Positions 1 through 64,000 of a stretch of DNA of 64,000 bases are shown in pieces. This DNA comes from Maribacter antarcticus DSM 21422. GTDB taxonomy: Bacteria; Bacteroidota; Bacteroidia; Flavobacteriales; Flavobacteriaceae. The number at the start of each line of letters is the position of its first letter. Positions within the stretch are counted from its first letter, which is position 1. The notes beneath the pieces are model-generated. The model did not search any database and had not been told where the DNA came from. It saw nothing but the letters and a program-made list of their open reading frames with translations. The position numbers were made by a program, and so were the translations under genes. The stretch is taken from assembly GCF_000621125.1 (NCBI RefSeq), contig NZ_JHZC01000005.1, positions 62,001 to 126,000 of the forward strand, in the 5' to 3' direction.

Positions 1-563
1 TCACCCCATTCCATATCCTGCATACGAACGTTGTTATTCAATATTAGAACTCTACTTCCCATAAGTCCTTGGATTACCGGTTTCACAATATTTGCACCAG
101 TATTTAAGGAAGATACCCCTGTTAAAGTCTTTAACGCATCACCTAGACTATTACCACTATACTTTTCTACTTCCTTAAGTGACAAACGTCCTTCTTGTGC
201 AGACGATGTGTTATTGGCAATTGCTCCGGTAACCTTGACCTCATCAAGTTCCTCTAAATGGTGTTCGAGTAATATTTTTTTATACGTATCTCCGTTTATC
301 GTTAGGGTTATAAATTCTGAAGTACATTCCGGATGGGAAACTTCCAGTTCCAAAATACCATCACACAGTTTCTCAAACCTAAACTTACCTTGGTTGTTTG
401 ATACTGTTTGCTTATTTTTTCCTGTAATGATGACTGTTGCACCTGTTAGGGGTGTGTTATTATGAAAATCTATGATTTCTCCTAAAAGGATAGACTTGCA
501 CTCCTGAGCTGTGCTTATGCTGCCCCACAGGCATACAAACAGCAGTATGACATTATATTTCAT
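1..563 (-). CDS. TonB-dependent receptor, N-terminal part (cut by window edge)
   Basis: Read from an ATG at 563 leftwards, the frame stays open to the window edge (187 codons). It shows a signal peptide (hydrophobic residues 5-20, ending near STAQ), a carboxypeptidase-regulatory-like beta-sandwich (about residues 26-95, containing NTPLTGATV), and then the start of a TonB plug domain (NSLGDALKTLTGV, then a GSRVLILNN motif). This is the architecture of an outer-membrane TonB-dependent receptor; the barrel lies outside the window. No STN domain is present, so it is not the signalling type. It lies 65 bp downstream of a small exported Cys/His protein on the same strand, which hints at metal or metal-chelate uptake, but the substrate cannot be read from the sequence. 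Confidence 0.85.
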   Translation of the reverse strand, partial: MKYNVILLFVCLWGSISTAQECKSILLGEIIDFHNNTPLTGATVIITGKNKQTVSNNQGKFRFEKLCDGILELEVSHPECTSEFITLTINGDTYKKILLEHHLEELDEVKVTGAIANNTSSAQEGRLSLKEVEKYSGNSLGDALKTLTGVSSLNTGANIVKPVIQGLMGSRVLILNNNVRMQDMEWG

Positions 564-628
564 AATATGAATATTACGCTTAATTCAGGCAATCCGAAAA
601 TTGCCCCAAAATAGTTTGGAAGTAAGTA

Positions 629-937
629 CTAAATTGAATTTGGCGGAGGTCTGCCAAAGAAACTAAAACGTAAATAGGAAGATGCTAAAACAACAGGGTA
701 AAGTCTCACCTGTTCTTTTGTCTCAAGGTTTGATGAAATTTTTGTGCTGGTGGGTAAAGGAGGTAATATAAGTTCAGAATGCTGATTTTCTATCCCCAAC
801 TCACAGATAGCACAATTTTCTATATCATCTGAAGTAGTACTATCTTGATGCGTATACACATGAAAAGAGGATACCTTGAATAACATCAAGGCAAACAGCA
901 GAACTGTCACGCAATTAGAAAATAGTTTTTTCTTCAA
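629..937 (-). CDS. Small exported Cys/His-rich protein upstream of the TonB receptor
   Basis: A 102-residue protein with an N-terminal hydrophobic segment (about residues 10-22) that looks like a signal peptide or membrane anchor. It is followed by a short stretch with His26, His30, a CAIC pair (Cys42 and Cys45) and His53, and it ends in a proline-rich RPPP tail. I do not recognise a named domain. The His/Cys spacing resembles small periplasmic metal-binding proteins, and the gene is immediately upstream of a TonB-dependent receptor on the same strand, probably co-transcribed. A role in metal sensing or delivery is inference only; the ORF itself is well supported by its length, start and position. 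Confidence 0.7.
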   Translation of the reverse strand: MKKKLFSNCVTVLLFALMLFKVSSFHVYTHQDSTTSDDIENCAICELGIENQHSELILPPLPTSTKISSNLETKEQVRLYPVVLASSYLRFSFFGRPPPNSI

Positions 938-982
938 GTCACGAAAATAATCAAAGGAATAGTATTTAATGTTAAAGAAAAC

Positions 983-1309
983 CTAACTCTTATTATTAAA
1001 TAAATACTTTAGCCCAATTCTTTCTAGCATTTTCTTCTCAAAAGCCCAAAAGAATCTAAACTGGCCAAAAAGCCAACCGTAAACAACCAATAACAATTGA
1101 TAGAACGGGAATATAAGTATAATGCGTAATAGCCAATACAATGTTTGACCCCACCAAGCATCGGAAAAATTACTTAAGTCCATTCCAATCCAACTTAAAA
1201 AGGGTTTGGCTACATACACAGATGAGGAGCCTGTAATACCAAACACAACAAATATTACTAATAATTGCCAATCACTAGAAATACCCCAACGTTCCTTTAA
1301 TCTCTTCAT
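983..1309 (-). CDS. DUF6787-like small membrane protein
   Basis: A 108-residue protein with two long hydrophobic segments (about residues 15-36 and 58-80) separated by a Trp-rich loop (SDAWWGQTLYW). It begins MKRLKERWGI and carries a basic C-terminus. It matches my recollection of the flavobacterial DUF6787 family, which has no established function. It ends 45 bp before the start of the small Cys/His protein on the same strand, so read-through from here into the receptor genes is possible. Confidence 0.7.
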   Translation of the reverse strand: MKRLKERWGISSDWQLLVIFVVFGITGSSSVYVAKPFLSWIGMDLSNFSDAWWGQTLYWLLRIILIFPFYQLLLVVYGWLFGQFRFFWAFEKKMLERIGLKYLFNNKS

Positions 1310-1337
1310 AGCTTTTTACAAGCCTCAAAAATACTTT

Positions 1338-1808
1338 TTATATGCGAGGAACAAAAGCGCCTAGGCGTTGATTATACTTGCGCTGGAAAAAAATAAAATA
1401 ATTATACATTTTATAATTCACATCGTATCCATAATCAATTCCCTGTTGATAGTCTATCCGCATTAAATAAAGGTCGGGATTAAACCTGCTGGGTTGCATA
1501 ACTCTCTGGTTCCATTCTAATACCATAAGTCTGTTTCTATTTTCTAAAAAGGTTTTAGAATAGTAACCTTCAGGCCTTGCAACCGAATTTAGCCACGTAA
1601 AAAAACCAGGGTCTATGATGGTTATTTCATACTCCACATCTTCGTTCGAAATGCTTACGGGCCCGTCTTCCTCTGAAGCAAAAGCCATTTTTTCCTCTTC
1701 AGATATTGAAAGGGCCTCTTTAGACGTTCCGCAGCCAGAAAGCCATACTAGGCTAGTACTACAAATAATAACAACAAATAGATTTCTAAAATTACGTTTC
1801 TTTTTCAT
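1338..1808 (-). CDS. DUF6146-like lipoprotein
   Basis: I start this gene at the ATG at 1808, five codons inside a longer frame that opens with TTG. The protein (156 residues) has a basic N-terminus, a hydrophobic segment and the lipobox LSGC, so it should be a lipoprotein. The C-terminal half contains a conserved-looking core (NPDLYLMRIDY, then YNYFIFFQRKYNQRLGAF) that I associate with the flavobacterial DUF6146 family. No catalytic motif is visible and the function is unknown. It lies 28 bp upstream of the DUF6787-like gene on the same strand, so the two may be co-transcribed. Confidence 0.7.
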   Translation of the reverse strand: MKKKRNFRNLFVVIICSTSLVWLSGCGTSKEALSISEEEKMAFASEEDGPVSISNEDVEYEITIIDPGFFTWLNSVARPEGYYSKTFLENRNRLMVLEWNQRVMQPSRFNPDLYLMRIDYQQGIDYGYDVNYKMYNYFIFFQRKYNQRLGAFVPRI

Positions 1809-1875
1809 ACTGTTAAGATACAAAAAAAGCCGCTTGGGACTACAAACGGCTTCTAATACTAAAAGATTTTAATAC

Positions 1876-2508
1876 TTATTTTCCAAACAAGCCTCCTAAA
1901 AGTCCACCAAGACCTCCTTTTTGCTTAGTACTTCCCATAACCATTCCGGCTACATCATCCAAGATACTTCCGTCTCCATCTGCGTCCAATAGGGTAGTGA
2001 TTAAACTCTGATTTTCTTGAGGTTGTCCTCCTAACATACTACCTAACAATGTATTCATTCCACCAGCATCGCTAACGTTATTTTTGGAAGTCTGTTTTCC
2101 AATAAAGCCCATTACGATGGGTGCGGCTATTTTTAAAATTTGTGCGATAGAACCAGCATCTAGATTAAATTTTTGGCTAAGTGCATTTTCCACTTGTGGT
2201 TGTTTGCTTCCAAATACATGACCTAATATGCCTGCGCCGTCCTGCATAATAGAATCGTCTACACCACCTCCAAAAAGACTTCCTAGGTTATCTAAAATAC
2301 CACCATTATGTTTTCCAGATAAAGCACTCATAAGACCTGTAGCACCATCAGGCGAAGAAATATTTTTTTTCATGGCGCCTAAAATTAACGGCATTGCCAT
2401 ACTAAGCACATCAGATGTTTTTTCTTCTGGCTGTCCTGTCTGACTAGCTACACCACTTATTAATTGTTTGCCCATTGGGCCGTTAAGTAAATCTAATAAT
2501 CCTGACAT
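1876..2508 (-). CDS. DUF937 domain protein
   Basis: A 210-residue Gly/Met/Leu-rich protein starting MSGLLDLLNGPMGKQLISGV, with the repeated helical pattern of DUF937 (YidB-like) proteins: short amphipathic helices and GGG-rich turns, a central PIVMGFIG segment and a Gly-rich C-terminal tail (GGLGGLLGGLFGK). It has no signal peptide and no clear transmembrane helix. Family function is unknown. It is transcribed leftwards, 67 bp before the DUF6146-like lipoprotein and downstream of serA. Confidence 0.8.
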   Translation of the reverse strand: MSGLLDLLNGPMGKQLISGVASQTGQPEEKTSDVLSMAMPLILGAMKKNISSPDGATGLMSALSGKHNGGILDNLGSLFGGGVDDSIMQDGAGILGHVFGSKQPQVENALSQKFNLDAGSIAQILKIAAPIVMGFIGKQTSKNNVSDAGGMNTLLGSMLGGQPQENQSLITTLLDADGDGSILDDVAGMVMGSTKQKGGLGGLLGGLFGK

Positions 2509-2578
2509 AATAAAATATAGTTAATTTAATGTTTGGGACAATGTACAAAAAGAGTTTTAAAAAGAAAGACTACCAACT

Positions 2579-3529
2579 CTATTTTAAAAGTGTAATTATC
2601 TGATTGGCAAGTTCTAAACCAATACGGTCTTGTGCTTCTAAGGTGGCAGCACCGATATGCGGACTAAGAGAGATATTAGGATGCATCAAAATTCGTATTT
2701 CAGGACTAGGCTCGGATTCAAAAACATCCAATGCGGCAAAAGCAACCTTTTTGTTTTCTAAAGCATCTATTAAAGCAACTTCATCTAAAGTACCCCCTCT
2801 AGCTGCATTTAAGACACCTACACCATCCTTCATTTGTTCAAATTCTTGTGCTCCCAAAATATAGCCTTTTTGTGTTGGAACATGTATTGATATAAAATCA
2901 GAAGTTTTTAAAACTTCTGATTTACTATTGGATTTAAGGGCAAAGGACACCTCTTGTTCGTCAAAAAATCGCAAAGTTAACATACAATTTTCAATAGCCG
3001 GGTCAAAATAGACAACGTTCATTCCTACTCCTAAAGCAATTTTTGCAGTCGCCTGCCCGATTTTTCCAAATCCAATAATACCAAGGGTCTTACCCCTAAG
3101 TTCCGTTCCTGTGGAATATGCTTTCTTTAACTGCTTAAAGTTACTATCGCCATCTAAAGGCATATTTCTATTTGCATCGTAAAGAAAGCGCACGGCGCCG
3201 TACAAGTGGGCAAAAACCAATTCTGCTACAGATTCCGAAGAGGCCTCAGGTGTATTGATTATATGCAGCCCTTGTTTTTTAGCATAAGCTACTTCTATAT
3301 TATCCATACCAACTCCTCCTCGGCCTATGATTTTTAAACCAGTACAACCGTCTATTACATCCTTGCCTACCTGCGTTGCGCTTCTTACCAAAAGACCCGT
3401 AATATCGTTCTCATTGATAAATTGTATCAATTGCTCTTGGGCCACATGAACGGTAACTACTTCAAAATTTGACTGTTCAAGTACTTCTCTTCCGGCTTGG
3501 GATATACCGTCGTTTGCTAATATTTTCAT
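2579..3529 (-). CDS. serA: D-3-phosphoglycerate dehydrogenase (D-2-hydroxyacid dehydrogenase)
   Basis: The enzyme oxidises 3-phosphoglycerate to 3-phosphohydroxypyruvate with NAD+, the first step of serine synthesis. The 316-residue protein has the two-part D-2-hydroxyacid dehydrogenase fold. The NAD-binding motif GFGKIG lies near residue 155, an Asp (YFDP) follows the second strand, and the substrate motif AARGG and catalytic SPHIGAAT are near the C-terminus. It is the short form without the ACT regulatory domain, so serine feedback through ACT is not expected. It lies 100 bp downstream of serC on the same strand, which supports the serine-pathway role over other 2-hydroxyacid substrates. 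Confidence 0.9.
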   Translation of the reverse strand: MKILANDGISQAGREVLEQSNFEVVTVHVAQEQLIQFINENDITGLLVRSATQVGKDVIDGCTGLKIIGRGGVGMDNIEVAYAKKQGLHIINTPEASSESVAELVFAHLYGAVRFLYDANRNMPLDGDSNFKQLKKAYSTGTELRGKTLGIIGFGKIGQATAKIALGVGMNVVYFDPAIENCMLTLRFFDEQEVSFALKSNSKSEVLKTSDFISIHVPTQKGYILGAQEFEQMKDGVGVLNAARGGTLDEVALIDALENKKVAFAALDVFESEPSPEIRILMHPNISLSPHIGAATLEAQDRIGLELANQIITLLK

Positions 3530-3629
3530 TTATGTTTAAACTTTTTAACCAATTGATGTATAGCTACTTATATCGAAAGGCATTGTCACTTTCTACTTTA
3601 AGGCAGACCTGCCGAAAGGCTTTCCTGAT

Positions 3630-4694
3630 TTACCCTTTGCGTTCCATTTCACTCATTATATCTACTAAAACACCTACACTGTCAAGAGATAGAGCATTGT
3701 ACATACTTGCTCTGTAACCGCCAACGGACCTATGCCCGTTTAGACCATTTATACCTGCTTCTTTTAATAAAGTTTCGAAAGTGTCTTTTAAACCTTTTAC
3801 AGTAATACTAAATGTGGCATTCATTATAGAACGATCTGCCTTGTTAGCGTATCCATCAAAAACAGGATTCAAATCTATTTCCGAGTAGAGTAACCGTGCC
3901 TTGTTTTCATTTACTTTTTCTATAGCTTCTATACCTCCTAAGTTTTTCAGCCATTCCAGCGTAAGCATTGAAGTATATACAGGAAAAACAGCTGGTGTAT
4001 TGAACATGCTGTCCTTGCTTATGTGTACTTGGTAATCGAGCATCGAAGGAATCTTTCGGGATACTTTACCCAGAATATCTTCTTTAACAACAACCAACGT
4101 AGTCCCAGCAGGACCCATGTTTTTTTGAGCACCGGCATAAATTAAGTCGAATTGAGAAAAGTCCAGTATTCTTGAAAAAATATCAGAACTCATATCGCAA
4201 ACCAAGGGCGTCTCGGTAACAGGAAATTTTTTGAACTGCGTTCCAAAAATGGTATTGTTGGAGGTTAAATGTAGATAGTCCAACCCTTTTGGCACGCTAT
4301 ATCCTTTGGGGATGTAGTTAAAATTTTTATCCTTTGAAGATCCAACCTCTAAAACCTCTCCAAAAAGTTTAGCCTCTTTAATTGCATTATCGCTCCAAGT
4401 ACCCGTATTCAAATACCCAGCCTTTTTATCTAAAAGATTGTAGGCAACCATTAAAAACTCCAAGCTGGCGCCACCATGAAGGAATAAAGCTTTATATCCT
4501 TTACCTTCTAAACCCAAAAGCTCTAATGCTAGGGATCTTGCTTTCTCCATAACTGCCACAAAGTCGGTACTTCGGTGAGATATTTCGATTAACGAAAGAC
4601 CGGAACCGTTAAAATCCATAACTGCCTCCGAGGCTTTTAACAATACTTCTTGTGGCAATATACACGGCCCAGCACTAAAATTATGTTTTTTCAT
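3630..4694 (-). CDS. serC: Phosphoserine aminotransferase
   Basis: A PLP-dependent class V aminotransferase that converts 3-phosphohydroxypyruvate and glutamate to phosphoserine and 2-oxoglutarate. The 354-residue length is typical. It opens with the family signature KHNFSAGPCILP, has the HGGASLEF phosphate-binding region near residue 75, and the PLP lysine in AGAQKNMGPAG near residue 195. The C-terminal NGHRSVGGYRASMYNA motif is characteristic of SerC. serC precedes serA on the same strand, forming a two-gene serine unit; a serB phosphatase is not in the window. Confidence 0.95.
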   Translation of the reverse strand: MKKHNFSAGPCILPQEVLLKASEAVMDFNGSGLSLIEISHRSTDFVAVMEKARSLALELLGLEGKGYKALFLHGGASLEFLMVAYNLLDKKAGYLNTGTWSDNAIKEAKLFGEVLEVGSSKDKNFNYIPKGYSVPKGLDYLHLTSNNTIFGTQFKKFPVTETPLVCDMSSDIFSRILDFSQFDLIYAGAQKNMGPAGTTLVVVKEDILGKVSRKIPSMLDYQVHISKDSMFNTPAVFPVYTSMLTLEWLKNLGGIEAIEKVNENKARLLYSEIDLNPVFDGYANKADRSIMNATFSITVKGLKDTFETLLKEAGINGLNGHRSVGGYRASMYNALSLDSVGVLVDIMSEMERKG

Positions 4695-4856
4695 TTGTTT
4701 GCTTTTAATTTCTAGCCTCTCGGCTTTTTAGCTATGATTCACCGTAAAAATCCATTTCACTTTACAGGACTTACTACTGCTACGTATTGAAAATTAATAT
4801 AATGAGGTAAAGGTCAGAAATTTCCAACTAACGTGTCTTGTAGAATTTAATTAATT

Positions 4857-5933
4857 CTAGGATGTTTTTAACAGGAATTCAACAGTATCCACACCATCTG
4901 CATAATCCCATAATTCCGGTGTTTGAGTTTTTCCAAAGGCTATTTCGTTTGGAAAGAAACCGTTGGAAACCACACACTGTATAGCTTCCTTATCAGCCGC
5001 TACTCTCTGTTTTACCAACTCATCGGTATCATACGTTTCATAAAAAACAGTAGCAATAGGGGAGGCATAACTTGCATCCTCTTTTAGCATAAGAAAGCCG
5101 TTATCTAGAATATTGAATTCACTCATGAGATAAACAGCCTTGTTATAATCATAATTATTAGCGTATTTATGCTGATTGATTATTTGGTTATGATGGAATT
5201 GAGCTGTAAAAAACGCATCAAAATTATATCCTTTAGGCACAAATAATTTGGAAACACTTCTGCATCCTAGTCCGTAATATCTAAATATATCCTCCCCTAA
5301 AGCCGCTAGTTCCAGTTCCGACTCTTTGCCGGTAAGAATAGCAACAGAATTCCTATTCTTGCGAATGATATTTGGTTTTTTTCCAAAATAATACTCAAAG
5401 TAGCGAGCGGTGTTATTACTACCTGTGGCTATAGCTGCATCAAAACTGGTTAAGCGTTCTTCGGTAAATTGTACACTATCTAAAAAATTTGGATTTAGAA
5501 ACCCCAAATAATCAACAATCAAAGGCAACAATTGTTTGTCGTTACTTGATAGTTTTACAATTGCTGTATTTCCCGTAATTAATACAGCCAACAAATCATG
5601 AAACCCCACTAAAGGTATATTTCCGGCTAAAATTAGCGCTACACGTTTGGTTTGGTTCTTTGACATATCGTAGGTGGATAACCAGTGCTCAAGAGTATCC
5701 TTGGAAAGTGCCAAAGCCCATTGTTTTAAAGCAAATAGTAAATTCTCTTGGGTAAACCACCCGTTATGATGGTGAGCCGTTTCTATGGTATGGTTAAATT
5801 TGGAAAACCATTCCAAATGTTCCCCCTGCATACCTGTTTTATTTTTTATGGCAGCGCAGTATTCACCAAGAAATTCGCCAAGTTTAACAAAAGCTTCTAA
5901 ATTAGATTTGTGTTCAGTCATTATATTTGTCAA
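4857..5933 (-). CDS. LuxC-type acyl-CoA reductase
   Basis: A 358-residue aldehyde-dehydrogenase-fold protein of the LuxC/acyl-CoA reductase family. LuxC proteins reduce an acyl thioester to an aldehyde with NADPH. The likely nucleophilic Cys is C224 in GLGCRSVSKLFVP. A substrate-binding helix (ILAGNIPLVGFHDLL) lies near residue 101 and an ATGSNNTARYFE segment near 169. A second ATG four codons downstream is an equally good start. No luxD, luxE or luciferase genes are near, so bioluminescence is not implied. It is divergent from a 4Fe-4S ferredoxin gene, an arrangement I recall as common in flavobacteria. The physiological substrate is unknown. Confidence 0.85.
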   Translation of the reverse strand: MTNIMTEHKSNLEAFVKLGEFLGEYCAAIKNKTGMQGEHLEWFSKFNHTIETAHHHNGWFTQENLLFALKQWALALSKDTLEHWLSTYDMSKNQTKRVALILAGNIPLVGFHDLLAVLITGNTAIVKLSSNDKQLLPLIVDYLGFLNPNFLDSVQFTEERLTSFDAAIATGSNNTARYFEYYFGKKPNIIRKNRNSVAILTGKESELELAALGEDIFRYYGLGCRSVSKLFVPKGYNFDAFFTAQFHHNQIINQHKYANNYDYNKAVYLMSEFNILDNGFLMLKEDASYASPIATVFYETYDTDELVKQRVAADKEAIQCVVSNGFFPNEIAFGKTQTPELWDYADGVDTVEFLLKTS

Positions 5934-6410
<477 letters not shown>

Positions 6411-6433
6411 TTTTGTTTATTTTGGAATATAAG

Positions 6434-6466
6434 AAAGCTGCCATAATAATTGGCAGCTTTTTTTTT
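6434..6466 (+). terminator. Rho-independent terminator after the ferredoxin gene
   Basis: A perfect 10-bp stem (AAAGCTGCCA / TGGCAGCTTT) with a 7-nt loop runs directly into a T tract, 23 bp after the ferredoxin stop codon. Confidence 0.9.
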
Positions 6467-6490
6467 GCTTACTAAACTGATAATAAGAGA

Positions 6491-9400
6491 TTATTTAAGT
6501 GAAAAGCTAACACGAGCAAATAAGAATCGACCACCAATTCCAAATTGTTGTGCTCTTCTAGACCAATCAAAACGTCCGGAGCTTCTATTACCAAAAGCTT
6601 CGTTCGCTCTATCTGGGTAAATATCAAATAAATTGTTAGCCCCAATTGTAAACGTTAGGTCATCCGTAGCCTTATAGCCTATAGAGAGATCAGTCACCAA
6701 CTTAGTGCCAAATACTTGCTGATTGGCAACAGTGGTCGTAGCTTCTGTAACTTCTCCAAAGTATACGTTTCTAAGGAAAACTATCAATTTGTTAGATGTT
6801 AAACTGTTAGAAAGATTGACTTTCGTCCTTGGTACAGCTTCTTCTAGGTAAACTCTACTATCTTCAGGGAAGTACGTATCTACTAGTCCTGCATTCTCTA
6901 GAACTTCGGATGCGTTAATTCCGCCCACTTGTCTTGTATTGGAAAATGTCCCTGCCAAATCAGATTTTAATCTCCAATTATCTCCTAAATCTGTTTTATG
7001 AGTAATTACAAGATCTACTCCCTTGGATTCCGTATCAATAGCATTTGCAAAGAATGAAGCTGCGGTTGCGTTTGCTTGGTTAAGCAGATTGTCCAGTTCC
7101 GTTCCAGTACCTGGTCCTTTAAATTGGCCTGTATATACAACCCTATCATTGATTTTGACAAAATATCCATCCAAGGTGACCGTTAAGTTAGCATCTGGAA
7201 TTTTGGCTGCAAGGCCCATGCTTATGCTACTAGACGTTTCTTCTTTTAGTTGAGGAATCCCTAGCAATTGTGCTGCTCTACTGTCATTAGAAAAGGTGCC
7301 AACTTCTTGAGGGTTTCCATTCTGATCAAAAATTGTCGATGTAGAATTAAAATTTATTTGATGTAAAGATGGTGCTCTAAAACCTGTGTTCACTGCACCA
7401 CGTATATTCACATTATCAGTCAACTTATAGCGTGTAGCAATTTTAAAATTGATAGTTGATCCAAAATCACTGTAGTTTTCAAATCTAGTCGCGAAACTTG
7501 CTAGAAATCTTTCCGTAAAATCCGCTTCTATATCAAGATATCCTGCAACACTGCTTCTTCCTCTAGATAGCTCATTACTAGGACTAAACCCCGGAAAAAC
7601 CTGAGAACCACCTGGTCTGGAATTTCCAAAGAAATCTTGTGAAGCTTGCTGCGAAGCTAACGTGATAACTTGTCCATCCGCGGTATATTGAGAATAGGAG
7701 GCAGTTTCACCCGCTTCGATCTGATAATTCTCAACACGAAATTCTGATCCAAATGCTACATTCAACCCAGACATTGCATCACCAAAAAATTGACTTATAT
7801 CTAAATTCGTCGTATTCTGCGAAAAAGAAAATCCACCTGCATCAAAAGTAGTTGGAGAGGAGCTCTGTTGAGAAGCATTAAATGTATTCCCAATAGTGTA
7901 TTGGAAGGCGTTTTTACCATATGTATTACTGAAGTCTACATTCCAGTCCCCAATCATTCCTTTTATTCCTGCGGATAAAGATTGATCTTGGATTGCAGAA
8001 TTAATCTCAGGTAAAAATCCGTTGATATAAGCAGGTGTATACGTTCTACTTTGATTTGGTAGTCTATAGAAACCGGCGGAATTACCTATTCTAGAACTAA
8101 TTCCAGCAAATGAATATAATTCTGTGCCTCTGTCATCTAGAGGTAATGAAAAATTAGCGAAAAATCTTCCACCTCTTAAGGCTGATTGTCCAACCCTCAT
8201 GTTGTAATCACTTCTTTGCTGTCCTCTTGCCGTTAATTCAGCGTCTGTAGTATCACCCGATAATATAGGCTGCAAATCAGCTTTGGTCGTTGCTCCATCC
8301 AAATTGATATTTGCTGCGTTGGCATATTGGATTACATCAGCAACATCATCATCCAATAAATTAGCTAAATTATATCCATCCGCAGTTGCAAAACGTTCAA
8401 CGGTATTATAACCATTAAAGATATTCCCTTCCCATTCTTTCATACGACTGTAATCTTGACGTACATCAAAATCCCCTGAAAACGTAATATATCCTCCTTT
8501 GTCACCAAGTCCAATACCATAACTAGCGGCTATGTTGGTAGTTTCCCCATCGGAGCCACCTGTTTGCCCATTTGCATTTTTAGAAAAATTAGCTCCTGTT
8601 GTTACTGAGGCCGTAAGCTCGTCTACTGCAGTATTTAAAACGATATTAATCACCCCTGCAATTGCATCTGAACCGTATTGAGCTGCTGCTCCATCTCTAA
8701 GAACTTCTATCCGCTTTATTGCTGCAGCTGGAATCGCATTCAAATCTGTTCCTACACTTCCTCTACCAAACGTACCGTTTACATTTACTAAAGCGGAAGT
8801 ATGTCTTCTCTTTCCATTTATCAGTACTAAAACTTGGTCAGGTCCTAAACCTCTTAACGAAGCTGGATCAATATGATCAGTTCCATCAGATATAGTTTGA
8901 GTATTTGAAGTAAATGAAGGCGCTACATAATTTAATATCTGATTCAAGTTTACTTGGGGTGCAACGCTATTCAATTCCTTAATATCGATAACATCAACAG
9001 GCACACTACTTTCAGTTGCCGTTCTATTGGGGTTACGCGAACCGATGACTACTGCTTCGGACAGTTCTAGACCCGCTAAAAGAGTTATTGACATTGGAGT
9101 GTTCTTCGCTGTAATTTCTTTTGTATTAAATCCAATGTAAGAAACGACTAGAATGCTACCCACTTTTACATTAATTTCAAAATTACCATCAAAATCTGTC
9201 GTGGTTCCTAACGTTGTTCCTTTCACCACAATAGAGGCGCCAGGGAGCGGTGTACCATTATCATCCAAAACTTTACCGGTAATTGATTGTTGACTTACGA
9301 ATAGGTTTGAAAGGATAGGGTTAGTTATAGTTTCTGAAGTAATATTCACAGATTTAATCTTAGCTCTTTTTTTATGATAAAGTACATAATACTTATTCCC

Positions 9401-9667
9401 TAAATACTCAAAATCAAAACTTGTTTTACGTTCAAGTTTGTTGATTATCTTATCTAGTGCAGCGTATTCGTATTCTGCTGGATTTAAACTGGTAGTCTCA
9501 ACCAATTTTGGGTTGTAGGTAAAAAACACTTCGTGTTTGGAGCTTATTTCTTTAAGAAACTCACTTAAAGTAATTTCTTTTTTTAAATTCTCTGAGGCTT
9601 GTAAACCAATACTACTTATAAAAAGTAGTACCGCTAGCAGCGTCTTAATTTGCTTTTTGGTTCTCAT
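6491..9667 (-). CDS. TonB-dependent receptor with STN signalling domain
   Basis: A 1058-residue outer-membrane receptor. In order it has a signal peptide (about 1-24), an STN (secretin/TonB short N-terminal) domain (about 31-97) that in FecA-type systems contacts the anti-sigma factor, a carboxypeptidase-regulatory-like domain (about 129-197, TGKVLDDNGTPLPGA), the plug (about 217-345, with LRGLGPDQVLVLINGKRRHT and EVLRDGAAAQYGSDAIAGVI) and a 22-strand-type barrel to the C-terminus. It is the last gene of a sigma-FecR-receptor unit, 28 bp after fecR. No SusD-like partner is present, so it is not a SusC glycan importer in the usual sense. The ligand is unknown. Confidence 0.95.
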   Translation of the reverse strand: MRTKKQIKTLLAVLLFISSIGLQASENLKKEITLSEFLKEISSKHEVFFTYNPKLVETTSLNPAEYEYAALDKIINKLERKTSFDFEYLGNKYYVLYHKKRAKIKSVNITSETITNPILSNLFVSQQSITGKVLDDNGTPLPGASIVVKGTTLGTTTDFDGNFEINVKVGSILVVSYIGFNTKEITAKNTPMSITLLAGLELSEAVVIGSRNPNRTATESSVPVDVIDIKELNSVAPQVNLNQILNYVAPSFTSNTQTISDGTDHIDPASLRGLGPDQVLVLINGKRRHTSALVNVNGTFGRGSVGTDLNAIPAAAIKRIEVLRDGAAAQYGSDAIAGVINIVLNTAVDELTASVTTGANFSKNANGQTGGSDGETTNIAASYGIGLGDKGGYITFSGDFDVRQDYSRMKEWEGNIFNGYNTVERFATADGYNLANLLDDDVADVIQYANAANINLDGATTKADLQPILSGDTTDAELTARGQQRSDYNMRVGQSALRGGRFFANFSLPLDDRGTELYSFAGISSRIGNSAGFYRLPNQSRTYTPAYINGFLPEINSAIQDQSLSAGIKGMIGDWNVDFSNTYGKNAFQYTIGNTFNASQQSSSPTTFDAGGFSFSQNTTNLDISQFFGDAMSGLNVAFGSEFRVENYQIEAGETASYSQYTADGQVITLASQQASQDFFGNSRPGGSQVFPGFSPSNELSRGRSSVAGYLDIEADFTERFLASFATRFENYSDFGSTINFKIATRYKLTDNVNIRGAVNTGFRAPSLHQINFNSTSTIFDQNGNPQEVGTFSNDSRAAQLLGIPQLKEETSSSISMGLAAKIPDANLTVTLDGYFVKINDRVVYTGQFKGPGTGTELDNLLNQANATAASFFANAIDTESKGVDLVITHKTDLGDNWRLKSDLAGTFSNTRQVGGINASEVLENAGLVDTYFPEDSRVYLEEAVPRTKVNLSNSLTSNKLIVFLRNVYFGEVTEATTTVANQQVFGTKLVTDLSIGYKATDDLTFTIGANNLFDIYPDRANEAFGNRSSGRFDWSRRAQQFGIGGRFLFARVSFSLK

Positions 9668-9695
9668 AGTACATAGTTTAAGTTAAATGTTCAAG

Positions 9696-10709
9696 TTAAT
9701 TATTTAAGTTATTTTGGATTAATAGCGTATTGTCTTTGTGGATGATACGTGTATTGGTAGCTCGCTCAATTGCGTTAATACATATTTTTAAATTTTGATT
9801 GGGAACCCCACCTGTAATAAGAAGCTGTTGTAATTTTATATTTTCATACTCTACGTTAACACCGTAGGTATACTCAATATTCGTCATTATTTCTTTTAAT
9901 GATATTTCGTTAAAAGTGTAAGTTCCATCACGCCAAAGCGCATAAGGAGTGGCAACCGTAACTTTGGTATGCACTAATTTTTCAGAACCTTGAGAGAAGG
10001 TAACCAACTCTCCAGGCACCATTTTTTTAACATCTCCATTGTTGAACTCCAAATGAATTGAACCCTCGTCTAAAACCACATTAGTTTTCTTTCTTCTAGT
10101 GTTTACATGAAACTGTGTGCCTAAAACTTCAACTTTAAGATCTTCTGTATGCACCCAAAATTTTGCGTTAGTAGAAGGAATAGATTTCACCTTAAAATAG
10201 GCTTCCCCTTTTAGTGTGATATTTCTTGGATCTGCATTGGCGTATCGTATTTCTGAATTTCCATTTAAAACAACAGAGGTGCCATCTGGTAGTTTTAAGT
10301 CTATAATTTCACCGAAATTAGTTTTGTGTACGTTGGTATTGGTATTTTGGTATAAGGTAAAACCAGACCAAGTAATCATAAAAAGCACAATCGCAGCGGT
10401 ACTAAATGATGCAACTGCTTTTAATTTCCTTTTTACTGAAAACCTATAATTCGTAGCGGTTTCTTCTTGTAGCGTTCCGAGGACTTTGTTGAATTCTTGA
10501 TCTATTTTATGGCTACTAGGGAATTGCTTGGTGAATTTAATCCCTATTATTACAGATTTTGCGGTCTCAATTGATTCTATATGTTGTGGATTCTTTTGTA
10601 TAAGGGCGTTCCAGTATTCAATATCATTTTTATTTGTGCCTTTGGCCCAATTAATAAATGAGGTATCTTTTAAAAGTCTGCGGATGTAATCTTGATTTTT
10701 GTCTTTCAT
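9696..10709 (-). CDS. FecR-family anti-sigma factor
   Basis: A 337-residue inner-membrane regulator: cytoplasmic N-terminal part (about 1-95), one transmembrane helix (about 96-119), a periplasmic FecR domain (DLKLPDGTSVVLNGNSEI near residue 136, then LKGEAYFKV) and a C-terminal DUF4974-type domain (about 260-330) that presumably meets the receptor's STN domain. In the FecIRA model the periplasmic part senses the loaded receptor and releases the sigma factor. It sits between the ECF sigma gene (55 bp upstream) and the STN receptor (28 bp downstream), all on the minus strand. Confidence 0.93.
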   Translation of the reverse strand: MKDKNQDYIRRLLKDTSFINWAKGTNKNDIEYWNALIQKNPQHIESIETAKSVIIGIKFTKQFPSSHKIDQEFNKVLGTLQEETATNYRFSVKRKLKAVASFSTAAIVLFMITWSGFTLYQNTNTNVHKTNFGEIIDLKLPDGTSVVLNGNSEIRYANADPRNITLKGEAYFKVKSIPSTNAKFWVHTEDLKVEVLGTQFHVNTRRKKTNVVLDEGSIHLEFNNGDVKKMVPGELVTFSQGSEKLVHTKVTVATPYALWRDGTYTFNEISLKEIMTNIEYTYGVNVEYENIKLQQLLITGGVPNQNLKICINAIERATNTRIIHKDNTLLIQNNLNN

Positions 10710-10764
10710 TCGTAAGGTATTCCATAGCTAAGAGGAATGCGAATGAATTATATACCCTACTTTT

Positions 10765-11343
10765 TTAATATTTCTTTAAGATATTTCTGATTTGTTGACT
10801 TTCGGTACCTTTTCTAAGCTTCAACATCGCTTTTTGTAGTGTATTAGAAACACTTTGATAGCTAATATCCATCACTTCAGAAATTTCAGAGGTGCTTAAG
10901 TCACTATAATATTTTAAATAAACAACTTCCTTTTCTCTTGATGAGAGCTTATTCAGTAGATTGTGGAGCGTATCAGAACATAAGAATTGTGATTCTTGTG
11001 TAATAGCCAATTCTTGTGGAGAAAAAGTTATATAATATTCAAGCAAATTAGAATCGTTTAAACTGGTTTTTAATCGCTGCTTCTGTAGTTGTTTGAATAG
11101 CGCCCTTTTGAACGAACTGAAAAGATATGACTTTAAGTTTTTTACATCCCCTAGACTATTTCTATTTTCAAATAAATAAACAAAAAAGCTCTGTAAACAA
11201 TCTTCAGTTAATTGGGAGCTGTTTGATATTTTTAAACCATAAGCGTGTAATGTAGGATAGTATTTTTTAAACAGCGCCTTAAAAGCGTTGATTTCGCCCT
11301 TCTTGAAAAAATACCACAATGATTCTTCTGAGGTAATGTCCAT
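10765..11343 (-). CDS. ECF-type RNA polymerase sigma factor (FecI-like)
   Basis: A 192-residue sigma-70-family factor with only regions 2 (about residues 20-90, YLFSSFKRALFKQL at its end) and 4 (about 125-180, LSSREKEVVYLKYY then a helix-turn-helix TSEISEVMDISYQSVSNTLQKA). It is the Bacteroidota type that pairs with FecR. As first gene of the sigma-fecR-receptor unit it probably directs transcription of its own operon or of the receptor when the ligand is present. The gap to ychF (divergent) is AT-rich with no clear consensus box on this strand. Confidence 0.93.
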   Translation of the reverse strand: MDITSEESLWYFFKKGEINAFKALFKKYYPTLHAYGLKISNSSQLTEDCLQSFFVYLFENRNSLGDVKNLKSYLFSSFKRALFKQLQKQRLKTSLNDSNLLEYYITFSPQELAITQESQFLCSDTLHNLLNKLSSREKEVVYLKYYSDLSTSEISEVMDISYQSVSNTLQKAMLKLRKGTESQQIRNILKKY

Positions 11344-11518
11344 TTTATTAAAAATATATCATATCGACAATATATTAATTATAAATTAGTAATATGTTAA
11401 AAAAACAATTCATTTTAACATTAATTATGATTTTATTCTTGTTAAACCCTTCATTGCAAGTAGGTTATTCTTATTAAAATTTGGATTGACAACAAGCCTT
11501 CATTCTTCCAGTAAAAAC

Positions 11519-11526
11519 TATATTTG
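11519..11526 (+). promoter_or_regulatory. Bacteroidota -7 box for ychF
   Basis: TATATTTG matches TAnnTTTG exactly and places the transcription start near 11532-11534, between an upstream in-frame start and the ATG at 11549. It therefore also decides the ychF start. No -33 TTTG is seen at the usual spacing. Confidence 0.6.
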
Positions 11527-11548
11527 CATCGTTAAAAAAAATTCACTC

Positions 11549-12643
11549 ATGAAAGCAGGTATCGTAGGATTGCCAAACGTAGGTAAATCGACCCTTTTTA
11601 ATTGTTTGTCCAATGCAAAGGCGCAAAGCGCTAATTTTCCGTTCTGTACCATTGAGCCAAATATTGGAGTCGTAAACGTACCAGATGCTAGATTGCAAAA
11701 ATTGGAATCATTCGTTGACCCTGAGCGGGTATTGCCGGCTACGGTTGAAATCGTAGATATTGCAGGATTGGTAAAAGGAGCCAGTAAGGGGGAAGGCTTA
11801 GGCAACCAGTTCTTAGGTAATATACGGGAGACTGATGCTATTCTGCACGTACTCCGATGTTTTGATGATGATAACATTGTTCATGTAGACGGTAACATTA
11901 ACCCTATTCGAGACAAGGAAACCATTGACATGGAACTTCAGCTTAAAGATTTGGAGACGGTCGAAAAAAAGTTAGAAAAAGTTAAGAGAACCGCGAAAAC
12001 GGGGAATAAAGAAGCTCAGAAAGAAGAAGGTGTTTTGCTCCTTATAAAGACGGGTCTAGAAGCTGGGAAATCTATAAGAGCTTTAGAGATTTCTAAAGAG
12101 GATAGAATAGAATTTGTAACGCCCTTACAGTTTATAACGGATAAACCCGTAATGTATATATGTAATGTTGATGAAGGGGCTGCTGTTTCTGGAAACGATT
12201 ATGTAGAAAAGGTAAAAGCCGCCGTGGCCGATGAAAATGCGGAGGTGGTTGTTTTGGCCGTAGGTACGGAAGCTGATATCACAGAATTGGAAACCTACGA
12301 AGAGCGTCAAATGTTTCTAGAGGATTTAGGATTAGAGGAACCAGGGTCCGCAAAGTTGATTCGTGGTGCGTATAAACTATTAAAACTAGAAACCTATTTC
12401 ACGGCAGGAGTTAAAGAAGTTCGTGCTTGGACTATTCCTATTGGTGCTACGGCACCGCAAGCAGCAGGTGTCATTCATACCGATTTTGAAAAAGGCTTTA
12501 TTCGAGCCGAGGTTATTGCGTATAGCGATTATGTAGTCTATGGTAGCGAAGCTAAGGTAAAGGAAGCTGGCAAAATGAGGGTAGAAGGCAAGGACTACAC
12601 CGTTAAAGATGGTGATGTGATGCATTTTAGGTTTAATGTCTAA
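11549..12643 (+). CDS. ychF: Redox-regulated ATPase YchF (Obg-family)
   Basis: I start at ATG 11549 ([15 protein letters not shown]), which gives 364 residues, the usual YchF length. A frame 21 codons longer exists, but the promoter box lies inside that extension. The protein has the G1 loop GLPNVGKST, the G3 motif [20 protein letters not shown], a coiled-coil insert (about 130-180) and a C-terminal TGS domain (about 280-364, [19 protein letters not shown]). YchF binds ATP rather than GTP, associates with ribosomes and acts in stress responses. Conserved, single-gene transcription unit. Confidence 0.95.
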
Positions 12644-12698
12644 GGGATTCTTCAGTATCTCTGTTTTATTGTAAACTTTTAAAAAGTTTACTCAATAT

Positions 12699-12745
12699 TT
12701 AGAATGATTACACCAAAACTTGGCTTTATCATTCTAACTTTTATT
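12699..12745 (+). terminator. Possible terminator between convergent ychF and the J-protein unit
   Basis: A 10-bp inverted repeat (TTAGAATGAT / ATCATTCTAA) with a 19-nt loop is followed by a T-rich stretch. A separate AT-only palindrome lies just upstream (12671-12691). The long loop makes this a weak candidate. Confidence 0.35.
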
Positions 12746-12783
12746 CTTATATTTTTTTGATATAACGAAGCGGTTTTAATTCT

Positions 12784-13080
12784 TCAACTGGGCTCATAAA
12801 TAAGCAAACGGTCTTTAGTGATTTTAAGCTCTTTTTCCAAGTGATTTATTTTTTGTAACATGTGGTTAAGAGCGTCTATTCCTTCTAAGTTTATACCTAA
12901 TTCTTCTTGTAATCTGTTTATACGTTCTATTTCCTCAATATCCTGAGGGTAAACATACTTATGTGCTTCCACTAAGAGTACTTGTATAAAGCCATATTCT
13001 TGTAATGAGTCTATAAATGTAATCGATGTGCTTGTTTGTTTGCAATAGTGACTTACTAAAATTAGATTTTCTTCTTCCAT
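12784..13080 (-). CDS. CbpM-like J-protein modulator (MerR-type HTH)
   Basis: A 98-residue protein with an N-terminal winged-helix-like segment (TSITFIDSLQEYGFIQVLLV, about 18-37) followed by a helical part and a coiled-coil end (about 55-92). This is the pattern of CbpM/YbjH proteins, which bind and inhibit CbpA-type J proteins. Its ATG shares one base with the TGA of the J-protein gene, so the two are translationally coupled. The fold is inferred mainly from this coupling and the MerR-like sequence; sequence identity to Escherichia coli CbpM is not expected to be high. Confidence 0.75.
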   Translation of the reverse strand: MEEENLILVSHYCKQTSTSITFIDSLQEYGFIQVLLVEAHKYVYPQDIEEIERINRLQEELGINLEGIDALNHMLQKINHLEKELKITKDRLLIYEPS

Positions 13081-13982
13081 CAGTTTCGTAATTGTGAGAG
13101 TTCTGTAAAAAGGATTTTCTCTTCATCGGAAAGGTTCGTCGGCATTTCAATTTTGTAAGTAACATAAAGATTACCAAAAATATTTTTTTTCTTGTAGACT
13201 GGCATCCCTTTCCCTTTTAGCTTCACCTTTATATCGTTCTGCGTTTCTGGTTTTAGCTTTAGTTTTACTTTTCCTGTTAGTGTTTTAATTTCTATTTCGC
13301 CACCGAGTAATGCAGTGTATAGGTCTACGATGTGGGTCATGTATAAATCGCTCCCTACACGCCGGAAAGCGGTGTCGTTCAAAACTTGAAACGTAAGGTA
13401 TAAGTCTCCTTTGGGGCCGTCATTGACACCAGCTCCTCCATAACCACTAATTTTAATGGTTTGGCCATCTTCCACGCCAGCCGGAATGGTAATCCTAATT
13501 TTTTTAGCACCTAAATCCAAGGTTTGTTTCTGATCTGCTAATACATCTGAAAGTTTAAGATTCAGATGTGCATTCATATCTTGGCCTTTAAATTGTGCGC
13601 TGCTTCTGCCACCTGTGCTATAACCACTGCTACCGAACATGGATTCAAAAAAATCGGAAAAATCTTGATTTCTAGTATTTCCGCTCGATGAATAACCCCT
13701 TCCGTTACCATCAGAAGCCGAGCGCTGATTTCTTCTGGCTTCCTCAAAAGCATCCGCATGTTCCCAATCTTTACCGTAGCTATCATATTTTTTTCGCTTT
13801 TCCTTATCGCTAAGCACCTCGTTAGCTTCGTTTATTTGTTGAAACTTCCGTTGTGCTTCGGCATCATTGGGATTTAAATCTGGATGTAGCTTACGTGCCA
13901 GTTTTCGGTATGCCTTTTTTATATCGGCTTGGGAAGCTTTGGAATCAATTTCCAAAACATTATAATAATCTATAAAATTCAT
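13080..13982 (-). CDS. cbpA: J-domain co-chaperone (CbpA/DnaJ C-terminal type)
   Basis: Starting at ATG 13982 the protein has 300 residues; a frame ten codons longer exists but [13 protein letters not shown] is the usual start. It has an N-terminal J domain (about 1-65) with the HPD motif in [10 protein letters not shown], a Gly/Ser-rich linker (about 80-125) and the DnaJ C-terminal substrate-binding region (about 130-298, including [13 protein letters not shown]). It lacks the Cys-rich zinc domain of DnaJ, so it belongs to the CbpA class. It stimulates the ATPase of DnaK and delivers clients. It is coupled to the modulator gene downstream. Confidence 0.9.
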
Positions 13983-14222
13983 AGGTTTCAAAATCGTTTG
14001 GAAGGTAAACATCCTAACTTGATTTTACAATGATATGTATCAGGTTTTAGGTGGCTAATAACAGCAAATAATAAAAGTATCTAAAAAGAACGCTAGCCAA
14101 TCAAAAGGCATAGCTATCAACAAAAACAGGAAATTCATTGTTAATTACTTTAGGCCATAGGGGTTTTTTCTTTTTCCGAGTCGTACTATCTTTAACAACA
14201 CGTTTATAAACTATTTACTTTA

Positions 14223-16082
14223 ATGTCCCAAGACACCAAATATACAGAGGATAATATACGCTCACTCGATTGGAAAGAACACATCCGATTGCGACCTGGC
14301 ATGTATATTGGAAAACTTGGTGACGGTTCTTCTGCAGATGATGGTATCTATATCTTATTAAAAGAAACTATTGATAACTGTATCGATGAATTTGTAATGG
14401 GTGCCGGTAAGACTATTGAAATCCGAATTAAGGATGGCTTGGTTAAAGTCCGTGATTTTGGTCGGGGTATTCCATTGGGTAAAGTTGTTGATGTGGTTTC
14501 TAAAATGAATACCGGAGGTAAATACGATTCTCGAGCTTTTAAGAAGTCTGTAGGCTTAAATGGGGTAGGTACAAAAGCGGTAAATGCGCTTTCGAGCTTT
14601 TTTGAAGTACAATCTTCCAGAGATAACAAAATTAAAACAGCAGAGTTTAGTCAAGGTAATCTTTTAAAAGAGGAAGGGCCAAATGAATCTTCACAGCGAA
14701 AAGGAACCAAGGTGTCTTTTCGCCCTGATGAAGCTATTTTTAAAAATTATAAGTACCGTAATGAGTACGTAGAGCGTATGCTTAAAAACTACGTGTATCT
14801 TAATCCGGGTTTAACAATAGATTTTAACGGAGTAAAATTCTATTCAGAAAACGGGCTAAAAGACCTTCTAGAAGACAATAATAACACAGAAGACTTTTTA
14901 TATCCAGTTATTCATTTAAAAGGCGATGATATTGAAATTGCTATTACCCATAGTAAAACCCAGTATAGTGAAGAATACCATTCGTTTGTAAATGGTCAGA
15001 ATACAACCCAAGGGGGTACGCATCAAACAGCGTATCGTGAGGCTTTGGTAAAAACGATTCGTGAACACTATGGTAAGAATTATGACCCTTCGGATATTCG
15101 TAAATCTGTAATTTCTGCGATTGCTATTAAAGTAATGGAGCCTATTTTTGAAAGTCAAACGAAAACAAAATTGGGTTCTACTGATATGGGAGGTAAATTA
15201 CCCACGGTACGCAGCTATATCAATGATTTTGTGGGTAAGTACCTCGATAATTACCTGCACAAGAATCCAGACACAAGGGAAGCCATACAGCGAAAAATCG
15301 TTCAAGCTGAACGCGAACGAAAAGAACTGTCAGGTATTCGTAAATTGGCCAAGGACAGGGCTAAGAAAGCAAACCTCCATAATAAGAAATTACGTGACTG
15401 CCGTATTCATTTAGGTGATACTAAGAAAGATAGAAACCTAGAAAGCACCCTTTTTATCACAGAAGGTGATTCTGCTTCTGGTTCTATTACAAAGTCTCGT
15501 GACGTTAATACACAAGCGGTTTTTAGTTTAAAAGGTAAGCCTTTGAATTCGTATGGGTTGTCTAAAAAGATAGTATATGAAAATGAAGAGTTTAACCTTT
15601 TACAAGCGGCCCTAAACATAGAGGAATCAATAGAAGATTTGCGATACAATAATATCGTAATTGCTACGGATGCTGATGTGGATGGAATGCATATACGATT
15701 ATTGCTGATTACCTTCTTTTTACAGTTTTTTCCAGAATTGATAAAAGAGAACCACTTGTATATATTGCAAACCCCATTGTTTCGTGTGCGCAACAAAAAA
15801 GAAACTATTTATTGTTACAGCGACGAAGAGCGAAGAAATGCCATCCAAAAATTAACGGGTAAACCAGAAATTACGCGATTTAAAGGTTTGGGAGAAATCT
15901 CTCCGGATGAGTTCGTCCATTTTATAGGGGAGGATATTCGATTGGAACCTGTGATGCTTGATAAGGCTATGTCCATTGAAGAGCTACTGAGTTTCTACAT
16001 GGGCAAAAACACACCTAATCGTCAAAAGTTTATTATTGAAAATCTTAAGGTTGAGATTGATTTAGTGGAAGAAGACCAATAA
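14223..16082 (+). CDS. parE: DNA topoisomerase IV subunit B
   Basis: The 619-residue ATPase subunit of topoisomerase IV. It has the GHKL ATP-binding domain (about 25-220; [35 protein letters not shown]), a transducer domain with the QTTQGGTH-type loop ([12 protein letters not shown]), and the TOPRIM domain (TEGDSASGS and [10 protein letters not shown]). It is shorter than typical GyrB and directly followed by a ParC-like subunit, and this pairing argues for topoisomerase IV over gyrase. The 36-bp gap to parC indicates one operon. Confidence 0.92.
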
Positions 16083-16118
16083 GTAAATATAAAAAACCAG
16101 AACAGATAGTAGTCCTTT

Positions 16119-18887
16119 ATGGAAGAGAATGAAGAAGATTTGAATTTATCTGCTGATGATAAAAACCAATCGGAGAATGAGCAAGGCCTGAGTGAAAATC
16201 AAAATGCTAATTCTGAAAGTAAATCAGATAATATCTCTCAAGAGACCCCTATTATTCAGGAAGAGGAAGACAATACCTTAACCAAGGTTACAGGTATGTA
16301 TAAAGATTGGTTTCTTGATTATGCCTCCTATGTAATTTTGGAGCGCGCCGTACCTGCAATAGAAGACGGGTTTAAGCCGGTTCAACGTCGTATTATGCAC
16401 GCTCTTAAGGAATTGGATGATGGACGCTATAATAAAGTAGCGAATGTTGTTGGGCATACCATGCAGTATCACCCACATGGTGATGCAAGTATTGCTGATG
16501 CCATGGTGCAAATGGGTCAAAAAGATTTGTTGATTGATACACAAGGGAACTGGGGAAATATACTTACAGGCGATAGAGCTGCAGCATCACGGTATATTGA
16601 AGCGCGACTTTCAAAGTTTGCCTTAGATGTTGTTTTTAGCCCTAAGATTACAGAATGGCAACAATCTTATGATGGTAGAAAAAAAGAGCCAGTAAACCTT
16701 CCAGTGATGTTTCCTTTGCTCCTGGCACAGGGAGCTGAGGGTATTGCAGTAGGTCTTTCAACAAAAGTGCTTCCGCACAACTTTATCGAACTAATCGATT
16801 CCTCCATAAAGCACTTAAAAGGGCAACGCTTTAAAATTTATCCTGATTTTCCTACCTCTGGGATTATTGATATTAATAATTATAATGACGGACTGCGTGG
16901 CGGAAAAATAAGAGTACGCGCAAAAATAGCTACATTAAATAAGAATACATTAGTAATCAATGAGATACCTTACGGTACTAATACTTCTTCTTTAATAGAG
17001 TCTATATTAAAAGCGAACGAAAAAGGAAAGATTAAGGTTAAGAAAATTGAGGATAATACAGCTGCAGATGTTGAGATTTTAATTCATCTACCTTCCGGAA
17101 TATCTCCGGATAAAACAATAGATGCGCTCTACGCCTTTACTGCTTGCGAGTCTTCTATTTCCCCATTAGGGTGTATTATTGAAGATAACAAGCCCTTGTT
17201 TATTGGTGTAACGGAAATGTTAAAGCGTTCTACGGAAGCTACGGTAGAATTGTTGCGTCAGGAGTTAGAAATTCAACTTTCAGAATTAGAAGCGCAATGG
17301 CACGCTGCCTCATTGGAACGGATTTTTATTGAGAATAGAATTTATCGCGATATTGAAGAAGAGGAAACTTGGGAGGGGGTAATAGCAGCTATCGATAAAG
17401 GTTTAGCACCTCATACAAAGCATCTTAGACGAGCCGTTACTGAGGAGGATATTTTACGTTTAACGGAAATTAAAATTAAGAAAATATCAAAATTTGATTT
17501 AGGTAAAGCGCAGCAGTATCTTGATACTTTAGAAGATAAGATTGCTGAGGTAAAGCATCATTTAGCAAATTTAATAGCTTGGGCTATCGCTTATTTTAAT
17601 AGGTTGAAAGCGACCTATGGAAAGGATAGGGAGCGAAAATCTGAAATTCGAGTATTCGATGATATCGAGGCGACTAAAGTTGCAATCCGAAATACAAAGC
17701 TTTATGTAAACCGTGAAGAAGGTTTTGTGGGTACCTCCCTTAAACGTGACGAATATGTTACCGATTGCAGTGATATTGATGATATCATTGTGTTTACCAA
17801 AGAGGGTAAAATGCAGGTGAATAAGGTAGATTCTAAGATTTTTGTAGGGAAAAATATTATTTACGTTGCAGTGTTTAAGAAAAAGGATAAGCGTACCACT
17901 TATAATTTAATTTATAAGGATGGTAAAGGCGGCCCATCTTATATAAAGAGGTTTAATGTTATATCTACTACACGAGACAAATCTTATGATTTAACGGCAG
18001 GTAAGCCAAATTCAGATGTGATTTATTTTTCAGCTAATCCCAACGGAGAGGCAGAAGTAGTGACTGTAAACCTAAGGCAGGCTGGCAGTATAAAGAAACT
18101 GAAATGGGATATGGATTTTGCAGATGTCCGAATAAAGGGTCGTGTGTCCAAAGGAAATATTGTAACCAAATATACGGTTAAGCGTATAGAGCTGAAGGAA
18201 AAGGGAGTTTCTACATTAAAGCCAAGGAAAATTTGGTTCGACGATGTAGTCCGACGTCTAAATGTAGACGGTAGGGGAGAACTCATTGGAGAATTTAGAG
18301 GAGAAGATTTTTTGCTTATTATAAATCAAAAAGGGGTGGTCAAAACAATTTTACCGGTACTCACGTCGCATTTTGATGACGATATGATCGTGCTAGAAAA
18401 ATGGAATCCTAACAAGCCGATTTCTGCCATTTATTGGGAAGGGGAAAAAGAACGATTTTATGTGAAACGGTTTCTTATCGAAAGCGAAAACAGAGAGGAC
18501 CTGTTCATTTCCGAACATTCAAAATCCTATTTGGAACTCGTTTCTACGGATTGGAGACCCATGATAGAACTAGAGTTCCCAAAACCTAGGGGAAAAGACC
18601 CAAAAGAAAATCAACCTATTGCTGTAGAAGATTTTATATCGATTAAGGGGATAAAAGCTTTAGGGAATCAATTGACCTCAGAAAAGGTAAAAAACATCAA
18701 TACATTAGATGCTTTACCATATGAAGAGGCTCCTGTGGAAGAAGCCAAGGATATGGAAGTGGTGGATGAAGAAAATGTGTCAGCAGGTAAATCTGATGCC
18801 CCAAAAGATAAAGATGTTAAGGACAGCACTTCCGAAAACAAAGCCGATACCGACGATGACGGAGAGGCGCAAATCACACTTTTCTAA
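16119..18887 (+). CDS. parC: DNA topoisomerase IV subunit A
   Basis: The 922-residue breakage-reunion subunit. After an acidic, disordered N-terminal extension of about 50 residues comes the winged-helix domain (GFKPVQRRIMHAL) with the active-site Tyr159 in GDRAAASRY, the tower and a coiled coil. The C-terminal part (about 535-830) looks like a degenerate beta-pinwheel without a clear GyrA box, as expected for ParC. The last 60 residues are again strongly acidic. It decatenates replicated chromosomes together with ParE. mscL (broken) begins 9 bp after the stop. Confidence 0.92.
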   Translation: MEENEEDLNLSADDKNQSENEQGLSENQNANSESKSDNISQETPIIQEEEDNTLTKVTGMYKDWFLDYASYVILERAVPAIEDGFKPVQRRIMHALKELDDGRYNKVANVVGHTMQYHPHGDASIADAMVQMGQKDLLIDTQGNWGNILTGDRAAASRYIEARLSKFALDVVFSPKITEWQQSYDGRKKEPVNLPVMFPLLLAQGAEGIAVGLSTKVLPHNFIELIDSSIKHLKGQRFKIYPDFPTSGIIDINNYNDGLRGGKIRVRAKIATLNKNTLVINEIPYGTNTSSLIESILKANEKGKIKVKKIEDNTAADVEILIHLPSGISPDKTIDALYAFTACESSISPLGCIIEDNKPLFIGVTEMLKRSTEATVELLRQELEIQLSELEAQWHAASLERIFIENRIYRDIEEEETWEGVIAAIDKGLAPHTKHLRRAVTEEDILRLTEIKIKKISKFDLGKAQQYLDTLEDKIAEVKHHLANLIAWAIAYFNRLKATYGKDRERKSEIRVFDDIEATKVAIRNTKLYVNREEGFVGTSLKRDEYVTDCSDIDDIIVFTKEGKMQVNKVDSKIFVGKNIIYVAVFKKKDKRTTYNLIYKDGKGGPSYIKRFNVISTTRDKSYDLTAGKPNSDVIYFSANPNGEAEVVTVNLRQAGSIKKLKWDMDFADVRIKGRVSKGNIVTKYTVKRIELKEKGVSTLKPRKIWFDDVVRRLNVDGRGELIGEFRGEDFLLIINQKGVVKTILPVLTSHFDDDMIVLEKWNPNKPISAIYWEGEKERFYVKRFLIESENREDLFISEHSKSYLELVSTDWRPMIELEFPKPRGKDPKENQPIAVEDFISIKGIKALGNQLTSEKVKNINTLDALPYEEAPVEEAKDMEVVDEENVSAGKSDAPKDKDVKDSTSENKADTDDDGEAQITLF

Positions 18888-18895
18888 CGCATGCT

Positions 18896-19329
18896 ATGAA
18901 AAATCTTTTTAAGGAATTCAAGAATTTTGCGGTAAAGGGTAATATGATAGATATGGCCATTGGTATTGTTATCGGTACCGCTTTCAACAATGTAGTGAAT
19001 GCATTAGTAAAAAAAATCGTAATGACTCCACTATATGTATTAACAGATGGGGTAAACCTTGCTAATAAAAAATGATTCTAAGGGTTGCGATGAATGGTAG
19101 GGAAGAAGTAGCTATAGCACATGGAGAATTCTTAGAAGTAATGATAGATTTTGCTATAGTAGCCTTTACTATTTTCATAGTGCTTAAATTTGTTACCCGA
19201 TTTAAGGACAAAGCTGAAGACCCTGACAACATCGAGATTAAAACGCCAGAGCAAATAGAATTGCGCTCTAATCTGGAAAAATTAATGACGAAGCAGAATC
19301 AAATTCTAAAAAAGTCAAAAGGAGCATAG
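18896..19329 (+). pseudogene. mscL: Large-conductance mechanosensitive channel, split by a frameshift
   Basis: The first frame (18896-19075, 59 codons) reads as the MscL N-terminus: MKNLFKEFKNFAVKGNMIDM, first transmembrane helix, then periplasmic loop to TDGVNLANKK and a TGA. The second frame (19072-19329, 85 codons) continues in the -1 frame with the rest of the loop, the second transmembrane helix (about residues 22-42 of this frame) and the cytoplasmic helix ending in QNQILKKSKGA. A single missing A in the run of six A at 19067-19072 would restore one 144-residue MscL. The second frame's ATG overlaps the TGA as ATGA, so coupled translation of two halves is possible. It could also be a sequencing error or slippage at the A run. 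Confidence 0.85.
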
Positions 19330-19438
19330 CTTGTTTAGGGTTGATTGTATTATGTTTATTGTTTAATAACCAAAGGTTAAACAAGTTGTTGTTTAATTAC
19401 ATTAATAAGTATATTTAAAAAAAAATTGAGTTAGCGAA

Positions 19439-20398
19439 ATGGATTTGACAAACCCTCTGGTGTATGGAGCACCTTGTTTTATAATTTTTATACTCCTAGA
19501 ACTTACCTACAGTAAAAACCATGACGAACATCATGACCTGTATAATTGGAATGACCTATTTGCAAGTGGTTTTATGGGTGTTGGTTCCGCCATACTCGCA
19601 GCGCTTTTAAAAGTAGTATCGGCTATCGTTATTTTCACTTTTGTGTATGACTTCTTTAATCCTTTGGTCGATGGTGTTCGTACCCATATTTTAGGATATG
19701 AGTCCTTTGGATACGTTTGGTATGTCTGGTTGTTGTGTCAATTAGCGGATGATTTTACGTACTACTGGTTTCATAGGGCAAATCATCAGATTCGAATCTT
19801 ATGGGCAGCACATATCGTACATCATTCTTCTGATAATTTTAATTTAGGTACGGCAGTTCGCAATGGCTGGTTTACCTTACTTTATAAGCCTTTTTTCTAC
19901 ATGTGGATGCCTGCACTTGGCTTTTCTCCAGAAATGGTTGTATTCTGTTTAGGGATTGAGGCATTATGGCAGTTTCAGTTGCACACAGTATTACTTCCTA
20001 AACTTGGTATTTTTGAGAAGTTCATGAACACGCATACCATGCATCAGGTTCATCACGCACAGAATGTAGAGTATTTGGATAAAAACCATGGTGGATTTTT
20101 GAATATTTTTGATAGAATGTTTGGAACATGGTTAGAGTTGGACGATTCTATTGATGTAAAATATGGCGTAATCCACGCACCTAGCTCAAATAATCCGATT
20201 GTAATCTTAACGCATGAGTTCAAGGATATTTGGAAGGATACCAAGAAGACTAATAAATTAGGGGATAAGTTGATGTATATCTTCGGTCCTCCAGGGTGGA
20301 GTCACGATGGTAGTACTATGACTGTGAAGCAGCAGCAGCGATTATTTAGAAAGCAAAAAAGCGAAAACCCTGATGTGACTTTTAGTAGACCAAATTAG
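19439..20398 (+). CDS. Sterol desaturase / fatty acid hydroxylase family membrane protein
   Basis: A 319-residue integral membrane di-iron oxygenase of the fatty acid hydroxylase superfamily. The iron-binding histidine clusters are HRANH (112-116), HIVHH (125-129) and HTMHQVHH (199-206), and four hydrophobic segments lie before and between them. Family members hydroxylate or desaturate sterols, fatty acids or carotenoids, or cleave alkylglycerols; the HTMHQVHHAQN form resembles alkylglycerol monooxygenase-like bacterial members. The substrate cannot be decided. It is the only intact gene between the broken mscL and two pseudogenes. Confidence 0.88.
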   Translation: MDLTNPLVYGAPCFIIFILLELTYSKNHDEHHDLYNWNDLFASGFMGVGSAILAALLKVVSAIVIFTFVYDFFNPLVDGVRTHILGYESFGYVWYVWLLCQLADDFTYYWFHRANHQIRILWAAHIVHHSSDNFNLGTAVRNGWFTLLYKPFFYMWMPALGFSPEMVVFCLGIEALWQFQLHTVLLPKLGIFEKFMNTHTMHQVHHAQNVEYLDKNHGGFLNIFDRMFGTWLELDDSIDVKYGVIHAPSSNNPIVILTHEFKDIWKDTKKTNKLGDKLMYIFGPPGWSHDGSTMTVKQQQRLFRKQKSENPDVTFSRPN

Positions 20399-20626
20399 TG
20401 GTGTTTGTGTTAGCTTGTGATGTTGTAATTTATAACGCCTAATCTGGGATTTGTGAGGTGCAGAAATCCATTAGGTACGCAGCGGAGCACTAAGTAAAAT
20501 TCATAAGAGTTTTTAGGACAACATACACAATGCTTGGTTTGAATAAAAAAGTCGGTATTAATTATAGATGTTGTTGGCCTTTAGTTATCTTCAAAAATGG
20601 GATTACTACAATTCATTTTTAGTCAG
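20399..20626. other. Non-coding stretch, no gene seen
   Basis: No credible ORF on either strand. The only structure is the hairpin at 20438-20475. Confidence 0.5.
20438..20475. repeat. Imperfect inverted repeat (12-bp stem, 3-nt bulge)
   Basis: CCTAAT and GGATTT pair with AAATCC and ATTAGG around an 11-nt loop, interrupted by CTG on the left arm. There is no T tract, so it is not a standard terminator. It lies 40 bp after the sterol-desaturase-family gene. Confidence 0.5.
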
Positions 20627-21393
20627 CTATTTAATTATTTTGGATTCTAATTTGTCTATGTCTTTTATAGCAGTTTCATACCTATTAAGAAGTTCACCAT
20701 ACTTATTATACCTTAACGATAACGAATTCTCAAATCTTATAAATTCTTCAGATTGTTTGTTTTTTAACAAGTGATGATTTAAAGGCAGGGTTGGGTTTTT
20801 TAAATTCATAGATGTAACAGCAAAAATATCCTAGTTAACTGCTACTCGCTAGCGAAATTGACTGTGTAATTCTATAGCACTTATTGTACTGATAGATTGA
20901 CTAGATTGATTTTGCTAAAATTTCATTTCGGGATATATGTCGATGTAAAATTCAAGCAATTGTGATTTCAGGTTCTTATCATTAATTAACTTTTCATTAG
21001 ATACAATTTCAACATATATTAGTGTCTGCAGAATAAATTTATTGTTTGAGCTACACAAATTCCAACTGGGAAATCATGTATATAGCAAATCTTGATTGTA
21101 GCTGGTTAGTTGAAGTTTGTCTATTTCATTAATTAGCGCTAAAGATGATTCTTCATATATTTTAATAAATTCATTAAACCTTACTTTATCTTGATGTAAA
21201 CCTGCAGCAAGATTGTTGTAAAAGATTAAAACTTCGTTTTATCTTTTACTTGTTTCCGCCAAACGCCACTGCTAACTGTACTAACCATCCCAATAACTAC
21301 AAGTGAAATTACTACTACTGCATAAATAAGTTATTTACCGAATCGGTTCTCGCCTAGAAGTTCTTGTCTAATTTTTCTAAAGAATTTAATCAT
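20627..21393 (-). pseudogene. Decayed DUF6090-type membrane protein
   Basis: From an ATG at 21393 the minus strand reads MIKFFRKIRQELLGENRFGK and then TAA. This is the very typical start of flavobacterial DUF6090 proteins, just before their membrane helix. Past the stop the reading continues with a hydrophobic stretch (LIYAVVVISLVVIGM), changes frame near 21240 into YNNLAAGLHQDKVRFNEFIKIYEE, meets a TGA near 21078 and a TAG near 20910, and ends with an open 60-codon piece (20627-20809). At least three stops and one frame change are present, so the gene is dead. The short piece 20627-20809 should not be annotated as a separate gene. Confidence 0.75.
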
Positions 21394-21516
21394 GGGTTAG
21401 TTGTAATAAAGGCTAACTCATAAATATGATCTATAAACACAATAACTCCTTTAAGATTGCTATCTAAAGCCCGTTCTAAGCTCAACATATGATCACCTAT
21501 TCAATTAAACCCGAAT

Positions 21517-22277
21517 TCAATCTTTCTCGACAGAACTCCTCTTGTTTTGCACTAACGAAATCACAGCAACCGCCACACAAAAGAAAATAGTAAAATATAG
21601 ATATCCCTTTGGAATGGATGTGGCAGCATTATCAAATAACATCAAGTGCGATACATTGGCGGCATCTGCTAGGAGTACAAAACCTATGCGTATGATAAAA
21701 GAAAGAACTATAATCTTAATAGAAGGGAGTTTCTGTACAAGTGAGTTGATGGTGTCTACAAAAACATGATGATGAGCAGGGAAATCAAAGTTATAAGCAA
21801 GATAATTACTAAGGTATCGTAAGGGTATACGGTATTGCCACTTATCATCTTAACTGCCACGATAACAGAATCAAGAGATAACACCATATCTAAAATCCGC
21901 ACCGAGTCAGTGCTTTTGAAAAGGTTCTGCTGCTTTCTTTCATGACTTCATGTACATCATGTAGCTTTTCTTCAACTTTCCCTTGGAGTGCTTTAGCAGC
22001 CTTGTACAATAGAAATAAGCCACTGGCAAATAAGAGTAAACCGTTAATGCTAACACTACCGGAAACCCAATCCGTATCTATCATCAAAAATAGTTTTTTT
22101 AGGGAAAACAGCAAGGTGTTGAAATCCATAATAACACTCGGATGAGCACTGCCACGGCAAGTCCACTATACATTCCTTTTTTTACTGTCCCTTTTGTAAT
22201 TTTTCCGATGCAAATAAAACAATACTGTCAATATTTAAAAACGCTTTTAAAGGACTCGTGTGAACAAAGTTATCCAT
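21517..22277 (-). pseudogene. Decayed TerC-family membrane protein
   Basis: Fragments in different frames line up in order with TerC proteins. From an ATG at 22277: FLNIDSIVLFASEKLQKG, then TAA. The next frame gives KKGMYSGLAVAVLIRVLLW. The next (21890-22129) gives INGLLLFASGLFLLYKAAKA with KVEEKLHDVHEV and a TAG. The next gives ILDMVLSLDSVIVAVKMI, matching the conserved DxVxSLDSV motif. The last gives SIKIIVLSFIIRIGF and the C-terminal IPKGYLYFTIFFCVAV, ending at the TGA at 21517-21519. At least three frame changes are needed, so a single sequencing error cannot explain it. TerC proteins are multi-pass membrane proteins linked to metal (Mn) export and tellurite resistance. Confidence 0.8.
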
Positions 22278-22308
22278 GTATTTGGAGTAGTGAAAATTCC
22301 AAAGATAA

Positions 22309-22686
22309 TTAGTCAGTTTTATAAGCGGTAGCCGTTCTTACGTCCAACTCCTTATTAGGGTCCTTAACCGCTTTGTTGTATTTAAAGGTATATGAGCTGT
22401 CGGTAGTACTGGTAATTTTATAATGAATGGCAACTTTGCTTTGAACATCTTGAAGCACAAATTCACAATCATTAAACCATCTAATACTAGCGCTATCTAT
22501 TTTTCCTTCGTAGAAGTCTACGCTGAAATCGGTTCCGCGAATAAACTTTCCCGTTTTCACGGAGTCTCCAACTTCATAGTTAAATATAAAACTCCCTGTC
22601 CTATAGGCTTTACAATTGCGTTCGGGCTGATAGCAAGAGGACAATCCAACAACAACCAAAAAGGTGAAAACTATATTTCTAATCAT
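22309..22686 (-). CDS. Small lipoprotein of unknown function
   Basis: A 125-residue protein with an N-terminal hydrophobic segment and lipobox LSSC (Cys18), so probably a lipoprotein. The mature part is polar, with YQPERNCKAYRTGSF at its start and a central IDSASIRWFNDCEFVLQ. This pattern recurs in flavobacterial hypothetical proteins as I recall, but I know no function. It is transcribed leftwards, 62 bp downstream of the XRE regulator, possibly from the same promoter. It borders the TerC pseudogene. Confidence 0.7.
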   Translation of the reverse strand: MIRNIVFTFLVVVGLSSCYQPERNCKAYRTGSFIFNYEVGDSVKTGKFIRGTDFSVDFYEGKIDSASIRWFNDCEFVLQDVQSKVAIHYKITSTTDSSYTFKYNKAVKDPNKELDVRTATAYKTD

Positions 22687-22748
22687 GCCTGCAAAATAGT
22701 GAAAATAGGGTTTGTTTTAATTCTTTTGGTGGTAATAATTTTACGTCA

Positions 22749-23111
22749 CTACGCTTCCGGAGTGTAGGATGAAAAAGTGCCGTCTTCATAAAATACGATT
22801 ACTTTTTCTACCTTCTTTTCTGTGGTTTCGATAGCTGGTTTATTTTGTATTTTTTGTTTTTTATTTATGGAAACGTGTGTTGCCATTCCTTTTGGAAAGT
22901 CTCCTTCACCGTATAAAAGCCAATACAAATCTACTTCAGGATAGGCATGAACAAGTTTTGTTACAAATTCTAAACTGGGCTTATTACGCCCTTTAAGCAA
23001 GTGGGAAATACTGGAGCGCTGCACCTGAATACTATCAGCAAACGAGGAGGCAGAAAGCTCGTAATGCTTTAAGATTTGTGCTATCCGAAGGCTAATTTTA
23101 TCTGTATCCAT
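22749..23111 (-). CDS. XRE-family HTH transcriptional regulator
   Basis: A 120-residue protein. Residues about 5-60 form an XRE/Cro-type helix-turn-helix (ASSFADSIQVQRSSISHLLKG is the core) followed by NKPSLEFVTKLV. A short WLLYGEGDFP segment common after this HTH type follows, then a basic linker (about 80-100) and a C-terminal tail. It should bind DNA as a dimer; the target is unknown. It is divergent from the M14 peptidase gene across a 273-bp AT-rich gap, which may hold its operator. Confidence 0.88.
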   Translation of the reverse strand: MDTDKISLRIAQILKHYELSASSFADSIQVQRSSISHLLKGRNKPSLEFVTKLVHAYPEVDLYWLLYGEGDFPKGMATHVSINKKQKIQNKPAIETTEKKVEKVIVFYEDGTFSSYTPEA

Positions 23112-23120
23112 AGGTGTTTA

Positions 23121-23128
23121 CAAAACTA
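23121..23128 (-). promoter_or_regulatory. -7 box for the XRE regulator gene
   Basis: On the minus strand TAGTTTTG matches TAnnTTTG exactly. It predicts a start of transcription only about 3 bases before the ATG at 23111, so the mRNA would be almost leaderless. Confidence 0.5.
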
Positions 23129-23355
23129 CATAAATTTATAAAGCTAAAAACTAAAATATACTTAAATTAAACCTTATTTAAACTATTATTAACAAAGTAA
23201 TACTTTATATAATAATATTTAAATAACTGATTTAAAGTAAAATACATTATTTTATTAATAGCTGTTGCGTTTTGTATACAAATTCTTCTCTAGGTGGTTA
23301 AAAACAAAGATAAAAAGAATAATTAAATGTTTACAAATGTAAATTTTAAGCGTTG

Positions 23356-23363
23356 TACTTTTG
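23356..23363 (+). promoter_or_regulatory. -7 box for the M14 peptidase gene
   Basis: TACTTTTG matches TAnnTTTG exactly, 21 bp before the ATG at 23385. No clear -33 TTTG is seen. The remaining part of the 23112-23384 gap is AT-rich with no other structure I can support. Confidence 0.55.
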
Positions 23364-23384
23364 TAATTCTAGAAATTAATAGGC

Positions 23385-24491
23385 ATGAAGGAGGAGTTAA
23401 AGTATACCGATTTTAAAGTGGTAGAAATACAGGGAAGGTATGTGACAAATGCGCATATTCAGAATTTTCTGAAACAATTACCAGCCTCATTCCATATGAA
23501 CGTTTTGGGTGAATCGGTAAAGGGAAATCCTATTTATGGGTTAACAATTGGCACGGGACCCAAACGTATTTTCATGTGGTCACAGATGCATGGAAATGAA
23601 TCGACGACCACTAAGGCGGTTTTGGATTTAATAAATTACCTAAGGTTAGAGTTGGGTGAAACTAAAAATATTCTTCAAAATTTTACGCTACAACTCATTC
23701 CTATTTTAAATCCTGACGGTGCAAAAGCATACACCAGAGTAAACGCAAATGGAATAGATTTGAATAGAGATGCTCAAAACCAATCACAACCAGAAAGTAA
23801 AATACTGAAATCTGTATATGTGAATTTTAAGCCAGATTATTGTTTTAATCTACATGATCAAAGAACCATATTCAATGTGGGACAAACTAAAAAACCAGCA
23901 ACGGTTTCCTTTTTGGCTCCCGCTTTTGACGAAGAGCGTAATCTTTCGGATTCTCGAATTGCTAGTATGCAGCTTATAGCTGCAATGAATAGTTGCCTTC
24001 AAAAAGATATACCCGGACAAATAGGGAGATATAACGATGGATTTAATGCGAACTGTGTAGGAGACGCCTTTCAAATGTTGAAAACCCCTACCATATTGTT
24101 TGAAGCAGGTCATTTTCCAAAAGATTATGAACGTGAAATCACTCGGAGATATATTTTTACTGCGCTAATAGAAGCACTAGCTACCATTAGCCAGCAGAAG
24201 TTTGATACGTTTAGCGTAGAAGACTACCAAGCCATCCCAGAAAACCAAAAAATGTACTGCGATGTACTTATAGAAAATACACACGAGCTAGATGTGAATT
24301 TAATACAAGGTTCCAAAGCAGCTATACTTTTTCAAGAGCTATTACAAGAGGACGCTATTGCATTTAAACCTACTATGGATAAAAAAAATACCACAATAGC
24401 ATCTCTTTTTGGTCATGAAATTAAAGATGCGGCCCTGTTAAAAGATAGATTATGGTTAGAGAAGTGCGGGATTACATCACTTTTCAACTAA
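23385..24491 (+). CDS. M14-family zinc carboxypeptidase-like protein
   Basis: A 368-residue peptidase of the M14 family. The zinc ligands are His69 and Glu72 in MHGNES and His157 in FNLHDQ; the catalytic Glu is probably Glu240 in LFEAGHFPKDYERE. The substrate-binding NPDGAKAYTRVNANGIDLNRD motif (109-128) is clear. There is no signal peptide, so it is probably cytoplasmic, in contrast to secreted digestive carboxypeptidases; peptide or cell-wall-fragment processing is possible. About 110 C-terminal residues beyond the catalytic core are unassigned. Divergent from the XRE regulator. Confidence 0.88.
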   Translation: MKEELKYTDFKVVEIQGRYVTNAHIQNFLKQLPASFHMNVLGESVKGNPIYGLTIGTGPKRIFMWSQMHGNESTTTKAVLDLINYLRLELGETKNILQNFTLQLIPILNPDGAKAYTRVNANGIDLNRDAQNQSQPESKILKSVYVNFKPDYCFNLHDQRTIFNVGQTKKPATVSFLAPAFDEERNLSDSRIASMQLIAAMNSCLQKDIPGQIGRYNDGFNANCVGDAFQMLKTPTILFEAGHFPKDYEREITRRYIFTALIEALATISQQKFDTFSVEDYQAIPENQKMYCDVLIENTHELDVNLIQGSKAAILFQELLQEDAIAFKPTMDKKNTTIASLFGHEIKDAALLKDRLWLEKCGITSLFN

Positions 24492-24582
24492 ATTTTATTC
24501 GTTTTTCCCATTCAAAACTAGCAAAAGCTTACATTTTCTTTAAAAAAAGCAGAGATTCTTTACATTTAATTTCATAATGTTT

Positions 24583-24590
24583 TAATTTTG
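24583..24590 (+). promoter_or_regulatory. -7 box for the Lrp-family gene
   Basis: TAATTTTG matches TAnnTTTG, 17 bp before the ATG at 24608. A partial -33 element, TTTAC, ends 19 nt upstream of the box. Confidence 0.5.
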
Positions 24591-24607
24591 TCAAAAAATA
24601 AGCAACC

Positions 24608-25087
24608 ATGGGTAAAGTAAAGTTAGACGAAATAGACCACCAGATTCTTGATATGTTGATAGATAATACACGAACACCTTTCACAGACATTGCGAAAAAA
24701 TTATTGATCTCTGCAGGAACCGTTCACGTTCGTGTAAAAAAGATGGAGGAGGCAGGCATCATTAAAGGGTCTTCCCTTACTTTAGATTATGTTAAATTAG
24801 GCTATGCATTTATAGCCTACGTTGGTATATTTTTAGAAAAAACACACCAGACCAAGTTTGTATTGGAACGGTTGAACCAAATTCCTAATGTGACCATTGC
24901 ACATATTACTACAGGAAAGTTTAATATCTTTTGTAAGATAAGAGCTAAAGACACTACGCATGCTAAAAATATCATCTTTAAAATCGATGATATAGAAGGC
25001 ATTAGTAGAACAGAAACCATGATTTCTTTAGAAGAAAGTTTTAACGATAAAAAAAGGTTGATGCATACTATTTTCAACGAATTATAG
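24608..25087 (+). CDS. Lrp/AsnC-family transcriptional regulator
   Basis: A 159-residue feast/famine regulator. The N-terminal winged helix (about 5-55) contains LDEIDHQILDMLIDNTRTPFTDIAKKL in pieces typical of the family and the recognition helix AGTVHVRVKKMEEAG. The C-terminal RAM/ligand domain (about 65-150) follows with VTIAHITTGKFNIFCKIRA. Such proteins bind amino acids and control amino-acid metabolism. It is a single-gene unit closed by a terminator; aroB, proline dehydrogenase and alanine dehydrogenase lie within 6 kb but a regulatory link is not shown. Confidence 0.92.
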   Translation: MGKVKLDEIDHQILDMLIDNTRTPFTDIAKKLLISAGTVHVRVKKMEEAGIIKGSSLTLDYVKLGYAFIAYVGIFLEKTHQTKFVLERLNQIPNVTIAHITTGKFNIFCKIRAKDTTHAKNIIFKIDDIEGISRTETMISLEESFNDKKRLMHTIFNEL

Positions 25088-25110
25088 TAAATCAAACAAG
25101 TACAGCCTGA

Positions 25111-25143
25111 AGCCTAATTGTTATAGTGCAATTGGGCTTTTTT
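25111..25143 (+). terminator. Rho-independent terminator after the Lrp-family gene
   Basis: A 10-bp stem (AGCCTAATTG / CAATTGGGCT, one G-T pair) with an 8-nt loop runs into a T tract. It also separates the upstream gene from the DinB gene, whose start must lie after it. Confidence 0.85.
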
Positions 25144-25168
25144 ATTGACTTTCAATAAATTATGCCTT

Positions 25169-25684
25169 ATGCGATTATCAGAACTTAAGGAAAACGAATT
25201 CAACCATTTTTATGCCACCTACCTTAACATGGTAAAAGATGAGGAGCTTTTAGAAGCCTTGGTAAAAAGTAGCGATTGGTTCGTTGACTATATAACAGCC
25301 CTTAAAAAAGAAAAGCTATCATATGCCTATGGTCCAAATAAATGGAGCATTGCAGAAGTACTGCTGCATATTATAGACACGGAGCGTATATTCCAATACC
25401 GAGCATTTCGTTTCTCCAGAAATGACCAAACCGCGTTACCTGGATTCGATCATGAAGCATACGTTAGGGAAAGTGAAAGTGAAAAACGTACTAAAGGAGA
25501 TATTATAGCTGAATTTCTTACAGTGCGAGCCGCAACACTGGGTATATTCAGAGCTTTGCCAAATGAAAAACTAAAACGTATTGGAACGGCTAGTGATATG
25601 CCATGGAGCGTTGCCGCCCTTGGTTTTGTAATTAGCGGTCATCTAAAGCATCATGCGAAAATCCTTGAAGAAAGATATAGTTGA
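25169..25684 (+). CDS. DinB-family protein
   Basis: I start at ATG 25169 (MRLSELKENEF), because the longer TTG-initiated frame begins 2 bp after the terminator. The 171-residue protein is a four-helix-bundle DinB/YfiT-like domain with the metal-binding His triad: His in VLLHIIDTERIF (about residue 68) and the HLKHH cluster near the C-terminus. Members are metal-dependent thiol transferases or unknowns (bacillithiol or similar thiols). It converges on the next gene with no gap. Confidence 0.85.
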   Translation: MRLSELKENEFNHFYATYLNMVKDEELLEALVKSSDWFVDYITALKKEKLSYAYGPNKWSIAEVLLHIIDTERIFQYRAFRFSRNDQTALPGFDHEAYVRESESEKRTKGDIIAEFLTVRAATLGIFRALPNEKLKRIGTASDMPWSVAALGFVISGHLKHHAKILEERYS

Positions 25685-26020
25685 TTATTCTAAATCAGAA
25701 AAAATTTCTATTTCCTCACTAAGGTCCATTTGTATCTCGGAATCTAAATCTTCGCTATCCATCACTTCCTCAGGAGTTTTTGTTTCTAGCTCTTTTTCAA
25801 TGTTCTCCTCAAAATTAGCAATGAAATTAGATAGACTTTTACTGATTTTTACCAAATAAAGGGTATCTAACGTTCTTAGCGCTACCGCTTCAACAATGTC
25901 CCCGTGTTGGTTTTTAAAAGCAATAATGTCCTCATCCCCATAACCATGTGGGTAGGTGTCAATCAAAAGGTTGGCTAGTTCGTGGTCTAACTTCTTGTAG
26001 TCTATTAAACGTCTTAACAT
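25685..26020 (-). CDS. Conserved small acidic protein, function unknown
   Basis: A 111-residue protein with an ordered-looking first 75 residues (LDHELANLLIDTYPHGYGDEDIIAF in pieces, then DTLYLVKISKSLSNFI) and a very acidic C-terminal tail. I recall similar proteins as widespread in flavobacteria but know no function; no catalytic motif is seen. Its stop is directly adjacent to the stop of the DinB gene (convergent) with no terminator between. aroB lies 110 bp downstream of nothing it shares: both run leftwards, with aroB upstream. Confidence 0.7.
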   Translation of the reverse strand: MLRRLIDYKKLDHELANLLIDTYPHGYGDEDIIAFKNQHGDIVEAVALRTLDTLYLVKISKSLSNFIANFEENIEKELETKTPEEVMDSEDLDSEIQMDLSEEIEIFSDLE

Positions 26021-26130
26021 AACTAGATGGTTTTTAATTAGGTTGCTTAATTACATTACCTAAACTAGTTATTTTAAACCTTCTCTGAGCCAAAGAGTTG
26101 TGAAACACCTCTTTTTAGTATATGAAGGTT

Positions 26131-27192
26131 TTATTGCGCGTAGTATGCGAACGATTCATGTATTAATTCCGCAGGTACGGTAACATCTATTTGCGCCTCA
26201 CCAATACTTTTGAGTAATACAAAATTGATGTTGCCATGAGAATTTTTCTTGTCATATCTCATGAGTTCTGCAATCTTGCTTATGTCTTCATGGGAGAATA
26301 CTACGTTATCATAGTGACTTAAAAACGTAGCTTTAATTTCTTCCAAAGCAACTAGCGTAAGTCCGGTTAATTTATGAGACAAATATCCTTCTAAAATCAT
26401 CCCAATAGCTATGGCCTCCCCATGCAGTAAGGTCGCTTGTTTTTCGCTTTCCAAGCGATAGGACTCTACCGCGTGCCCTAAAGTATGGCCAAAGTTTAAA
26501 ATTTTTCGCAGCCCTTGTTCCGTTGGGTCTTGTAAGACCACGTTGTTCTTTATGACTATAGATGGCAGAATCTGTTGTTTAATCTCATCAAGGGAAGTTG
26601 TTGCTTTCAAAGTTACCCAATAGCTTTCGTCCCTTATGAGGCCATGCTTCAGCATTTCTGCAAAACCGCTAGTTACCTGGCGTTCTTCCAAGGTGTCTAG
26701 AAAATCGGTGATTACTAAAACCATAACTGGTTGGTTAATAACTCCAATTTGATTTTTTAAGGTACCTAAGTCTACACCGGTCTTACCACCAACGGAGGCA
26801 TCCACCATAGATAATAGCGTAGTAGGTACATTTATAAAGTCAATTCCCCGTTTAAAGGTAGATGCTACAAAACCACCCAAATCCGTTAACACGCCCCCTC
26901 CCAAATTAATAATAAGGCTTTTGCGATCCGCACCCAACTCCGAGAGTGCTTCCCAAACACCAACACAAGTTTCTATGTTTTTATTTATTTCGCCAGATTC
27001 TATCTCTATAATTTCAAAATGATATGTCCCTGAGATTTCAGCCATAAACTGAGGCAAACATAGGTCATGGGTATTCTCGTCTACTACAATGTAGATAATT
27101 GAATAGTTAGCCTGCGCCAAATGCGTGTTCAGCGATGCATAGGCAACAGTATTAAAATGTACAGCGTACGCATCAGAAATAATAGATTCCAT
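26131..27192 (-). CDS. aroB: 3-Dehydroquinate synthase
   Basis: The second enzyme of the shikimate pathway; it converts DAHP to 3-dehydroquinate with NAD+ and a divalent metal. Starting at ATG 27192 the protein has 353 residues; a six-codon longer frame exists. The NAD-binding GGGVLTDLGGF (about 98-108) and FINVPTTLLSMVDASVGGKTGVD regions are clear. The metal ligands are the Glu of the FAEMLKHG helix, and the His residues of NFGHTLGHA and LLHGEAIAIGM. Divergent from proline dehydrogenase. Confidence 0.95.
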   Translation of the reverse strand: MESIISDAYAVHFNTVAYASLNTHLAQANYSIIYIVVDENTHDLCLPQFMAEISGTYHFEIIEIESGEINKNIETCVGVWEALSELGADRKSLIINLGGGVLTDLGGFVASTFKRGIDFINVPTTLLSMVDASVGGKTGVDLGTLKNQIGVINQPVMVLVITDFLDTLEERQVTSGFAEMLKHGLIRDESYWVTLKATTSLDEIKQQILPSIVIKNNVVLQDPTEQGLRKILNFGHTLGHAVESYRLESEKQATLLHGEAIAIGMILEGYLSHKLTGLTLVALEEIKATFLSHYDNVVFSHEDISKIAELMRYDKKNSHGNINFVLLKSIGEAQIDVTVPAELIHESFAYYAQ

Positions 27193-27281
27193 AAACATTG
27201 AGTTAAACAATAGCCTTTATAAAGCTAGGTTCTACTTACAAAATAAAGGATTTTTAATCTAAAGAATAGAATTTCTGTGAT

Positions 27282-27289
27282 TATATTTG
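27282..27289 (+). promoter_or_regulatory. -7 box for the proline dehydrogenase gene
   Basis: TATATTTG matches TAnnTTTG exactly, 22 bp before the ATG at 27312. Transcription would start near 27296, which favours the ATG over an in-frame TTG at 27303. Confidence 0.55.
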
Positions 27290-27311
27290 ATAACAAAAAT
27301 TATTGCTATTT

Positions 27312-28478
27312 ATGGATGGAATTTTTGAGGATACCGCAACGGCATTTTCGTTAAAAACCGATTCGGAACTGGAAAGAGCCTATTTTCTTTTTAAGATGAT
27401 TGCTAATCAACCATTGGTGAAAATGGGTTCACTAATGACGAATTTCGCCCTAAAGGCGAAGCTGCCTGTAGAAGGACTTATACGCGCTACAGTGTTCGAT
27501 CATTTTTGTGGTGGTATTAATGAAGAGGATTGCCTGCCTGTGGTAGACCGTATGTTCGAGAAAAAGGTATGCTCTGTACTAGATTACTCAGTAGAAGGAA
27601 AACAAGAGGAAGACCCGTTTGATAACGCAACAAAAACAATTCTAAACATACTGGACTTTGTAAAGAAAAAAGATGCAATTCCTTTTGCAGTCTTCAAACC
27701 TACAGGATTCGGACGTTTTGCGCTTTATAAAAAAATAGGAGAGAAAAAGTCGCTTACAGCACAAGAAACTGCAGAATGGCAGCGCGTTGTCAATAGATTT
27801 GATACCGTGTGCAAAAAAGCTTATGATTTAGATGTATCCTTATTAATAGACGGTGAGGAAAGTTGGATGCAGGAGGCTGCAGATCAATTGGTGGAACAAA
27901 TGATGGTTAAGTATAATAAGAAAAAAGCCATTGTGTTCAACACGCTACAAACGTATCGTTGGGATAGACTTCATTATTTAAAAGAGCTACACACGAAAGC
28001 ACAGCAAGACGGGTTTAAGATTGGAATGAAGGTTGTTCGTGGCGCTTATATGGAAAAGGAAAACGAAAGGGCCAAGGAAAAAGGGTACCCTTCACCAATT
28101 TGTGAATCTAAATTAGCGACTGACAACAACTTTGACGATACTATTGCCTACATGGTAGATAACCTAGAGACTATCTCTATTTTTTCGGGCACCCATAATG
28201 AGCAAAGCTGCCTAAAGCTCATAGAATTAATGTCACAAAAAGGGGTTGATATAAACAATCAAAGCATTTGGTTTGGGCAGTTGTATGGGATGAGTGACCA
28301 TATTTCTTTTAATCTTGCAGGTAAAGGCTACAATGTTGCCAAATATTTACCTTTTGGTCCCGTAAAAGACGTGATGCCCTATTTAATTCGTCGTGCGGAA
28401 GAAAACACATCGGTCGCTGGACAAACCACACGAGAATTATCCCTATTAAAGAAGGAGCGTAAAAGAAGAAAAATCTAG
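27312..28478 (+). CDS. Proline dehydrogenase
   Basis: An FAD enzyme that oxidises proline to pyrroline-5-carboxylate and feeds electrons to the quinone pool. The 388-residue protein is a stand-alone PRODH domain (no fused P5C dehydrogenase). Its TIM-barrel motifs include LLIDGEESWMQ, FNTLQTYRWDR, the FAD-binding KVVRGAYMEKENERAKEKG and the C-terminal YLPFGPVKDVMPYLIRRAEEN, whose Arg pair binds the proline carboxylate. Single gene, divergent from aroB. Confidence 0.92.
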   Translation: MDGIFEDTATAFSLKTDSELERAYFLFKMIANQPLVKMGSLMTNFALKAKLPVEGLIRATVFDHFCGGINEEDCLPVVDRMFEKKVCSVLDYSVEGKQEEDPFDNATKTILNILDFVKKKDAIPFAVFKPTGFGRFALYKKIGEKKSLTAQETAEWQRVVNRFDTVCKKAYDLDVSLLIDGEESWMQEAADQLVEQMMVKYNKKKAIVFNTLQTYRWDRLHYLKELHTKAQQDGFKIGMKVVRGAYMEKENERAKEKGYPSPICESKLATDNNFDDTIAYMVDNLETISIFSGTHNEQSCLKLIELMSQKGVDINNQSIWFGQLYGMSDHISFNLAGKGYNVAKYLPFGPVKDVMPYLIRRAEENTSVAGQTTRELSLLKKERKRRKI

Positions 28479-28534
28479 ATTCAATACTTAATTCTATTTT
28501 CGAAATTACGTTGTTTTGCTTTTTTGCAATAGTC

Positions 28535-28924
28535 CTAATTTGATGCAGGCAAAATACTTTGTATGGTTGCCTTTCTTCGGCAATTTTTTACAGTGGCAAT
28601 AACTTCTTTATTGTTAACAATACCTTCGACCAGATAAGTTTTACAAGGAACAGACTTTGTGTCACTATTACCAAAATTAACATCACCGCGGGTAAGTAAA
28701 CTAACGATATCGGCGCTATCTATTTGTTTATTGAGTAATTGCGTACTAACTAAATCCGAATAGTACATTGGTTTAGAACGGATATCCTTTAAGGTTCTAC
28801 AATTTGGGAAATAACAGAAATAAACACCCGTATCTTCTGTTTTTTTCTTAAAGAAAAAAGCTAAAAAAATGATACCAATAGAAATCCCAAACAAATAAAA
28901 TCCCAAACGTTTTATAAATGGCAT
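28535..28924 (-). CDS. DUF4258-domain small membrane-anchored protein
   Basis: A 129-residue protein with an N-terminal membrane helix (about 7-26) followed by a DUF4258-like domain: CYFPNCRTLKDIRS, a GDVNFGNSDTKSVPCKTYLVEG core and ATVKNCRRKATIQSI. Several Cys residues lie in what should be the periplasmic part. The family's function is unknown; in other contexts DUF4258 resembles RNase-toxin folds, but nothing here indicates a toxin (no antitoxin neighbour). Converges on proline dehydrogenase. Confidence 0.75.
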   Translation of the reverse strand: MPFIKRLGFYLFGISIGIIFLAFFFKKKTEDTGVYFCYFPNCRTLKDIRSKPMYYSDLVSTQLLNKQIDSADIVSLLTRGDVNFGNSDTKSVPCKTYLVEGIVNNKEVIATVKNCRRKATIQSILPASN

Positions 28925-28998
28925 ACTGCAAAAGTCTTTTTAAATCCTTGCAAAATTATGGTATTCTATCCGATACAAAAAGAAACTATCGCGCTAAT

Positions 28999-30198
28999 CT
29001 AAAATATAAGGAAATTGATATCGCTGTACTGGAGATCAAACCATTCTCCAACGGACTTATTCGTTAAAATACCATGATACATATACAACCCGTTTCGCAA
29101 GCCTTTGTCAAAACGGAGCGAATTTTCTAATCCGCCGTCCTCACCAATCTTAAGTAGATAAGGCGTAAATATGTTGCTTATGGAAACGGTTGCCGTTTTT
29201 GGATATCTAGATGGGATATTTGGTACGCCGTAATGAATAACCCCGTATTTTTCAATTGTAGGCTTGTTATGTGTTGTAATTTCCGATGTCTCAAAACAAC
29301 CTCCCGTATCTATACTCACATCTATAATAACAGCTCCTTTTTTCATGTGTTCAACCATGGTACTAGAGACTACCACGGGAGACCTGTCCTTACCACGTGT
29401 AGCACCTATAGCTACATCGCATCGTTTCAAAGCCTTTAATAGATTTTTTGGTTGTATGGTAGAGGTGTAGACCGTTTGTTTTAGGTTGGTCTGAATGTTC
29501 CGTAGCTTGGTAATGGAATTATCGAATATTTTAATATTTGCACCTAAGCCAATAGCAGACCTTGCAGCAAATTCACCCACGGTTCCTGCGCCAATAATGA
29601 CCACTTCTACAGGTGGAACACCACTTATGTTACCAAACATGAGTCCGTTTCCCTTATTGCTAGTAGACATAAGCTCAGAAGCGATAAGTACAGAGGAAAT
29701 TCCTGCAATTTCGCTTAAGGAACGAACAGCAGGAAATTTCCCGTCTTCATCCCTAATATATTCAAAGGCAATTGCTGTAAGACGTTTGCGTGCCAATTCT
29801 GCAAAATAGGATTTTTGCTGTGTTTTGATTTGTAAAGCAGAAATAACGGTAGTCTGTGGATTGATCATACCGATTTCTGTTAGGGTAGGGGGTTCAACTT
29901 TTAACAATAATGGGCAGCCAAATACTTTAGCAGTATCCTTCGTAATTTCCCCCCCAGCATTGGTGTAGTCCAAATCAGAAAAGTGAGCTCCTTTTCCGGC
30001 ACCTGATTCAATGAGTACGCGATGCCCGTTGGAAGTAATCGCATTCACTGCATCTGGGGTAAGGCATATTCGTTTTTCCTGATATTGATTTTCCTTAGGC
30101 AGGCCTATAAAAAGCGCTCCTTTCTGCTTTAAAATTTCCAAGGTTTCTTCTTGTGGCAGTAATTGCTGTTTACTAAAAGGTGATGAAGGTTGATTCAT
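28999..30198 (-). CDS. ald: Alanine dehydrogenase
   Basis: It interconverts alanine and pyruvate plus ammonia with NAD(H). I start at ATG 30198 (MNQPSSPFSK); the longer frame opens with TTG. The 399-residue protein has the N-terminal substrate domain (GLPKENQYQEKRICLTP) and the NAD-binding motif VVIIGAGTVGEFAARSA (about 200-216). A C-terminal HYGVPNIPSRYPKTATVSISN segment is typical of the Ald/PNT family. The extended N-terminus of about 30 residues is usual for flavobacterial Ald. Transcribed leftwards in line with the membrane protein upstream. Confidence 0.9.
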   Translation of the reverse strand: MNQPSSPFSKQQLLPQEETLEILKQKGALFIGLPKENQYQEKRICLTPDAVNAITSNGHRVLIESGAGKGAHFSDLDYTNAGGEITKDTAKVFGCPLLLKVEPPTLTEIGMINPQTTVISALQIKTQQKSYFAELARKRLTAIAFEYIRDEDGKFPAVRSLSEIAGISSVLIASELMSTSNKGNGLMFGNISGVPPVEVVIIGAGTVGEFAARSAIGLGANIKIFDNSITKLRNIQTNLKQTVYTSTIQPKNLLKALKRCDVAIGATRGKDRSPVVVSSTMVEHMKKGAVIIDVSIDTGGCFETSEITTHNKPTIEKYGVIHYGVPNIPSRYPKTATVSISNIFTPYLLKIGEDGGLENSLRFDKGLRNGLYMYHGILTNKSVGEWFDLQYSDINFLIF

Positions 30199-30296
30199 AG
30201 GTATAAACTGACTAAATTCCAATAACAGGTGTTACGGTCAAATGTACAATTTTTAGCTAAAATCCCATATGCTTAATATGCGCTGGAAAAAGAATA

Positions 30297-30956
30297 TTAT
30301 TTATTGTTGAAATGTAGCAAATTTTGTAGTCGTAGTTGAAATTGCTTTGCGGCTTGTTCCAAATTTCGAGTAGATAATTTTCTATCCAACTCTTCTGCAA
30401 TAGATTCTTGGTTCATGCCATCTAAATCATCTGCTGGAATATCTAAGTTACTAACTTGTTCTATTTCTTTATTTGATTTTAGTTCTTCAAGCTCAGCATC
30501 AATAGCTTCTAAATCTATCCCATGAACGTGTTTGTCATAAAGTTTTACTCTTATAAAGTAAACGAATGGTATTACCACCATACATACAGGAAGCAACCAT
30601 AATGTGTTTTTCGTGTCTATTTGAAGATCAGAATCAAAAACGACTTCAAATAATTGAAAAGAGTACATAGCAATAGGTATCAAAATAATATGATACCACC
30701 AATCACGTGAGGTTAGAAACCAAAAAAGTAAAAGGTAAAGTGGAACTATTTTGCTCGCTAGAAACCATATAAATGTTGATGCGTCTTCGAATCCATTTGC
30801 ACCAACAACCATCCCAAAAAACGAAGTAGTCCCGTCTTCGTTTATGGGAAAATAATCATAAATTTTATACAGGAATGGAGCTATTGCAATAAAAAATACA
30901 AGAATAGTTTCAAGTATAATTTTGTTTTTAGCTCTTTTTCTAACACCTTTTTTCAT
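30297..30956 (-). CDS. Membrane protein of unknown function
   Basis: A 219-residue protein with four likely transmembrane helices (about 14-31, 62-80, 88-105 and 121-138) and a cytoplasmic tail (about 140-219) rich in Glu and Leu with a coiled-coil pattern (AIDAELEELKSNKEI, LEQAAKQFQLRLQNLLHF). I do not recognise the family. It lies 98 bp upstream of ald on the same strand and downstream of the 43-residue peptide gene and its terminator. Confidence 0.7.
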   Translation of the reverse strand: MKKGVRKRAKNKIILETILVFFIAIAPFLYKIYDYFPINEDGTTSFFGMVVGANGFEDASTFIWFLASKIVPLYLLLFWFLTSRDWWYHIILIPIAMYSFQLFEVVFDSDLQIDTKNTLWLLPVCMVVIPFVYFIRVKLYDKHVHGIDLEAIDAELEELKSNKEIEQVSNLDIPADDLDGMNQESIAEELDRKLSTRNLEQAAKQFQLRLQNLLHFNNK

Positions 30957-31010
30957 TTTATTACTTTATACACTAAAATCTTAACGATTTATCGCAAATA
31001 AAAGTATAAA

Positions 31011-31041
31011 AAAAGGGGAAGATTTACATCTTCCCCTTTTT
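31011..31041 (-). terminator. Strong bidirectional-looking terminator after the 43-residue peptide gene
   Basis: A 13-bp perfect inverted repeat (AAAAGGGGAAGAT / ATCTTCCCCTTTT) with a 4-nt loop. On the minus strand the stem is followed by a T tract, 18 bp after the small peptide's stop codon at 31060; the A/T ends make it work in both directions. Confidence 0.85.
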
Positions 31042-31059
31042 AATTTTGGTATTGAAATA

Positions 31060-31191
31060 TTATATTTTCTTTGTCAACTTTCTTTTATCAATACCTAGTT
31101 CCTGATTATCCACAGAAATGATTGGAGCCGTCAAAGCAATTAAAAAGATTCCTAATGCTAAAGAGGCTAATAATGTTTTTTGTTTTTTCAT
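31060..31191 (-). CDS. 43-residue exported or membrane peptide
   Basis: A 43-codon frame from ATG at 31191: a basic start (MKKQKT), a hydrophobic stretch (LLASLALGIFLIALTA), then a short polar tail (PIISVDNQELGIDKRKLTKKI). The layout is that of a signal peptide with a small mature part; a cleavage site after LTA is plausible. Support for a real gene: a perfect -7 box 43 bp upstream, a strong terminator 18 bp downstream and an organised repeat further upstream. I recognise no family. It could be a secreted peptide, a small membrane protein, or part of a regulatory leader. Confidence 0.65.
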   Translation of the reverse strand: MKKQKTLLASLALGIFLIALTAPIISVDNQELGIDKRKLTKKI

Positions 31192-31233
31192 TTTTGAAGG
31201 GTTTTTTTAGTTAAAACTACTTATGTTCTTTAT

Positions 31234-31241
31234 CAAATGTA
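31234..31241 (-). promoter_or_regulatory. -7 box for the 43-residue peptide gene
   Basis: On the minus strand TACATTTG matches TAnnTTTG exactly; a TTTG lies 15 nt further upstream (31257-31260), slightly closer than the usual 19 nt. Confidence 0.55.
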
Positions 31242-31282
31242 AGAAATAAAGTACAACAAATATGTTTTTAAACGCATAAAAT

Positions 31283-31316
31283 GTGCATTTTAACGTTTAA
31301 AACGTACATTTTAACG
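31283..31316. repeat. 13-bp direct repeat with 21-bp period and central palindrome
   Basis: GTGCATTTTAACG (31283-31295) and GTACATTTTAACG (31304-31316) differ at one base and repeat with a period of 21 bp, two helical turns. The 9 bases between them complete a palindrome, ACGTTT-A-AAACGT (31293-31305). Read on the minus strand it lies about 42-75 bp upstream of the peptide gene's -7 box, where an activator would bind. The half-sites contain CGTTAAAA, close to LytTR-type sites. Confidence 0.55.
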
Positions 31317-31426
31317 AAAAACAGGTTTTTCATCTAAAAAACACAATACAAAGTAAGTATTCACGTTGGCAAAGCTCTCATGAGCCTATCAACGTGACTA
31401 CCTAGAATAAGAATAGTTAAATAGAA

Positions 31427-31837
31427 TTAAAACATAATTCTTCTTTCCGTGGGATTCAATATTTCAATACGAATAATAACTGCTTCGGTTGGAATCAAAT
31501 TTGGAATCTTTTCTGGCCATTCCATAAAAATCCAAGCTTTTGAATCTAGATAAACTTCCAATCCCATATCCATAGCCTCCATTTCATCTTTTAATCGATA
31601 AAAATCAAAATGGTAAGCCAATAGCGCTCCGTTAGTATCATGGTACTCGTTTACTATACCAAATGTTGGACTGCTCACCATATCCACACCTCCTAATTCG
31701 GCTACCAATGCTTTTGTCAGCGTCGTTTTACCTGCTCCCATGGGTGCGTAAAAAGCTAAGCATTTCGACGCTACAGTTGCTATGATTTGCTTTGCTATTT
31801 GGTTGATATCTTCTTCGGAGTATGCTATATTTTTCAT
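31427..31837 (-). CDS. tsaE: tRNA threonylcarbamoyladenosine biosynthesis ATPase TsaE
   Basis: The P-loop ATPase that works with TsaB and TsaD to form t6A at position 37 of ANN-decoding tRNAs. From ATG 31837 the protein has 136 residues (a GTG two codons earlier is also possible). It shows the Walker A APMGAGKTTLTK with the Lys near residue 37, the switch SSPTFGIVNEY, the HFDFYRL segment and the C-terminal FMEWPEKI. Length and motifs are standard. It follows porX on the same strand with an 85-bp gap. Confidence 0.93.
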   Translation of the reverse strand: MKNIAYSEEDINQIAKQIIATVASKCLAFYAPMGAGKTTLTKALVAELGGVDMVSSPTFGIVNEYHDTNGALLAYHFDFYRLKDEMEAMDMGLEVYLDSKAWIFMEWPEKIPNLIPTEAVIIRIEILNPTERRIMF

Positions 31838-31922
31838 TTGCACGAGCGCTGATGAATTATCTTAGGGTGAAATAACCAACTTTAAACTGAACTAAGGTCG
31901 TCTTAAATGGCTAATTGCTATA

Positions 31923-33467
31923 TTATTTCGGTTCCAAAACTACAAAGGGAATAATCATTTCCTCTAAGGATACCCCCCCATGTTGGTATGTATTCCTATA
32001 ATAACTTACATAGTGGTTATAGTTATTAGGATAGGCAAAGAACAAATCGTTTTTAGCAAATATATAGGAGCTACTCATGTTTATGGATGGCAAAAAAATA
32101 CTTTTAGGATTTCTCGCCGCCAGCACGTCAGTATCTTTATAGCTTAGGCTTCTCCCTGTTTTGTATCTTAGGTTAGCACTGGTATCTCGATCACCGACCA
32201 CTTTTGAGGGCGATTTTACGTTAATGGTACCATGATCTGTCGTGATGATAAGCTTCATTCCCATTTGTTGTGCTTGCTGAATAATTTCCAACAAAGGTGA
32301 ATTCTTAAACCAACTTTGGGTTAATGAGCGGTACGCTTTATCGTTGGACGCCAATTCTTTTATAACCTCCATCTCAGTTTTAGAATGGGAGAGCATGTCT
32401 ACGAAATTATAAACGATAACTGTAAGGTCATTATCCTTTTGTGTTTTAAAATTCTGGGATAAATACTTCCCTTGTTTTAAGCTACTTATTTTATGGTAAC
32501 CCCAAGTAATATCTAACCCCAACCTTTTTAATTGCTCGCCTAGGAACTTATCTTCGTGTAAATTTTTGCCACCCTCCTCGGTGTCATTTTTCCACCACAT
32601 TGGATATTTTTTTTCCATATCCAATGGTGTTAGTCCAGCAAAAATGGCATTACGGGCATATTGGGTGGCTGTGGGTAAAATACTAAAATAACTTTTTTCC
32701 TTCTGTTTCTTGTAAAAGGTATTTACCGTATCTTCGAAAGCGTACCATTGGTCGTACCTGAGGTTATCCACAACTACAAGTAGCGTTTTAGTGTCCTTTA
32801 TTTCGGGAGTTATCCATTTTTTAAATAGTGTATGGGACATAACCGGAGCATCATAATCAGAAAACCAATCTTGATAGTTTTTATCTACAAACTTTCCAAA
32901 CTGGTTGTTGGCCTCCGCTTTTTGGGATTCCAATATCTCGAACATTCCGCTATCCTCTATTTGCTCTAACTGTAATTCCCAGTAAATTAATTTTTTATAC
33001 AACGCTGCCCATTCTTCAAAGGTATTAACCCTAGAGAGATCCATCGCAATTTTTCTGAACTCTTGCTGATAGTTGCTAGTCGTTTTTTCTGATACCAAAC
33101 GGGAATGGTCTAAATTTTTCTTTAGAGATAGTAATATTTGGTTAGGATTCACAGGTTTAATAAGGTAGTCCGCTATTTTGGAACCAATAGCCTCTTCCAT
33201 AATAAATTCTTCCTCACTCTTGGTTATCATTACCACAGGAATAGAAGCATTCATCACTTTTATTTCGTTCAAGGTTTCCAGTCCAGAGATGCCTGGCATG
33301 TTCTCATCCAAAAAAACAATATCCACATTGGTTTCCTCTAGTTGTTCTAGAGCCTCCCGACCGCTTTTGCAGGTTAGTACTTCATATCCTTTGGCCTCTA
33401 GAAAGAGGATATGGGGTTTTAACAAATCTATCTCGTCATCTACCCAAAGTATTTTTATTTTACCCAT
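31923..33467 (-). CDS. porX: PorX-type response regulator with PglZ domain
   Basis: A 514-residue two-domain protein: an N-terminal receiver (about 1-120; WVDDE at the start, phosphoacceptor Asp54 in VFLDENMPG, Lys in YLIKP) and a C-terminal PglZ/alkaline-phosphatase-superfamily domain (about 215-514; VVVDNLRYDQW and IITTDHGT carry metal ligands). There is no DNA-binding domain. This is the architecture of PorX, which with the PorY kinase controls type IX secretion in Bacteroidota; the PglZ part has been described as a phosphodiesterase on cyclic oligonucleotides. Divergent from the HD-domain gene; tsaE follows. Confidence 0.93.
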   Translation of the reverse strand: MGKIKILWVDDEIDLLKPHILFLEAKGYEVLTCKSGREALEQLEETNVDIVFLDENMPGISGLETLNEIKVMNASIPVVMITKSEEEFIMEEAIGSKIADYLIKPVNPNQILLSLKKNLDHSRLVSEKTTSNYQQEFRKIAMDLSRVNTFEEWAALYKKLIYWELQLEQIEDSGMFEILESQKAEANNQFGKFVDKNYQDWFSDYDAPVMSHTLFKKWITPEIKDTKTLLVVVDNLRYDQWYAFEDTVNTFYKKQKEKSYFSILPTATQYARNAIFAGLTPLDMEKKYPMWWKNDTEEGGKNLHEDKFLGEQLKRLGLDITWGYHKISSLKQGKYLSQNFKTQKDNDLTVIVYNFVDMLSHSKTEMEVIKELASNDKAYRSLTQSWFKNSPLLEIIQQAQQMGMKLIITTDHGTINVKSPSKVVGDRDTSANLRYKTGRSLSYKDTDVLAARNPKSIFLPSINMSSSYIFAKNDLFFAYPNNYNHYVSYYRNTYQHGGVSLEEMIIPFVVLEPK

Positions 33468-33559
33468 CCTGTCGTCAGTGCTTTTTATAGTATTAGTCTA
33501 GGCCTTACCGATTTTTATCGAACTATGAACCTAGCGCTATACTTGTTGTCACAATTCCA

Positions 33560-33567
33560 TAACTTTG
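33560..33567 (+). promoter_or_regulatory. -7 box for the HD-domain gene
   Basis: TAACTTTG matches TAnnTTTG exactly and predicts transcription from about 33574, consistent with a TTG start at 33593. Confidence 0.5.
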
Positions 33568-33592
33568 AATTTGATTCAAAAAAAAACTAGCA

Positions 33593-34822
33593 TTGTCCAA
33601 ATCAAATAAATTAAAAATATTCAATGACCCAATTTACGGATTTATTAGAATCCCGAACCCATTAGTATTTGACTTGATTGCCCACCCTCATTTTCAGCGA
33701 CTTCGAAGAATATCTCAAATGGGACTTTCCTATCTAGTTTATCCTGGGGCACATCATACTCGATTTCATCATGCATTAGGATGTCTACATCTAATGCAAA
33801 AATCTGTCCAAGTACTACGTTTTAAAGGTGTTGCCGTTTCTGATGAAGAGGAGCAAGGCTTACTTTGTGCTATTCTTCTGCATGATATAGGGCACGGTCC
33901 TTTCTCTCATGCTATGGAACATAGCATTGTAGAAGGCGTAAGCCATGAATACATTTCTATTCAATTTATGCAGGAGCTAAATGTGCTATTTAACGGAAGT
34001 TTAACGGTTGCCTTATCTATTTTTACTGGTAAACACCCCAAAAGGTTTCTAAACCAATTGGTAAGCAGCCAGCTTGATATAGACCGTTTGGACTATTTAA
34101 AACGTGATAGTTTTTACACTGGAGTGGCCGAAGGGAATACCAATTCGGACCGACTTATCACCATGCTTAACGTTGTAGATAGGCAGTTAGTGGTAGAAGA
34201 AAAAGGTATTTATTCCGTAGAAAAATTTCTTATGGCAAGGCGGTTTATGTACTGGCAAGCATATTTGCATAAAACAGGCGTTGTTGCAGAACAATTACTG
34301 ATAAGTATTTTAAAACGTGCTCGTTTTCTTATTTCTGATGGTGTTACTCTTCATGCAAGTAAATCCTTATTATACTTTTTAACTAAGGCTGTGGATAAGA
34401 AAAATTTTGACTCAAACACCCTAGGAATTTTTGCGAAATTAGATGATGTCGATATTCTATCAGCAGTTAAGGAGTGGCAGTATACAGCAGATTTTGTATT
34501 GTCTGAGCTTTGTAGAATGATAGTGCATCGCCGCTTGCTACACATCAAAATAAAGAAAGAACCCATATCGGAAAAACGATTTCAGGAAAGGTTTCAAGAA
34601 ACTAAAAAGAAGTTTAAGCTTAATGATGAGGAGACCAGCTACTTTGTTTTTAAAGGAAAGTTGGAAAATAAAGCCTACGACCGTAACGAACAGAACATCA
34701 ATATTTTGAAGAAAAATGGTAAAATCGTAGACGTTGCTAAGCTATCGGACCACTTAAACTTGAATGCTTTGTCCAAAACCGTAACCAAATATTATATCTG
34801 TTACCCTAAAGAAGCCGTTTAA
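33593..34822 (+). CDS. HD-domain phosphohydrolase (TTG start)
   Basis: A 409-residue protein of the dGTPase/SAMHD1-like HD superfamily. It begins at a [20 protein letters not shown] is the usual N-terminus of this family and no ATG is available nearby. Metal ligands: His in [10 protein letters not shown] (about 54-61) and the HD pair His97-Asp98 in [16 protein letters not shown], with Asp in [15 protein letters not shown]. The substrate is unknown; nucleotide or triphosphate hydrolysis is the family expectation. It ends 23 bp before lpxD, whose promoter box overlaps this short gap. Confidence 0.88.
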
Positions 34823-34832
34823 CTATTTTTCT

Positions 34833-34840
34833 TACTTTTG
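34833..34840 (+). promoter_or_regulatory. -7 box directly in front of lpxD
   Basis: TACTTTTG matches TAnnTTTG exactly and ends only 5 bases before the lpxD ATG (34846). Transcription from it would begin at or within a base or two of the start codon, giving a leaderless mRNA. Confidence 0.55.
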
Positions 34841-34845
34841 CACTC

Positions 34846-35865
34846 ATGGTATTTACAGCTGGTCAAATTGCAGGCATTTTAGATGGTGAAGTACAGGGAA
34901 ATCCAGAGGTAGCCGTTCATAAACTTGCAAAAATAGAAGAAGGAGAAATAGGTTCCTTAACATTTTTGGCCAACCCTAAGTACACATCGTTCATCTACAA
35001 CACAAAGGCTTCAGTTACGCTAGTTAATAAGGACTTTGTGCCTGAGCAAGCCTTTTCAACTACATTAATAAAGGTGGAAGATGCCTACGAATCCTTTTCT
35101 AAATTACTCGAATATTACAATCAAACAAAAGGTAATAAGGTAGGTATAGAATCACCCGTCTTTAAGTCTGATACGGCTACGTACGGAGAAAACGTGTATT
35201 TGGGAGCATTTTCATATTTAGGAGACCAGGTAAGCTTAGGGAATAATGTAAAAATTTATCCTAATGTATATATCGGTGACAACGTTACTATTGGAGATGG
35301 TGTTACCGTCTTCGCAGGAGCAAAAATTTATTCGGAAACTGTAATTGGAAAGAATTGCGTAATCCATAGTGGTGCTATTCTTGGAGCAGATGGTTTTGGC
35401 TTTGCGCCAAATAACAAAGGAGAATTCACCAAGATTCCTCAAACGGGGAATGTGATTATAGAGGATAATGTAGACGTAGGTGCAGGCACTACCATTGATA
35501 GGGCTACCTTAGGGTCAACCATTTTAAGAACTGGGGTTAAATTGGATAATCAGATACAGATTGCTCATAATGTTGAAATTGGCGAGCATACCGTTATTGC
35601 AGCACAGACTGGGGTTGCAGGTTCTACAAAAATCGGAAAGCATTGTATGATAGGTGGGCAAGTAGGGATAGTTGGTCACATTATTATCGGTGATTATGTG
35701 AAGATTCAGGCCCAATCCGGAATAGGAAGAAATGTAAAGAATAATGAGGTGTTACAAGGGTCTCCCGCTTTAAATTATGGGGACTACAATAAGTCGTACG
35801 TTCACTTTAAGAATTTACCAAAAATAATTATTAGAATAGACAACCTTGAAAAAAAGGACAGATGA
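34846..35865 (+). CDS. lpxD: UDP-3-O-acylglucosamine N-acyltransferase
   Basis: The third step of lipid A synthesis: it adds a 3-hydroxyacyl chain from ACP to the 2-amine of UDP-3-O-acyl-glucosamine. The 339-residue protein has the LpxD N-terminal uridine-binding domain (about 1-100, [15 protein letters not shown]) and a left-handed beta helix of hexapeptide repeats (about 105-310). The catalytic His lies in [19 protein letters not shown]. First gene of the lpxD-lpxC/fabZ-lpxA-efp-lpxD2 run; its TGA overlaps the next ATG as ATGA. Confidence 0.94.
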
Positions 35866-37265
35866 TGAAGACAACAACAGATAAGCAACGTACTATAGGG
35901 AAGGCAGTTTCCCTCACAGGTGTTGGTTTGCATACAGGTGCCAACGTTACTCTTAAATTTTTGCCGGCCGGGGAAAACCATGGATATGCCTTTAAGCGAA
36001 TTGATTTAGAGGGGCAACCCATCATAGAGGCAGATGCAAATTACGTCATCAACACACAACGAGGTACAAACTTGGAAAAAAGGGGTGTAAGAATACAGAC
36101 TTCGGAGCATGTTTTGGCTGCTTTGGTGGGCTTAGAAATAGATAATGTTCTTATAGAGTTAGATGCTCCTGAGCCACCAATTATGGATGGTTCCTCTAAG
36201 TTTTTTGTAGCCGCGCTAGAAGCAGCAGGTATTGTTGAGCAAAAAGCTATGCGTGATGTGTTTGTCATTAAGGAAGTGATTTCCTTTAAAGATGAGGCTA
36301 CTGGAAGCGAAATAACAGTAATTCCTTCAGATGAATACCAGGTGACCACTATGGTCGATTTTGGAACAAAAGTTCTGGGCACCCAAAACGCAACATTGGA
36401 GCGTCTACCTGATTTTAAGACTGAAATCGCCGATGCACGCACCTTTAGTTTTTTGCATGAATTGGCAATGTTATTGGAAAATGGTCTTATAAAAGGCGGC
36501 GATTTAAACAACGCCATTGTTTATGTAGATAAAGAGATTTCTGAAGCAACTATGAAGAAACTGGAGAAAGCTTTTAATAAAAAGAAGCTATCCGTAAAAC
36601 CAAATGGTATTCTAGATAATCTTACGTTACACCAACCCAACGAGGCAGCTCGTCACAAGCTTTTAGATGTTATTGGTGACTTAGCTTTGGCAGGAACCAG
36701 AATACAGGGTAAGGTCATTGCTAACAAACCGGGGCATTTTGTAAATACTCAGTTTGCTAAAAAGCTTTCCAATATTATTAAATTGGAAAAGAGGAACAAG
36801 GTCCCCAAATACGATTTAAGCTTGCCCCCCTTTATGGATATCCATCAAATCATGGCAATGCTCCCACATAGACCTCCTTTTCTTTTGATAGATCGTATCA
36901 TAGAACTCTCCAAGCAACATGTTGTTGGAATGAAAAACGTTACCATGAATGAGCCTTTCTTTACAGGGCATTTTCCCGGTGCACCAGTTATGCCAGGAGT
37001 ACTACAAGTAGAAGCGATGGCCCAAACGGGAGGCATTTTGGTGCTGAGTACCGTACCTGATCCGGAAAATTACCTAACGCTATTTATGAAAATAGATAAA
37101 GTGAAATTTAAAAAACCGGTATTGCCAGGGGATACCTTAATTTTCCATTGTAGCCTAATTACTCCTATTAGAAGGGGAATATGTCATATGCAAGCGTATG
37201 CCTATGCCAATGATAAATTAGTAAGCGAAGCAGAGATGATGGCACAAATAGTTAAAAGAACATAG
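35862..37265 (+). CDS. lpxC/fabZ: Bifunctional LpxC deacetylase / FabZ dehydratase
   Basis: A fusion of 467 residues. LpxC (about 1-310) removes the acetyl group from UDP-3-O-acyl-GlcNAc, the committed step of lipid A synthesis; its zinc ligands are His83 (SEHVLAAL), His265 and Asp269 (HKLLDVIGD). FabZ (about 325-467) dehydrates 3-hydroxyacyl-ACP; its catalytic pair is His370 in [11 protein letters not shown] and Glu384. The fusion is typical of Bacteroidota and joins the two pathways that compete for 3-hydroxyacyl-ACP. Start overlaps lpxD's stop by 4 bp; lpxA follows after 1 bp. Confidence 0.95.
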
Positions 37266-37266
37266 T

Positions 37267-38052
37267 ATGAATCAGCCATTAGCTTATATACATCCCGGAG
37301 CAAAAATTTCAAAAAATGTTGTGGTGGAACCGTTTACTACAATTCACAATAACGTAATTATCGGTGATGGTACTTGGATAGGTTCCAACGTGACTATTAT
37401 GGAAGGTGCACGAATTGGAAAGAATTGTAATATTTTTCCTGGAGCGGTAATCTCTGCACCACCGCAGGACCTTAAATATGAAGGAGAGGAAACAACGGTC
37501 GTCATTGGAAATAATACCACTATTCGCGAATGTGCTACCATTCATAAAGGCACATCGGATAGAATGAAGACGGTAATAGGTAAGAATTGCCTTATTATGG
37601 CGTATTGTCATATTGCCCATGACTGTTTTGTAGGTGATAATTGTATTTTCTCAAACAATTCTACCTTGGCAGGCCATGTTACTATTGGTGACAATGTTAT
37701 CCTAGCAGGATTAGTTGCCGTGCATCAATTCGTATCTATTGGTCAACACGCTTTTGTTACCGGCGGGTCTTTGGTGCGTAAAGATGTTCCTCCTTATGTA
37801 AAGGCTGCTCGAGAACCTTTGTCATACGTTGGTATTAACTCTGTCGGGCTAAGAAGAAGGGGGTTTACGTCTGAAAAAATTAGACAGGTTCAAAATATTT
37901 ATAGAATACTGTATCAAAGAAACTACAATAATTCTCAAGCGGTACAAATTATTGAAGCCGAGATGGAAGCTACTCCAGAGCGGGATGAAATCCTTCAGTT
38001 TATTAGGGATTCACAACGAGGAATTATGAAGGGCTATTTCAGTACGAATTAA
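37267..38052 (+). CDS. lpxA: UDP-N-acetylglucosamine O-acyltransferase
   Basis: The first enzyme of lipid A synthesis, transferring a 3-hydroxyacyl chain from ACP to the 3-OH of UDP-GlcNAc. The 261-residue protein is a hexapeptide-repeat beta helix (about 1-185) with the catalytic His in AYCHIAHDCFVGD (about residue 118-122). A C-terminal helical domain (about 190-255) follows, containing GLRRRGFTSEKI. Length is standard. It lies 1 bp after lpxC/fabZ and 59 bp before efp in the same operon. Confidence 0.95.
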   Translation: MNQPLAYIHPGAKISKNVVVEPFTTIHNNVIIGDGTWIGSNVTIMEGARIGKNCNIFPGAVISAPPQDLKYEGEETTVVIGNNTTIRECATIHKGTSDRMKTVIGKNCLIMAYCHIAHDCFVGDNCIFSNNSTLAGHVTIGDNVILAGLVAVHQFVSIGQHAFVTGGSLVRKDVPPYVKAAREPLSYVGINSVGLRRRGFTSEKIRQVQNIYRILYQRNYNNSQAVQIIEAEMEATPERDEILQFIRDSQRGIMKGYFSTN

Positions 38053-38111
38053 ATATCAAAACGGCTACCCCAAAAACCAAATAGGAAAATCAATATTTTA
38101 AATAAATTTAA

Positions 38112-38678
38112 ATGGCATCTACATCCGATATTAGAAAAGGACTTTGTATAAGATATAATAACGATATCTATAAGGTTATTGATTTTCAACATGTGAAACC
38201 AGGCAAAGGACCAGCATTTGTACGAACAAAACTAAAAAGTGTTTCCTCCGGAAAAGTTTTGGACAATACATTCTCAGCAGGGCACAAAATTGAAGATGTG
38301 CGGGTAGAAACACGCTCTTATCAATATTTATATCCTGAGGGGGAGACCTATCACTTTATGAATACAGATGACTATAATCAAATCACGCTAGAAGAAAGTT
38401 CCTTAGACGCGCCCAATCTATTAAAAGAGGGGGAAGTGGTGAAAATTATGTTTAATACGGAGGACAGCTTGCCTTTATCTGTGGAAATGCCCGCAAGTGT
38501 GATTTTAGAGATCACGTATACGGAGCCTGGTGTGAAAGGAAATACAGCTACTAATGCAACTAAACCAGCAAAGGTTGAAACTGGAGCAGAGGTAAATGTG
38601 CCTTTGTTTATAAATGAAGGAGACAAAATTAAAATCGATACCTCAAACGGTTCCTATATGGAGCGCGTAAAAGAATAA
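38112..38678 (+). CDS. efp: Translation elongation factor P
   Basis: EF-P relieves ribosomes stalled at poly-proline. The 188-residue protein has the KOW-like N-terminal domain (about 1-64) with the modification loop HVKPGKGPAF, whose Lys near residue 34 is the usual modification site. The OB domain with PLSVEMPASVILEITYTEP follows, then the C-terminal OB domain ending in DTSNGSYMERVKE. It sits between lpxA and the second lpxD-like gene and is only 2 bp from the latter, so it is transcribed with the lipid A genes. Confidence 0.95.
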   Translation: MASTSDIRKGLCIRYNNDIYKVIDFQHVKPGKGPAFVRTKLKSVSSGKVLDNTFSAGHKIEDVRVETRSYQYLYPEGETYHFMNTDDYNQITLEESSLDAPNLLKEGEVVKIMFNTEDSLPLSVEMPASVILEITYTEPGVKGNTATNATKPAKVETGAEVNVPLFINEGDKIKIDTSNGSYMERVKE

Positions 38679-38680
38679 AC

Positions 38681-39622
38681 TTGAAATTTCCTACCACTTT
38701 TTCCTTAAAACAAATAGCTGATATAATTAGCTGTACCGCTGTGGGGCCTAATGACTTCCCTGTATTAGGCATGAACGAAATTCATGTGGTAACACCTGGT
38801 GATATTGTCTTTGTAGACCACCCAAAATACTATGAGAAGGCATTGCAATCAAAGGCTACTATTATTCTTATTGATAAGGAGGTCGATTGTCCAGAAGGCA
38901 AAGCTTTGCTGATTTCAGATGACCCCTTTCGCGATTTTAATACCTTAACAAATTACTTTAGACCTTTTGCAGCGGCAACTAATGTCATTGCCACATCAGC
39001 ATACATTGGAAAGAATACAATTATTCAGCCCAATGTTTTTATTGGCAACAACGTAAGTATAGGTGATAATTGTACGATACATGCCAACGTTAGTATGTAT
39101 GATAATTGTGTTATTGGTAATGGTGTAACTATACATTCCGGTAGTGTATTAGGCGGAGATGCCTTTTACTATAAGAATAGGCCTGCAGGGTTTGATAAAT
39201 TGCTTTCTGGAGGGCGCGTTGTGATAGAGGATAATGTGGATATAGGAGCCTTATGCACGATTGATAAGGGGGTTACAGGCGATACTACAATAGGAGCAGG
39301 TACAAAGTTAGATAATCAGGTTCAGGTGGGCCATGACACGCTAATCGGTAAAAAATGCCTCATTGCTTCCCAAACAGGTATTGCGGGATGTGTAATTATA
39401 GAGGATGAGGTTACCATTTGGGGTCAGGTAGGTACTAATAGTGGTATTACGATAGGAAAAAAAGCGGTAATTATGGGTCAGACCGGAGTCACTAAATCAG
39501 TTGCAGGCGGAAAGAGCTATTTCGGTACTCCGATAGAAGAATCTAGAGAAAAATTGAAACAATTGGCTTACATAAAGAAAATTCCAGAACTAATTAAAAA
39601 GATTGATGATAAACTATCTTAA
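38681..39622 (+). CDS. LpxD-like hexapeptide-repeat acyltransferase (TTG start)
   Basis: A 313-residue paralogue of LpxD that begins at a TTG 2 bp after efp (KFPTTFSLKQIADII follows). The N-terminal domain is related to that of LpxD (TPGDIVFVDHPKYYEKAL) and the beta helix spans about 105-290. The position equivalent to the catalytic His of LpxD is QVGHDTLIGKKCLIASQTG, so activity is possible. Its sequence is clearly diverged from the first LpxD in the same operon, so a different donor or acceptor is likely. The function of this second copy is unknown to me. Confidence 0.85.
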   Translation: MKFPTTFSLKQIADIISCTAVGPNDFPVLGMNEIHVVTPGDIVFVDHPKYYEKALQSKATIILIDKEVDCPEGKALLISDDPFRDFNTLTNYFRPFAAATNVIATSAYIGKNTIIQPNVFIGNNVSIGDNCTIHANVSMYDNCVIGNGVTIHSGSVLGGDAFYYKNRPAGFDKLLSGGRVVIEDNVDIGALCTIDKGVTGDTTIGAGTKLDNQVQVGHDTLIGKKCLIASQTGIAGCVIIEDEVTIWGQVGTNSGITIGKKAVIMGQTGVTKSVAGGKSYFGTPIEESREKLKQLAYIKKIPELIKKIDDKLS

Positions 39623-39657
39623 TACTAAGCCCGCGTGGCATTCATAAAAGAACAGCC

Positions 39658-39688
39658 TTAATACTCCGAGGCTAGCTCGGAGTATTAA
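39658..39688. terminator. Strong hairpin between lpxD2 and sucD
   Basis: A perfect 13-bp inverted repeat (TTAATACTCCGAG / CTCGGAGTATTAA) with a 5-nt loop, 36 bp after the lpxD2 stop. There is no T tract, so it may be a processing or mRNA-end hairpin rather than an intrinsic terminator. Confidence 0.5.
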
Positions 39689-39746
39689 AATCTCAAGTAT
39701 CGAGTAAATAAGAAGCAGAATGCTTTAGTATTCATTGACAAACGTA

Positions 39747-39754
39747 TATTTTTG
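39747..39754 (+). promoter_or_regulatory. -7 box for sucD
   Basis: TATTTTTG matches TAnnTTTG exactly. A partial -33 element TTTA ends 19 nt upstream (39727). It lies inside an in-frame extension, so the sucD start must be the downstream ATG at 39783. Confidence 0.6.
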
Positions 39755-39782
39755 TAACACAAAATTAAAAATCGACAGCAGT

Positions 39783-40655
39783 ATGAGTGTTTTAGTAAAT
39801 AAGGATTCCAAAATAATTGTACAAGGATTTACTGGAAGTGAAGGTACTTTCCATGCAGAACAAATGATAGAATACGGAACCAATATCGTTGGAGGCGTAA
39901 CTCCTGGTAAAGGTGGTCAAGAACATTTGGGAAGACCCGTTTTTAACACTGTATCCGAGGCTGTTGATAAGGTTGGGGCAGACACTACCATCATTTTCGT
40001 ACCGCCTGCGTTTGCTGCAGATGCAATTATGGAAGCCGCTAATGCAGGCATTAAAGTAATTATTACGATTACAGAAGGTATTCCTATTGCCGATATGGTG
40101 ACGGCTGCCAACTATATAAAAAACATGGATTGTAGGCTTATTGGCCCAAACTGTCCTGGTGTGATTACTCCGGGAGAAGCGAAAGTTGGAATTATGCCAG
40201 GTTTTGTCTTCAAGAAGGGAAATGTTGGAATTGTTTCCAAATCCGGAACGTTAACTTATGAGGCAGCGGATCAAGTAGTGCGCCAAGGCTTGGGAATAAC
40301 CACTGCTATTGGTATCGGGGGAGATCCAATTATTGGAACTACCACCAAAGAAGCAGTTGAATTATTAATCAACGACTCAGAAACGGAGTGTGTTGTAATG
40401 ATTGGTGAAATTGGCGGACAATTAGAAGCAGATGCTGCTTATTGGTATAAAGCTAGTGGCAGTAAAAAGCCAATTGTAGGTTTTATAGCCGGCGAAACTG
40501 CTCCTGCAGGAAGAACGATGGGACATGCAGGTGCAATTGTTGGAGGAACTGATGACACCGCACAGGCCAAAAAGAGAATTATGTCTGAATGTGGAATTCA
40601 CGTAGTGGATTCTCCTGCAGAAATTGGCCTTAAGGTAAAAGAAGTAATGGCTTAA
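39783..40655 (+). CDS. sucD: Succinyl-CoA ligase (ADP-forming) subunit alpha
   Basis: The TCA-cycle subunit that binds CoA and carries the phosphohistidine. From ATG 39783 the protein has 290 residues, the standard length. Motifs: [19 protein letters not shown] (CoA loop), [20 protein letters not shown] and SGTLTYEA. The active-site His is in GHAGAIVGG, followed by the C-terminal nucleotide-site region. A 16-codon longer frame contains the promoter box and is rejected. The beta subunit gene (sucC) is not in this window. Confidence 0.95.
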
Positions 40656-40697
40656 TTCACTTTTTGTGTTAAAGTTTTTATAGTAAATGAAAATATT

Positions 40698-40737
40698 AAA
40701 TCCATCGGTCTTATTTTTAGGTCGATGGATTTTTGTT
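40698..40737 (+). terminator. Rho-independent terminator after sucD
   Basis: A 10-bp stem (AAATCCATCG / CGATGGATTT) with a 15-nt loop runs into TTGTTTT, 43 bp after the sucD stop. Confidence 0.8.
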
Positions 40738-40837
40738 TTACCGATAGCTATTTATGCTGTCTGTTAAAAATTAAGATAATTAGTTTAAGCTCCCTTATAA
40801 CCCTAACCAATACACCAACTATCAAAAAGATTAAACA

Positions 40838-41587
40838 ATGAAACTACTAGACGGAAAAAATGTTATTATTACAGGCGCAAGTCGAGGCATAGGGATGGGT
40901 ATCGCTAAAGTATTTGCGGACCACGGAGCTAATGTTGCTTTCACTTATAGCTCTAGTGAGGCACCTGCATTGGCGTTAGAAAAAGAACTTACAGCTAAAG
41001 GAGTCAAGGCAAAAGCATATAAAAGCAACGCTGCAAATTTCAACGAAGCCGATACGCTAGTCAACGAAGTGTTAAAGGACTTTGACGGTGTAATTGACGT
41101 ACTAATTAATAATGCAGGAATTACAAAGGATAATCTTTTGATGCGTATGTCAGAAGCTGATTTTGATACCGTTATAGACATCAACTTAAAATCGGTTTTT
41201 AATATGACAAAAGCGGTTCAACGAACACTTCTAAAACAAAGACGTGGATCTATAATTAATATGAGTAGCGTTGTGGGAGTGAAAGGTAATGCCGGACAAA
41301 CCAATTATGCCGCTTCAAAGGCAGGTATGATAGGATTTACTAAATCAGTTGCTTTAGAATTAGGGTCTAGGAATATTCGCTGCAATGCTATAGCCCCTGG
41401 TTTTATAGAGACTGAAATGACAGATAAACTTGACGAGAAAATAGTTCAGGGTTGGAGAGATGGTATTCCATTAAAAAGAGGTGGTTCTGTTGAAGACATA
41501 GCGAATGCCTGTTTGTTCTTTGCATCGGATCTTTCTGCTTACGTTACGGGTCAAGTCCTTAATGTGGACGGTGGTATGTTAACATAA
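40838..41587 (+). CDS. fabG: 3-Oxoacyl-ACP reductase
   Basis: A short-chain dehydrogenase of 249 residues that reduces 3-oxoacyl-ACP with NADPH in fatty-acid elongation. Cofactor loop TGASRGIGMGIA (12-23), NNAG (91-94), catalytic Ser144, Tyr157 and Lys161 (YAASK), and the C-terminal GQVLNVDGGM. Length and motifs fit FabG rather than a general SDR, and ACP pathway genes lie close by (fabZ upstream). It is followed 27 bp later by ybjQ, so the two may share a transcript. Confidence 0.93.
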   Translation: MKLLDGKNVIITGASRGIGMGIAKVFADHGANVAFTYSSSEAPALALEKELTAKGVKAKAYKSNAANFNEADTLVNEVLKDFDGVIDVLINNAGITKDNLLMRMSEADFDTVIDINLKSVFNMTKAVQRTLLKQRRGSIINMSSVVGVKGNAGQTNYAASKAGMIGFTKSVALELGSRNIRCNAIAPGFIETEMTDKLDEKIVQGWRDGIPLKRGGSVEDIANACLFFASDLSAYVTGQVLNVDGGMLT

Positions 41588-41614
41588 AAACACATTGACA
41601 AATCTATAGAAACT

Positions 41615-41929
41615 ATGCTATATGTTACAACGGCTTATATTGCCGGTAAGGAAATAACAGCATCTTTAGGCATCGCACGTGGAAGTACAGTTAGGGCACG
41701 AAACATTGGCCATGACCTTTTTGCGGGCCTAAAAAATATTGTAGGTGGTGAAATTTCAGAATACACCGAATTATTGGCACAATCTAGAGAACAAGCTATT
41801 AAGCGTATGTTGGACGATGCCGAAGGTTTAGGTGCCCATGCCGTTGTAAATGTAAGGTTTACTACTTCTCAAGTGATGCAGGGCGCTGCCGAAATGTTGG
41901 CCTATGGTACAGCAGTTAAATTAAAATAG
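41615..41929 (+). CDS. YbjQ/DUF74 family protein
   Basis: A 104-residue protein of the YbjQ (UPF0145) family, which forms pentamers and is called a putative heavy-metal-binding family. Characteristic stretches are TTAYIAGKEITASLG, VRARNIGHDLFAGLKNIVGGEI and LGAHAVVNVRFTTSQV. Function is unproven. Followed 7 bp later by a 38-residue membrane peptide and then the VWA-domain gene, probably one operon. Confidence 0.92.
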   Translation: MLYVTTAYIAGKEITASLGIARGSTVRARNIGHDLFAGLKNIVGGEISEYTELLAQSREQAIKRMLDDAEGLGAHAVVNVRFTTSQVMQGAAEMLAYGTAVKLK

Positions 41930-41936
41930 ATAGGTT

Positions 41937-42053
41937 ATGGAATATATTCCTGCGATACTTATTTATGGCGGTATTTTTTGTACGCTGATGTATCTTAATA
42001 AAAAACGGCTTGAGGATAAGAAAAAGGAGAACTATGAGAAGCGAGAGAACTAG
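41937..42053 (+). CDS. 38-residue membrane peptide
   Basis: A short frame between ybjQ (7 bp upstream) and the VWA gene (3 bp downstream): ATG, then EYIPAILIYGGIFCTLMYL, a single likely membrane helix, followed by a strongly charged tail (KKRLEDKKKENYEKREN) and TAG. The tight fit between two same-strand genes and the clean helix-plus-charged-tail layout support a real small membrane protein. No family is recognised. Confidence 0.6.
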   Translation: MEYIPAILIYGGIFCTLMYLNKKRLEDKKKENYEKREN

Positions 42054-42056
42054 CGT

Positions 42057-44084
42057 ATGCATATAAACACGGTATTTTTTATAGTTGTAGCTGCGATTTT
42101 GTCTGTTGTCGTGGTATATTTTCAATACTATTTTAGGGGCAAGCATAAAGGAAGGCTTCGCATATTACTTTCCGTTTTGCGATATATTGGAATCTTTGGG
42201 ATTTTACTGTTGCTTATAAATCCAAAATTTTCTAAGGTTAACTATATTTTACAAAAGCCAAATCTTGCACTACTTATAGACAATTCAAGTTCCATTCAGG
42301 ATAGTGGAAAAAAGGTAAAAGATATAGTGTCGGCGCTTATAAATCATCCGGAGCTATCGGATAGGTTTGATATAACATCTTATCAATTTGGTAAAAGCTT
42401 ACGGCCGTTGGACAGTCTTTCTTTTTTAGATGTACAAACGAATATTCAACAACCGTTAGCAACATTGGCTGATGTTTACGCTAGAAAAAATATGGCAGTG
42501 GTTCTTATTTCTGACGGAAATCAAAATATTGGTCGTGATTACACTTTTTCTAATAAGGTGAATTCTCCACCTATTTATACAATAACTGTGGGCGACACTA
42601 CAGCATACGAAGACTTGAGTATTGGTCCTATAAACACGAACAAATACGCGTTCTTGAACAACAAATACCCTTTAGAGACTTATGTGTCTTATCAGGGACA
42701 GGGCACGGTTAAGGCAAAAGTAGCAGTTAAGGTAAACGGTGCCTCCGTGTATTCAGAAACCATAGGTCTATCCAGGGGTAATAATTTAAAAAATATTAAG
42801 ACCCTTGTTACCGCAAGTAAGATTGGGGTCAAAAGTATCAGCGTAACGGTACAACCAGTACCTACCGAGCGCAACATTACTAACAATACACGCATAACAT
42901 CCGTAGAGGTTATAGATGAAAAAACTACGGTTGCGTTAGTTTCTGATATTACTCATCCCGATTTAGGTACTCTAAAAAAGAGTATTGAAAGCAATAAACA
43001 AAGACAGGTGGTCATATTAAAACCCTCAGCAGGTTTAGAGGCTTTTGAGCAAGCGGATCTTTTTATTCTGTATCAACCCAATACAGGATTTAGAAAAGTT
43101 TTTAAATTTTTGGAACAGAAGCGGTCTAACGTACTCATCATTAGTGGTGTACACACAGATTTCAATTTTTTGAACGGTATCCAAGAAGATTTTAAAATCG
43201 AAAACGGTTATCCTCAGCAAGAATTTTTTGGGAATTTAAATAGTGGTTTTTCTAAATATGATATTACGGATTTTGATGTAAGTGATTTTCCACCGTTGGA
43301 AAGCGATGCAGGTCCGGTAACATTCAATCAAACTAATGAAACACTACTAGGTATAAGTATAAAAGGAGTTGATATGAAATCTCCTTTGTTAACTGTTTAT
43401 GGTAAAAACACTATAAAAAAAGGACTTTTAATAGGGGAAGGCTTATGGAAATGGCGGGTACAGTCTTTTAGGAATACTGGAGATTTTTCAAATATGGATA
43501 CGTTTTTAGGGAAATTGATTAGGTACCTATCCACCAACATCACAAAAAACCGGCTAAACATTACGTATAGCTTTAATTACGAAGGAAGTAATACGGCGTT
43601 CATTTCCGCTACCTATTTTGATGCAACCTATGTGTTTGATTCAAATGCTCTAATAGATATTTCGGTAAGGAATAAGGAAACAATGGCAGTAAATATGATG
43701 CCTATGGTTTTAAAAAACGCCTATTTTGAAGCGGACTTAACGAATTTAGCGCCTGGGGACTACGAATTTTCGGTAGAAGTCAAAGATGAAAACTATAAAG
43801 AAACAGGAGCATTTACCATCTCCAATTTTGACTTGGAAAAACAATTTGTTTCCAGCAATTATAAGAAGATGCAGAAGCTCGCCCAAAGCTCGGGAGGTAT
43901 GCATACTTTTTCTTCGAATTTTGAACAAATAGCAACAGAATTAATTTCATCTAAAGCCTTTGTTCCTACCCAGAAAAGCATTGAAAATAGTGTATCTTTG
44001 ATTGATTTTAAAATACTCTTAGGGCTTATCGTTATGGCTTTTTCACTTGAGTGGTTTATTAGAAAATATAACGGATTAATTTAA
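42057..44084 (+). CDS. VWA-domain membrane protein (BatA-like layout)
   Basis: A 675-residue protein with two N-terminal membrane helices (about 5-25 and 36-55), then a von Willebrand A-like domain (about 68-185) with an intact MIDAS start (Asp75, Ser77, Ser79 in LLIDNSSSI) and LISDGNQNIGRD later. A long periplasmic-type beta-rich region (about 200-640) and one C-terminal helix (about 645-668) follow. Such proteins in Bacteroidota resemble the VWA/aerotolerance-type membrane proteins but the moxR and batB partners are not here. The function is unknown. Followed 7 bp later by the prohibitin gene. Confidence 0.75.
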   Translation: MHINTVFFIVVAAILSVVVVYFQYYFRGKHKGRLRILLSVLRYIGIFGILLLLINPKFSKVNYILQKPNLALLIDNSSSIQDSGKKVKDIVSALINHPELSDRFDITSYQFGKSLRPLDSLSFLDVQTNIQQPLATLADVYARKNMAVVLISDGNQNIGRDYTFSNKVNSPPIYTITVGDTTAYEDLSIGPINTNKYAFLNNKYPLETYVSYQGQGTVKAKVAVKVNGASVYSETIGLSRGNNLKNIKTLVTASKIGVKSISVTVQPVPTERNITNNTRITSVEVIDEKTTVALVSDITHPDLGTLKKSIESNKQRQVVILKPSAGLEAFEQADLFILYQPNTGFRKVFKFLEQKRSNVLIISGVHTDFNFLNGIQEDFKIENGYPQQEFFGNLNSGFSKYDITDFDVSDFPPLESDAGPVTFNQTNETLLGISIKGVDMKSPLLTVYGKNTIKKGLLIGEGLWKWRVQSFRNTGDFSNMDTFLGKLIRYLSTNITKNRLNITYSFNYEGSNTAFISATYFDATYVFDSNALIDISVRNKETMAVNMMPMVLKNAYFEADLTNLAPGDYEFSVEVKDENYKETGAFTISNFDLEKQFVSSNYKKMQKLAQSSGGMHTFSSNFEQIATELISSKAFVPTQKSIENSVSLIDFKILLGLIVMAFSLEWFIRKYNGLI

Positions 44085-44091
44085 AAAGAAT

Positions 44092-44910
44092 ATGATGGAC
44101 AAATTACCAAAAATAGCCTTACCGGCTATATTTATTTTTATCATTTTAGTTATTGGAATATCAAAATCAACTGTTACTATAGACTCAGGTCAGGCCGGGG
44201 TTTTGTATAAAACTTTTGGAGGTGGTGTAGTAACGGATCAGCCGCCAATGGGCGAGGGTTTTCATCTAGTAGCGCCATGGAATAGAGTAACTATTTATGA
44301 GGTACGACAACAAGAAGTGCTTGAAAGTATGAATGTATTGTCAAGTAATGGTTTGGATATCAAATTGGAAGCATCTGCATGGTTTGAACCAATACGTAAT
44401 GATTTAGGTAAATTGCACCAAGAGAAGGGTACAGAGTATATCCAACGTGTATTACTACCTACAATTCGGTCAGCAGCAAGAAGTGTTGTTGGGCGTTATA
44501 CACCAGAACAATTGTACTCGAGTAAAAGGGATGCAATCCAACAAGAGATTTTCGACGAAACTCAAAAAATAGTTGAAGGACAATACATTCAATTAAATGA
44601 AATACTGGTACGGGATGTTACATTACCCCCAACGATAAAGGAAGCAATAGAGCGTAAACTGAAGCAAGAGCAGGAGTCTTTAGAATATGAATTTAGATTA
44701 GTTACCGCTAAAAAAGAAGCTGAAAAAGTAACAATTGAAGCACAAGGTAAAGCAGATGCAAATAGAATTTTGAGCGCGTCATTGACCGATAAGATTCTTC
44801 AGGATAAAGGTATCGATGCTACGTTAGAATTAGCAAAATCGCCAAACTCTAAAGTAGTTATTGTAGGCAGTGGAGACTCTGGCTTACCATTGATTTTAGG
44901 AAACAACTAA
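44092..44910 (+). CDS. Prohibitin-family (SPFH) membrane protein
   Basis: A 272-residue protein with one N-terminal membrane anchor (about 10-27) and an SPFH/Band 7 domain (about 30-200; GQAGVLYKTFGGGV, then LSSNGLDIKLEASAWFEP and SAARSVVGRYTPEQLYSSKRD). An Ala/Glu-rich coiled coil follows (about 185-235, KKEAEKVTIEAQGKADANRIL). It is closest to prohibitins, which form large ring assemblies in the membrane and steady other proteins. Last gene of the ybjQ-VWA run. Confidence 0.9.
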   Translation: MMDKLPKIALPAIFIFIILVIGISKSTVTIDSGQAGVLYKTFGGGVVTDQPPMGEGFHLVAPWNRVTIYEVRQQEVLESMNVLSSNGLDIKLEASAWFEPIRNDLGKLHQEKGTEYIQRVLLPTIRSAARSVVGRYTPEQLYSSKRDAIQQEIFDETQKIVEGQYIQLNEILVRDVTLPPTIKEAIERKLKQEQESLEYEFRLVTAKKEAEKVTIEAQGKADANRILSASLTDKILQDKGIDATLELAKSPNSKVVIVGSGDSGLPLILGNN

Positions 44911-44950
44911 TAAACGTTTAGAATTATTTTGTTTCATTTTAAACTTTTGT

Positions 44951-44981
44951 TTTGTGAAATCGAAAATACCGTTTACTTTTA
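44951..44981 (+). promoter_or_regulatory. Promoter of the histidine operon
   Basis: -33 element TTTG (44951-44954), exactly 19 nt, then TACTTTTA (44974-44981), which matches TAnnTTTG except for the last base. It predicts transcription from about 44988, one base before the leader peptide's ATG. The -33/-7 spacing is the Bacteroidota optimum. Confidence 0.65.
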
Positions 44982-44988
44982 CATAGTA

Positions 44989-45033
44989 ATGCAAAATAGA
45001 ACTATACATCATCATTTCCACACATACGCTTAG
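44989..45033 (+). CDS. hisL: His operon leader peptide (14 residues, four His)
   Basis: An ATG at 44989 opens MQNRTIHHHFHTYA followed by TAG. Four of 14 codons are His (three in a row, CAT CAT CAT, then CAC), an extreme enrichment. It lies between the his promoter and a strong terminator that precedes hisG by 37 bp. This is the classical arrangement of a transcription-attenuating leader: when charged His-tRNA is scarce the ribosome stalls at the His codons and the downstream terminator should not form. The leader would be nearly leaderless itself. Confidence 0.85.
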   Translation: MQNRTIHHHFHTYA

Positions 45034-45044
45034 GCGAGGTAGGA

Positions 45045-45066
45045 ATGTATTGTAGTAGTACAACAT
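45045..45066 (+). promoter_or_regulatory. Hairpin in the his leader between peptide and terminator
   Basis: ATGTATTGTA can pair with TACAACAT (5 bp, a 2-nt bulge, then 3 bp) around a 4-nt loop. It lies just after the leader peptide stop and before the attenuator stem, the place of a pause or competing hairpin. I could not identify an unambiguous antiterminator that pairs with the terminator's 5' arm. Confidence 0.4.
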
Positions 45067-45072
45067 ATTTAA

Positions 45073-45107
45073 AAACCCGTTTGAGCAATCAAACGGGTTT
45101 TGTTTTT
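45073..45107 (+). terminator. Attenuator terminator of the his operon
   Basis: A perfect 12-bp stem (AAACCCGTTTGA / TCAAACGGGTTT) with a GCAA tetraloop, followed by TGTTTTT. It lies 39 bp after the leader peptide's stop and ends 37 bp before hisG, with no other gene between, so it must regulate entry into the operon. Confidence 0.85.
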
Positions 45108-45143
45108 CGACCTGTTTTGGTTGTTCAACATCAATAAAGACAA

Positions 45144-46001
45144 ATGACAAGAATTAGAATTGCAATTCAGAAATCAGGAAGGTTGAACGAAGATTCCCTT
45201 CAAATACTTAAAGACTGTGGTATCTCTATAGATAATGGGAAAGATCAGCTAAAAGCGTCTAGTAGAAACTTTCCTATGGAAGTATTTTATTTACGTAACG
45301 GTGATATTCCGCAATACCTTAGAGATGGCGTGGTAGATATTGCCATCATAGGTGAAAATGTATTGATAGAGAAGGGAACGGATATTACTATTGTAGAAAA
45401 GTTGGGATTTTCTAAGTGTAAAGTATCTTTGGCCGTGCCAAAATCTTTTAAATACAACTCTGTGAAAGATTTTGAAGGAAAACGCATTGCCACATCCTAT
45501 CCAAATACTGTAAAAAACTATTTGGCTAGAAAAGGAGTAAACGTAGACCTGCACATTATTAGTGGTTCTGTAGAAATTGCACCTAATATTGGTTTGGCGG
45601 ATGGTATTTGCGACATTGTTTCTAGTGGTAGTACGTTGTTCAGGAATAATTTAAAGGAGGTGGAGGTAATGCTTAAAAGTGAAGCCGTTTTAGCAGTTTC
45701 CCCATCTATTTCTGAGGAACAAAAAGCAATACTACGTAAATTAAAATTTAGGATTCAATCGGTTTTAAGAGCACGGCAGTCAAAATATGTATTGTTGAAT
45801 GCACCAAATGATAAGCTTAATGAGATTCTAGCGCTCTTACCAGGAATGAGAAGCCCCACGGTACTTCCGCTGGCAGATAAGGGATGGAGTTCTGTGCATA
45901 CGGTAATTAACAAAGATACCTTTTGGGAAGTGATAGATGAATTAAAACAAGCTGGTGCAGAAGGTATTTTGGTTTGCCCAATTGAGAAGATGGTTTTGTA
46001 A
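45144..46001 (+). CDS. hisG: ATP phosphoribosyltransferase (long form)
   Basis: The first and feedback-controlled step of histidine synthesis: ATP plus PRPP gives phosphoribosyl-ATP. The 285-residue protein is the long HisG form. The catalytic bilobed domain (about 1-205) carries RIAIQKSGRLNEDS, GENVLIEKG and the PRPP loop GISGS-like ADGICDIVSSGSTL. The C-terminal ACT-like regulatory domain (about 210-285) is where histidine binds. Being the long form it should not need HisZ, and none is present. First gene of the operon, behind the leader/attenuator. Confidence 0.96.
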   Translation: MTRIRIAIQKSGRLNEDSLQILKDCGISIDNGKDQLKASSRNFPMEVFYLRNGDIPQYLRDGVVDIAIIGENVLIEKGTDITIVEKLGFSKCKVSLAVPKSFKYNSVKDFEGKRIATSYPNTVKNYLARKGVNVDLHIISGSVEIAPNIGLADGICDIVSSGSTLFRNNLKEVEVMLKSEAVLAVSPSISEEQKAILRKLKFRIQSVLRARQSKYVLLNAPNDKLNEILALLPGMRSPTVLPLADKGWSSVHTVINKDTFWEVIDELKQAGAEGILVCPIEKMVL

Positions 46002-46044
46002 GCCCTCTTGATTTTGATAAACGTTAGGACTAAAAGGAAAGCAA

Positions 46045-47328
46045 ATGAAGAAAATATATAATCTAAAAAAAGAAGATTGGAAGGACGTTTTAAGACGACC
46101 TACACAGACTGTGGAAGCTATTGAAGGTTTGGTAAATGATATTTTTAAGGAAGTCGAGGCAGAAGGTGATGCTATTATTAAAAAATATACGCAACAGTTT
46201 GACAAGGTTTCATTAGATGATTTGTTGGTCACACCTGCAGAGATTGCAGAGGCTAAAAAGACAGTTTCGCCAGGTTTAAAGGCGGCGATTCAATTAGCAA
46301 AATCAAATATTGAATTATTCCATAAGGCACAAGTTACAGATAGGGTGGAGGTAGAAACTACAAACGGAGTTAGATGCTGGCAAGAAAAGCGTCCCATTCA
46401 AAAAGTAGGGTTATACATACCAGGAGGAACAGCCCCTTTATTTTCAACAATCCTTATGTTAGCCGTACCAGCAACAATAGCTGGTTGTAAAGAAATTGTA
46501 CTTTGTTCACCACCAAATACCGAAGGTAAATTAGACCCTGCTATCCTGTATACCGCATCACTCTGTGGAGTAACTAAAATTATAAAAGTTGGTGGGATTC
46601 AGGCAATTGCAGGAATGACTTTTGGTACGAAAACAGTACCACAGGTTTACAAAATATTTGGGCCAGGAAATCAATATGTAACGGTAGCAAAGCAGCTTGC
46701 CACAAAGCATGGAGTTGCCATTGATATGCCTGCCGGACCAAGTGAATTGCTGGTCGTTGCAGATGATTCAGCGAATGCTGCTTTTGTAGCATCAGATTTA
46801 TTGAGTCAGGCGGAACATGGAGTGGACAGTCAGGTCATTCTCGTGTCAACATCAAAAGATATGATAGCTAGCGTAGAACGTGAAGTTGCGTTACAATTAG
46901 AAGATTTACCTAGAAAGGAAATTGCACGTCAGGCAATTGCCAACAGCAAATTGATTTTTGTTGAAGATGACCAAACGGCTATTGATTTAATCAATGAATA
47001 TGGTCCGGAGCATTATATTGTCTGTGTGTCTAACGAGGATTTTTATTTAGAAAACACGGTAAACGCAGGTTCTGTTTTTATTGGTAATTATACTCCAGAA
47101 AGCGCTGGAGATTATGCTTCTGGAACAAATCATACCTTACCCACAAACGGGTATGCGAAGCAATATAGTGGGGTGAATCTGGATAGTTTTATGAAGAGTA
47201 TGACCTTTCAGAAGATTTCAGCAGAAGGTATTCAGCATATAGGAAATGCAATTGAGTTAATGGCAGAAGCTGAAGGTTTACAAGCGCATAAAAATGCAGT
47301 TACACTTCGTTTGAATAGTTTAAAATGA
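46045..47328 (+). CDS. hisD: Histidinol dehydrogenase
   Basis: The last enzyme of the pathway; it oxidises histidinol to histidine in two NAD+-dependent, zinc-assisted steps. Length 427 residues. Motifs: YIPGGTAPLFSTILMLAVPA, KIFGPGNQYVTVAKQL, the zinc/substrate region DMPAGPSELLVVAD and LSQAEHGVDSQV (Gln and His ligands), EYGPEHY and the C-terminal SAGDYASGTNHTLPT. Its TGA overlaps hisC's ATG (ATGA). Confidence 0.96.
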   Translation: MKKIYNLKKEDWKDVLRRPTQTVEAIEGLVNDIFKEVEAEGDAIIKKYTQQFDKVSLDDLLVTPAEIAEAKKTVSPGLKAAIQLAKSNIELFHKAQVTDRVEVETTNGVRCWQEKRPIQKVGLYIPGGTAPLFSTILMLAVPATIAGCKEIVLCSPPNTEGKLDPAILYTASLCGVTKIIKVGGIQAIAGMTFGTKTVPQVYKIFGPGNQYVTVAKQLATKHGVAIDMPAGPSELLVVADDSANAAFVASDLLSQAEHGVDSQVILVSTSKDMIASVEREVALQLEDLPRKEIARQAIANSKLIFVEDDQTAIDLINEYGPEHYIVCVSNEDFYLENTVNAGSVFIGNYTPESAGDYASGTNHTLPTNGYAKQYSGVNLDSFMKSMTFQKISAEGIQHIGNAIELMAEAEGLQAHKNAVTLRLNSLK

Positions 47329-48368
47329 GTTTCAATCTAGAGAGCATAACACGAGAAAATGTAAAGGGCCTAAATCCTTATTCTTCTGCACGGGATGAGT
47401 ATGTTTCAGATGGCTCTAAAATGGTATTCTTAGATGCCAATGAGAATCCGTTTGAGAATGGTGTAAACAGATACCCAGACCCTAAACAACGCAGTCTTAA
47501 ATCTATTTTAGCCAAGCAGAAAGGTATAAAGGAAGAAAATATACTTCTAGGAAACGGTAGCGACGAAGTATTAGATTTGTTGTTCCGTGCCTTTTGTGAG
47601 CCTAGATTGGATAACGTTATCACGTTACCCCCTACGTATGGTATGTATCAAGTGTTATCAGGGATTAATACGATAGAAAACCGAACCGTTTTGTTGGATA
47701 CTGATTTTCAGCCGAATGTAGATGCGATTTTAAACACTATGGATACCAATTCTAAAATGTTGTTTATCTGTTCGCCCAATAACCCCTCTGGCAATAGCAT
47801 ATCGAGCCAAAAAATTGAAATATTACTGGAAAACTTCAAAGGCTTGGTAGTCATAGACGAAGCTTATATTGATTTTTCATCTGAACAAAGTTGGGTGTCT
47901 CAATTATCCAAATATCCAAATTTAGTGATAACACAGACGTTGTCTAAGGCATATGGTATGGCTGGAATCAGGCTAGGAATCTGTATCGCTTCGGAACAGA
48001 TAATAGCTGTTCTAAACAAAATAAAACCACCGTATAATATAAATGAATTGACGCAGCAAAGCGCAATGGAACGCGTATCCGACCAGAAATCTGTGCAAGA
48101 AGAAGTTGCTGTCATTCTTGGAGAACGTAAACTACTTATAGAAGCCTTATCGGAAATTTCCTTTATTTTAAAAATATATTCCTCAGATGCCAACTTTGTA
48201 TTGGCTAAAGTGGATGATGCTTTAAAACGATACAATCAGTTGTTAGAGAAAGGAATCGTAGTTCGTAACCGAACAACGCAGCCCCTTTGTGAAAACACAT
48301 TACGATTTACGATTGGAACTCCCGAAGAGAATACCCTTTTAAATACCGCATTAAAATCATTAGTATGA
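47325..48368 (+). CDS. hisC: Histidinol-phosphate aminotransferase
   Basis: A class II PLP enzyme that converts imidazole acetol-phosphate and glutamate to histidinol-phosphate. The 347-residue protein begins in the typical way ([21 protein letters not shown]). It has [16 protein letters not shown], the PNNPSG motif, [10 protein letters not shown] and the PLP lysine in [15 protein letters not shown] (about residue 208). The C-terminal [11 protein letters not shown] binds the substrate phosphate. Overlaps hisD and hisB by 4 bp each. Confidence 0.96.
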
Positions 48369-49537
48369 GTTACGTAAAACAAGAAAAAAATATTTCTTCT
48401 AGAGGTAAACGTGTCCTATTTATAGACCGTGATGGAACTATTATAAAGGAAACCGCAGAAGAACAAATAGACGCTTTTGAAAAAATGGTATTTTACCCTA
48501 AAGCATTCACGTTTTTAGGGAAAATTGCCAAGGAGTTAGATTATGAGTTGGTTATGATAACCAATCAAGATGGCTTGGGAACCGATGTATTTCCCGAGGA
48601 TACCTTTTGGCCTGTACATAATTTCATTCTAAAGTCTTTTGAACAGGAAGGTGTTGTTTTTAAAAAGGTATTTCTGGACAGAACTTTTCCACATGAAAAC
48701 GCAAATACTAGAAAACCAGGAATAGGTCTTCTAACCGAGTATTTTACTGATAGCTATGACCTTGAAAATTCCTTTGTAATTGGTGATCGATTGACCGACA
48801 TAGAACTGGCTAAAAATCTTGGAGCAAAAGGAATTTTTATCAATGACGATACCCATCTAGGTACAGGTGAAATTACGGTTAAGCGAGAAGCCTTGGATAG
48901 TATTATTGGATTGGAAACCAATGATTGGGAAAAAATATATGAGTTTTTAAAACTTAAGGAACGAACCTCGGAAATAACAAGGAAAACCAACGAAACAGAT
49001 ATCTATATTAAGTTGAACTTAGACGGCACTGGTAAAAGCGATATTAAGACAGGGCTTGCATTTTTTGATCATATGCTAGACCAGTTAGCGCGTCATGGGC
49101 AAATGGACCTTACGATTAAGGTAAATGGTGATTTAGAGGTTGATGAACACCATACCATAGAAGATACTGGAATCGCACTGGGAGAAGTTTTTTATACTGT
49201 ATTGGGAAATAAATTAGGTATTGAGCGCTATGGCTTCTGTTTGCCCATGGATGATTGTTTAGCTCAGGTAGCTATAGATTTTGGAGGACGTAACTGGTTG
49301 GTCTGGAAGTCCGATTTCAAACGTGAAAAAGTAGGCGACATGCCAACAGAAATGTTCCATCACTTTTTTAAATCCTTCACGGATGGTGCGAAGGCCAATC
49401 TAAATATAAAGGCAGAAGGTACTAACGAACATCATAAAATAGAAGCTATTTTTAAAGCCTTCGCTAAGGCTATAAAGATGTCTGTAAAACGAGATGTCGA
49501 AAAAATGGTTTTACCGAGTACTAAAGGAATGTTATAA
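48365..49537 (+). CDS. hisB: Bifunctional histidinol-phosphatase / imidazoleglycerol-phosphate dehydratase
   Basis: A 390-residue fusion. The N-terminal HAD phosphatase (about 15-185; [11 protein letters not shown] with the nucleophilic Asp, VMITNQDG, and [17 protein letters not shown]) removes phosphate from histidinol-phosphate. The C-terminal IGPD (about 200-390; [27 protein letters not shown] and [15 protein letters not shown], with the Mn-binding HHxxE motifs) is the dehydratase. The fusion means no separate hisN is needed. Start overlaps hisC by 4 bp; hisH follows after 57 bp. Confidence 0.96.
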
Positions 49538-49594
49538 TAGTAAAAGACTTTAAGATTTGTTTTTACTCGGTACGCAGTACCTAATACTAAATTA

Positions 49595-50176
49595 ATGAAA
49601 ATAGTAATTATTAATTACGGAGCAGGAAACATCCAGAGTATCAAGTTCGCCATTAAAAGGTTGGGGCATACCGCTATTCTGAGTAATGATGTGGAAGAAA
49701 TTCGAAATGCAGATAGAGTCATATTTCCAGGTGTTGGAGAGGCGAGTAGCGCCATGGCTAAACTTTGGGAAAGTGGTTTGCACGATTTGATTCCAAGCTT
49801 AAAACAGCCGGTACTAGGAATTTGCCTAGGTATGCAATTGATGTGTAATGCATCTGAAGAAGGTGGGACAGAGGGGTTAGGTATTTTTGATGTAAATGTG
49901 CTTAAGTTTGGTACTACTGTAAAAGTCCCACAAATAGGCTGGAATCAAATAACCAATTTAAAATCTCAATTGTTTAAAGGGATTAATGAAAAAGAGCATA
50001 TTTATTTGGTACATAGTTTCTATGCGCCAGTTTGCGCAGAGACTATTGCTGAATGTGAGTATGGTTCAAGATACAGTGCTGCGTTACAAAAGGATAATTT
50101 TTATGCTACTCAGTTTCACCCAGAAAAAAGTAGTACGGTTGGTGAAAATATCTTATTCAATTTTTTAAAAATGTAA
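49595..50176 (+). CDS. hisH: Imidazole glycerol phosphate synthase, glutaminase subunit
   Basis: The glutaminase that feeds ammonia to HisF. A class I amidotransferase of 193 residues with NYGAGNIQSIKFAIKRLGH at the start, the nucleophile Cys77 in GICLGMQLM, and the His-Glu pair in QFHPEKSS near the end. The oxyanion region PGVGEA is present. Its last base is the first base of the next ATG, so the GNAT gene is translationally coupled to it. Confidence 0.96.
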   Translation: MKIVIINYGAGNIQSIKFAIKRLGHTAILSNDVEEIRNADRVIFPGVGEASSAMAKLWESGLHDLIPSLKQPVLGICLGMQLMCNASEEGGTEGLGIFDVNVLKFGTTVKVPQIGWNQITNLKSQLFKGINEKEHIYLVHSFYAPVCAETIAECEYGSRYSAALQKDNFYATQFHPEKSSTVGENILFNFLKM

Positions 50177-50598
50177 TGGAAAATAATTTTTTCATCTCAA
50201 ACGATAAACGTTTATTGAATGTATATGCCATAAAACATTTCATAGCTGATGAATATTGGAGTGATGGCAGAATCGTGGAAGATGTTGAAAAGACAATATT
50301 GAATTCCTATTGTTTTGGAATGTATACCCTAGAAAATGAACAGGTTGGTTTTGCAAGGGTGGTGACAGATTACATATATTTTGGATATTTTATGGATTTC
50401 ATCATATTTACAAAGTTTCAAGGTAAAGGATATGGTAAAAAACTAGTAGCGCATATGCTTAAGGATGATGTTATAAAAAGCCTTAAAACAGTAGCCTTAA
50501 AAACCAAAGATGCCCATAGTTTTTACCAACGTTTTGGATTTAAAAAAATTGGAGATTCACCTATATGGATGAGCATAGATAAACAAAATTTACGTTAA
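50176..50598 (+). CDS. GNAT-family acetyltransferase inside the his operon
   Basis: A 140-residue acetyltransferase. The acetyl-CoA loop is FQGKGYGKKLVAHML (about residues 76-95 region) with the preceding strand MDFIIF, and the C-terminal HSFYQRFGFKKIG motif is typical. The substrate is unknown. It is inserted between hisH and hisA, overlapping hisH by 1 bp and spaced 3 bp from hisA, so it is transcribed with the pathway. It is not a known pathway enzyme; it may be a passenger or may acetylate an intermediate or a protein. Confidence 0.88.
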   Translation: MENNFFISNDKRLLNVYAIKHFIADEYWSDGRIVEDVEKTILNSYCFGMYTLENEQVGFARVVTDYIYFGYFMDFIIFTKFQGKGYGKKLVAHMLKDDVIKSLKTVALKTKDAHSFYQRFGFKKIGDSPIWMSIDKQNLR

Positions 50599-50601
50599 AA
50601 A

Positions 50602-51339
50602 ATGAGAATAATACCCGCCATAGATATCATAGACGGTAAATGTGTTCGACTCTCAAAAGGAGATTATGATACCAAGAAAATATATAACGAGCATCCTTTA
50701 GAAGTGGCCAAGGAGTTTGAAGCAAGCGGAATTCAGTTTTTACATTTAGTAGATTTGGATGGAGCAAAATCTAAACACATTATAAACCACAGGGTGCTTG
50801 AACAGATTGCCTCTCAGACCCAATTAAAAATTGATTTTGGGGGTGGTTTAAAGACAGATGAAGATTTACGTATCGCTTTTGAAAGTGGCGCAAGTCAGAT
50901 TACTGGAGGCAGTATTGCAGTAAAGGACCCAGAAATATTTTTAGGTTGGATTGAAAAACATGGAGCTGATAGAATTATCTTAGGTGCCGATGCTTTGGAT
51001 GAAAAAGTGGCGGTTTCCGGATGGCAAGAGGAGTCTAAAGAGGAACTAATTCCGTTTATTCAATCATATCAAGCCAAAGGTATTCAATATGTGATTTGTA
51101 CCGATATTAGCAAGGACGGCATGTTAGAAGGACCTTCATTTGATTTATACCAAAAAATAATGACTAGAATAGCTGGTGAACAGCCACTTAAACTCATTGC
51201 ATCTGGGGGAATAGCTACGTTTGATGAATTGCCCAAACTTGCCGAATTAGGTTGTGAAGGTACCATTATTGGTAAAGCAATCTATGAGAATAGAATTAGC
51301 CTAAAACAACTGGAAACGTACATTTTAAGCCATGGATAA
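50602..51339 (+). CDS. hisA: ProFAR isomerase (HisA)
   Basis: The isomerase that turns 5'-ProFAR to PRFAR. A 245-residue half-barrel-repeat TIM barrel. The N-terminal catalytic Asp is in [14 protein letters not shown] (Asp8), and the second one in [15 protein letters not shown] (about residue 130s). Phosphate sites are [12 protein letters not shown] and [13 protein letters not shown]. It overlaps the DinB-like gene by 8 bp. Confidence 0.96.
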
Positions 51340-51853
51340 AGAAGAGCAGCTTATTGAAGAATTGGTTAAAAATACACTTTATCGGATGGATGAAAGTACC
51401 CGTATGATTAATAGGAGCTTGGATGAATTAACCGATGAAGAAATCTGGCAAAAACCTAACGCTTCCCTAGCTAGTATAGCAAATTTGATTTTGCATTTGA
51501 GTGGAAATATTTCTCAATATATCATTTCGTCGCTTGGCGAAACAGAGGATAAACGAAATAGGGATGGGGAATTTATAGCAATAAGTGGACTCACAAAAAT
51601 AGAGCTACTTCAAACACTGAATGCTACTGTTAATACGGCCAAACGGGTCATATTTGATGCTACAATAGATCAATTTTTGAAGATGAGGCAAGTTCAAGGT
51701 TTTTCCTTTTCGGGAGTAGGGGTCGTTTTACATGCTGTAGAACACTATTCCTATCACACCGGTCAAATTGCATTTTGGGTAAAGCAGTTGAAAAATAAAG
51801 ATTTAGGATTTTATGAGGGAATGGATTTGAATACCAAAAATAATAAAGCATAA
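51332..51853 (+). CDS. DinB-like (DUF1572-type) protein inside the his operon
   Basis: A 173-residue four-helix-bundle protein with the metal-binding His pattern of the DinB superfamily: [12 protein letters not shown] (His about 55) and [16 protein letters not shown] (about residues 133-147). The family includes metal-dependent thiol S-transferases but most members have no known role. Its ATG overlaps hisA by 8 bp and its last base is the first base of hisF's ATG, so it is a fixed part of the operon. A second, different DinB protein lies at 25.2 kb. Confidence 0.85.
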
Positions 51854-52608
51854 TGCTCGCAAAAAGAATTATTCCCTGTTTGGATATAAAAGATGGTAGA
51901 ACCGTAAAAGGTATCAATTTTGTTGATTTGCGAGACGCTGGCGATCCAGTAGAACTTGCAGAAATATATAGCAGAGAAGGTGCTGATGAGCTTGTTTTTT
52001 TAGATATTTCGGCAACGGAGCAAAAACGAAAAACCTTGGCGGACTTAGTCTACCGTATTGGCGAAAAAATAAATATTCCGTTTACCGTGGGTGGTGGTAT
52101 TTCTTCGGTAAAAGACGTTGATATTCTATTACAGAATGGTGCAGATAAGGTTTCCGTTAATTCCTCGGCGGTTAAAAATCCGCGATTAATCAATGATTTA
52201 GTGGCTAAATTTGGATCGCAATGTATTGTTGTGGCGATTGATGCAAAACAAATTGATGGCAAATGGACGGTACACTTGGTAGGTGGAAAAGTGCCAACCG
52301 AGTTAGACCTTTTTGATTGGGCCAAGGAAGTGGAACGAAGGGGTGCTGGAGAAATACTATTTACCTCTATGGACAATGACGGTACCAAAGACGGATTTGC
52401 AAACGAAGCACTGGCTCGTTTATCTACCGAGCTTAACATTCCCATTATTGCATCAGGAGGTGCTGGAAATATGCAACATTTCACCGATACCTTTGTAAAA
52501 GGAAAAGCGGACGCAGCCTTGGCCGCCAGTGTTTTCCATTTTAAAGAAATTGAAATAAACGATTTAAAAAAGGAGTTACAAAAAGAAGGAATTCCGGTTA
52601 GATTATAA
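51853..52608 (+). CDS. hisF: Imidazole glycerol phosphate synthase, cyclase subunit
   Basis: The cyclase that with HisH makes imidazole glycerol phosphate and AICAR. A 251-residue TIM barrel beginning [22 protein letters not shown] (Asp11 catalytic), with [17 protein letters not shown], the second catalytic Asp in [13 protein letters not shown] (about residue 130) and [14 protein letters not shown]. The AICAR product links the pathway to purine synthesis. Overlaps the DinB-like gene by 1 bp. Confidence 0.96.
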
Positions 52609-52709
52609 AATTATTGTTAATACAATATAGAATTGAGTCACAATATTTAAGGTAACTAATTTCGACTGCGCTCAGGCTTACAAGTAGCAGGAATTTTTAA
52701 TTCAAAACC

Positions 52710-53402
52710 ATGAAGAAAATAGGATTAATAGGCGGTATCACATGGCAATCCACACAATTGTATTATCAATTATTAAATACTAAAGTAGCCGAAACTTTGG
52801 GTAATCAACATTCATGCGAGTGTATTATTGAATCGGTTGATTTTGCAGAAATATCTAAAAAACAGGCTAATGGTGAATGGGATGTGTTACATGCTCAAAT
52901 GACGGATATCGCGTTACGACTGCAAAACGCAGGTGCAGAAATCATTCTAATCTGTGCCAATACAATGCATCTTAGTGTTCCAACGATGAAAAGAAGTATC
53001 TCGATTCCTTTGTTACACATAGCGGAAGTAGCCGGTAAGGCAGTACAAAAAAAAGGATACCAAAAAGTGTTACTGCTAGGTACAAAATATACGATGGAAT
53101 TGGATTTTTACAAAGACATCCTCAAAAATCAATTTGGCATTGAAATCTTAATACCTAATAAAGAGGATAGGGATGTGGTACATAAGGTAATATATTCCGA
53201 GCTCGCTAAGGGTGTTATAAAGGTTGAATCTAAGAAGTATTATTTAGAGATTATTAAAAAAGCCGAAAAAGAAGGTGCACAAGCTGTAATTTTAGGCTGC
53301 ACCGAAATACCTTTATTAATTCGAAAAGAGGACTGTGATATTGCGGTTATCGATACGACCAAAGAACATGCTTATGCTGCTGTTAAGTTTGCTTTAGCCT
53401 AG
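52710..53402 (+). CDS. Aspartate/glutamate racemase-family protein
   Basis: A 230-residue cofactor-independent racemase of the Asp/Glu family: GLIGGITWQSTQLYYQLLN at the start, catalytic Cys in ICANTMHLS (about residue 82) and the second Cys in VILGCTEIPLLI (about residue 193). Both Cys are intact, so it can be active. Substrate is probably L/D-aspartate by motif, but members vary. It sits in the his operon between hisF and hisIE, with longer gaps (101 and 207 bp) than the other genes, so it may also be separately transcribed. Confidence 0.88.
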   Translation: MKKIGLIGGITWQSTQLYYQLLNTKVAETLGNQHSCECIIESVDFAEISKKQANGEWDVLHAQMTDIALRLQNAGAEIILICANTMHLSVPTMKRSISIPLLHIAEVAGKAVQKKGYQKVLLLGTKYTMELDFYKDILKNQFGIEILIPNKEDRDVVHKVIYSELAKGVIKVESKKYYLEIIKKAEKEGAQAVILGCTEIPLLIRKEDCDIAVIDTTKEHAYAAVKFALA

Positions 53403-53609
53403 TTAATTGTTAATATAACTAAAGGGTATTCTGAACCTGTTTCTGTGTCGTCCAATAAGAATCTGACTATGTGGTTGTGTTGCCAAAGAGCATTCTAAAT
53501 GACGAGTAATAAATAAGTAATGAAACGTGATTTTGAGCCTGAGTAAAAGGGAATAGAACATGAAAGGCCTTAGACCGTGCTCATACGGACAAATAAAAAA
53601 TTATAGAAA

Positions 53610-54233
53610 ATGAATAAAAAAAATTGGGGTTTTAGCATACCGAACTGGGAAAAGATGACAAACGGATTAGTACCAGCCGTCATCCAAGACGCACGCACCA
53701 AAAACGTTTTGATGCTGGGCTACATGAACCAAGAAAGTTTAGAAAAAACCCAAGAAACGGGGAAAGTCACGTTTTTTAGTCGTTCCAAGCAACGCTTATG
53801 GACCAAAGGGGAAGAAAGTGGCAACTTTTTAAATGTGGTCAGTATTAAGAACGATTGTGATCAGGATTCCTTGCTCATTTCCGTAGACCCGGTAGGACCT
53901 GTATGCCATACGGGTAGTGATACTTGTTGGGCTGAAAAGAACGAATCGCAATTCGGCTACTTTTCGGAATTAGAGAATACTATTAAACTACGCCGTAACG
54001 CAGCCGATGGTGAAAAGTCATATGTGGCATCCCTATTCAACAAGGGCATCAATAAAATAGCCCAAAAAGTAGGGGAGGAGGCCGTGGAAACGGTAATTGA
54101 AGCTATGGACGATAACGATGAATTGTTCCTGTACGAAAGTGGCGATTTATTATTTCACTATATGATACTCTTGCAAGCAAAAGGATTTACGCTAAAGGAT
54201 ATTGAGTCGGAGTTGATCAAACGAAAGAAATAG
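53610..54233 (+). CDS. hisIE: Bifunctional phosphoribosyl-AMP cyclohydrolase / phosphoribosyl-ATP pyrophosphatase
   Basis: A 207-residue fusion carrying steps two and three of the pathway. HisI (about 1-115) has GLVPAVIQDARTKNVLMLGYMNQESL, FFSRSKQRLWTKGEESG and the metal region NDCDQDSLLISV with Cys in CHTGSDTCW. HisE (about 118-207) has SYVASLFNKGINKIAQKVGEEAVETVIEA. With this gene all steps from PRPP to histidine are present (hisG, IE, A, H/F, B, C, D). It is the last his gene. Confidence 0.95.
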   Translation: MNKKNWGFSIPNWEKMTNGLVPAVIQDARTKNVLMLGYMNQESLEKTQETGKVTFFSRSKQRLWTKGEESGNFLNVVSIKNDCDQDSLLISVDPVGPVCHTGSDTCWAEKNESQFGYFSELENTIKLRRNAADGEKSYVASLFNKGINKIAQKVGEEAVETVIEAMDDNDELFLYESGDLLFHYMILLQAKGFTLKDIESELIKRKK

Positions 54234-54373
54234 TTTATAATTTGTAGCTGTTAATCTTTAGATGGTAAATTTTTAAAGGTTGAGTAAAAGAGGTTTGATG
54301 GCGCTTCGTTGTTAAAACTAATGGCAGTTAACCGCCCGTTGGTAACTACCGGCTAGCAACTACTCTCTGCACA

Positions 54374-54751
54374 CTATTTTTTATCCTCCAAAAAACACCT
54401 CATGTAAGTACTCCCTGGTACGAACGTAAATCCGCCTGCGATAATGATGGCGCCAAAGTACAGCAAAATCATTTTCCGTTTATGGACTTTCACATTTCCT
54501 TTTTTTATCGCCAGATATGCTGTGGGAACCTCATAAATAGTTAGAAAACTAAAACTATGTATCCATCCAAAGTGATTCAAGAATTGTGGGCCTACGTCTG
54601 CGAGCATACAGAGTGTAACACAAGCCGTAAATAGCATTAACACCATATATACGCGTCCAAAACCTTTATGAATCGTGGTGCCTTTTTTAATAATTAGTAC
54701 TAAGGTGCCTAAAATAAAACAGGGAACTACGGGCACTAGGTGAAGGTTCAT
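54374..54751 (-). CDS. DUF2306-like small membrane protein
   Basis: A 125-residue protein with three to four hydrophobic helices. HKGFGRVYMVLMLFTACVTL and the HSFSFLTIYEV-to-VHKRKMILLYFGA region match the pattern of DUF2306 membrane proteins, in which a His-x-x-x-Gly-Arg motif begins one helix. Function unknown; heme or metal binding has been speculated for the family's His residues. It converges on the his operon with 140 bp between; I see no terminator there. Confidence 0.65.
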   Translation of the reverse strand: MNLHLVPVVPCFILGTLVLIIKKGTTIHKGFGRVYMVLMLFTACVTLCMLADVGPQFLNHFGWIHSFSFLTIYEVPTAYLAIKKGNVKVHKRKMILLYFGAIIIAGGFTFVPGSTYMRCFLEDKK

Positions 54752-55045
54752 AAGTGTATTGTATTCCGTACATAAATTTTTTAAGTTGATAAGTTTTATT
54801 AGGTACTAGTCCATTTTATCTGTTGTACTATTCCCTGTAATTGAGTTATTTAAAGTAGTTTTAAGCTTCTGTATGCGGTTTAAAAATAGCGTGATAATAA
54901 TAAATCGAATGTTCATAAAGACCATGATTTAGACAAATCAGAGGTAATGAAAAGTGTCCAAAACAAATACAGGAATTTTTTCCTTGACAACATAGATTAA
55001 TTGAGTGACTGTATTCAATAAAAACACTAATTCCCAGCGTTCCGC
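54752..55045. other. Intergenic stretch, nothing assigned
   Basis: About 290 AT-rich bases upstream of the DUF2306-like gene and downstream of the M28 peptidase gene. No ORF, hairpin with T tract or RNA gene can be supported. Confidence 0.5.
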
Positions 55046-56662
55046 TTATTCCCTTGCAGCTTTAAACTCGCTCCCATCATACCATTTGGGAAAATTAGCT
55101 TCATTGGATAATTTCAATCCTACATTAAAAAAGAGTTGTAAATCTAGCTGGACGCCACTCAATTCAGTTATTTCTGGATTGTATTCATCAGAAGGTTGAT
55201 GGTATTTATTGTTAATGTAATCATCCTTTAGGGCTTGTATTTCCTCAATAGATTTTGTGAAGCCTTCGTAAGACCCACCTGCATACAAGGCAGGAATACC
55301 AATTTTTGCAAAATTGAAATGATCCGATCTAAAGAAATACCCTTTTTCAGCTTCCGGGTCTGGAATGATGTATCTGTCTTGGGCAAGCGCTGCTTCTTTT
55401 GCATACATATCCATTTCAGATTGTCCATAACCCGTAATCGTTAAATCTTTCATTTTTTCTGGACTATCTAGGGCATCCATATTAATGTTTGCTATCGTTT
55501 TTGAAGGGGTATAAATAGGATTTTCAGCATAGTAAGCGGAACCTAACAAGCCTTGTTCTTCTCCGGTAACTGCTATGAATACCAAAGAGCGTTTTGTAGG
55601 ACCGTTATTCTTGAATGCTTCTGCAATCGCTAACAAGCCAGCTGTTCCTGATGCATTATCCACGGAGCCATTATAAATTGAATCCCCATTAATTGTTTTT
55701 GCAATACCAAAATGGTCCCAATGTGCGGAATAGATGATCGTTTCATCTTTCCGTTCCGTACCGGGTATTAATGCTACTACATTTTTAGAAACATCTTTTT
55801 TAATTTCATTCTTTATGTCTACCGAAACCTTTAAGTCTAAAGCAATGGGTTTAAAGCCTTTTTCTCTGGATATCACTTTAAAATCTTGACCTTTCATAGT
55901 CGATGCTTCCATCATTTTTTGAGCACTCGCGCCACTTATCCAAGATTCTACATGTAGAAGTGGTAAATCACTTTCAATAGTTAATCTGGCACCAGTCCAA
56001 CCAGATTCAATTACGTTCCAACCGTAAGAGGCTGGCTCCGTATCATGGATTATAATAAGCCCTTCTGCACCTTGTCGTGCCGCCTCTTCATACTTGTAGG
56101 TCCAACGACCATAATAGGTCATTTCATTCCCCTTGAACAAGGTGGAGTCACCAGATTTAAAACCAGGATCATTAATTAAAACGACCGCTGTTTTCCCTTT
56201 CCAATCGATGCCTTCGTAATCGTTCCACCCATATTCTGGAGCGACAATGCCATAGCCTGCAAAAACAAGCTCGGAATTCTCCAAACCAATATCAGTTACC
56301 GGTTTATTTGTAGTGGCTACAAAATCCTTTAGGTAGTCCAAATTGAAGCTGCCTTGAGTTCCCGAAATAAGCATATGCTCAGATGGGGCTCCAGTAATTT
56401 CTACCATGGGTACATCTTGAAAATAGCTATTTCCGTTTCCAGGTAAAAGACCTAGCTTTTTAAATTCATCTTTTAAATAGTTTACGGTAATAACTTCACC
56501 AGCTGTAAATGGTTTTCTCCCTAGAAAATCATCTGAAGCTAAACGCTGCATATGTTTGCCAATCGTAGTTTGGTCTACTTGTACCAAACGGGTAGTTTCT
56601 TTTTTGTTATCGGTACAACCAATACAAAGGATGATGATTAATAGCTTTACATAATTCTTCAT
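55046..56662 (-). CDS. M28-family zinc aminopeptidase, lipoprotein
   Basis: A 538-residue exported metallopeptidase. The N-terminus has a signal with lipobox LCIGC (Cys16), so it is probably a lipoprotein. A PA domain (about 120-255) is inserted before the M28 catalytic domain (about 290-530). The di-zinc ligands are His314 (SAHWDHFG), Asp335 (VDNASGTAGLL), Glu369 next to the general base Glu368 (TGEEQGLLGS), Asp396 and His448 (RSDHFNF). It should remove N-terminal residues from peptides in the periplasm or at the surface. Same strand as the sulfatase and hexosaminidase upstream. Confidence 0.92.
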   Translation of the reverse strand: MKNYVKLLIIILCIGCTDNKKETTRLVQVDQTTIGKHMQRLASDDFLGRKPFTAGEVITVNYLKDEFKKLGLLPGNGNSYFQDVPMVEITGAPSEHMLISGTQGSFNLDYLKDFVATTNKPVTDIGLENSELVFAGYGIVAPEYGWNDYEGIDWKGKTAVVLINDPGFKSGDSTLFKGNEMTYYGRWTYKYEEAARQGAEGLIIIHDTEPASYGWNVIESGWTGARLTIESDLPLLHVESWISGASAQKMMEASTMKGQDFKVISREKGFKPIALDLKVSVDIKNEIKKDVSKNVVALIPGTERKDETIIYSAHWDHFGIAKTINGDSIYNGSVDNASGTAGLLAIAEAFKNNGPTKRSLVFIAVTGEEQGLLGSAYYAENPIYTPSKTIANINMDALDSPEKMKDLTITGYGQSEMDMYAKEAALAQDRYIIPDPEAEKGYFFRSDHFNFAKIGIPALYAGGSYEGFTKSIEEIQALKDDYINNKYHQPSDEYNPEITELSGVQLDLQLFFNVGLKLSNEANFPKWYDGSEFKAARE

Positions 56663-56829
56663 AGTTGGTTTTTTAGTTAGATTATTACTGGCACGCGTTT
56701 ATAAAACCCTTTAAATGGTAGATATCCTCTAATTGACCGAAAGTCGCTAATATTTGGAATACTTCAAATCTAAAGAATACTAGCTAGTTTCCATATTTCA
56801 TATACCTATTAATCAATTAGCGTTAGGTT

Positions 56830-58275
56830 TTATTTTATATCCCAAAAAGTACCTTCTTTTGTTATTTGTTCCTCAAACCTTTCTACATCAGTTCGAAGTT
56901 CTGAAACTTTTCCTGGGTATTGTTTTGATACATCAATTCGCTCTCCTAAATCTTTTTCGACTTGAAACAATAAAGGCGTTTCTCTAGACGCAGTAAAGCC
57001 GTAATTATTTTTAGTTTGAGAACCGATACGAATATGTAATTTCCATTTGTCTTTTCGAATTGCTGAAGGCTGGTTATCGGAATAAGAATAGAAAAATTTA
57101 AATTTATCGAGCTTGCTTTTATAGTACTCAGGCATTAATAATGAACGAATATCTCTGCCGTCAATAGTGCTCTCTTTTGGTAATGCTACACCCGTTATTT
57201 TGAAAATTGTCGGCAATATATCTAAGGTACTAATAGGAGTTTGTTCATTTCTGTTTCCTTTAATTTTGGCAGGCCAACTAATAATTCCTGGTACTCGATG
57301 TCCTCCTTCCCAAGTAGAACCCTTACCGTCTTTAAATGGAGTGGCGTAACCAACTTGCAATCTCGTATCCCCATATCTAGTATCAGACTGATTACTAAAT
57401 TTAACCCAAGGCCCGTTATCTGAAGCAAAAATCACAATTGTATTTTCTGTTAAGCCGGCATTTTCTAAAGTTTGCATAATAGCACCAATAGAAGCATCCA
57501 ACTCTTCTATTACATCTCCAAGAACCCCATTACGAGACGTGCCTTTAAATTTGTCACTAACAAAAAGGCCAAGGTGTGGCATGTTATAAGCAACATACGC
57601 AAAGAATGGCTTCTTTTGGTTTTCTTTTATAAAGTCAATAGTCGCTTTTGTACATATACCAGTTAACGATTCTGAAATTTTTACATTATCAGGTAAGTCT
57701 TTTGCAATTAGTTCATAACCAGGAATTGGGTTTTTACCTAGAGGATTGCTTTTTATAAGCATTGAGGTACGGTAGTCGTGCGAAACATTTGTTCCAATCC
57801 ATGTGTCAAATCCATGTGCAAGAGGCAGTGTTTCTTTAGAAAATTGATTGTTCTTGTTGGGTGAGCCCAGATGCCATTTCCCAAACAGCCCTGTTTTATA
57901 GCCTACAGATTTTAAGCCTTCAGCAAGGGTTACTTCTTTTTTATGGAGATGTTTCTTTGCATTAGGACCAATTACCCAAGAGCCTAATCCCGAGCGTCCA
58001 GGATAACGTCCTGTTATTAGGGAATAGCGCGACGCAGAACATGCTGGGGAGGTAACATAAAACTGCGTAAAATTAACCCCGCTCTCTTTTAGTTTTGTGA
58101 TATTCGGCGTTTTTATGGTAGGGTTCCCGTTGTGTGCAAAATCTCCATATCCGCTATCATCAAGATAAAACAATAGCACATTGGGTTTTGTATCCTCTTT
58201 CTGTTCAGCATCGTTACATGCCCCTCCAACAAATAGAAGAATAACACTGAAAACTTTTAAATAATTTAATTTCAT
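56830..58275 (-). CDS. Sulfatase, lipoprotein (formylglycine type)
   Basis: A 481-residue type I sulfatase. Signal with lipobox VGGAC (Cys20). The active-site signature is CSASR (Cys79 to Arg83), the C-x-A-x-R variant of the formylglycine motif, followed by YSLITGRYPGR. Calcium ligands are Asp39 and Asp40 (LDDSGYGD); FASDNGPWVKFS and FKDGKGSTWEGGHRVPG give the other ligands. Activity needs an anaerobic or FGE-type maturase encoded elsewhere. It lies between a GH20 hexosaminidase and an M28 peptidase, which suggests a sulfated amino-sugar substrate; the actual specificity is not readable. Confidence 0.93.
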   Translation of the reverse strand: MKLNYLKVFSVILLFVGGACNDAEQKEDTKPNVLLFYLDDSGYGDFAHNGNPTIKTPNITKLKESGVNFTQFYVTSPACSASRYSLITGRYPGRSGLGSWVIGPNAKKHLHKKEVTLAEGLKSVGYKTGLFGKWHLGSPNKNNQFSKETLPLAHGFDTWIGTNVSHDYRTSMLIKSNPLGKNPIPGYELIAKDLPDNVKISESLTGICTKATIDFIKENQKKPFFAYVAYNMPHLGLFVSDKFKGTSRNGVLGDVIEELDASIGAIMQTLENAGLTENTIVIFASDNGPWVKFSNQSDTRYGDTRLQVGYATPFKDGKGSTWEGGHRVPGIISWPAKIKGNRNEQTPISTLDILPTIFKITGVALPKESTIDGRDIRSLLMPEYYKSKLDKFKFFYSYSDNQPSAIRKDKWKLHIRIGSQTKNNYGFTASRETPLLFQVEKDLGERIDVSKQYPGKVSELRTDVERFEEQITKEGTFWDIK

Positions 58276-58369
58276 AATAGGTATGGAAGATGGTTAAAAT
58301 TTAGAATGGGTGAAATTTATAAGTAGTACTAGTTAATTTTGATAATTTGGTATAATTAGCTGTGGTGGT

Positions 58370-60655
58370 TTACTTGACCGTAACTTCATCAACAAATAGC
58401 CAGGCATCTCCTGATCTAATATGCCATTCTGGTAATTGACCTCTATTTTTTGCTGAAATTTTAATAAAGGAAACATTTTGTTTTTCAAAGGCAGCTTCTA
58501 TTCTTTTGATAATAGGATCTCTGCCCTTTATTGTTTCCAATTGTTCCGCGAATACAGTTGTATAGTCGGTTCCATTTTCTGAAATGGCAATCATAACCTC
58601 GGTGGGTAACATCACAGACGTGGCGGCAATGTGCTGAAAAAAGTTTAAACCAATATAGGATACCCCATTGACTTCACTTAAATCAATAGTTACCTCGAAA
58701 TCTTTTTGAGGAAGTCCCTGCCAATTAGGGTCGTCGCCCCGGGAGTTAGCAAATGCATTATCGAATAAGGCGAAATCGCCACCACCGCTATAGCTCTGGT
58801 TATACATATTGGTATAGGCAATGGCGTAGGTATCGCTGGAGCCTGTAGAAAAGGTTTTTTTTAATGGAAACCCTATTGGCTTCCCATTTCTAAAAGTCTG
58901 CGCATATACATCTATGGGTGCCGTGTAGCGAATGGGTTCCCCATACAGACCAGAACTTAGGGTTGGAGCAGTACCATCCAAGGTATATCTGATGTCATGT
59001 ATACCCAGCTCGTTTTGTAGTTCGAGCACGAATTCTTTTGTTGTTTTAGTATAGCTGACCTTATAATCGGGAGACAAGGAACTCTCGGCAAAAGTATAGT
59101 CTAATGCCGTTAACCTATCAAAATGGATAGCTATTTTTTTGATGAATTGCTGTTCGTTTTTCTGATTAGGGTTTGTCCACAATGCTTCGGATAAAGCCGA
59201 TAGCCTTGGTAGCATCATATATTGAATATGACTCAGTGACTTAATCTGCTCGGTCCAAAGGTTTGCCTGCCCTCCTAGGATGTGATGTCTTTTATCAGCT
59301 GCAATATCCCCTGGAACAGGATTAAAATTATAAACTTTAAGTAGGCTATTATAACCGCCCCACGACGGTGGCTCAAATTCACTTTTACCTTGGTTATGGT
59401 CAAAATATAAGGGAGAACCTGGTGACATCACGACATCGTGACCAGCGTTTGCGGCTTCAATACCGCCTTCAAAACCTCTCCAAGACATAACCGTTGCTCT
59501 TTCCGGTAAACCACCTTCCATAATTTCATCCCAGCCTAATAATTTTTTGCCTTGGGCATGCACAAATTTTTCCATCCGTTTTACAAAATAACTTTGTAGT
59601 GCTTCGCCACTAACCAGATCTTCGTTCTGCATTCTTTTTTTACATTTTGTACAGCGCAGCCAAGCGTCCTTGCCAACTTCATCCCCACCAATATGCACGT
59701 ATTTATTTGGAAACAGCGGTGTAACTTCCCTAATAATGTTTTGTAAAAATTCAAAGGTCGCATCGTTTCCTGCACAGTACACCCCAGAATTTTCGGTACC
59801 GTCACAACTCAATTCAGGATAACACTGCAATGCTGCTTCAGAATGTCCTGGCATTTCAATTTCGGGAATTACATCAATATATCGTTCAGCGGCGTAGGTA
59901 ATTATTTCGGTGATATCGTCTTTGGTATAATATCCGCCATACACCTCGCCATCGCCATCTTCATATGTAGCCTCAAAGTCTTCCCATGGCTTCTTATCGG
60001 CCTTTACCTTTCGCCAAGCCCCTTTTTTAGTCAATTCGGGGTATTTGTCAATCTGAATTCTCCATCCAATGCCATCTGTCAAATGCCAATGAAACTTATT
60101 CATTTTATGCATGGCCAAAATATCGATGACTTGTTTAACAGAATCTGTTGCTAGGAAATGACGCGAAACATCCAACATCATACCGCGCCACCCAAACGCT
60201 GGAGCATCAGCTATACTTATAAAATTAAGTGCTGGTTTTTTGAGTATTGTTTTTGGTGTTAGTAACTGTTTTAAGGTTTGTACCCCATAAAAAACCCCAT
60301 GGTAAGAGTTTCCACGGATTAAAACACCAGATGTAGACACCTCCAGTCCGTATGCCTCTTTACCCCCTTGTTCTTCGGATAAGATGAGTTGGATAGCATT
60401 CGTTTGCGATGCTGTTGCTATCTGTAGGTTTAGCTTAAATTTTTCAACTAAAAAGGTTTGGAGTGCTTCAGCGATTAACCGACCTTCTTTTGAATCTGCT
60501 ACAACAATCTTGGTTTCCGTTGTTATTAAAAAAGTACCTTCTTGGTAACTAATTTTGTTGGGTTGGGGAATAATACTCATTTTTGGGATAGGCTCGTTTT
60601 TACAGGAGGCCACGGTAAGAATGGAAAAAAACAGAAATAGTTTAAAAAATTTCAT
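58370..60655 (-). CDS. GH20 beta-N-acetylhexosaminidase, lipoprotein
   Basis: A 761-residue glycosidase that removes terminal beta-GlcNAc or GalNAc. Lipobox VASC (Cys18), a GH20b-like N-terminal domain (about 28-145), the TIM barrel (about 150-515) with the Asp325-Glu326 catalytic pair in HIGGDEVGKDAW (substrate-assisted mechanism), and HMNKFHWHLTD-type strand motifs (MHKMNKFHWHLTDGIGWRI). A C-terminal CBM-like region (about 600-761) follows. It acts on glycans in the periplasm or outside. With the sulfatase directly downstream it suggests degradation of sulfated hexosamine glycans. Confidence 0.94.
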   Translation of the reverse strand: MKFFKLFLFFSILTVASCKNEPIPKMSIIPQPNKISYQEGTFLITTETKIVVADSKEGRLIAEALQTFLVEKFKLNLQIATASQTNAIQLILSEEQGGKEAYGLEVSTSGVLIRGNSYHGVFYGVQTLKQLLTPKTILKKPALNFISIADAPAFGWRGMMLDVSRHFLATDSVKQVIDILAMHKMNKFHWHLTDGIGWRIQIDKYPELTKKGAWRKVKADKKPWEDFEATYEDGDGEVYGGYYTKDDITEIITYAAERYIDVIPEIEMPGHSEAALQCYPELSCDGTENSGVYCAGNDATFEFLQNIIREVTPLFPNKYVHIGGDEVGKDAWLRCTKCKKRMQNEDLVSGEALQSYFVKRMEKFVHAQGKKLLGWDEIMEGGLPERATVMSWRGFEGGIEAANAGHDVVMSPGSPLYFDHNQGKSEFEPPSWGGYNSLLKVYNFNPVPGDIAADKRHHILGGQANLWTEQIKSLSHIQYMMLPRLSALSEALWTNPNQKNEQQFIKKIAIHFDRLTALDYTFAESSLSPDYKVSYTKTTKEFVLELQNELGIHDIRYTLDGTAPTLSSGLYGEPIRYTAPIDVYAQTFRNGKPIGFPLKKTFSTGSSDTYAIAYTNMYNQSYSGGGDFALFDNAFANSRGDDPNWQGLPQKDFEVTIDLSEVNGVSYIGLNFFQHIAATSVMLPTEVMIAISENGTDYTTVFAEQLETIKGRDPIIKRIEAAFEKQNVSFIKISAKNRGQLPEWHIRSGDAWLFVDEVTVK

Positions 60656-61062
60656 GGCACCTTTAGAATTTCAGACGTTTATGTTATGCTCAGTTTTGTA
60701 TGTATCCTATACTTTTTTTTGCAAGGAGCAAGCTATTAATTTATACCTCCTAGATAGTACAATCTTTTCGATTGTTTTGATTTTATCCCATGAAAAGCAA
60801 CCGCAGAGGTCTACCGGTCTAAAAATACACAGACTTTCCAGTGTAACCAATAGCCGAATTACATAAAGCTGTTATTGACATCCCTGTAGTTTCTTTCCAA
60901 TTGGGTATCATTAGTACGAATACCTCAATTTTCTTCTCTTGTATAGACACTACTCAGGGTTTTTAATTTTTTTATAAGTGTTTATTTCATTCCAAAGCAT
61001 AATTACAAATCGGGTTCTTGTTTGACCTTCAGTTTGTTGTACTTTTAAAAAAAGAATTACAG
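60656..61062. other. Divergent intergenic region, 407 bp
   Basis: It holds the promoters of the GH20 gene (leftward) and the DUF3667 gene (rightward, box at 61040-61047). I see no RNA gene or credible ORF in it. Confidence 0.5.
61018..61047 (+). promoter_or_regulatory. Promoter of the DUF3667 gene
   Basis: TTG (61018-61020), 19 nt, then TACTTTTA (61040-61047), the same architecture and the same -7 variant as the his promoter. Transcription would start near 61054, so translation must begin at ATG 61063 rather than at the in-frame TTG at 61018. Confidence 0.5.
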
Positions 61063-62112
61063 ATGCCGACCAACGAAAAATGTAGGAACTGCGAACACAC
61101 GTTTGATTCTTCTTATGAGTACTGTCCTTATTGCGGGCAAGAAGCGATAGACAACCTCACCGTTGGGGTCCTGTTTAGTAATACAATAGAAAACTACTTC
61201 TCTATAGATGCTAGATTCTTTAGGAGTTTTGCAACCCTTATGCTGAAGCCGGGCGCATTGGCTCGGCGGTTTGTTGATGGGAAACGTTTAAAATACTTGC
61301 ATCCTGCACAATTTTACCTTTTTATATCCGTCATCTTTTTCTTTATATTTTCTTTTACCGTTAGGGAAGCCGATACGAAAGTTTCCCAAGCAATCAAAAA
61401 AGGCCTTGAGCAGGAAAATAACTTGAACACACTACTGGTAAACGCAGACACACTTGATATCAATGAGGCCAAAAGGGTCCTGAAAAAAAATCAAATATTA
61501 ATTGGTTTATCCGATGAAGAGCTAGTGGAATTAGATTCGGTAATGGGCTCAGGTCCACAGTTAGCGAACATAACCTTTGGATTTAAGCGCGAGTTGTTAG
61601 ATTCGCTGATTACTGCAGGAGCGCCTTTAGATCATAAATTTGAGGCCATGGGTATGAAGGAGGATGCAAATGCATTTAGCCGCAGGTTTTATGAACAAAT
61701 GTTGAAGTTTTATGAAAAACAAGGCGGTGGTATACTCCAGGTCTTATATGATACTATTCCCATCGCAATGTTTCTTCTTTTACCACTTTTTGCCTTGTTT
61801 CTGAAAATTTTTTACTGGAAACCGGCCACCTTTGCTCACCATTTGGTATTTAGCTTTTATTTTTTCACCTTTATATTTACTTCCTTTTGTGCCATTCTTT
61901 TGATCCATAAAGTATGGCAGATTCCCATAGCTATAGAAGTGCTCATCTGCTTCTCTTTTGTAATTTACCTAATGTTCGCACTGCGAAATTTTTATAGGAG
62001 TTCTTGGAAGGGTGCTTTTTTTAAGGCTTATATCATCTCATTTCTCTACATGCTCATAATCGTGCCCGTTGCCGCAACAGGCATTATTTTAGTGGCCTTT
62101 ATGTTATATTAA
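61063..62112 (+). CDS. DUF3667 membrane protein with zinc ribbon
   Basis: From ATG 61063 the protein has 349 residues. The N-terminus is a four-Cys zinc ribbon (CRNCEHTFDSSYEYCPYCGQ), then RFVDGKRLKYLHPAQFYLFISVIFFFIF with the first membrane helix (about 85-105). A soluble helical region (about 110-225) and four or five C-terminal helices (about 230-345) follow. This is the DUF3667 layout common in Bacteroidota; function unknown. It converges on the MutS-like gene. Confidence 0.85.
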   Translation: MPTNEKCRNCEHTFDSSYEYCPYCGQEAIDNLTVGVLFSNTIENYFSIDARFFRSFATLMLKPGALARRFVDGKRLKYLHPAQFYLFISVIFFFIFSFTVREADTKVSQAIKKGLEQENNLNTLLVNADTLDINEAKRVLKKNQILIGLSDEELVELDSVMGSGPQLANITFGFKRELLDSLITAGAPLDHKFEAMGMKEDANAFSRRFYEQMLKFYEKQGGGILQVLYDTIPIAMFLLLPLFALFLKIFYWKPATFAHHLVFSFYFFTFIFTSFCAILLIHKVWQIPIAIEVLICFSFVIYLMFALRNFYRSSWKGAFFKAYIISFLYMLIIVPVAATGIILVAFMLY

Positions 62113-62187
62113 TTTTATATCGACCTGCCTTTTTAGATAAATTTCACCTAGAAGATAGCACTATTTATGTTTAGCATCGATGAAAAT

Positions 62188-63450
62188 TTAGTTCAGCAAG
62201 TCGTTCAACCCTTCTTTAGCAAATAAGATGCGACCTACTTTAATATCCGACCAGCCCTTTTTTACTTTATAAGTAAACGTAGGTGAGTCTTTTACTAGTT
62301 TACAATCTATATAGTAGTTTGAAACGTTGTCGTTTGAAACGCTTTTCAGTTCCTGTATGTGGGTGGATATTAAAAAATAAGAATTTGGAAATTTGCTTAA
62401 TCCGTTTATGGTTGTTTTACAAATTTCATAGGCATCTTCTACATTGGTACCGCTAAAGAGTTCATCGAAAATCGCAAAACATTGCTTTCCGTTCCCCGCG
62501 CTTTCAACTATGTTTTTCAGGTTCATCACCTCTGTCATAAAATGGCTATAACCGTTCAAAATGTCATCTCTTCGGTTGATTTTGACAGAAAAATGATTAA
62601 AAAATGGGATTTCTCCACAGGCTGCCGGTATTCCAATACCAATATGACCAAAATAGACACATAGGCCAACCGCTTTCAAAAAAGTGGACTTACCAGACAT
62701 ATTGGGTCCGTTTAAAACAATCACGTTACTTCCGTTCTCAAAATCGTTCTTTACCGGCTCTTTGATAAGCGGATGATAAAAATCGAATAATTTAATATGT
62801 TTTGTGCCTACCTGAGGATAGGTGAAATCGTTTTTCAGGATTCCCAAATTGATAGATAGATAAGCCTCGAATAGAAATAAATTCTCCCAGAAAAGAGGTA
62901 TTGATTCTTTTTCCTTTAGGTCGTAAATAAGTTCCGTTAAGGCGATGATGTGCTTGTCCTTTAAACCCTTTTCTCTTATGATATAGGCATAGTTGTGAAG
63001 GTTGAATTTTGACAGGAACTGTAGTATTTGTTTAATGGTAGTCTGGTATTCCTCTGGAAATTGCTTTAAATCTAGTCTTGAAAAATACCTCGATTCCAAG
63101 CGATGAAAAAACAGAATTAACTGATTGAACTTACTTATATAACGCGTCTTTTCGTGCTTAGAAGCAAATACCTTGTATTTAAATTTCTTTTGGGATAAGT
63201 CCTCTATTTTTTCGTCATTCAGAAAAAAATGTACCTCGTTTAGGTATAAGACGGTATATGAATACTGCTTCAAGATGTTCTGGTTCGCCGTAAAACCCCT
63301 CAATATGTTTTGACGTTCGGTAATCATAGCTATCGAGGGTAAAGGTGTTTTTAAAAGGGCAAGAATCTTATTCCTAGCGAACATATTCAAAGAGTAGTCG
63401 AACAAAGGTAAAAGCTCCTTTTCTATATGTAAGTCTTTTAAATTATTCAT
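62188..63450 (-). CDS. MutS-like ATPase without mismatch-recognition domain
   Basis: A 420-residue protein with a helical lever/clamp-like first part (about 1-230) and a C-terminal MutS ATPase domain (about 235-420): Walker A GPNMSGKSTFLKA (Lys254), Walker B FAIFDELFSGTNVEDAYE, and STHIQEL. The N-terminal mismatch-binding and connector domains of MutS1 are absent. It is neither MutS1 nor a full MutS2 (no Smr domain). Bacteroidota carry several such short MutS-family proteins of unknown role. It is transcribed leftwards and converges on the DUF3667 gene. Confidence 0.88.
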   Translation of the reverse strand: MNNLKDLHIEKELLPLFDYSLNMFARNKILALLKTPLPSIAMITERQNILRGFTANQNILKQYSYTVLYLNEVHFFLNDEKIEDLSQKKFKYKVFASKHEKTRYISKFNQLILFFHRLESRYFSRLDLKQFPEEYQTTIKQILQFLSKFNLHNYAYIIREKGLKDKHIIALTELIYDLKEKESIPLFWENLFLFEAYLSINLGILKNDFTYPQVGTKHIKLFDFYHPLIKEPVKNDFENGSNVIVLNGPNMSGKSTFLKAVGLCVYFGHIGIGIPAACGEIPFFNHFSVKINRRDDILNGYSHFMTEVMNLKNIVESAGNGKQCFAIFDELFSGTNVEDAYEICKTTINGLSKFPNSYFLISTHIQELKSVSNDNVSNYYIDCKLVKDSPTFTYKVKKGWSDIKVGRILFAKEGLNDLLN

Positions 63451-63727
63451 GGATTTCTCTAAAAAGAGTTCGTCTTTATGTTTCTTAATTTATGTAATAC
63501 CCTGTTTTTCAGCTACTGGTAGAAATTAAGGTAAAATAATTATTCGATCTTAATAAACTAACAATGTTGGGTAGGAATTAACATAAGTGGAACTGCTATT
63601 TGTTGAAAAACGAGCGCACTTAGTTCCCACTCGTCAACGACGAGTGGGACCTGGGGCTTTTGATAACACACCTATTTATTGTAAGCTGTGATTAGCTATC
63701 TTAAACCTACACAGGCACTCGTAGGTT
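63451..63727. other. Intergenic stretch with two inverted repeats
   Basis: No gene is seen between the MutS-like start and the VOC stop. It carries the 11-bp palindrome at 63625-63649 and a weak inverted repeat (AAACCTAC / GTAGGTTT, 63703-63728) at the VOC stop codon. Confidence 0.5.
63625..63649. repeat. Perfect 11-bp inverted repeat with 3-nt loop
   Basis: TCCCACTCGTC, AAC, GACGAGTGGGA. It is GC-rich compared with its surroundings and has no T tract on either side. It looks like a dispersed intergenic palindrome rather than a terminator. Confidence 0.6.
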
Positions 63728-64000
63728 TTATTTTGAGTATGCACCAGATGAATAAGTTAATTCATAACTATGCGTGTAGATTTCAAATACAATCCCAAAC
63801 GGGTCTTCTACATAGCACATTTTAAATGGCTTTTCATTAGGAAAGTATTCTCTTATGGGCATTCTTTGTTTACCTCCATAGGACAAAATTTTGGCTATTA
63901 GCTCTTCAATATTTGGGTCCTGTACGCAAAAATGAAACAGACCGGTATTGAAAGGATTAAATTCAGGCGCTTCTTTTATTCCATTTGGAAATGAAAATAA
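63728..64000 (-). CDS. VOC/glyoxalase-family protein, C-terminal part (cut by window edge)
   Basis: The minus strand is open from the window edge to a TAA at 63728-63730 (90 codons visible). It reads as the second half of a vicinal-oxygen-chelate domain: NTGLFHFCVQDPNIEELIAK with a metal-ligand His, then FKMCYVEDPFGIVFEIY with the Glu ligand near the end. VOC proteins include glyoxalases, dioxygenases and resistance proteins; the missing N-terminus prevents a finer call. Confidence 0.85.
   Translation of the reverse strand, partial: LFSFPNGIKEAPEFNPFNTGLFHFCVQDPNIEELIAKILSYGGKQRMPIREYFPNEKPFKMCYVEDPFGIVFEIYTHSYELTYSSGAYSK

Follow-up and report, generated by a model that had tools for sequence, protein, structure and literature searches.

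What regulates the his operon of Maribacter antarcticus DSM 21422, and what is the role of the short, His-codon-rich reading frame in front of hisG? With a probability of about 90%, sequence comparison and modelled folding point to a ribosome-mediated transcription attenuator. Attenuation of this type, as in proteobacterial his operons, had been proposed in the original prediction for this DNA, and is now strongly supported by the conservation of the His codons, by the complementarity between antiterminator and terminator, and by footprint-aware folding. The ORF, the terminator and the antiterminator, as well as their conservation and geometry, were obtained from the sequence or by computation.

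The his operon and its promoter

The window, i.e., the whole 64-kb stretch of DNA analysed, carries hisG on its forward strand at 45144..46001, with the ATG at 45144. It is the first gene of the regulated operon, which extends on the same strand to 54233 and has the order hisG-D-C-B-H, GNAT gene, hisA, DUF1572/DinB gene, hisF, racemase-like gene, hisIE. The names hisC, hisH, hisA and hisF were assigned from protein family and operon order. Three genes inside the operon are not his genes, namely the GNAT acetyltransferase (50176-50598), the DUF1572/DinB-family gene (51332-51853) and the Asp/Glu-racemase-family gene (52710-53402). The HisG of the window has 95% similarity to a Maribacter MAG, which places the window near Maribacter.

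Upstream of the operon, a Bacteroidota-type promoter is located at 44951..44981 (forward strand), with TTTG at 44951-44954, a 19-nt spacer and the -7 box TACTTTTA at 44974-44981. Both the sequence and the promoter scan bear out this promoter as originally described. A generic sigma-70 scan gave zero sites at the leader promoter, as expected in Bacteroidota.

Conservation of the leader ORF

The leader peptide ORF, MQNRTIHHHFHTYA followed by a stop, occupies 44989..45033 on the forward strand, from the ATG at 44989 to the TAG at 45031-45033, and is conserved in relatives. As predicted, it has 14 codons, of which four encode His (45007, 45010, 45013 and 45019), three of them consecutively. Five short ATG ORFs in the 64-kb window reach three His in six codons, and the his leader ORF is the only one to reach four.

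A HisG search gave a match in 166 of 199 Flavobacteriaceae genomes, from which 150 upstream regions were taken. Two were left out, one taken from the wrong side (L150) and one at a contig edge (L082), leaving 148 usable loci. Before hisG, each of the 148 carries a short ORF with two or more His within six codons, starting with ATG in 145 loci and with GTG in L019, L025 and L087; the later analyses used a set of 147 family loci, without L087. At least three His in six codons were found in 143 of the 148 loci, versus 1.3% of dinucleotide shuffles (400-nt hisG upstream regions, 20 shuffles for each of the 148 loci). The shuffle rates for this threshold were 1.3% and 2.9%, the former being that of the Flavobacteriaceae loci. 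A common form of the leader peptide in the family is HHH(H)-F-x-x-C-x-Q-A-R/S/K, ending at the stop. Among the 80 best HisG matches, which we refer to as close relatives (Maribacter, Zobellia, Arenibacter, Cellulophaga, Kriegella, Muricauda and others), all 80 combine a His leader with a CCCG(T/C)TTGA terminator arm. The conservation of the His codons in relatives, suggested earlier as a check, thus speaks in favor of the prediction.

In a further search, HisG was found in 213 of 247 genomes in all. Of 60 loci examined from these HisG-bearing genomes outside Flavobacteriaceae, 54 have a leader ORF with at least three His in six codons. A terminator accompanies 38 of these 54 leaders. The remaining 16 are without an intrinsic terminator in our scan (L196, L198, L199, L201, L202, L213-L219, L169, L174, L178 and L181), L216 and L218 being very His-rich among them. 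It is possible that these terminator-free leaders have a different output, either Rho-dependent or translational.

Terminator and antiterminator

The intrinsic terminator lies at 45072..45107 on the forward strand, with a stem formed by 45072-45084 and 45089-45101, a GCAA tetraloop, and a T tract reaching to 45107. The tetraloop and T tract are as predicted; the perfect stem is 13 bp long, instead of 12 bp. Its signature occurs as an exact pattern once in the organism's own genome. Of 200 dinucleotide shuffles of the 175-nt leader, 199 fold less well than the real sequence (z -3.15). A terminator was found in 147/147 Flavobacteriaceae loci, its stem is 99.7% canonical (146 loci), and 8 of 11 stem columns show two-sided changes.

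The original prediction saw no clear antiterminator pairing with the terminator's 5' arm. This was wrong, because the end of the leader ORF (45028-45040) pairs with the 5' arm of the terminator (45075-45086), an arm that terminator and antiterminator have in common. The antiterminator 5' arm, GCTTAGGCG(A)GGT, on the forward strand at 45028..45040, overlaps the ORF end and forms 12 pairs in the fold; in the window it reads GCTTAGGCGAGGT, with the pairs arranged around one unpaired A. In most relatives the same arm consists of sense codons for Q-A-R/S; the conserved ORF end and the terminator arm, GCTCAAGCGAGG and CCCGTTTGAGC respectively, are complementary to each other. An inner stem at 45043..45070 (45043-45048 with 45065-45070, and 45050-45054 with 45059-45063) was recognized by folding and by comparing own with swapped or shuffled partners. 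Together, antiterminator and inner stem fold at -22.3 kcal/mol in the pre-terminator transcript of the window.

Across 147 loci, the ORF end pairs with the terminator arm at a mean of -13.5 kcal/mol, versus -6.8 kcal/mol for shuffled ORF ends. The real pairing energy was not reached by any of 50 shuffles in 100 loci, and at least one shuffle reached it in 47. With a slightly wider pairing window, own partners in Flavobacteriaceae gave -13.6, partners swapped between loci -12.5, and shuffled ones -6.5 kcal/mol. In the antiterminator columns of 143 loci, 82.6% of the cells are canonical, compared to a maximum of 80.8% in 300 partner permutations and to 41% or less in slid registers. Two-sided changes numbered 64, versus a permutation mean of 22 and maximum of 59, although these permutations are not tree-aware. 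The outermost pair, canonical in only 97 of 143 loci, contributed 54 of these changes, and the core only ten, being too conserved to vary much. Within the helix (45076-45079 with 45036-45039 in the window), an A stands opposite a C in 134 of 143 loci; perhaps this column is a bulge that tunes helix stability.

Outside Flavobacteriaceae the arms differ in sequence. Here, own partners paired at -14.0, swapped at -9.4 and shuffled at -8.5 kcal/mol, and in 34 of 38 loci the own pairing was stronger than the mean of its swaps. All 50 shuffles were beaten in 19 of the 38, and in the other 19 at least one shuffle equalled the real energy. In one distant Bacteroidota genome (L161), shuffled sequences did as well as the real antiterminator.

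The end of the leader ORF may be under selection as RNA. A TAG replaces the CAG of most relatives in Kriegella aquimaris, Maribacter stanieri and Maribacter sp. 1_MG-2023, as well as in the window. Through this change the leader peptide loses its last three residues, and a C-G pair of the antiterminator helix becomes U-G. Since the helix is kept and the peptide shortened, the comparison is in keeping with selection on the RNA and not on the tail of the peptide.

Ribosome position and RNA structure

It counts against the attenuator that the terminator always wins, and the antiterminator is absent, when the full leader is folded, so that the switch must be kinetic. The antiterminator appears in folds of the pre-terminator transcript or under a ribosome mask. 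Transcripts reaching as far as the 3' arm of the terminator were folded with an assumed ribosome footprint, in which all bases were hidden as far as 12 nt downstream of the first base in the A-site codon. With a modelled ribosome on the first, second or third His codon, the antiterminator formed in 143/147, 144/147 and 139/142 loci, on the last His codon in 120/147, and with an initiating ribosome in 129/147. With the ribosome at the stop codon it formed in 0/147. Without a ribosome, it was seen in 60/147 loci when folded from the ATG, and in 75/147 with the predicted 5' UTR. The 80 close relatives (70 distinct leaders) gave the antiterminator in 80, 80 and 79/79 for the first three His codons, in none at the stop, and in 47 without a ribosome. 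Ribosome position thus selects the structure, as judged by modelled footprints only.

With the ribosome moved codon by codon, the switch point came out 6-8 codons upstream of the stop (36, 114 and 144 of 147 loci, respectively, for 6, 7 and 8 codons). His codons are commonest 7 codons before the stop (56/147) and 9-12 codons before it (130 and 129 of 147, 131 and 78 of 146). The His cluster sits just upstream of the computed switch point.

A putative protector hairpin can form between the region around the first His codon and the stretch after the stop. Over the 147 loci its pairing energy was -8.1 for own, -6.25 for swapped, -5.7 for shuffled and -0.85 kcal/mol for control partners, and all 30 shuffles were beaten in 41 loci. 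It also speaks against the attenuator that in the window the hairpin is weak (-5.5 kcal/mol) and the antiterminator forms without a ribosome, unlike in the textbook trp case.

We infer the start site, translation, termination and response to histidine as follows. Transcription would start 2-3 nt before the leader ATG, and the mRNA on which the ribosome loads would be practically leaderless. If His-tRNA is sufficient, the ribosome would reach the stop codon and cover 45028-45040, leaving the 5' arm of the terminator free, so that the terminator could form and transcription would stop near 45103-45107. Under His-tRNA shortage, the ribosome would stall on the His codons and 45028-45040 would be exposed. 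This segment could then pair with 45075-45086 while the 3' arm of the terminator has yet to be transcribed, and the polymerase would read into hisG.

Leaders of other amino-acid operons

The trp leader of the same genome (L152), MRKTNNIWWWNNLRQHS followed by a stop, starts 5 nt after TATCTTTG. A Trp-rich leader was present in 30 of the 30 trp loci looked at (the organism's own and 29 of 54 genomes with a match), with 4-8 nt between box and ATG in 13 of them. The pheA leader (L156), MTKQYFWNSFYFYFFFKRGTGLL followed by a stop, contains AACGGGACT, which is complementary to the terminator arm AGTCCCGTT. By their sequences, the trp leader appears to be, and the phe leader probably is, designed like the his leader. 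The ORF upstream of ilvD (L155), MKVYKNRINRVIIISDTE, was considered as well and is only a weak candidate leader. The scan of the upstream regions of the other loci taken from this genome found zero combinations of a terminator with a leader.

Start of the leader transcript

Many promoters of F. johnsoniae have 4-5 nt between the -7 box and the start (PMC6847099), and in F. psychrophilum the -7 box spans -12 to -5 (PMC9723704). Applied to the window, the published spacing predicts a start at 44986 or 44987 on the forward strand and a 5' UTR of 2-3 nt (44986..44988). The original prediction placed the start about one base before the ATG; its near-leaderless character is retained, the distance is not.

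The leader ATG follows the -7 box by 7 nt in 64 and by 8 nt in 16 of the 80 close relatives, with 65 different spacers, whereas a box at this distance occurred in 83 of 4000 shuffles. This spacing implies a 5' UTR of 2-4 nt in the close relatives. Among the 64 with a 7-nt spacer, a pyrimidine is found at -1 in 61 and a purine at +1 in 61, which is the usual signature of a transcription start. The window itself has an A at -1 and a G at +1.

The picture is more varied across the 147 family loci, with 4-9 nt between box and ATG in 49, 10-15 nt in 13, 16-20 nt in 72, and no box in 13. Repeating the scan without the -33 tie-break gave 50, 12 and 71, with one locus below 4 nt and 13 without a box. 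A box was also found in 18% of shuffles. The scan included NAnnTTTG variants and covered only 28 nt upstream of the ATG, so that longer 5' UTRs were counted among the 13 loci with no box. The distances fall into two groups, mainly of 7-8 nt and of 17-19 nt, which differ by about one helical turn. In L161, the His leader ATG (426-428) immediately follows a tRNA-Phe gene (352-425); judging from this arrangement, a leaderless mRNA for the leader peptide could be set free when the 3' end of the tRNA is processed.

A link between UTR length and protector hairpin is suggested by the family loci. The hairpin is rarer with a short UTR (15/49 vs 43/72), and the antiterminator without a ribosome is commoner (33/49 vs 29/72; Fisher p 0.005, uncorrected for relatedness). 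A tentative hypothesis, for which we see clearly worse than even odds, is that the clade of Maribacter, Zobellia and Muricauda regulates his (and trp) by leader peptides on mRNAs that are virtually leaderless. A ribosome loading at once onto the 5' end as it emerges would replace a pause or protector hairpin in synchronizing ribosome and polymerase, and the antiterminator would be written in the last codons of the ORF, with the peptide tail kept for the RNA, not for its amino acids. The basis of fast loading is the above correlation, weak and confounded by relatedness, and the hypothesis leans on the idea of "synchronized starts" (PMC1183508).

Alternatively, the same attenuator could act on a leadered mRNA. 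Such a transcript would come from another promoter, or from polymerases reading through from the Band-7 gene upstream, and nothing about it would be leaderless. The 72 of 147 loci with a 16-20 nt spacing indicate that elsewhere a longer 5' UTR is compatible with the attenuator. Furthermore, the start here is a predicted one, and leaderless mRNAs are uncommon in F. psychrophilum (5.5%; PMC9723704). Against this stand the fixed distance of exactly 7 or 8 nt in 80/80 close relatives despite their 65 spacers, as well as the 5-nt distance of the trp leader in the same genome. We thus regard a leadered mRNA as unlikely in the window.

Relation to known regulatory systems

A leader binding a small molecule or protein, such as a T-box, a riboswitch or a PyrR-like element, with the short ORF being incidental, is a very improbable explanation. 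Rfam has no match within the window at the gathering threshold. Weak matches below it were obtained on the forward strand for PyrR (31.4 bits, threshold 54) and the L10 leader (25.1 bits, threshold 44), while the His_leader (RF00514) and T-box models were not matched at gathering, and the 15 matches that 44900-45200 gave with E up to 10 included neither of them. Moreover, it is the His codons and their frame that are conserved, and the switch point follows ribosome geometry, as attenuation by a translating ribosome would have it. The chance that a random His run stands next to the terminator of the upstream gene is negligible: the terminator lies about 160 nt past that gene and one terminator-like site versus a shuffle mean of 0.4 (sd 0.7) is unremarkable as a count alone, but conservation in the family and phylum and the complementarity of ORF end and terminator arm refute this explanation.

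The proteobacterial his attenuator (RF00514) shares with the element described here a His-codon leader peptide, alternative terminator and antiterminator, and a downstream hisG (PMC9413887). It differs in that here the antiterminator 5' arm lies inside the end of the leader ORF, and the leader is compact (about 120 nt), with a predicted near-leaderless start. The his attenuators of Firmicutes are similar in having three to five consecutive His codons, a terminator and an antiterminator, and no RF00514 match; they are reported from 17 Firmicutes genomes, a separate lineage, with no Bacteroidota listed in the part of that work considered here (PMC9413887). The trpL of Sinorhizobium meliloti likewise encodes a 14-aa attenuator leader peptide, and its RNA begins at the ATG (PMC7298713), yet this is an Alphaproteobacterium with Trp codons, and the near-leaderless start in the window is only inferred. 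The ilvBNC attenuator of the Actinobacterium Corynebacterium glutamicum follows the same three-hairpin logic of terminator, antiterminator and antiantiterminator (PMC11857589), whereas the antiantiterminator (protector) of the window is weak.

Closest to our results is the F. psychrophilum transcriptome (PMC9723704), which reports 5' elements of hisG and pheA conserved in other genera and, in front of amino-acid operons of flavobacteria, "strong clues" to attenuation by leader peptides. Its Flavobacteriaceae hisG element is very probably the same as ours, and the basic attenuation idea is therefore not new. The His codons, antiterminator, start spacing and phylum-wide spread are not described in the sections of that paper considered here. 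Judging from titles and passages in the literature searched, leader-peptide attenuation in Bacteroidota is touched on only by PMC9723704 and PMC7366714; PMC4833913 cites Lopatovskaya et al. 2010. The antiterminator-in-ORF anatomy, the spread in Bacteroidota and the fixed near-leaderless start were not found in that search. As the hisG leader matches no family in the Rfam library searched, an RNA family entry would be justified. Some attenuators in Bacteroidetes/Chlorobi were reportedly predicted by Vitreschak et al. in 2004.

Biological relevance

For a phylum in which promoters and translation starts are not like those of E. coli, the his leader provides a compact model of how amino-acid attenuation works at the level of sequence. 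With almost no 5' UTR for the ribosome to land on, it would also be a natural test of how the ribosome keeps pace with the polymerase. Within one genome, the same logic appears to be shared by his, trp and probably phe.
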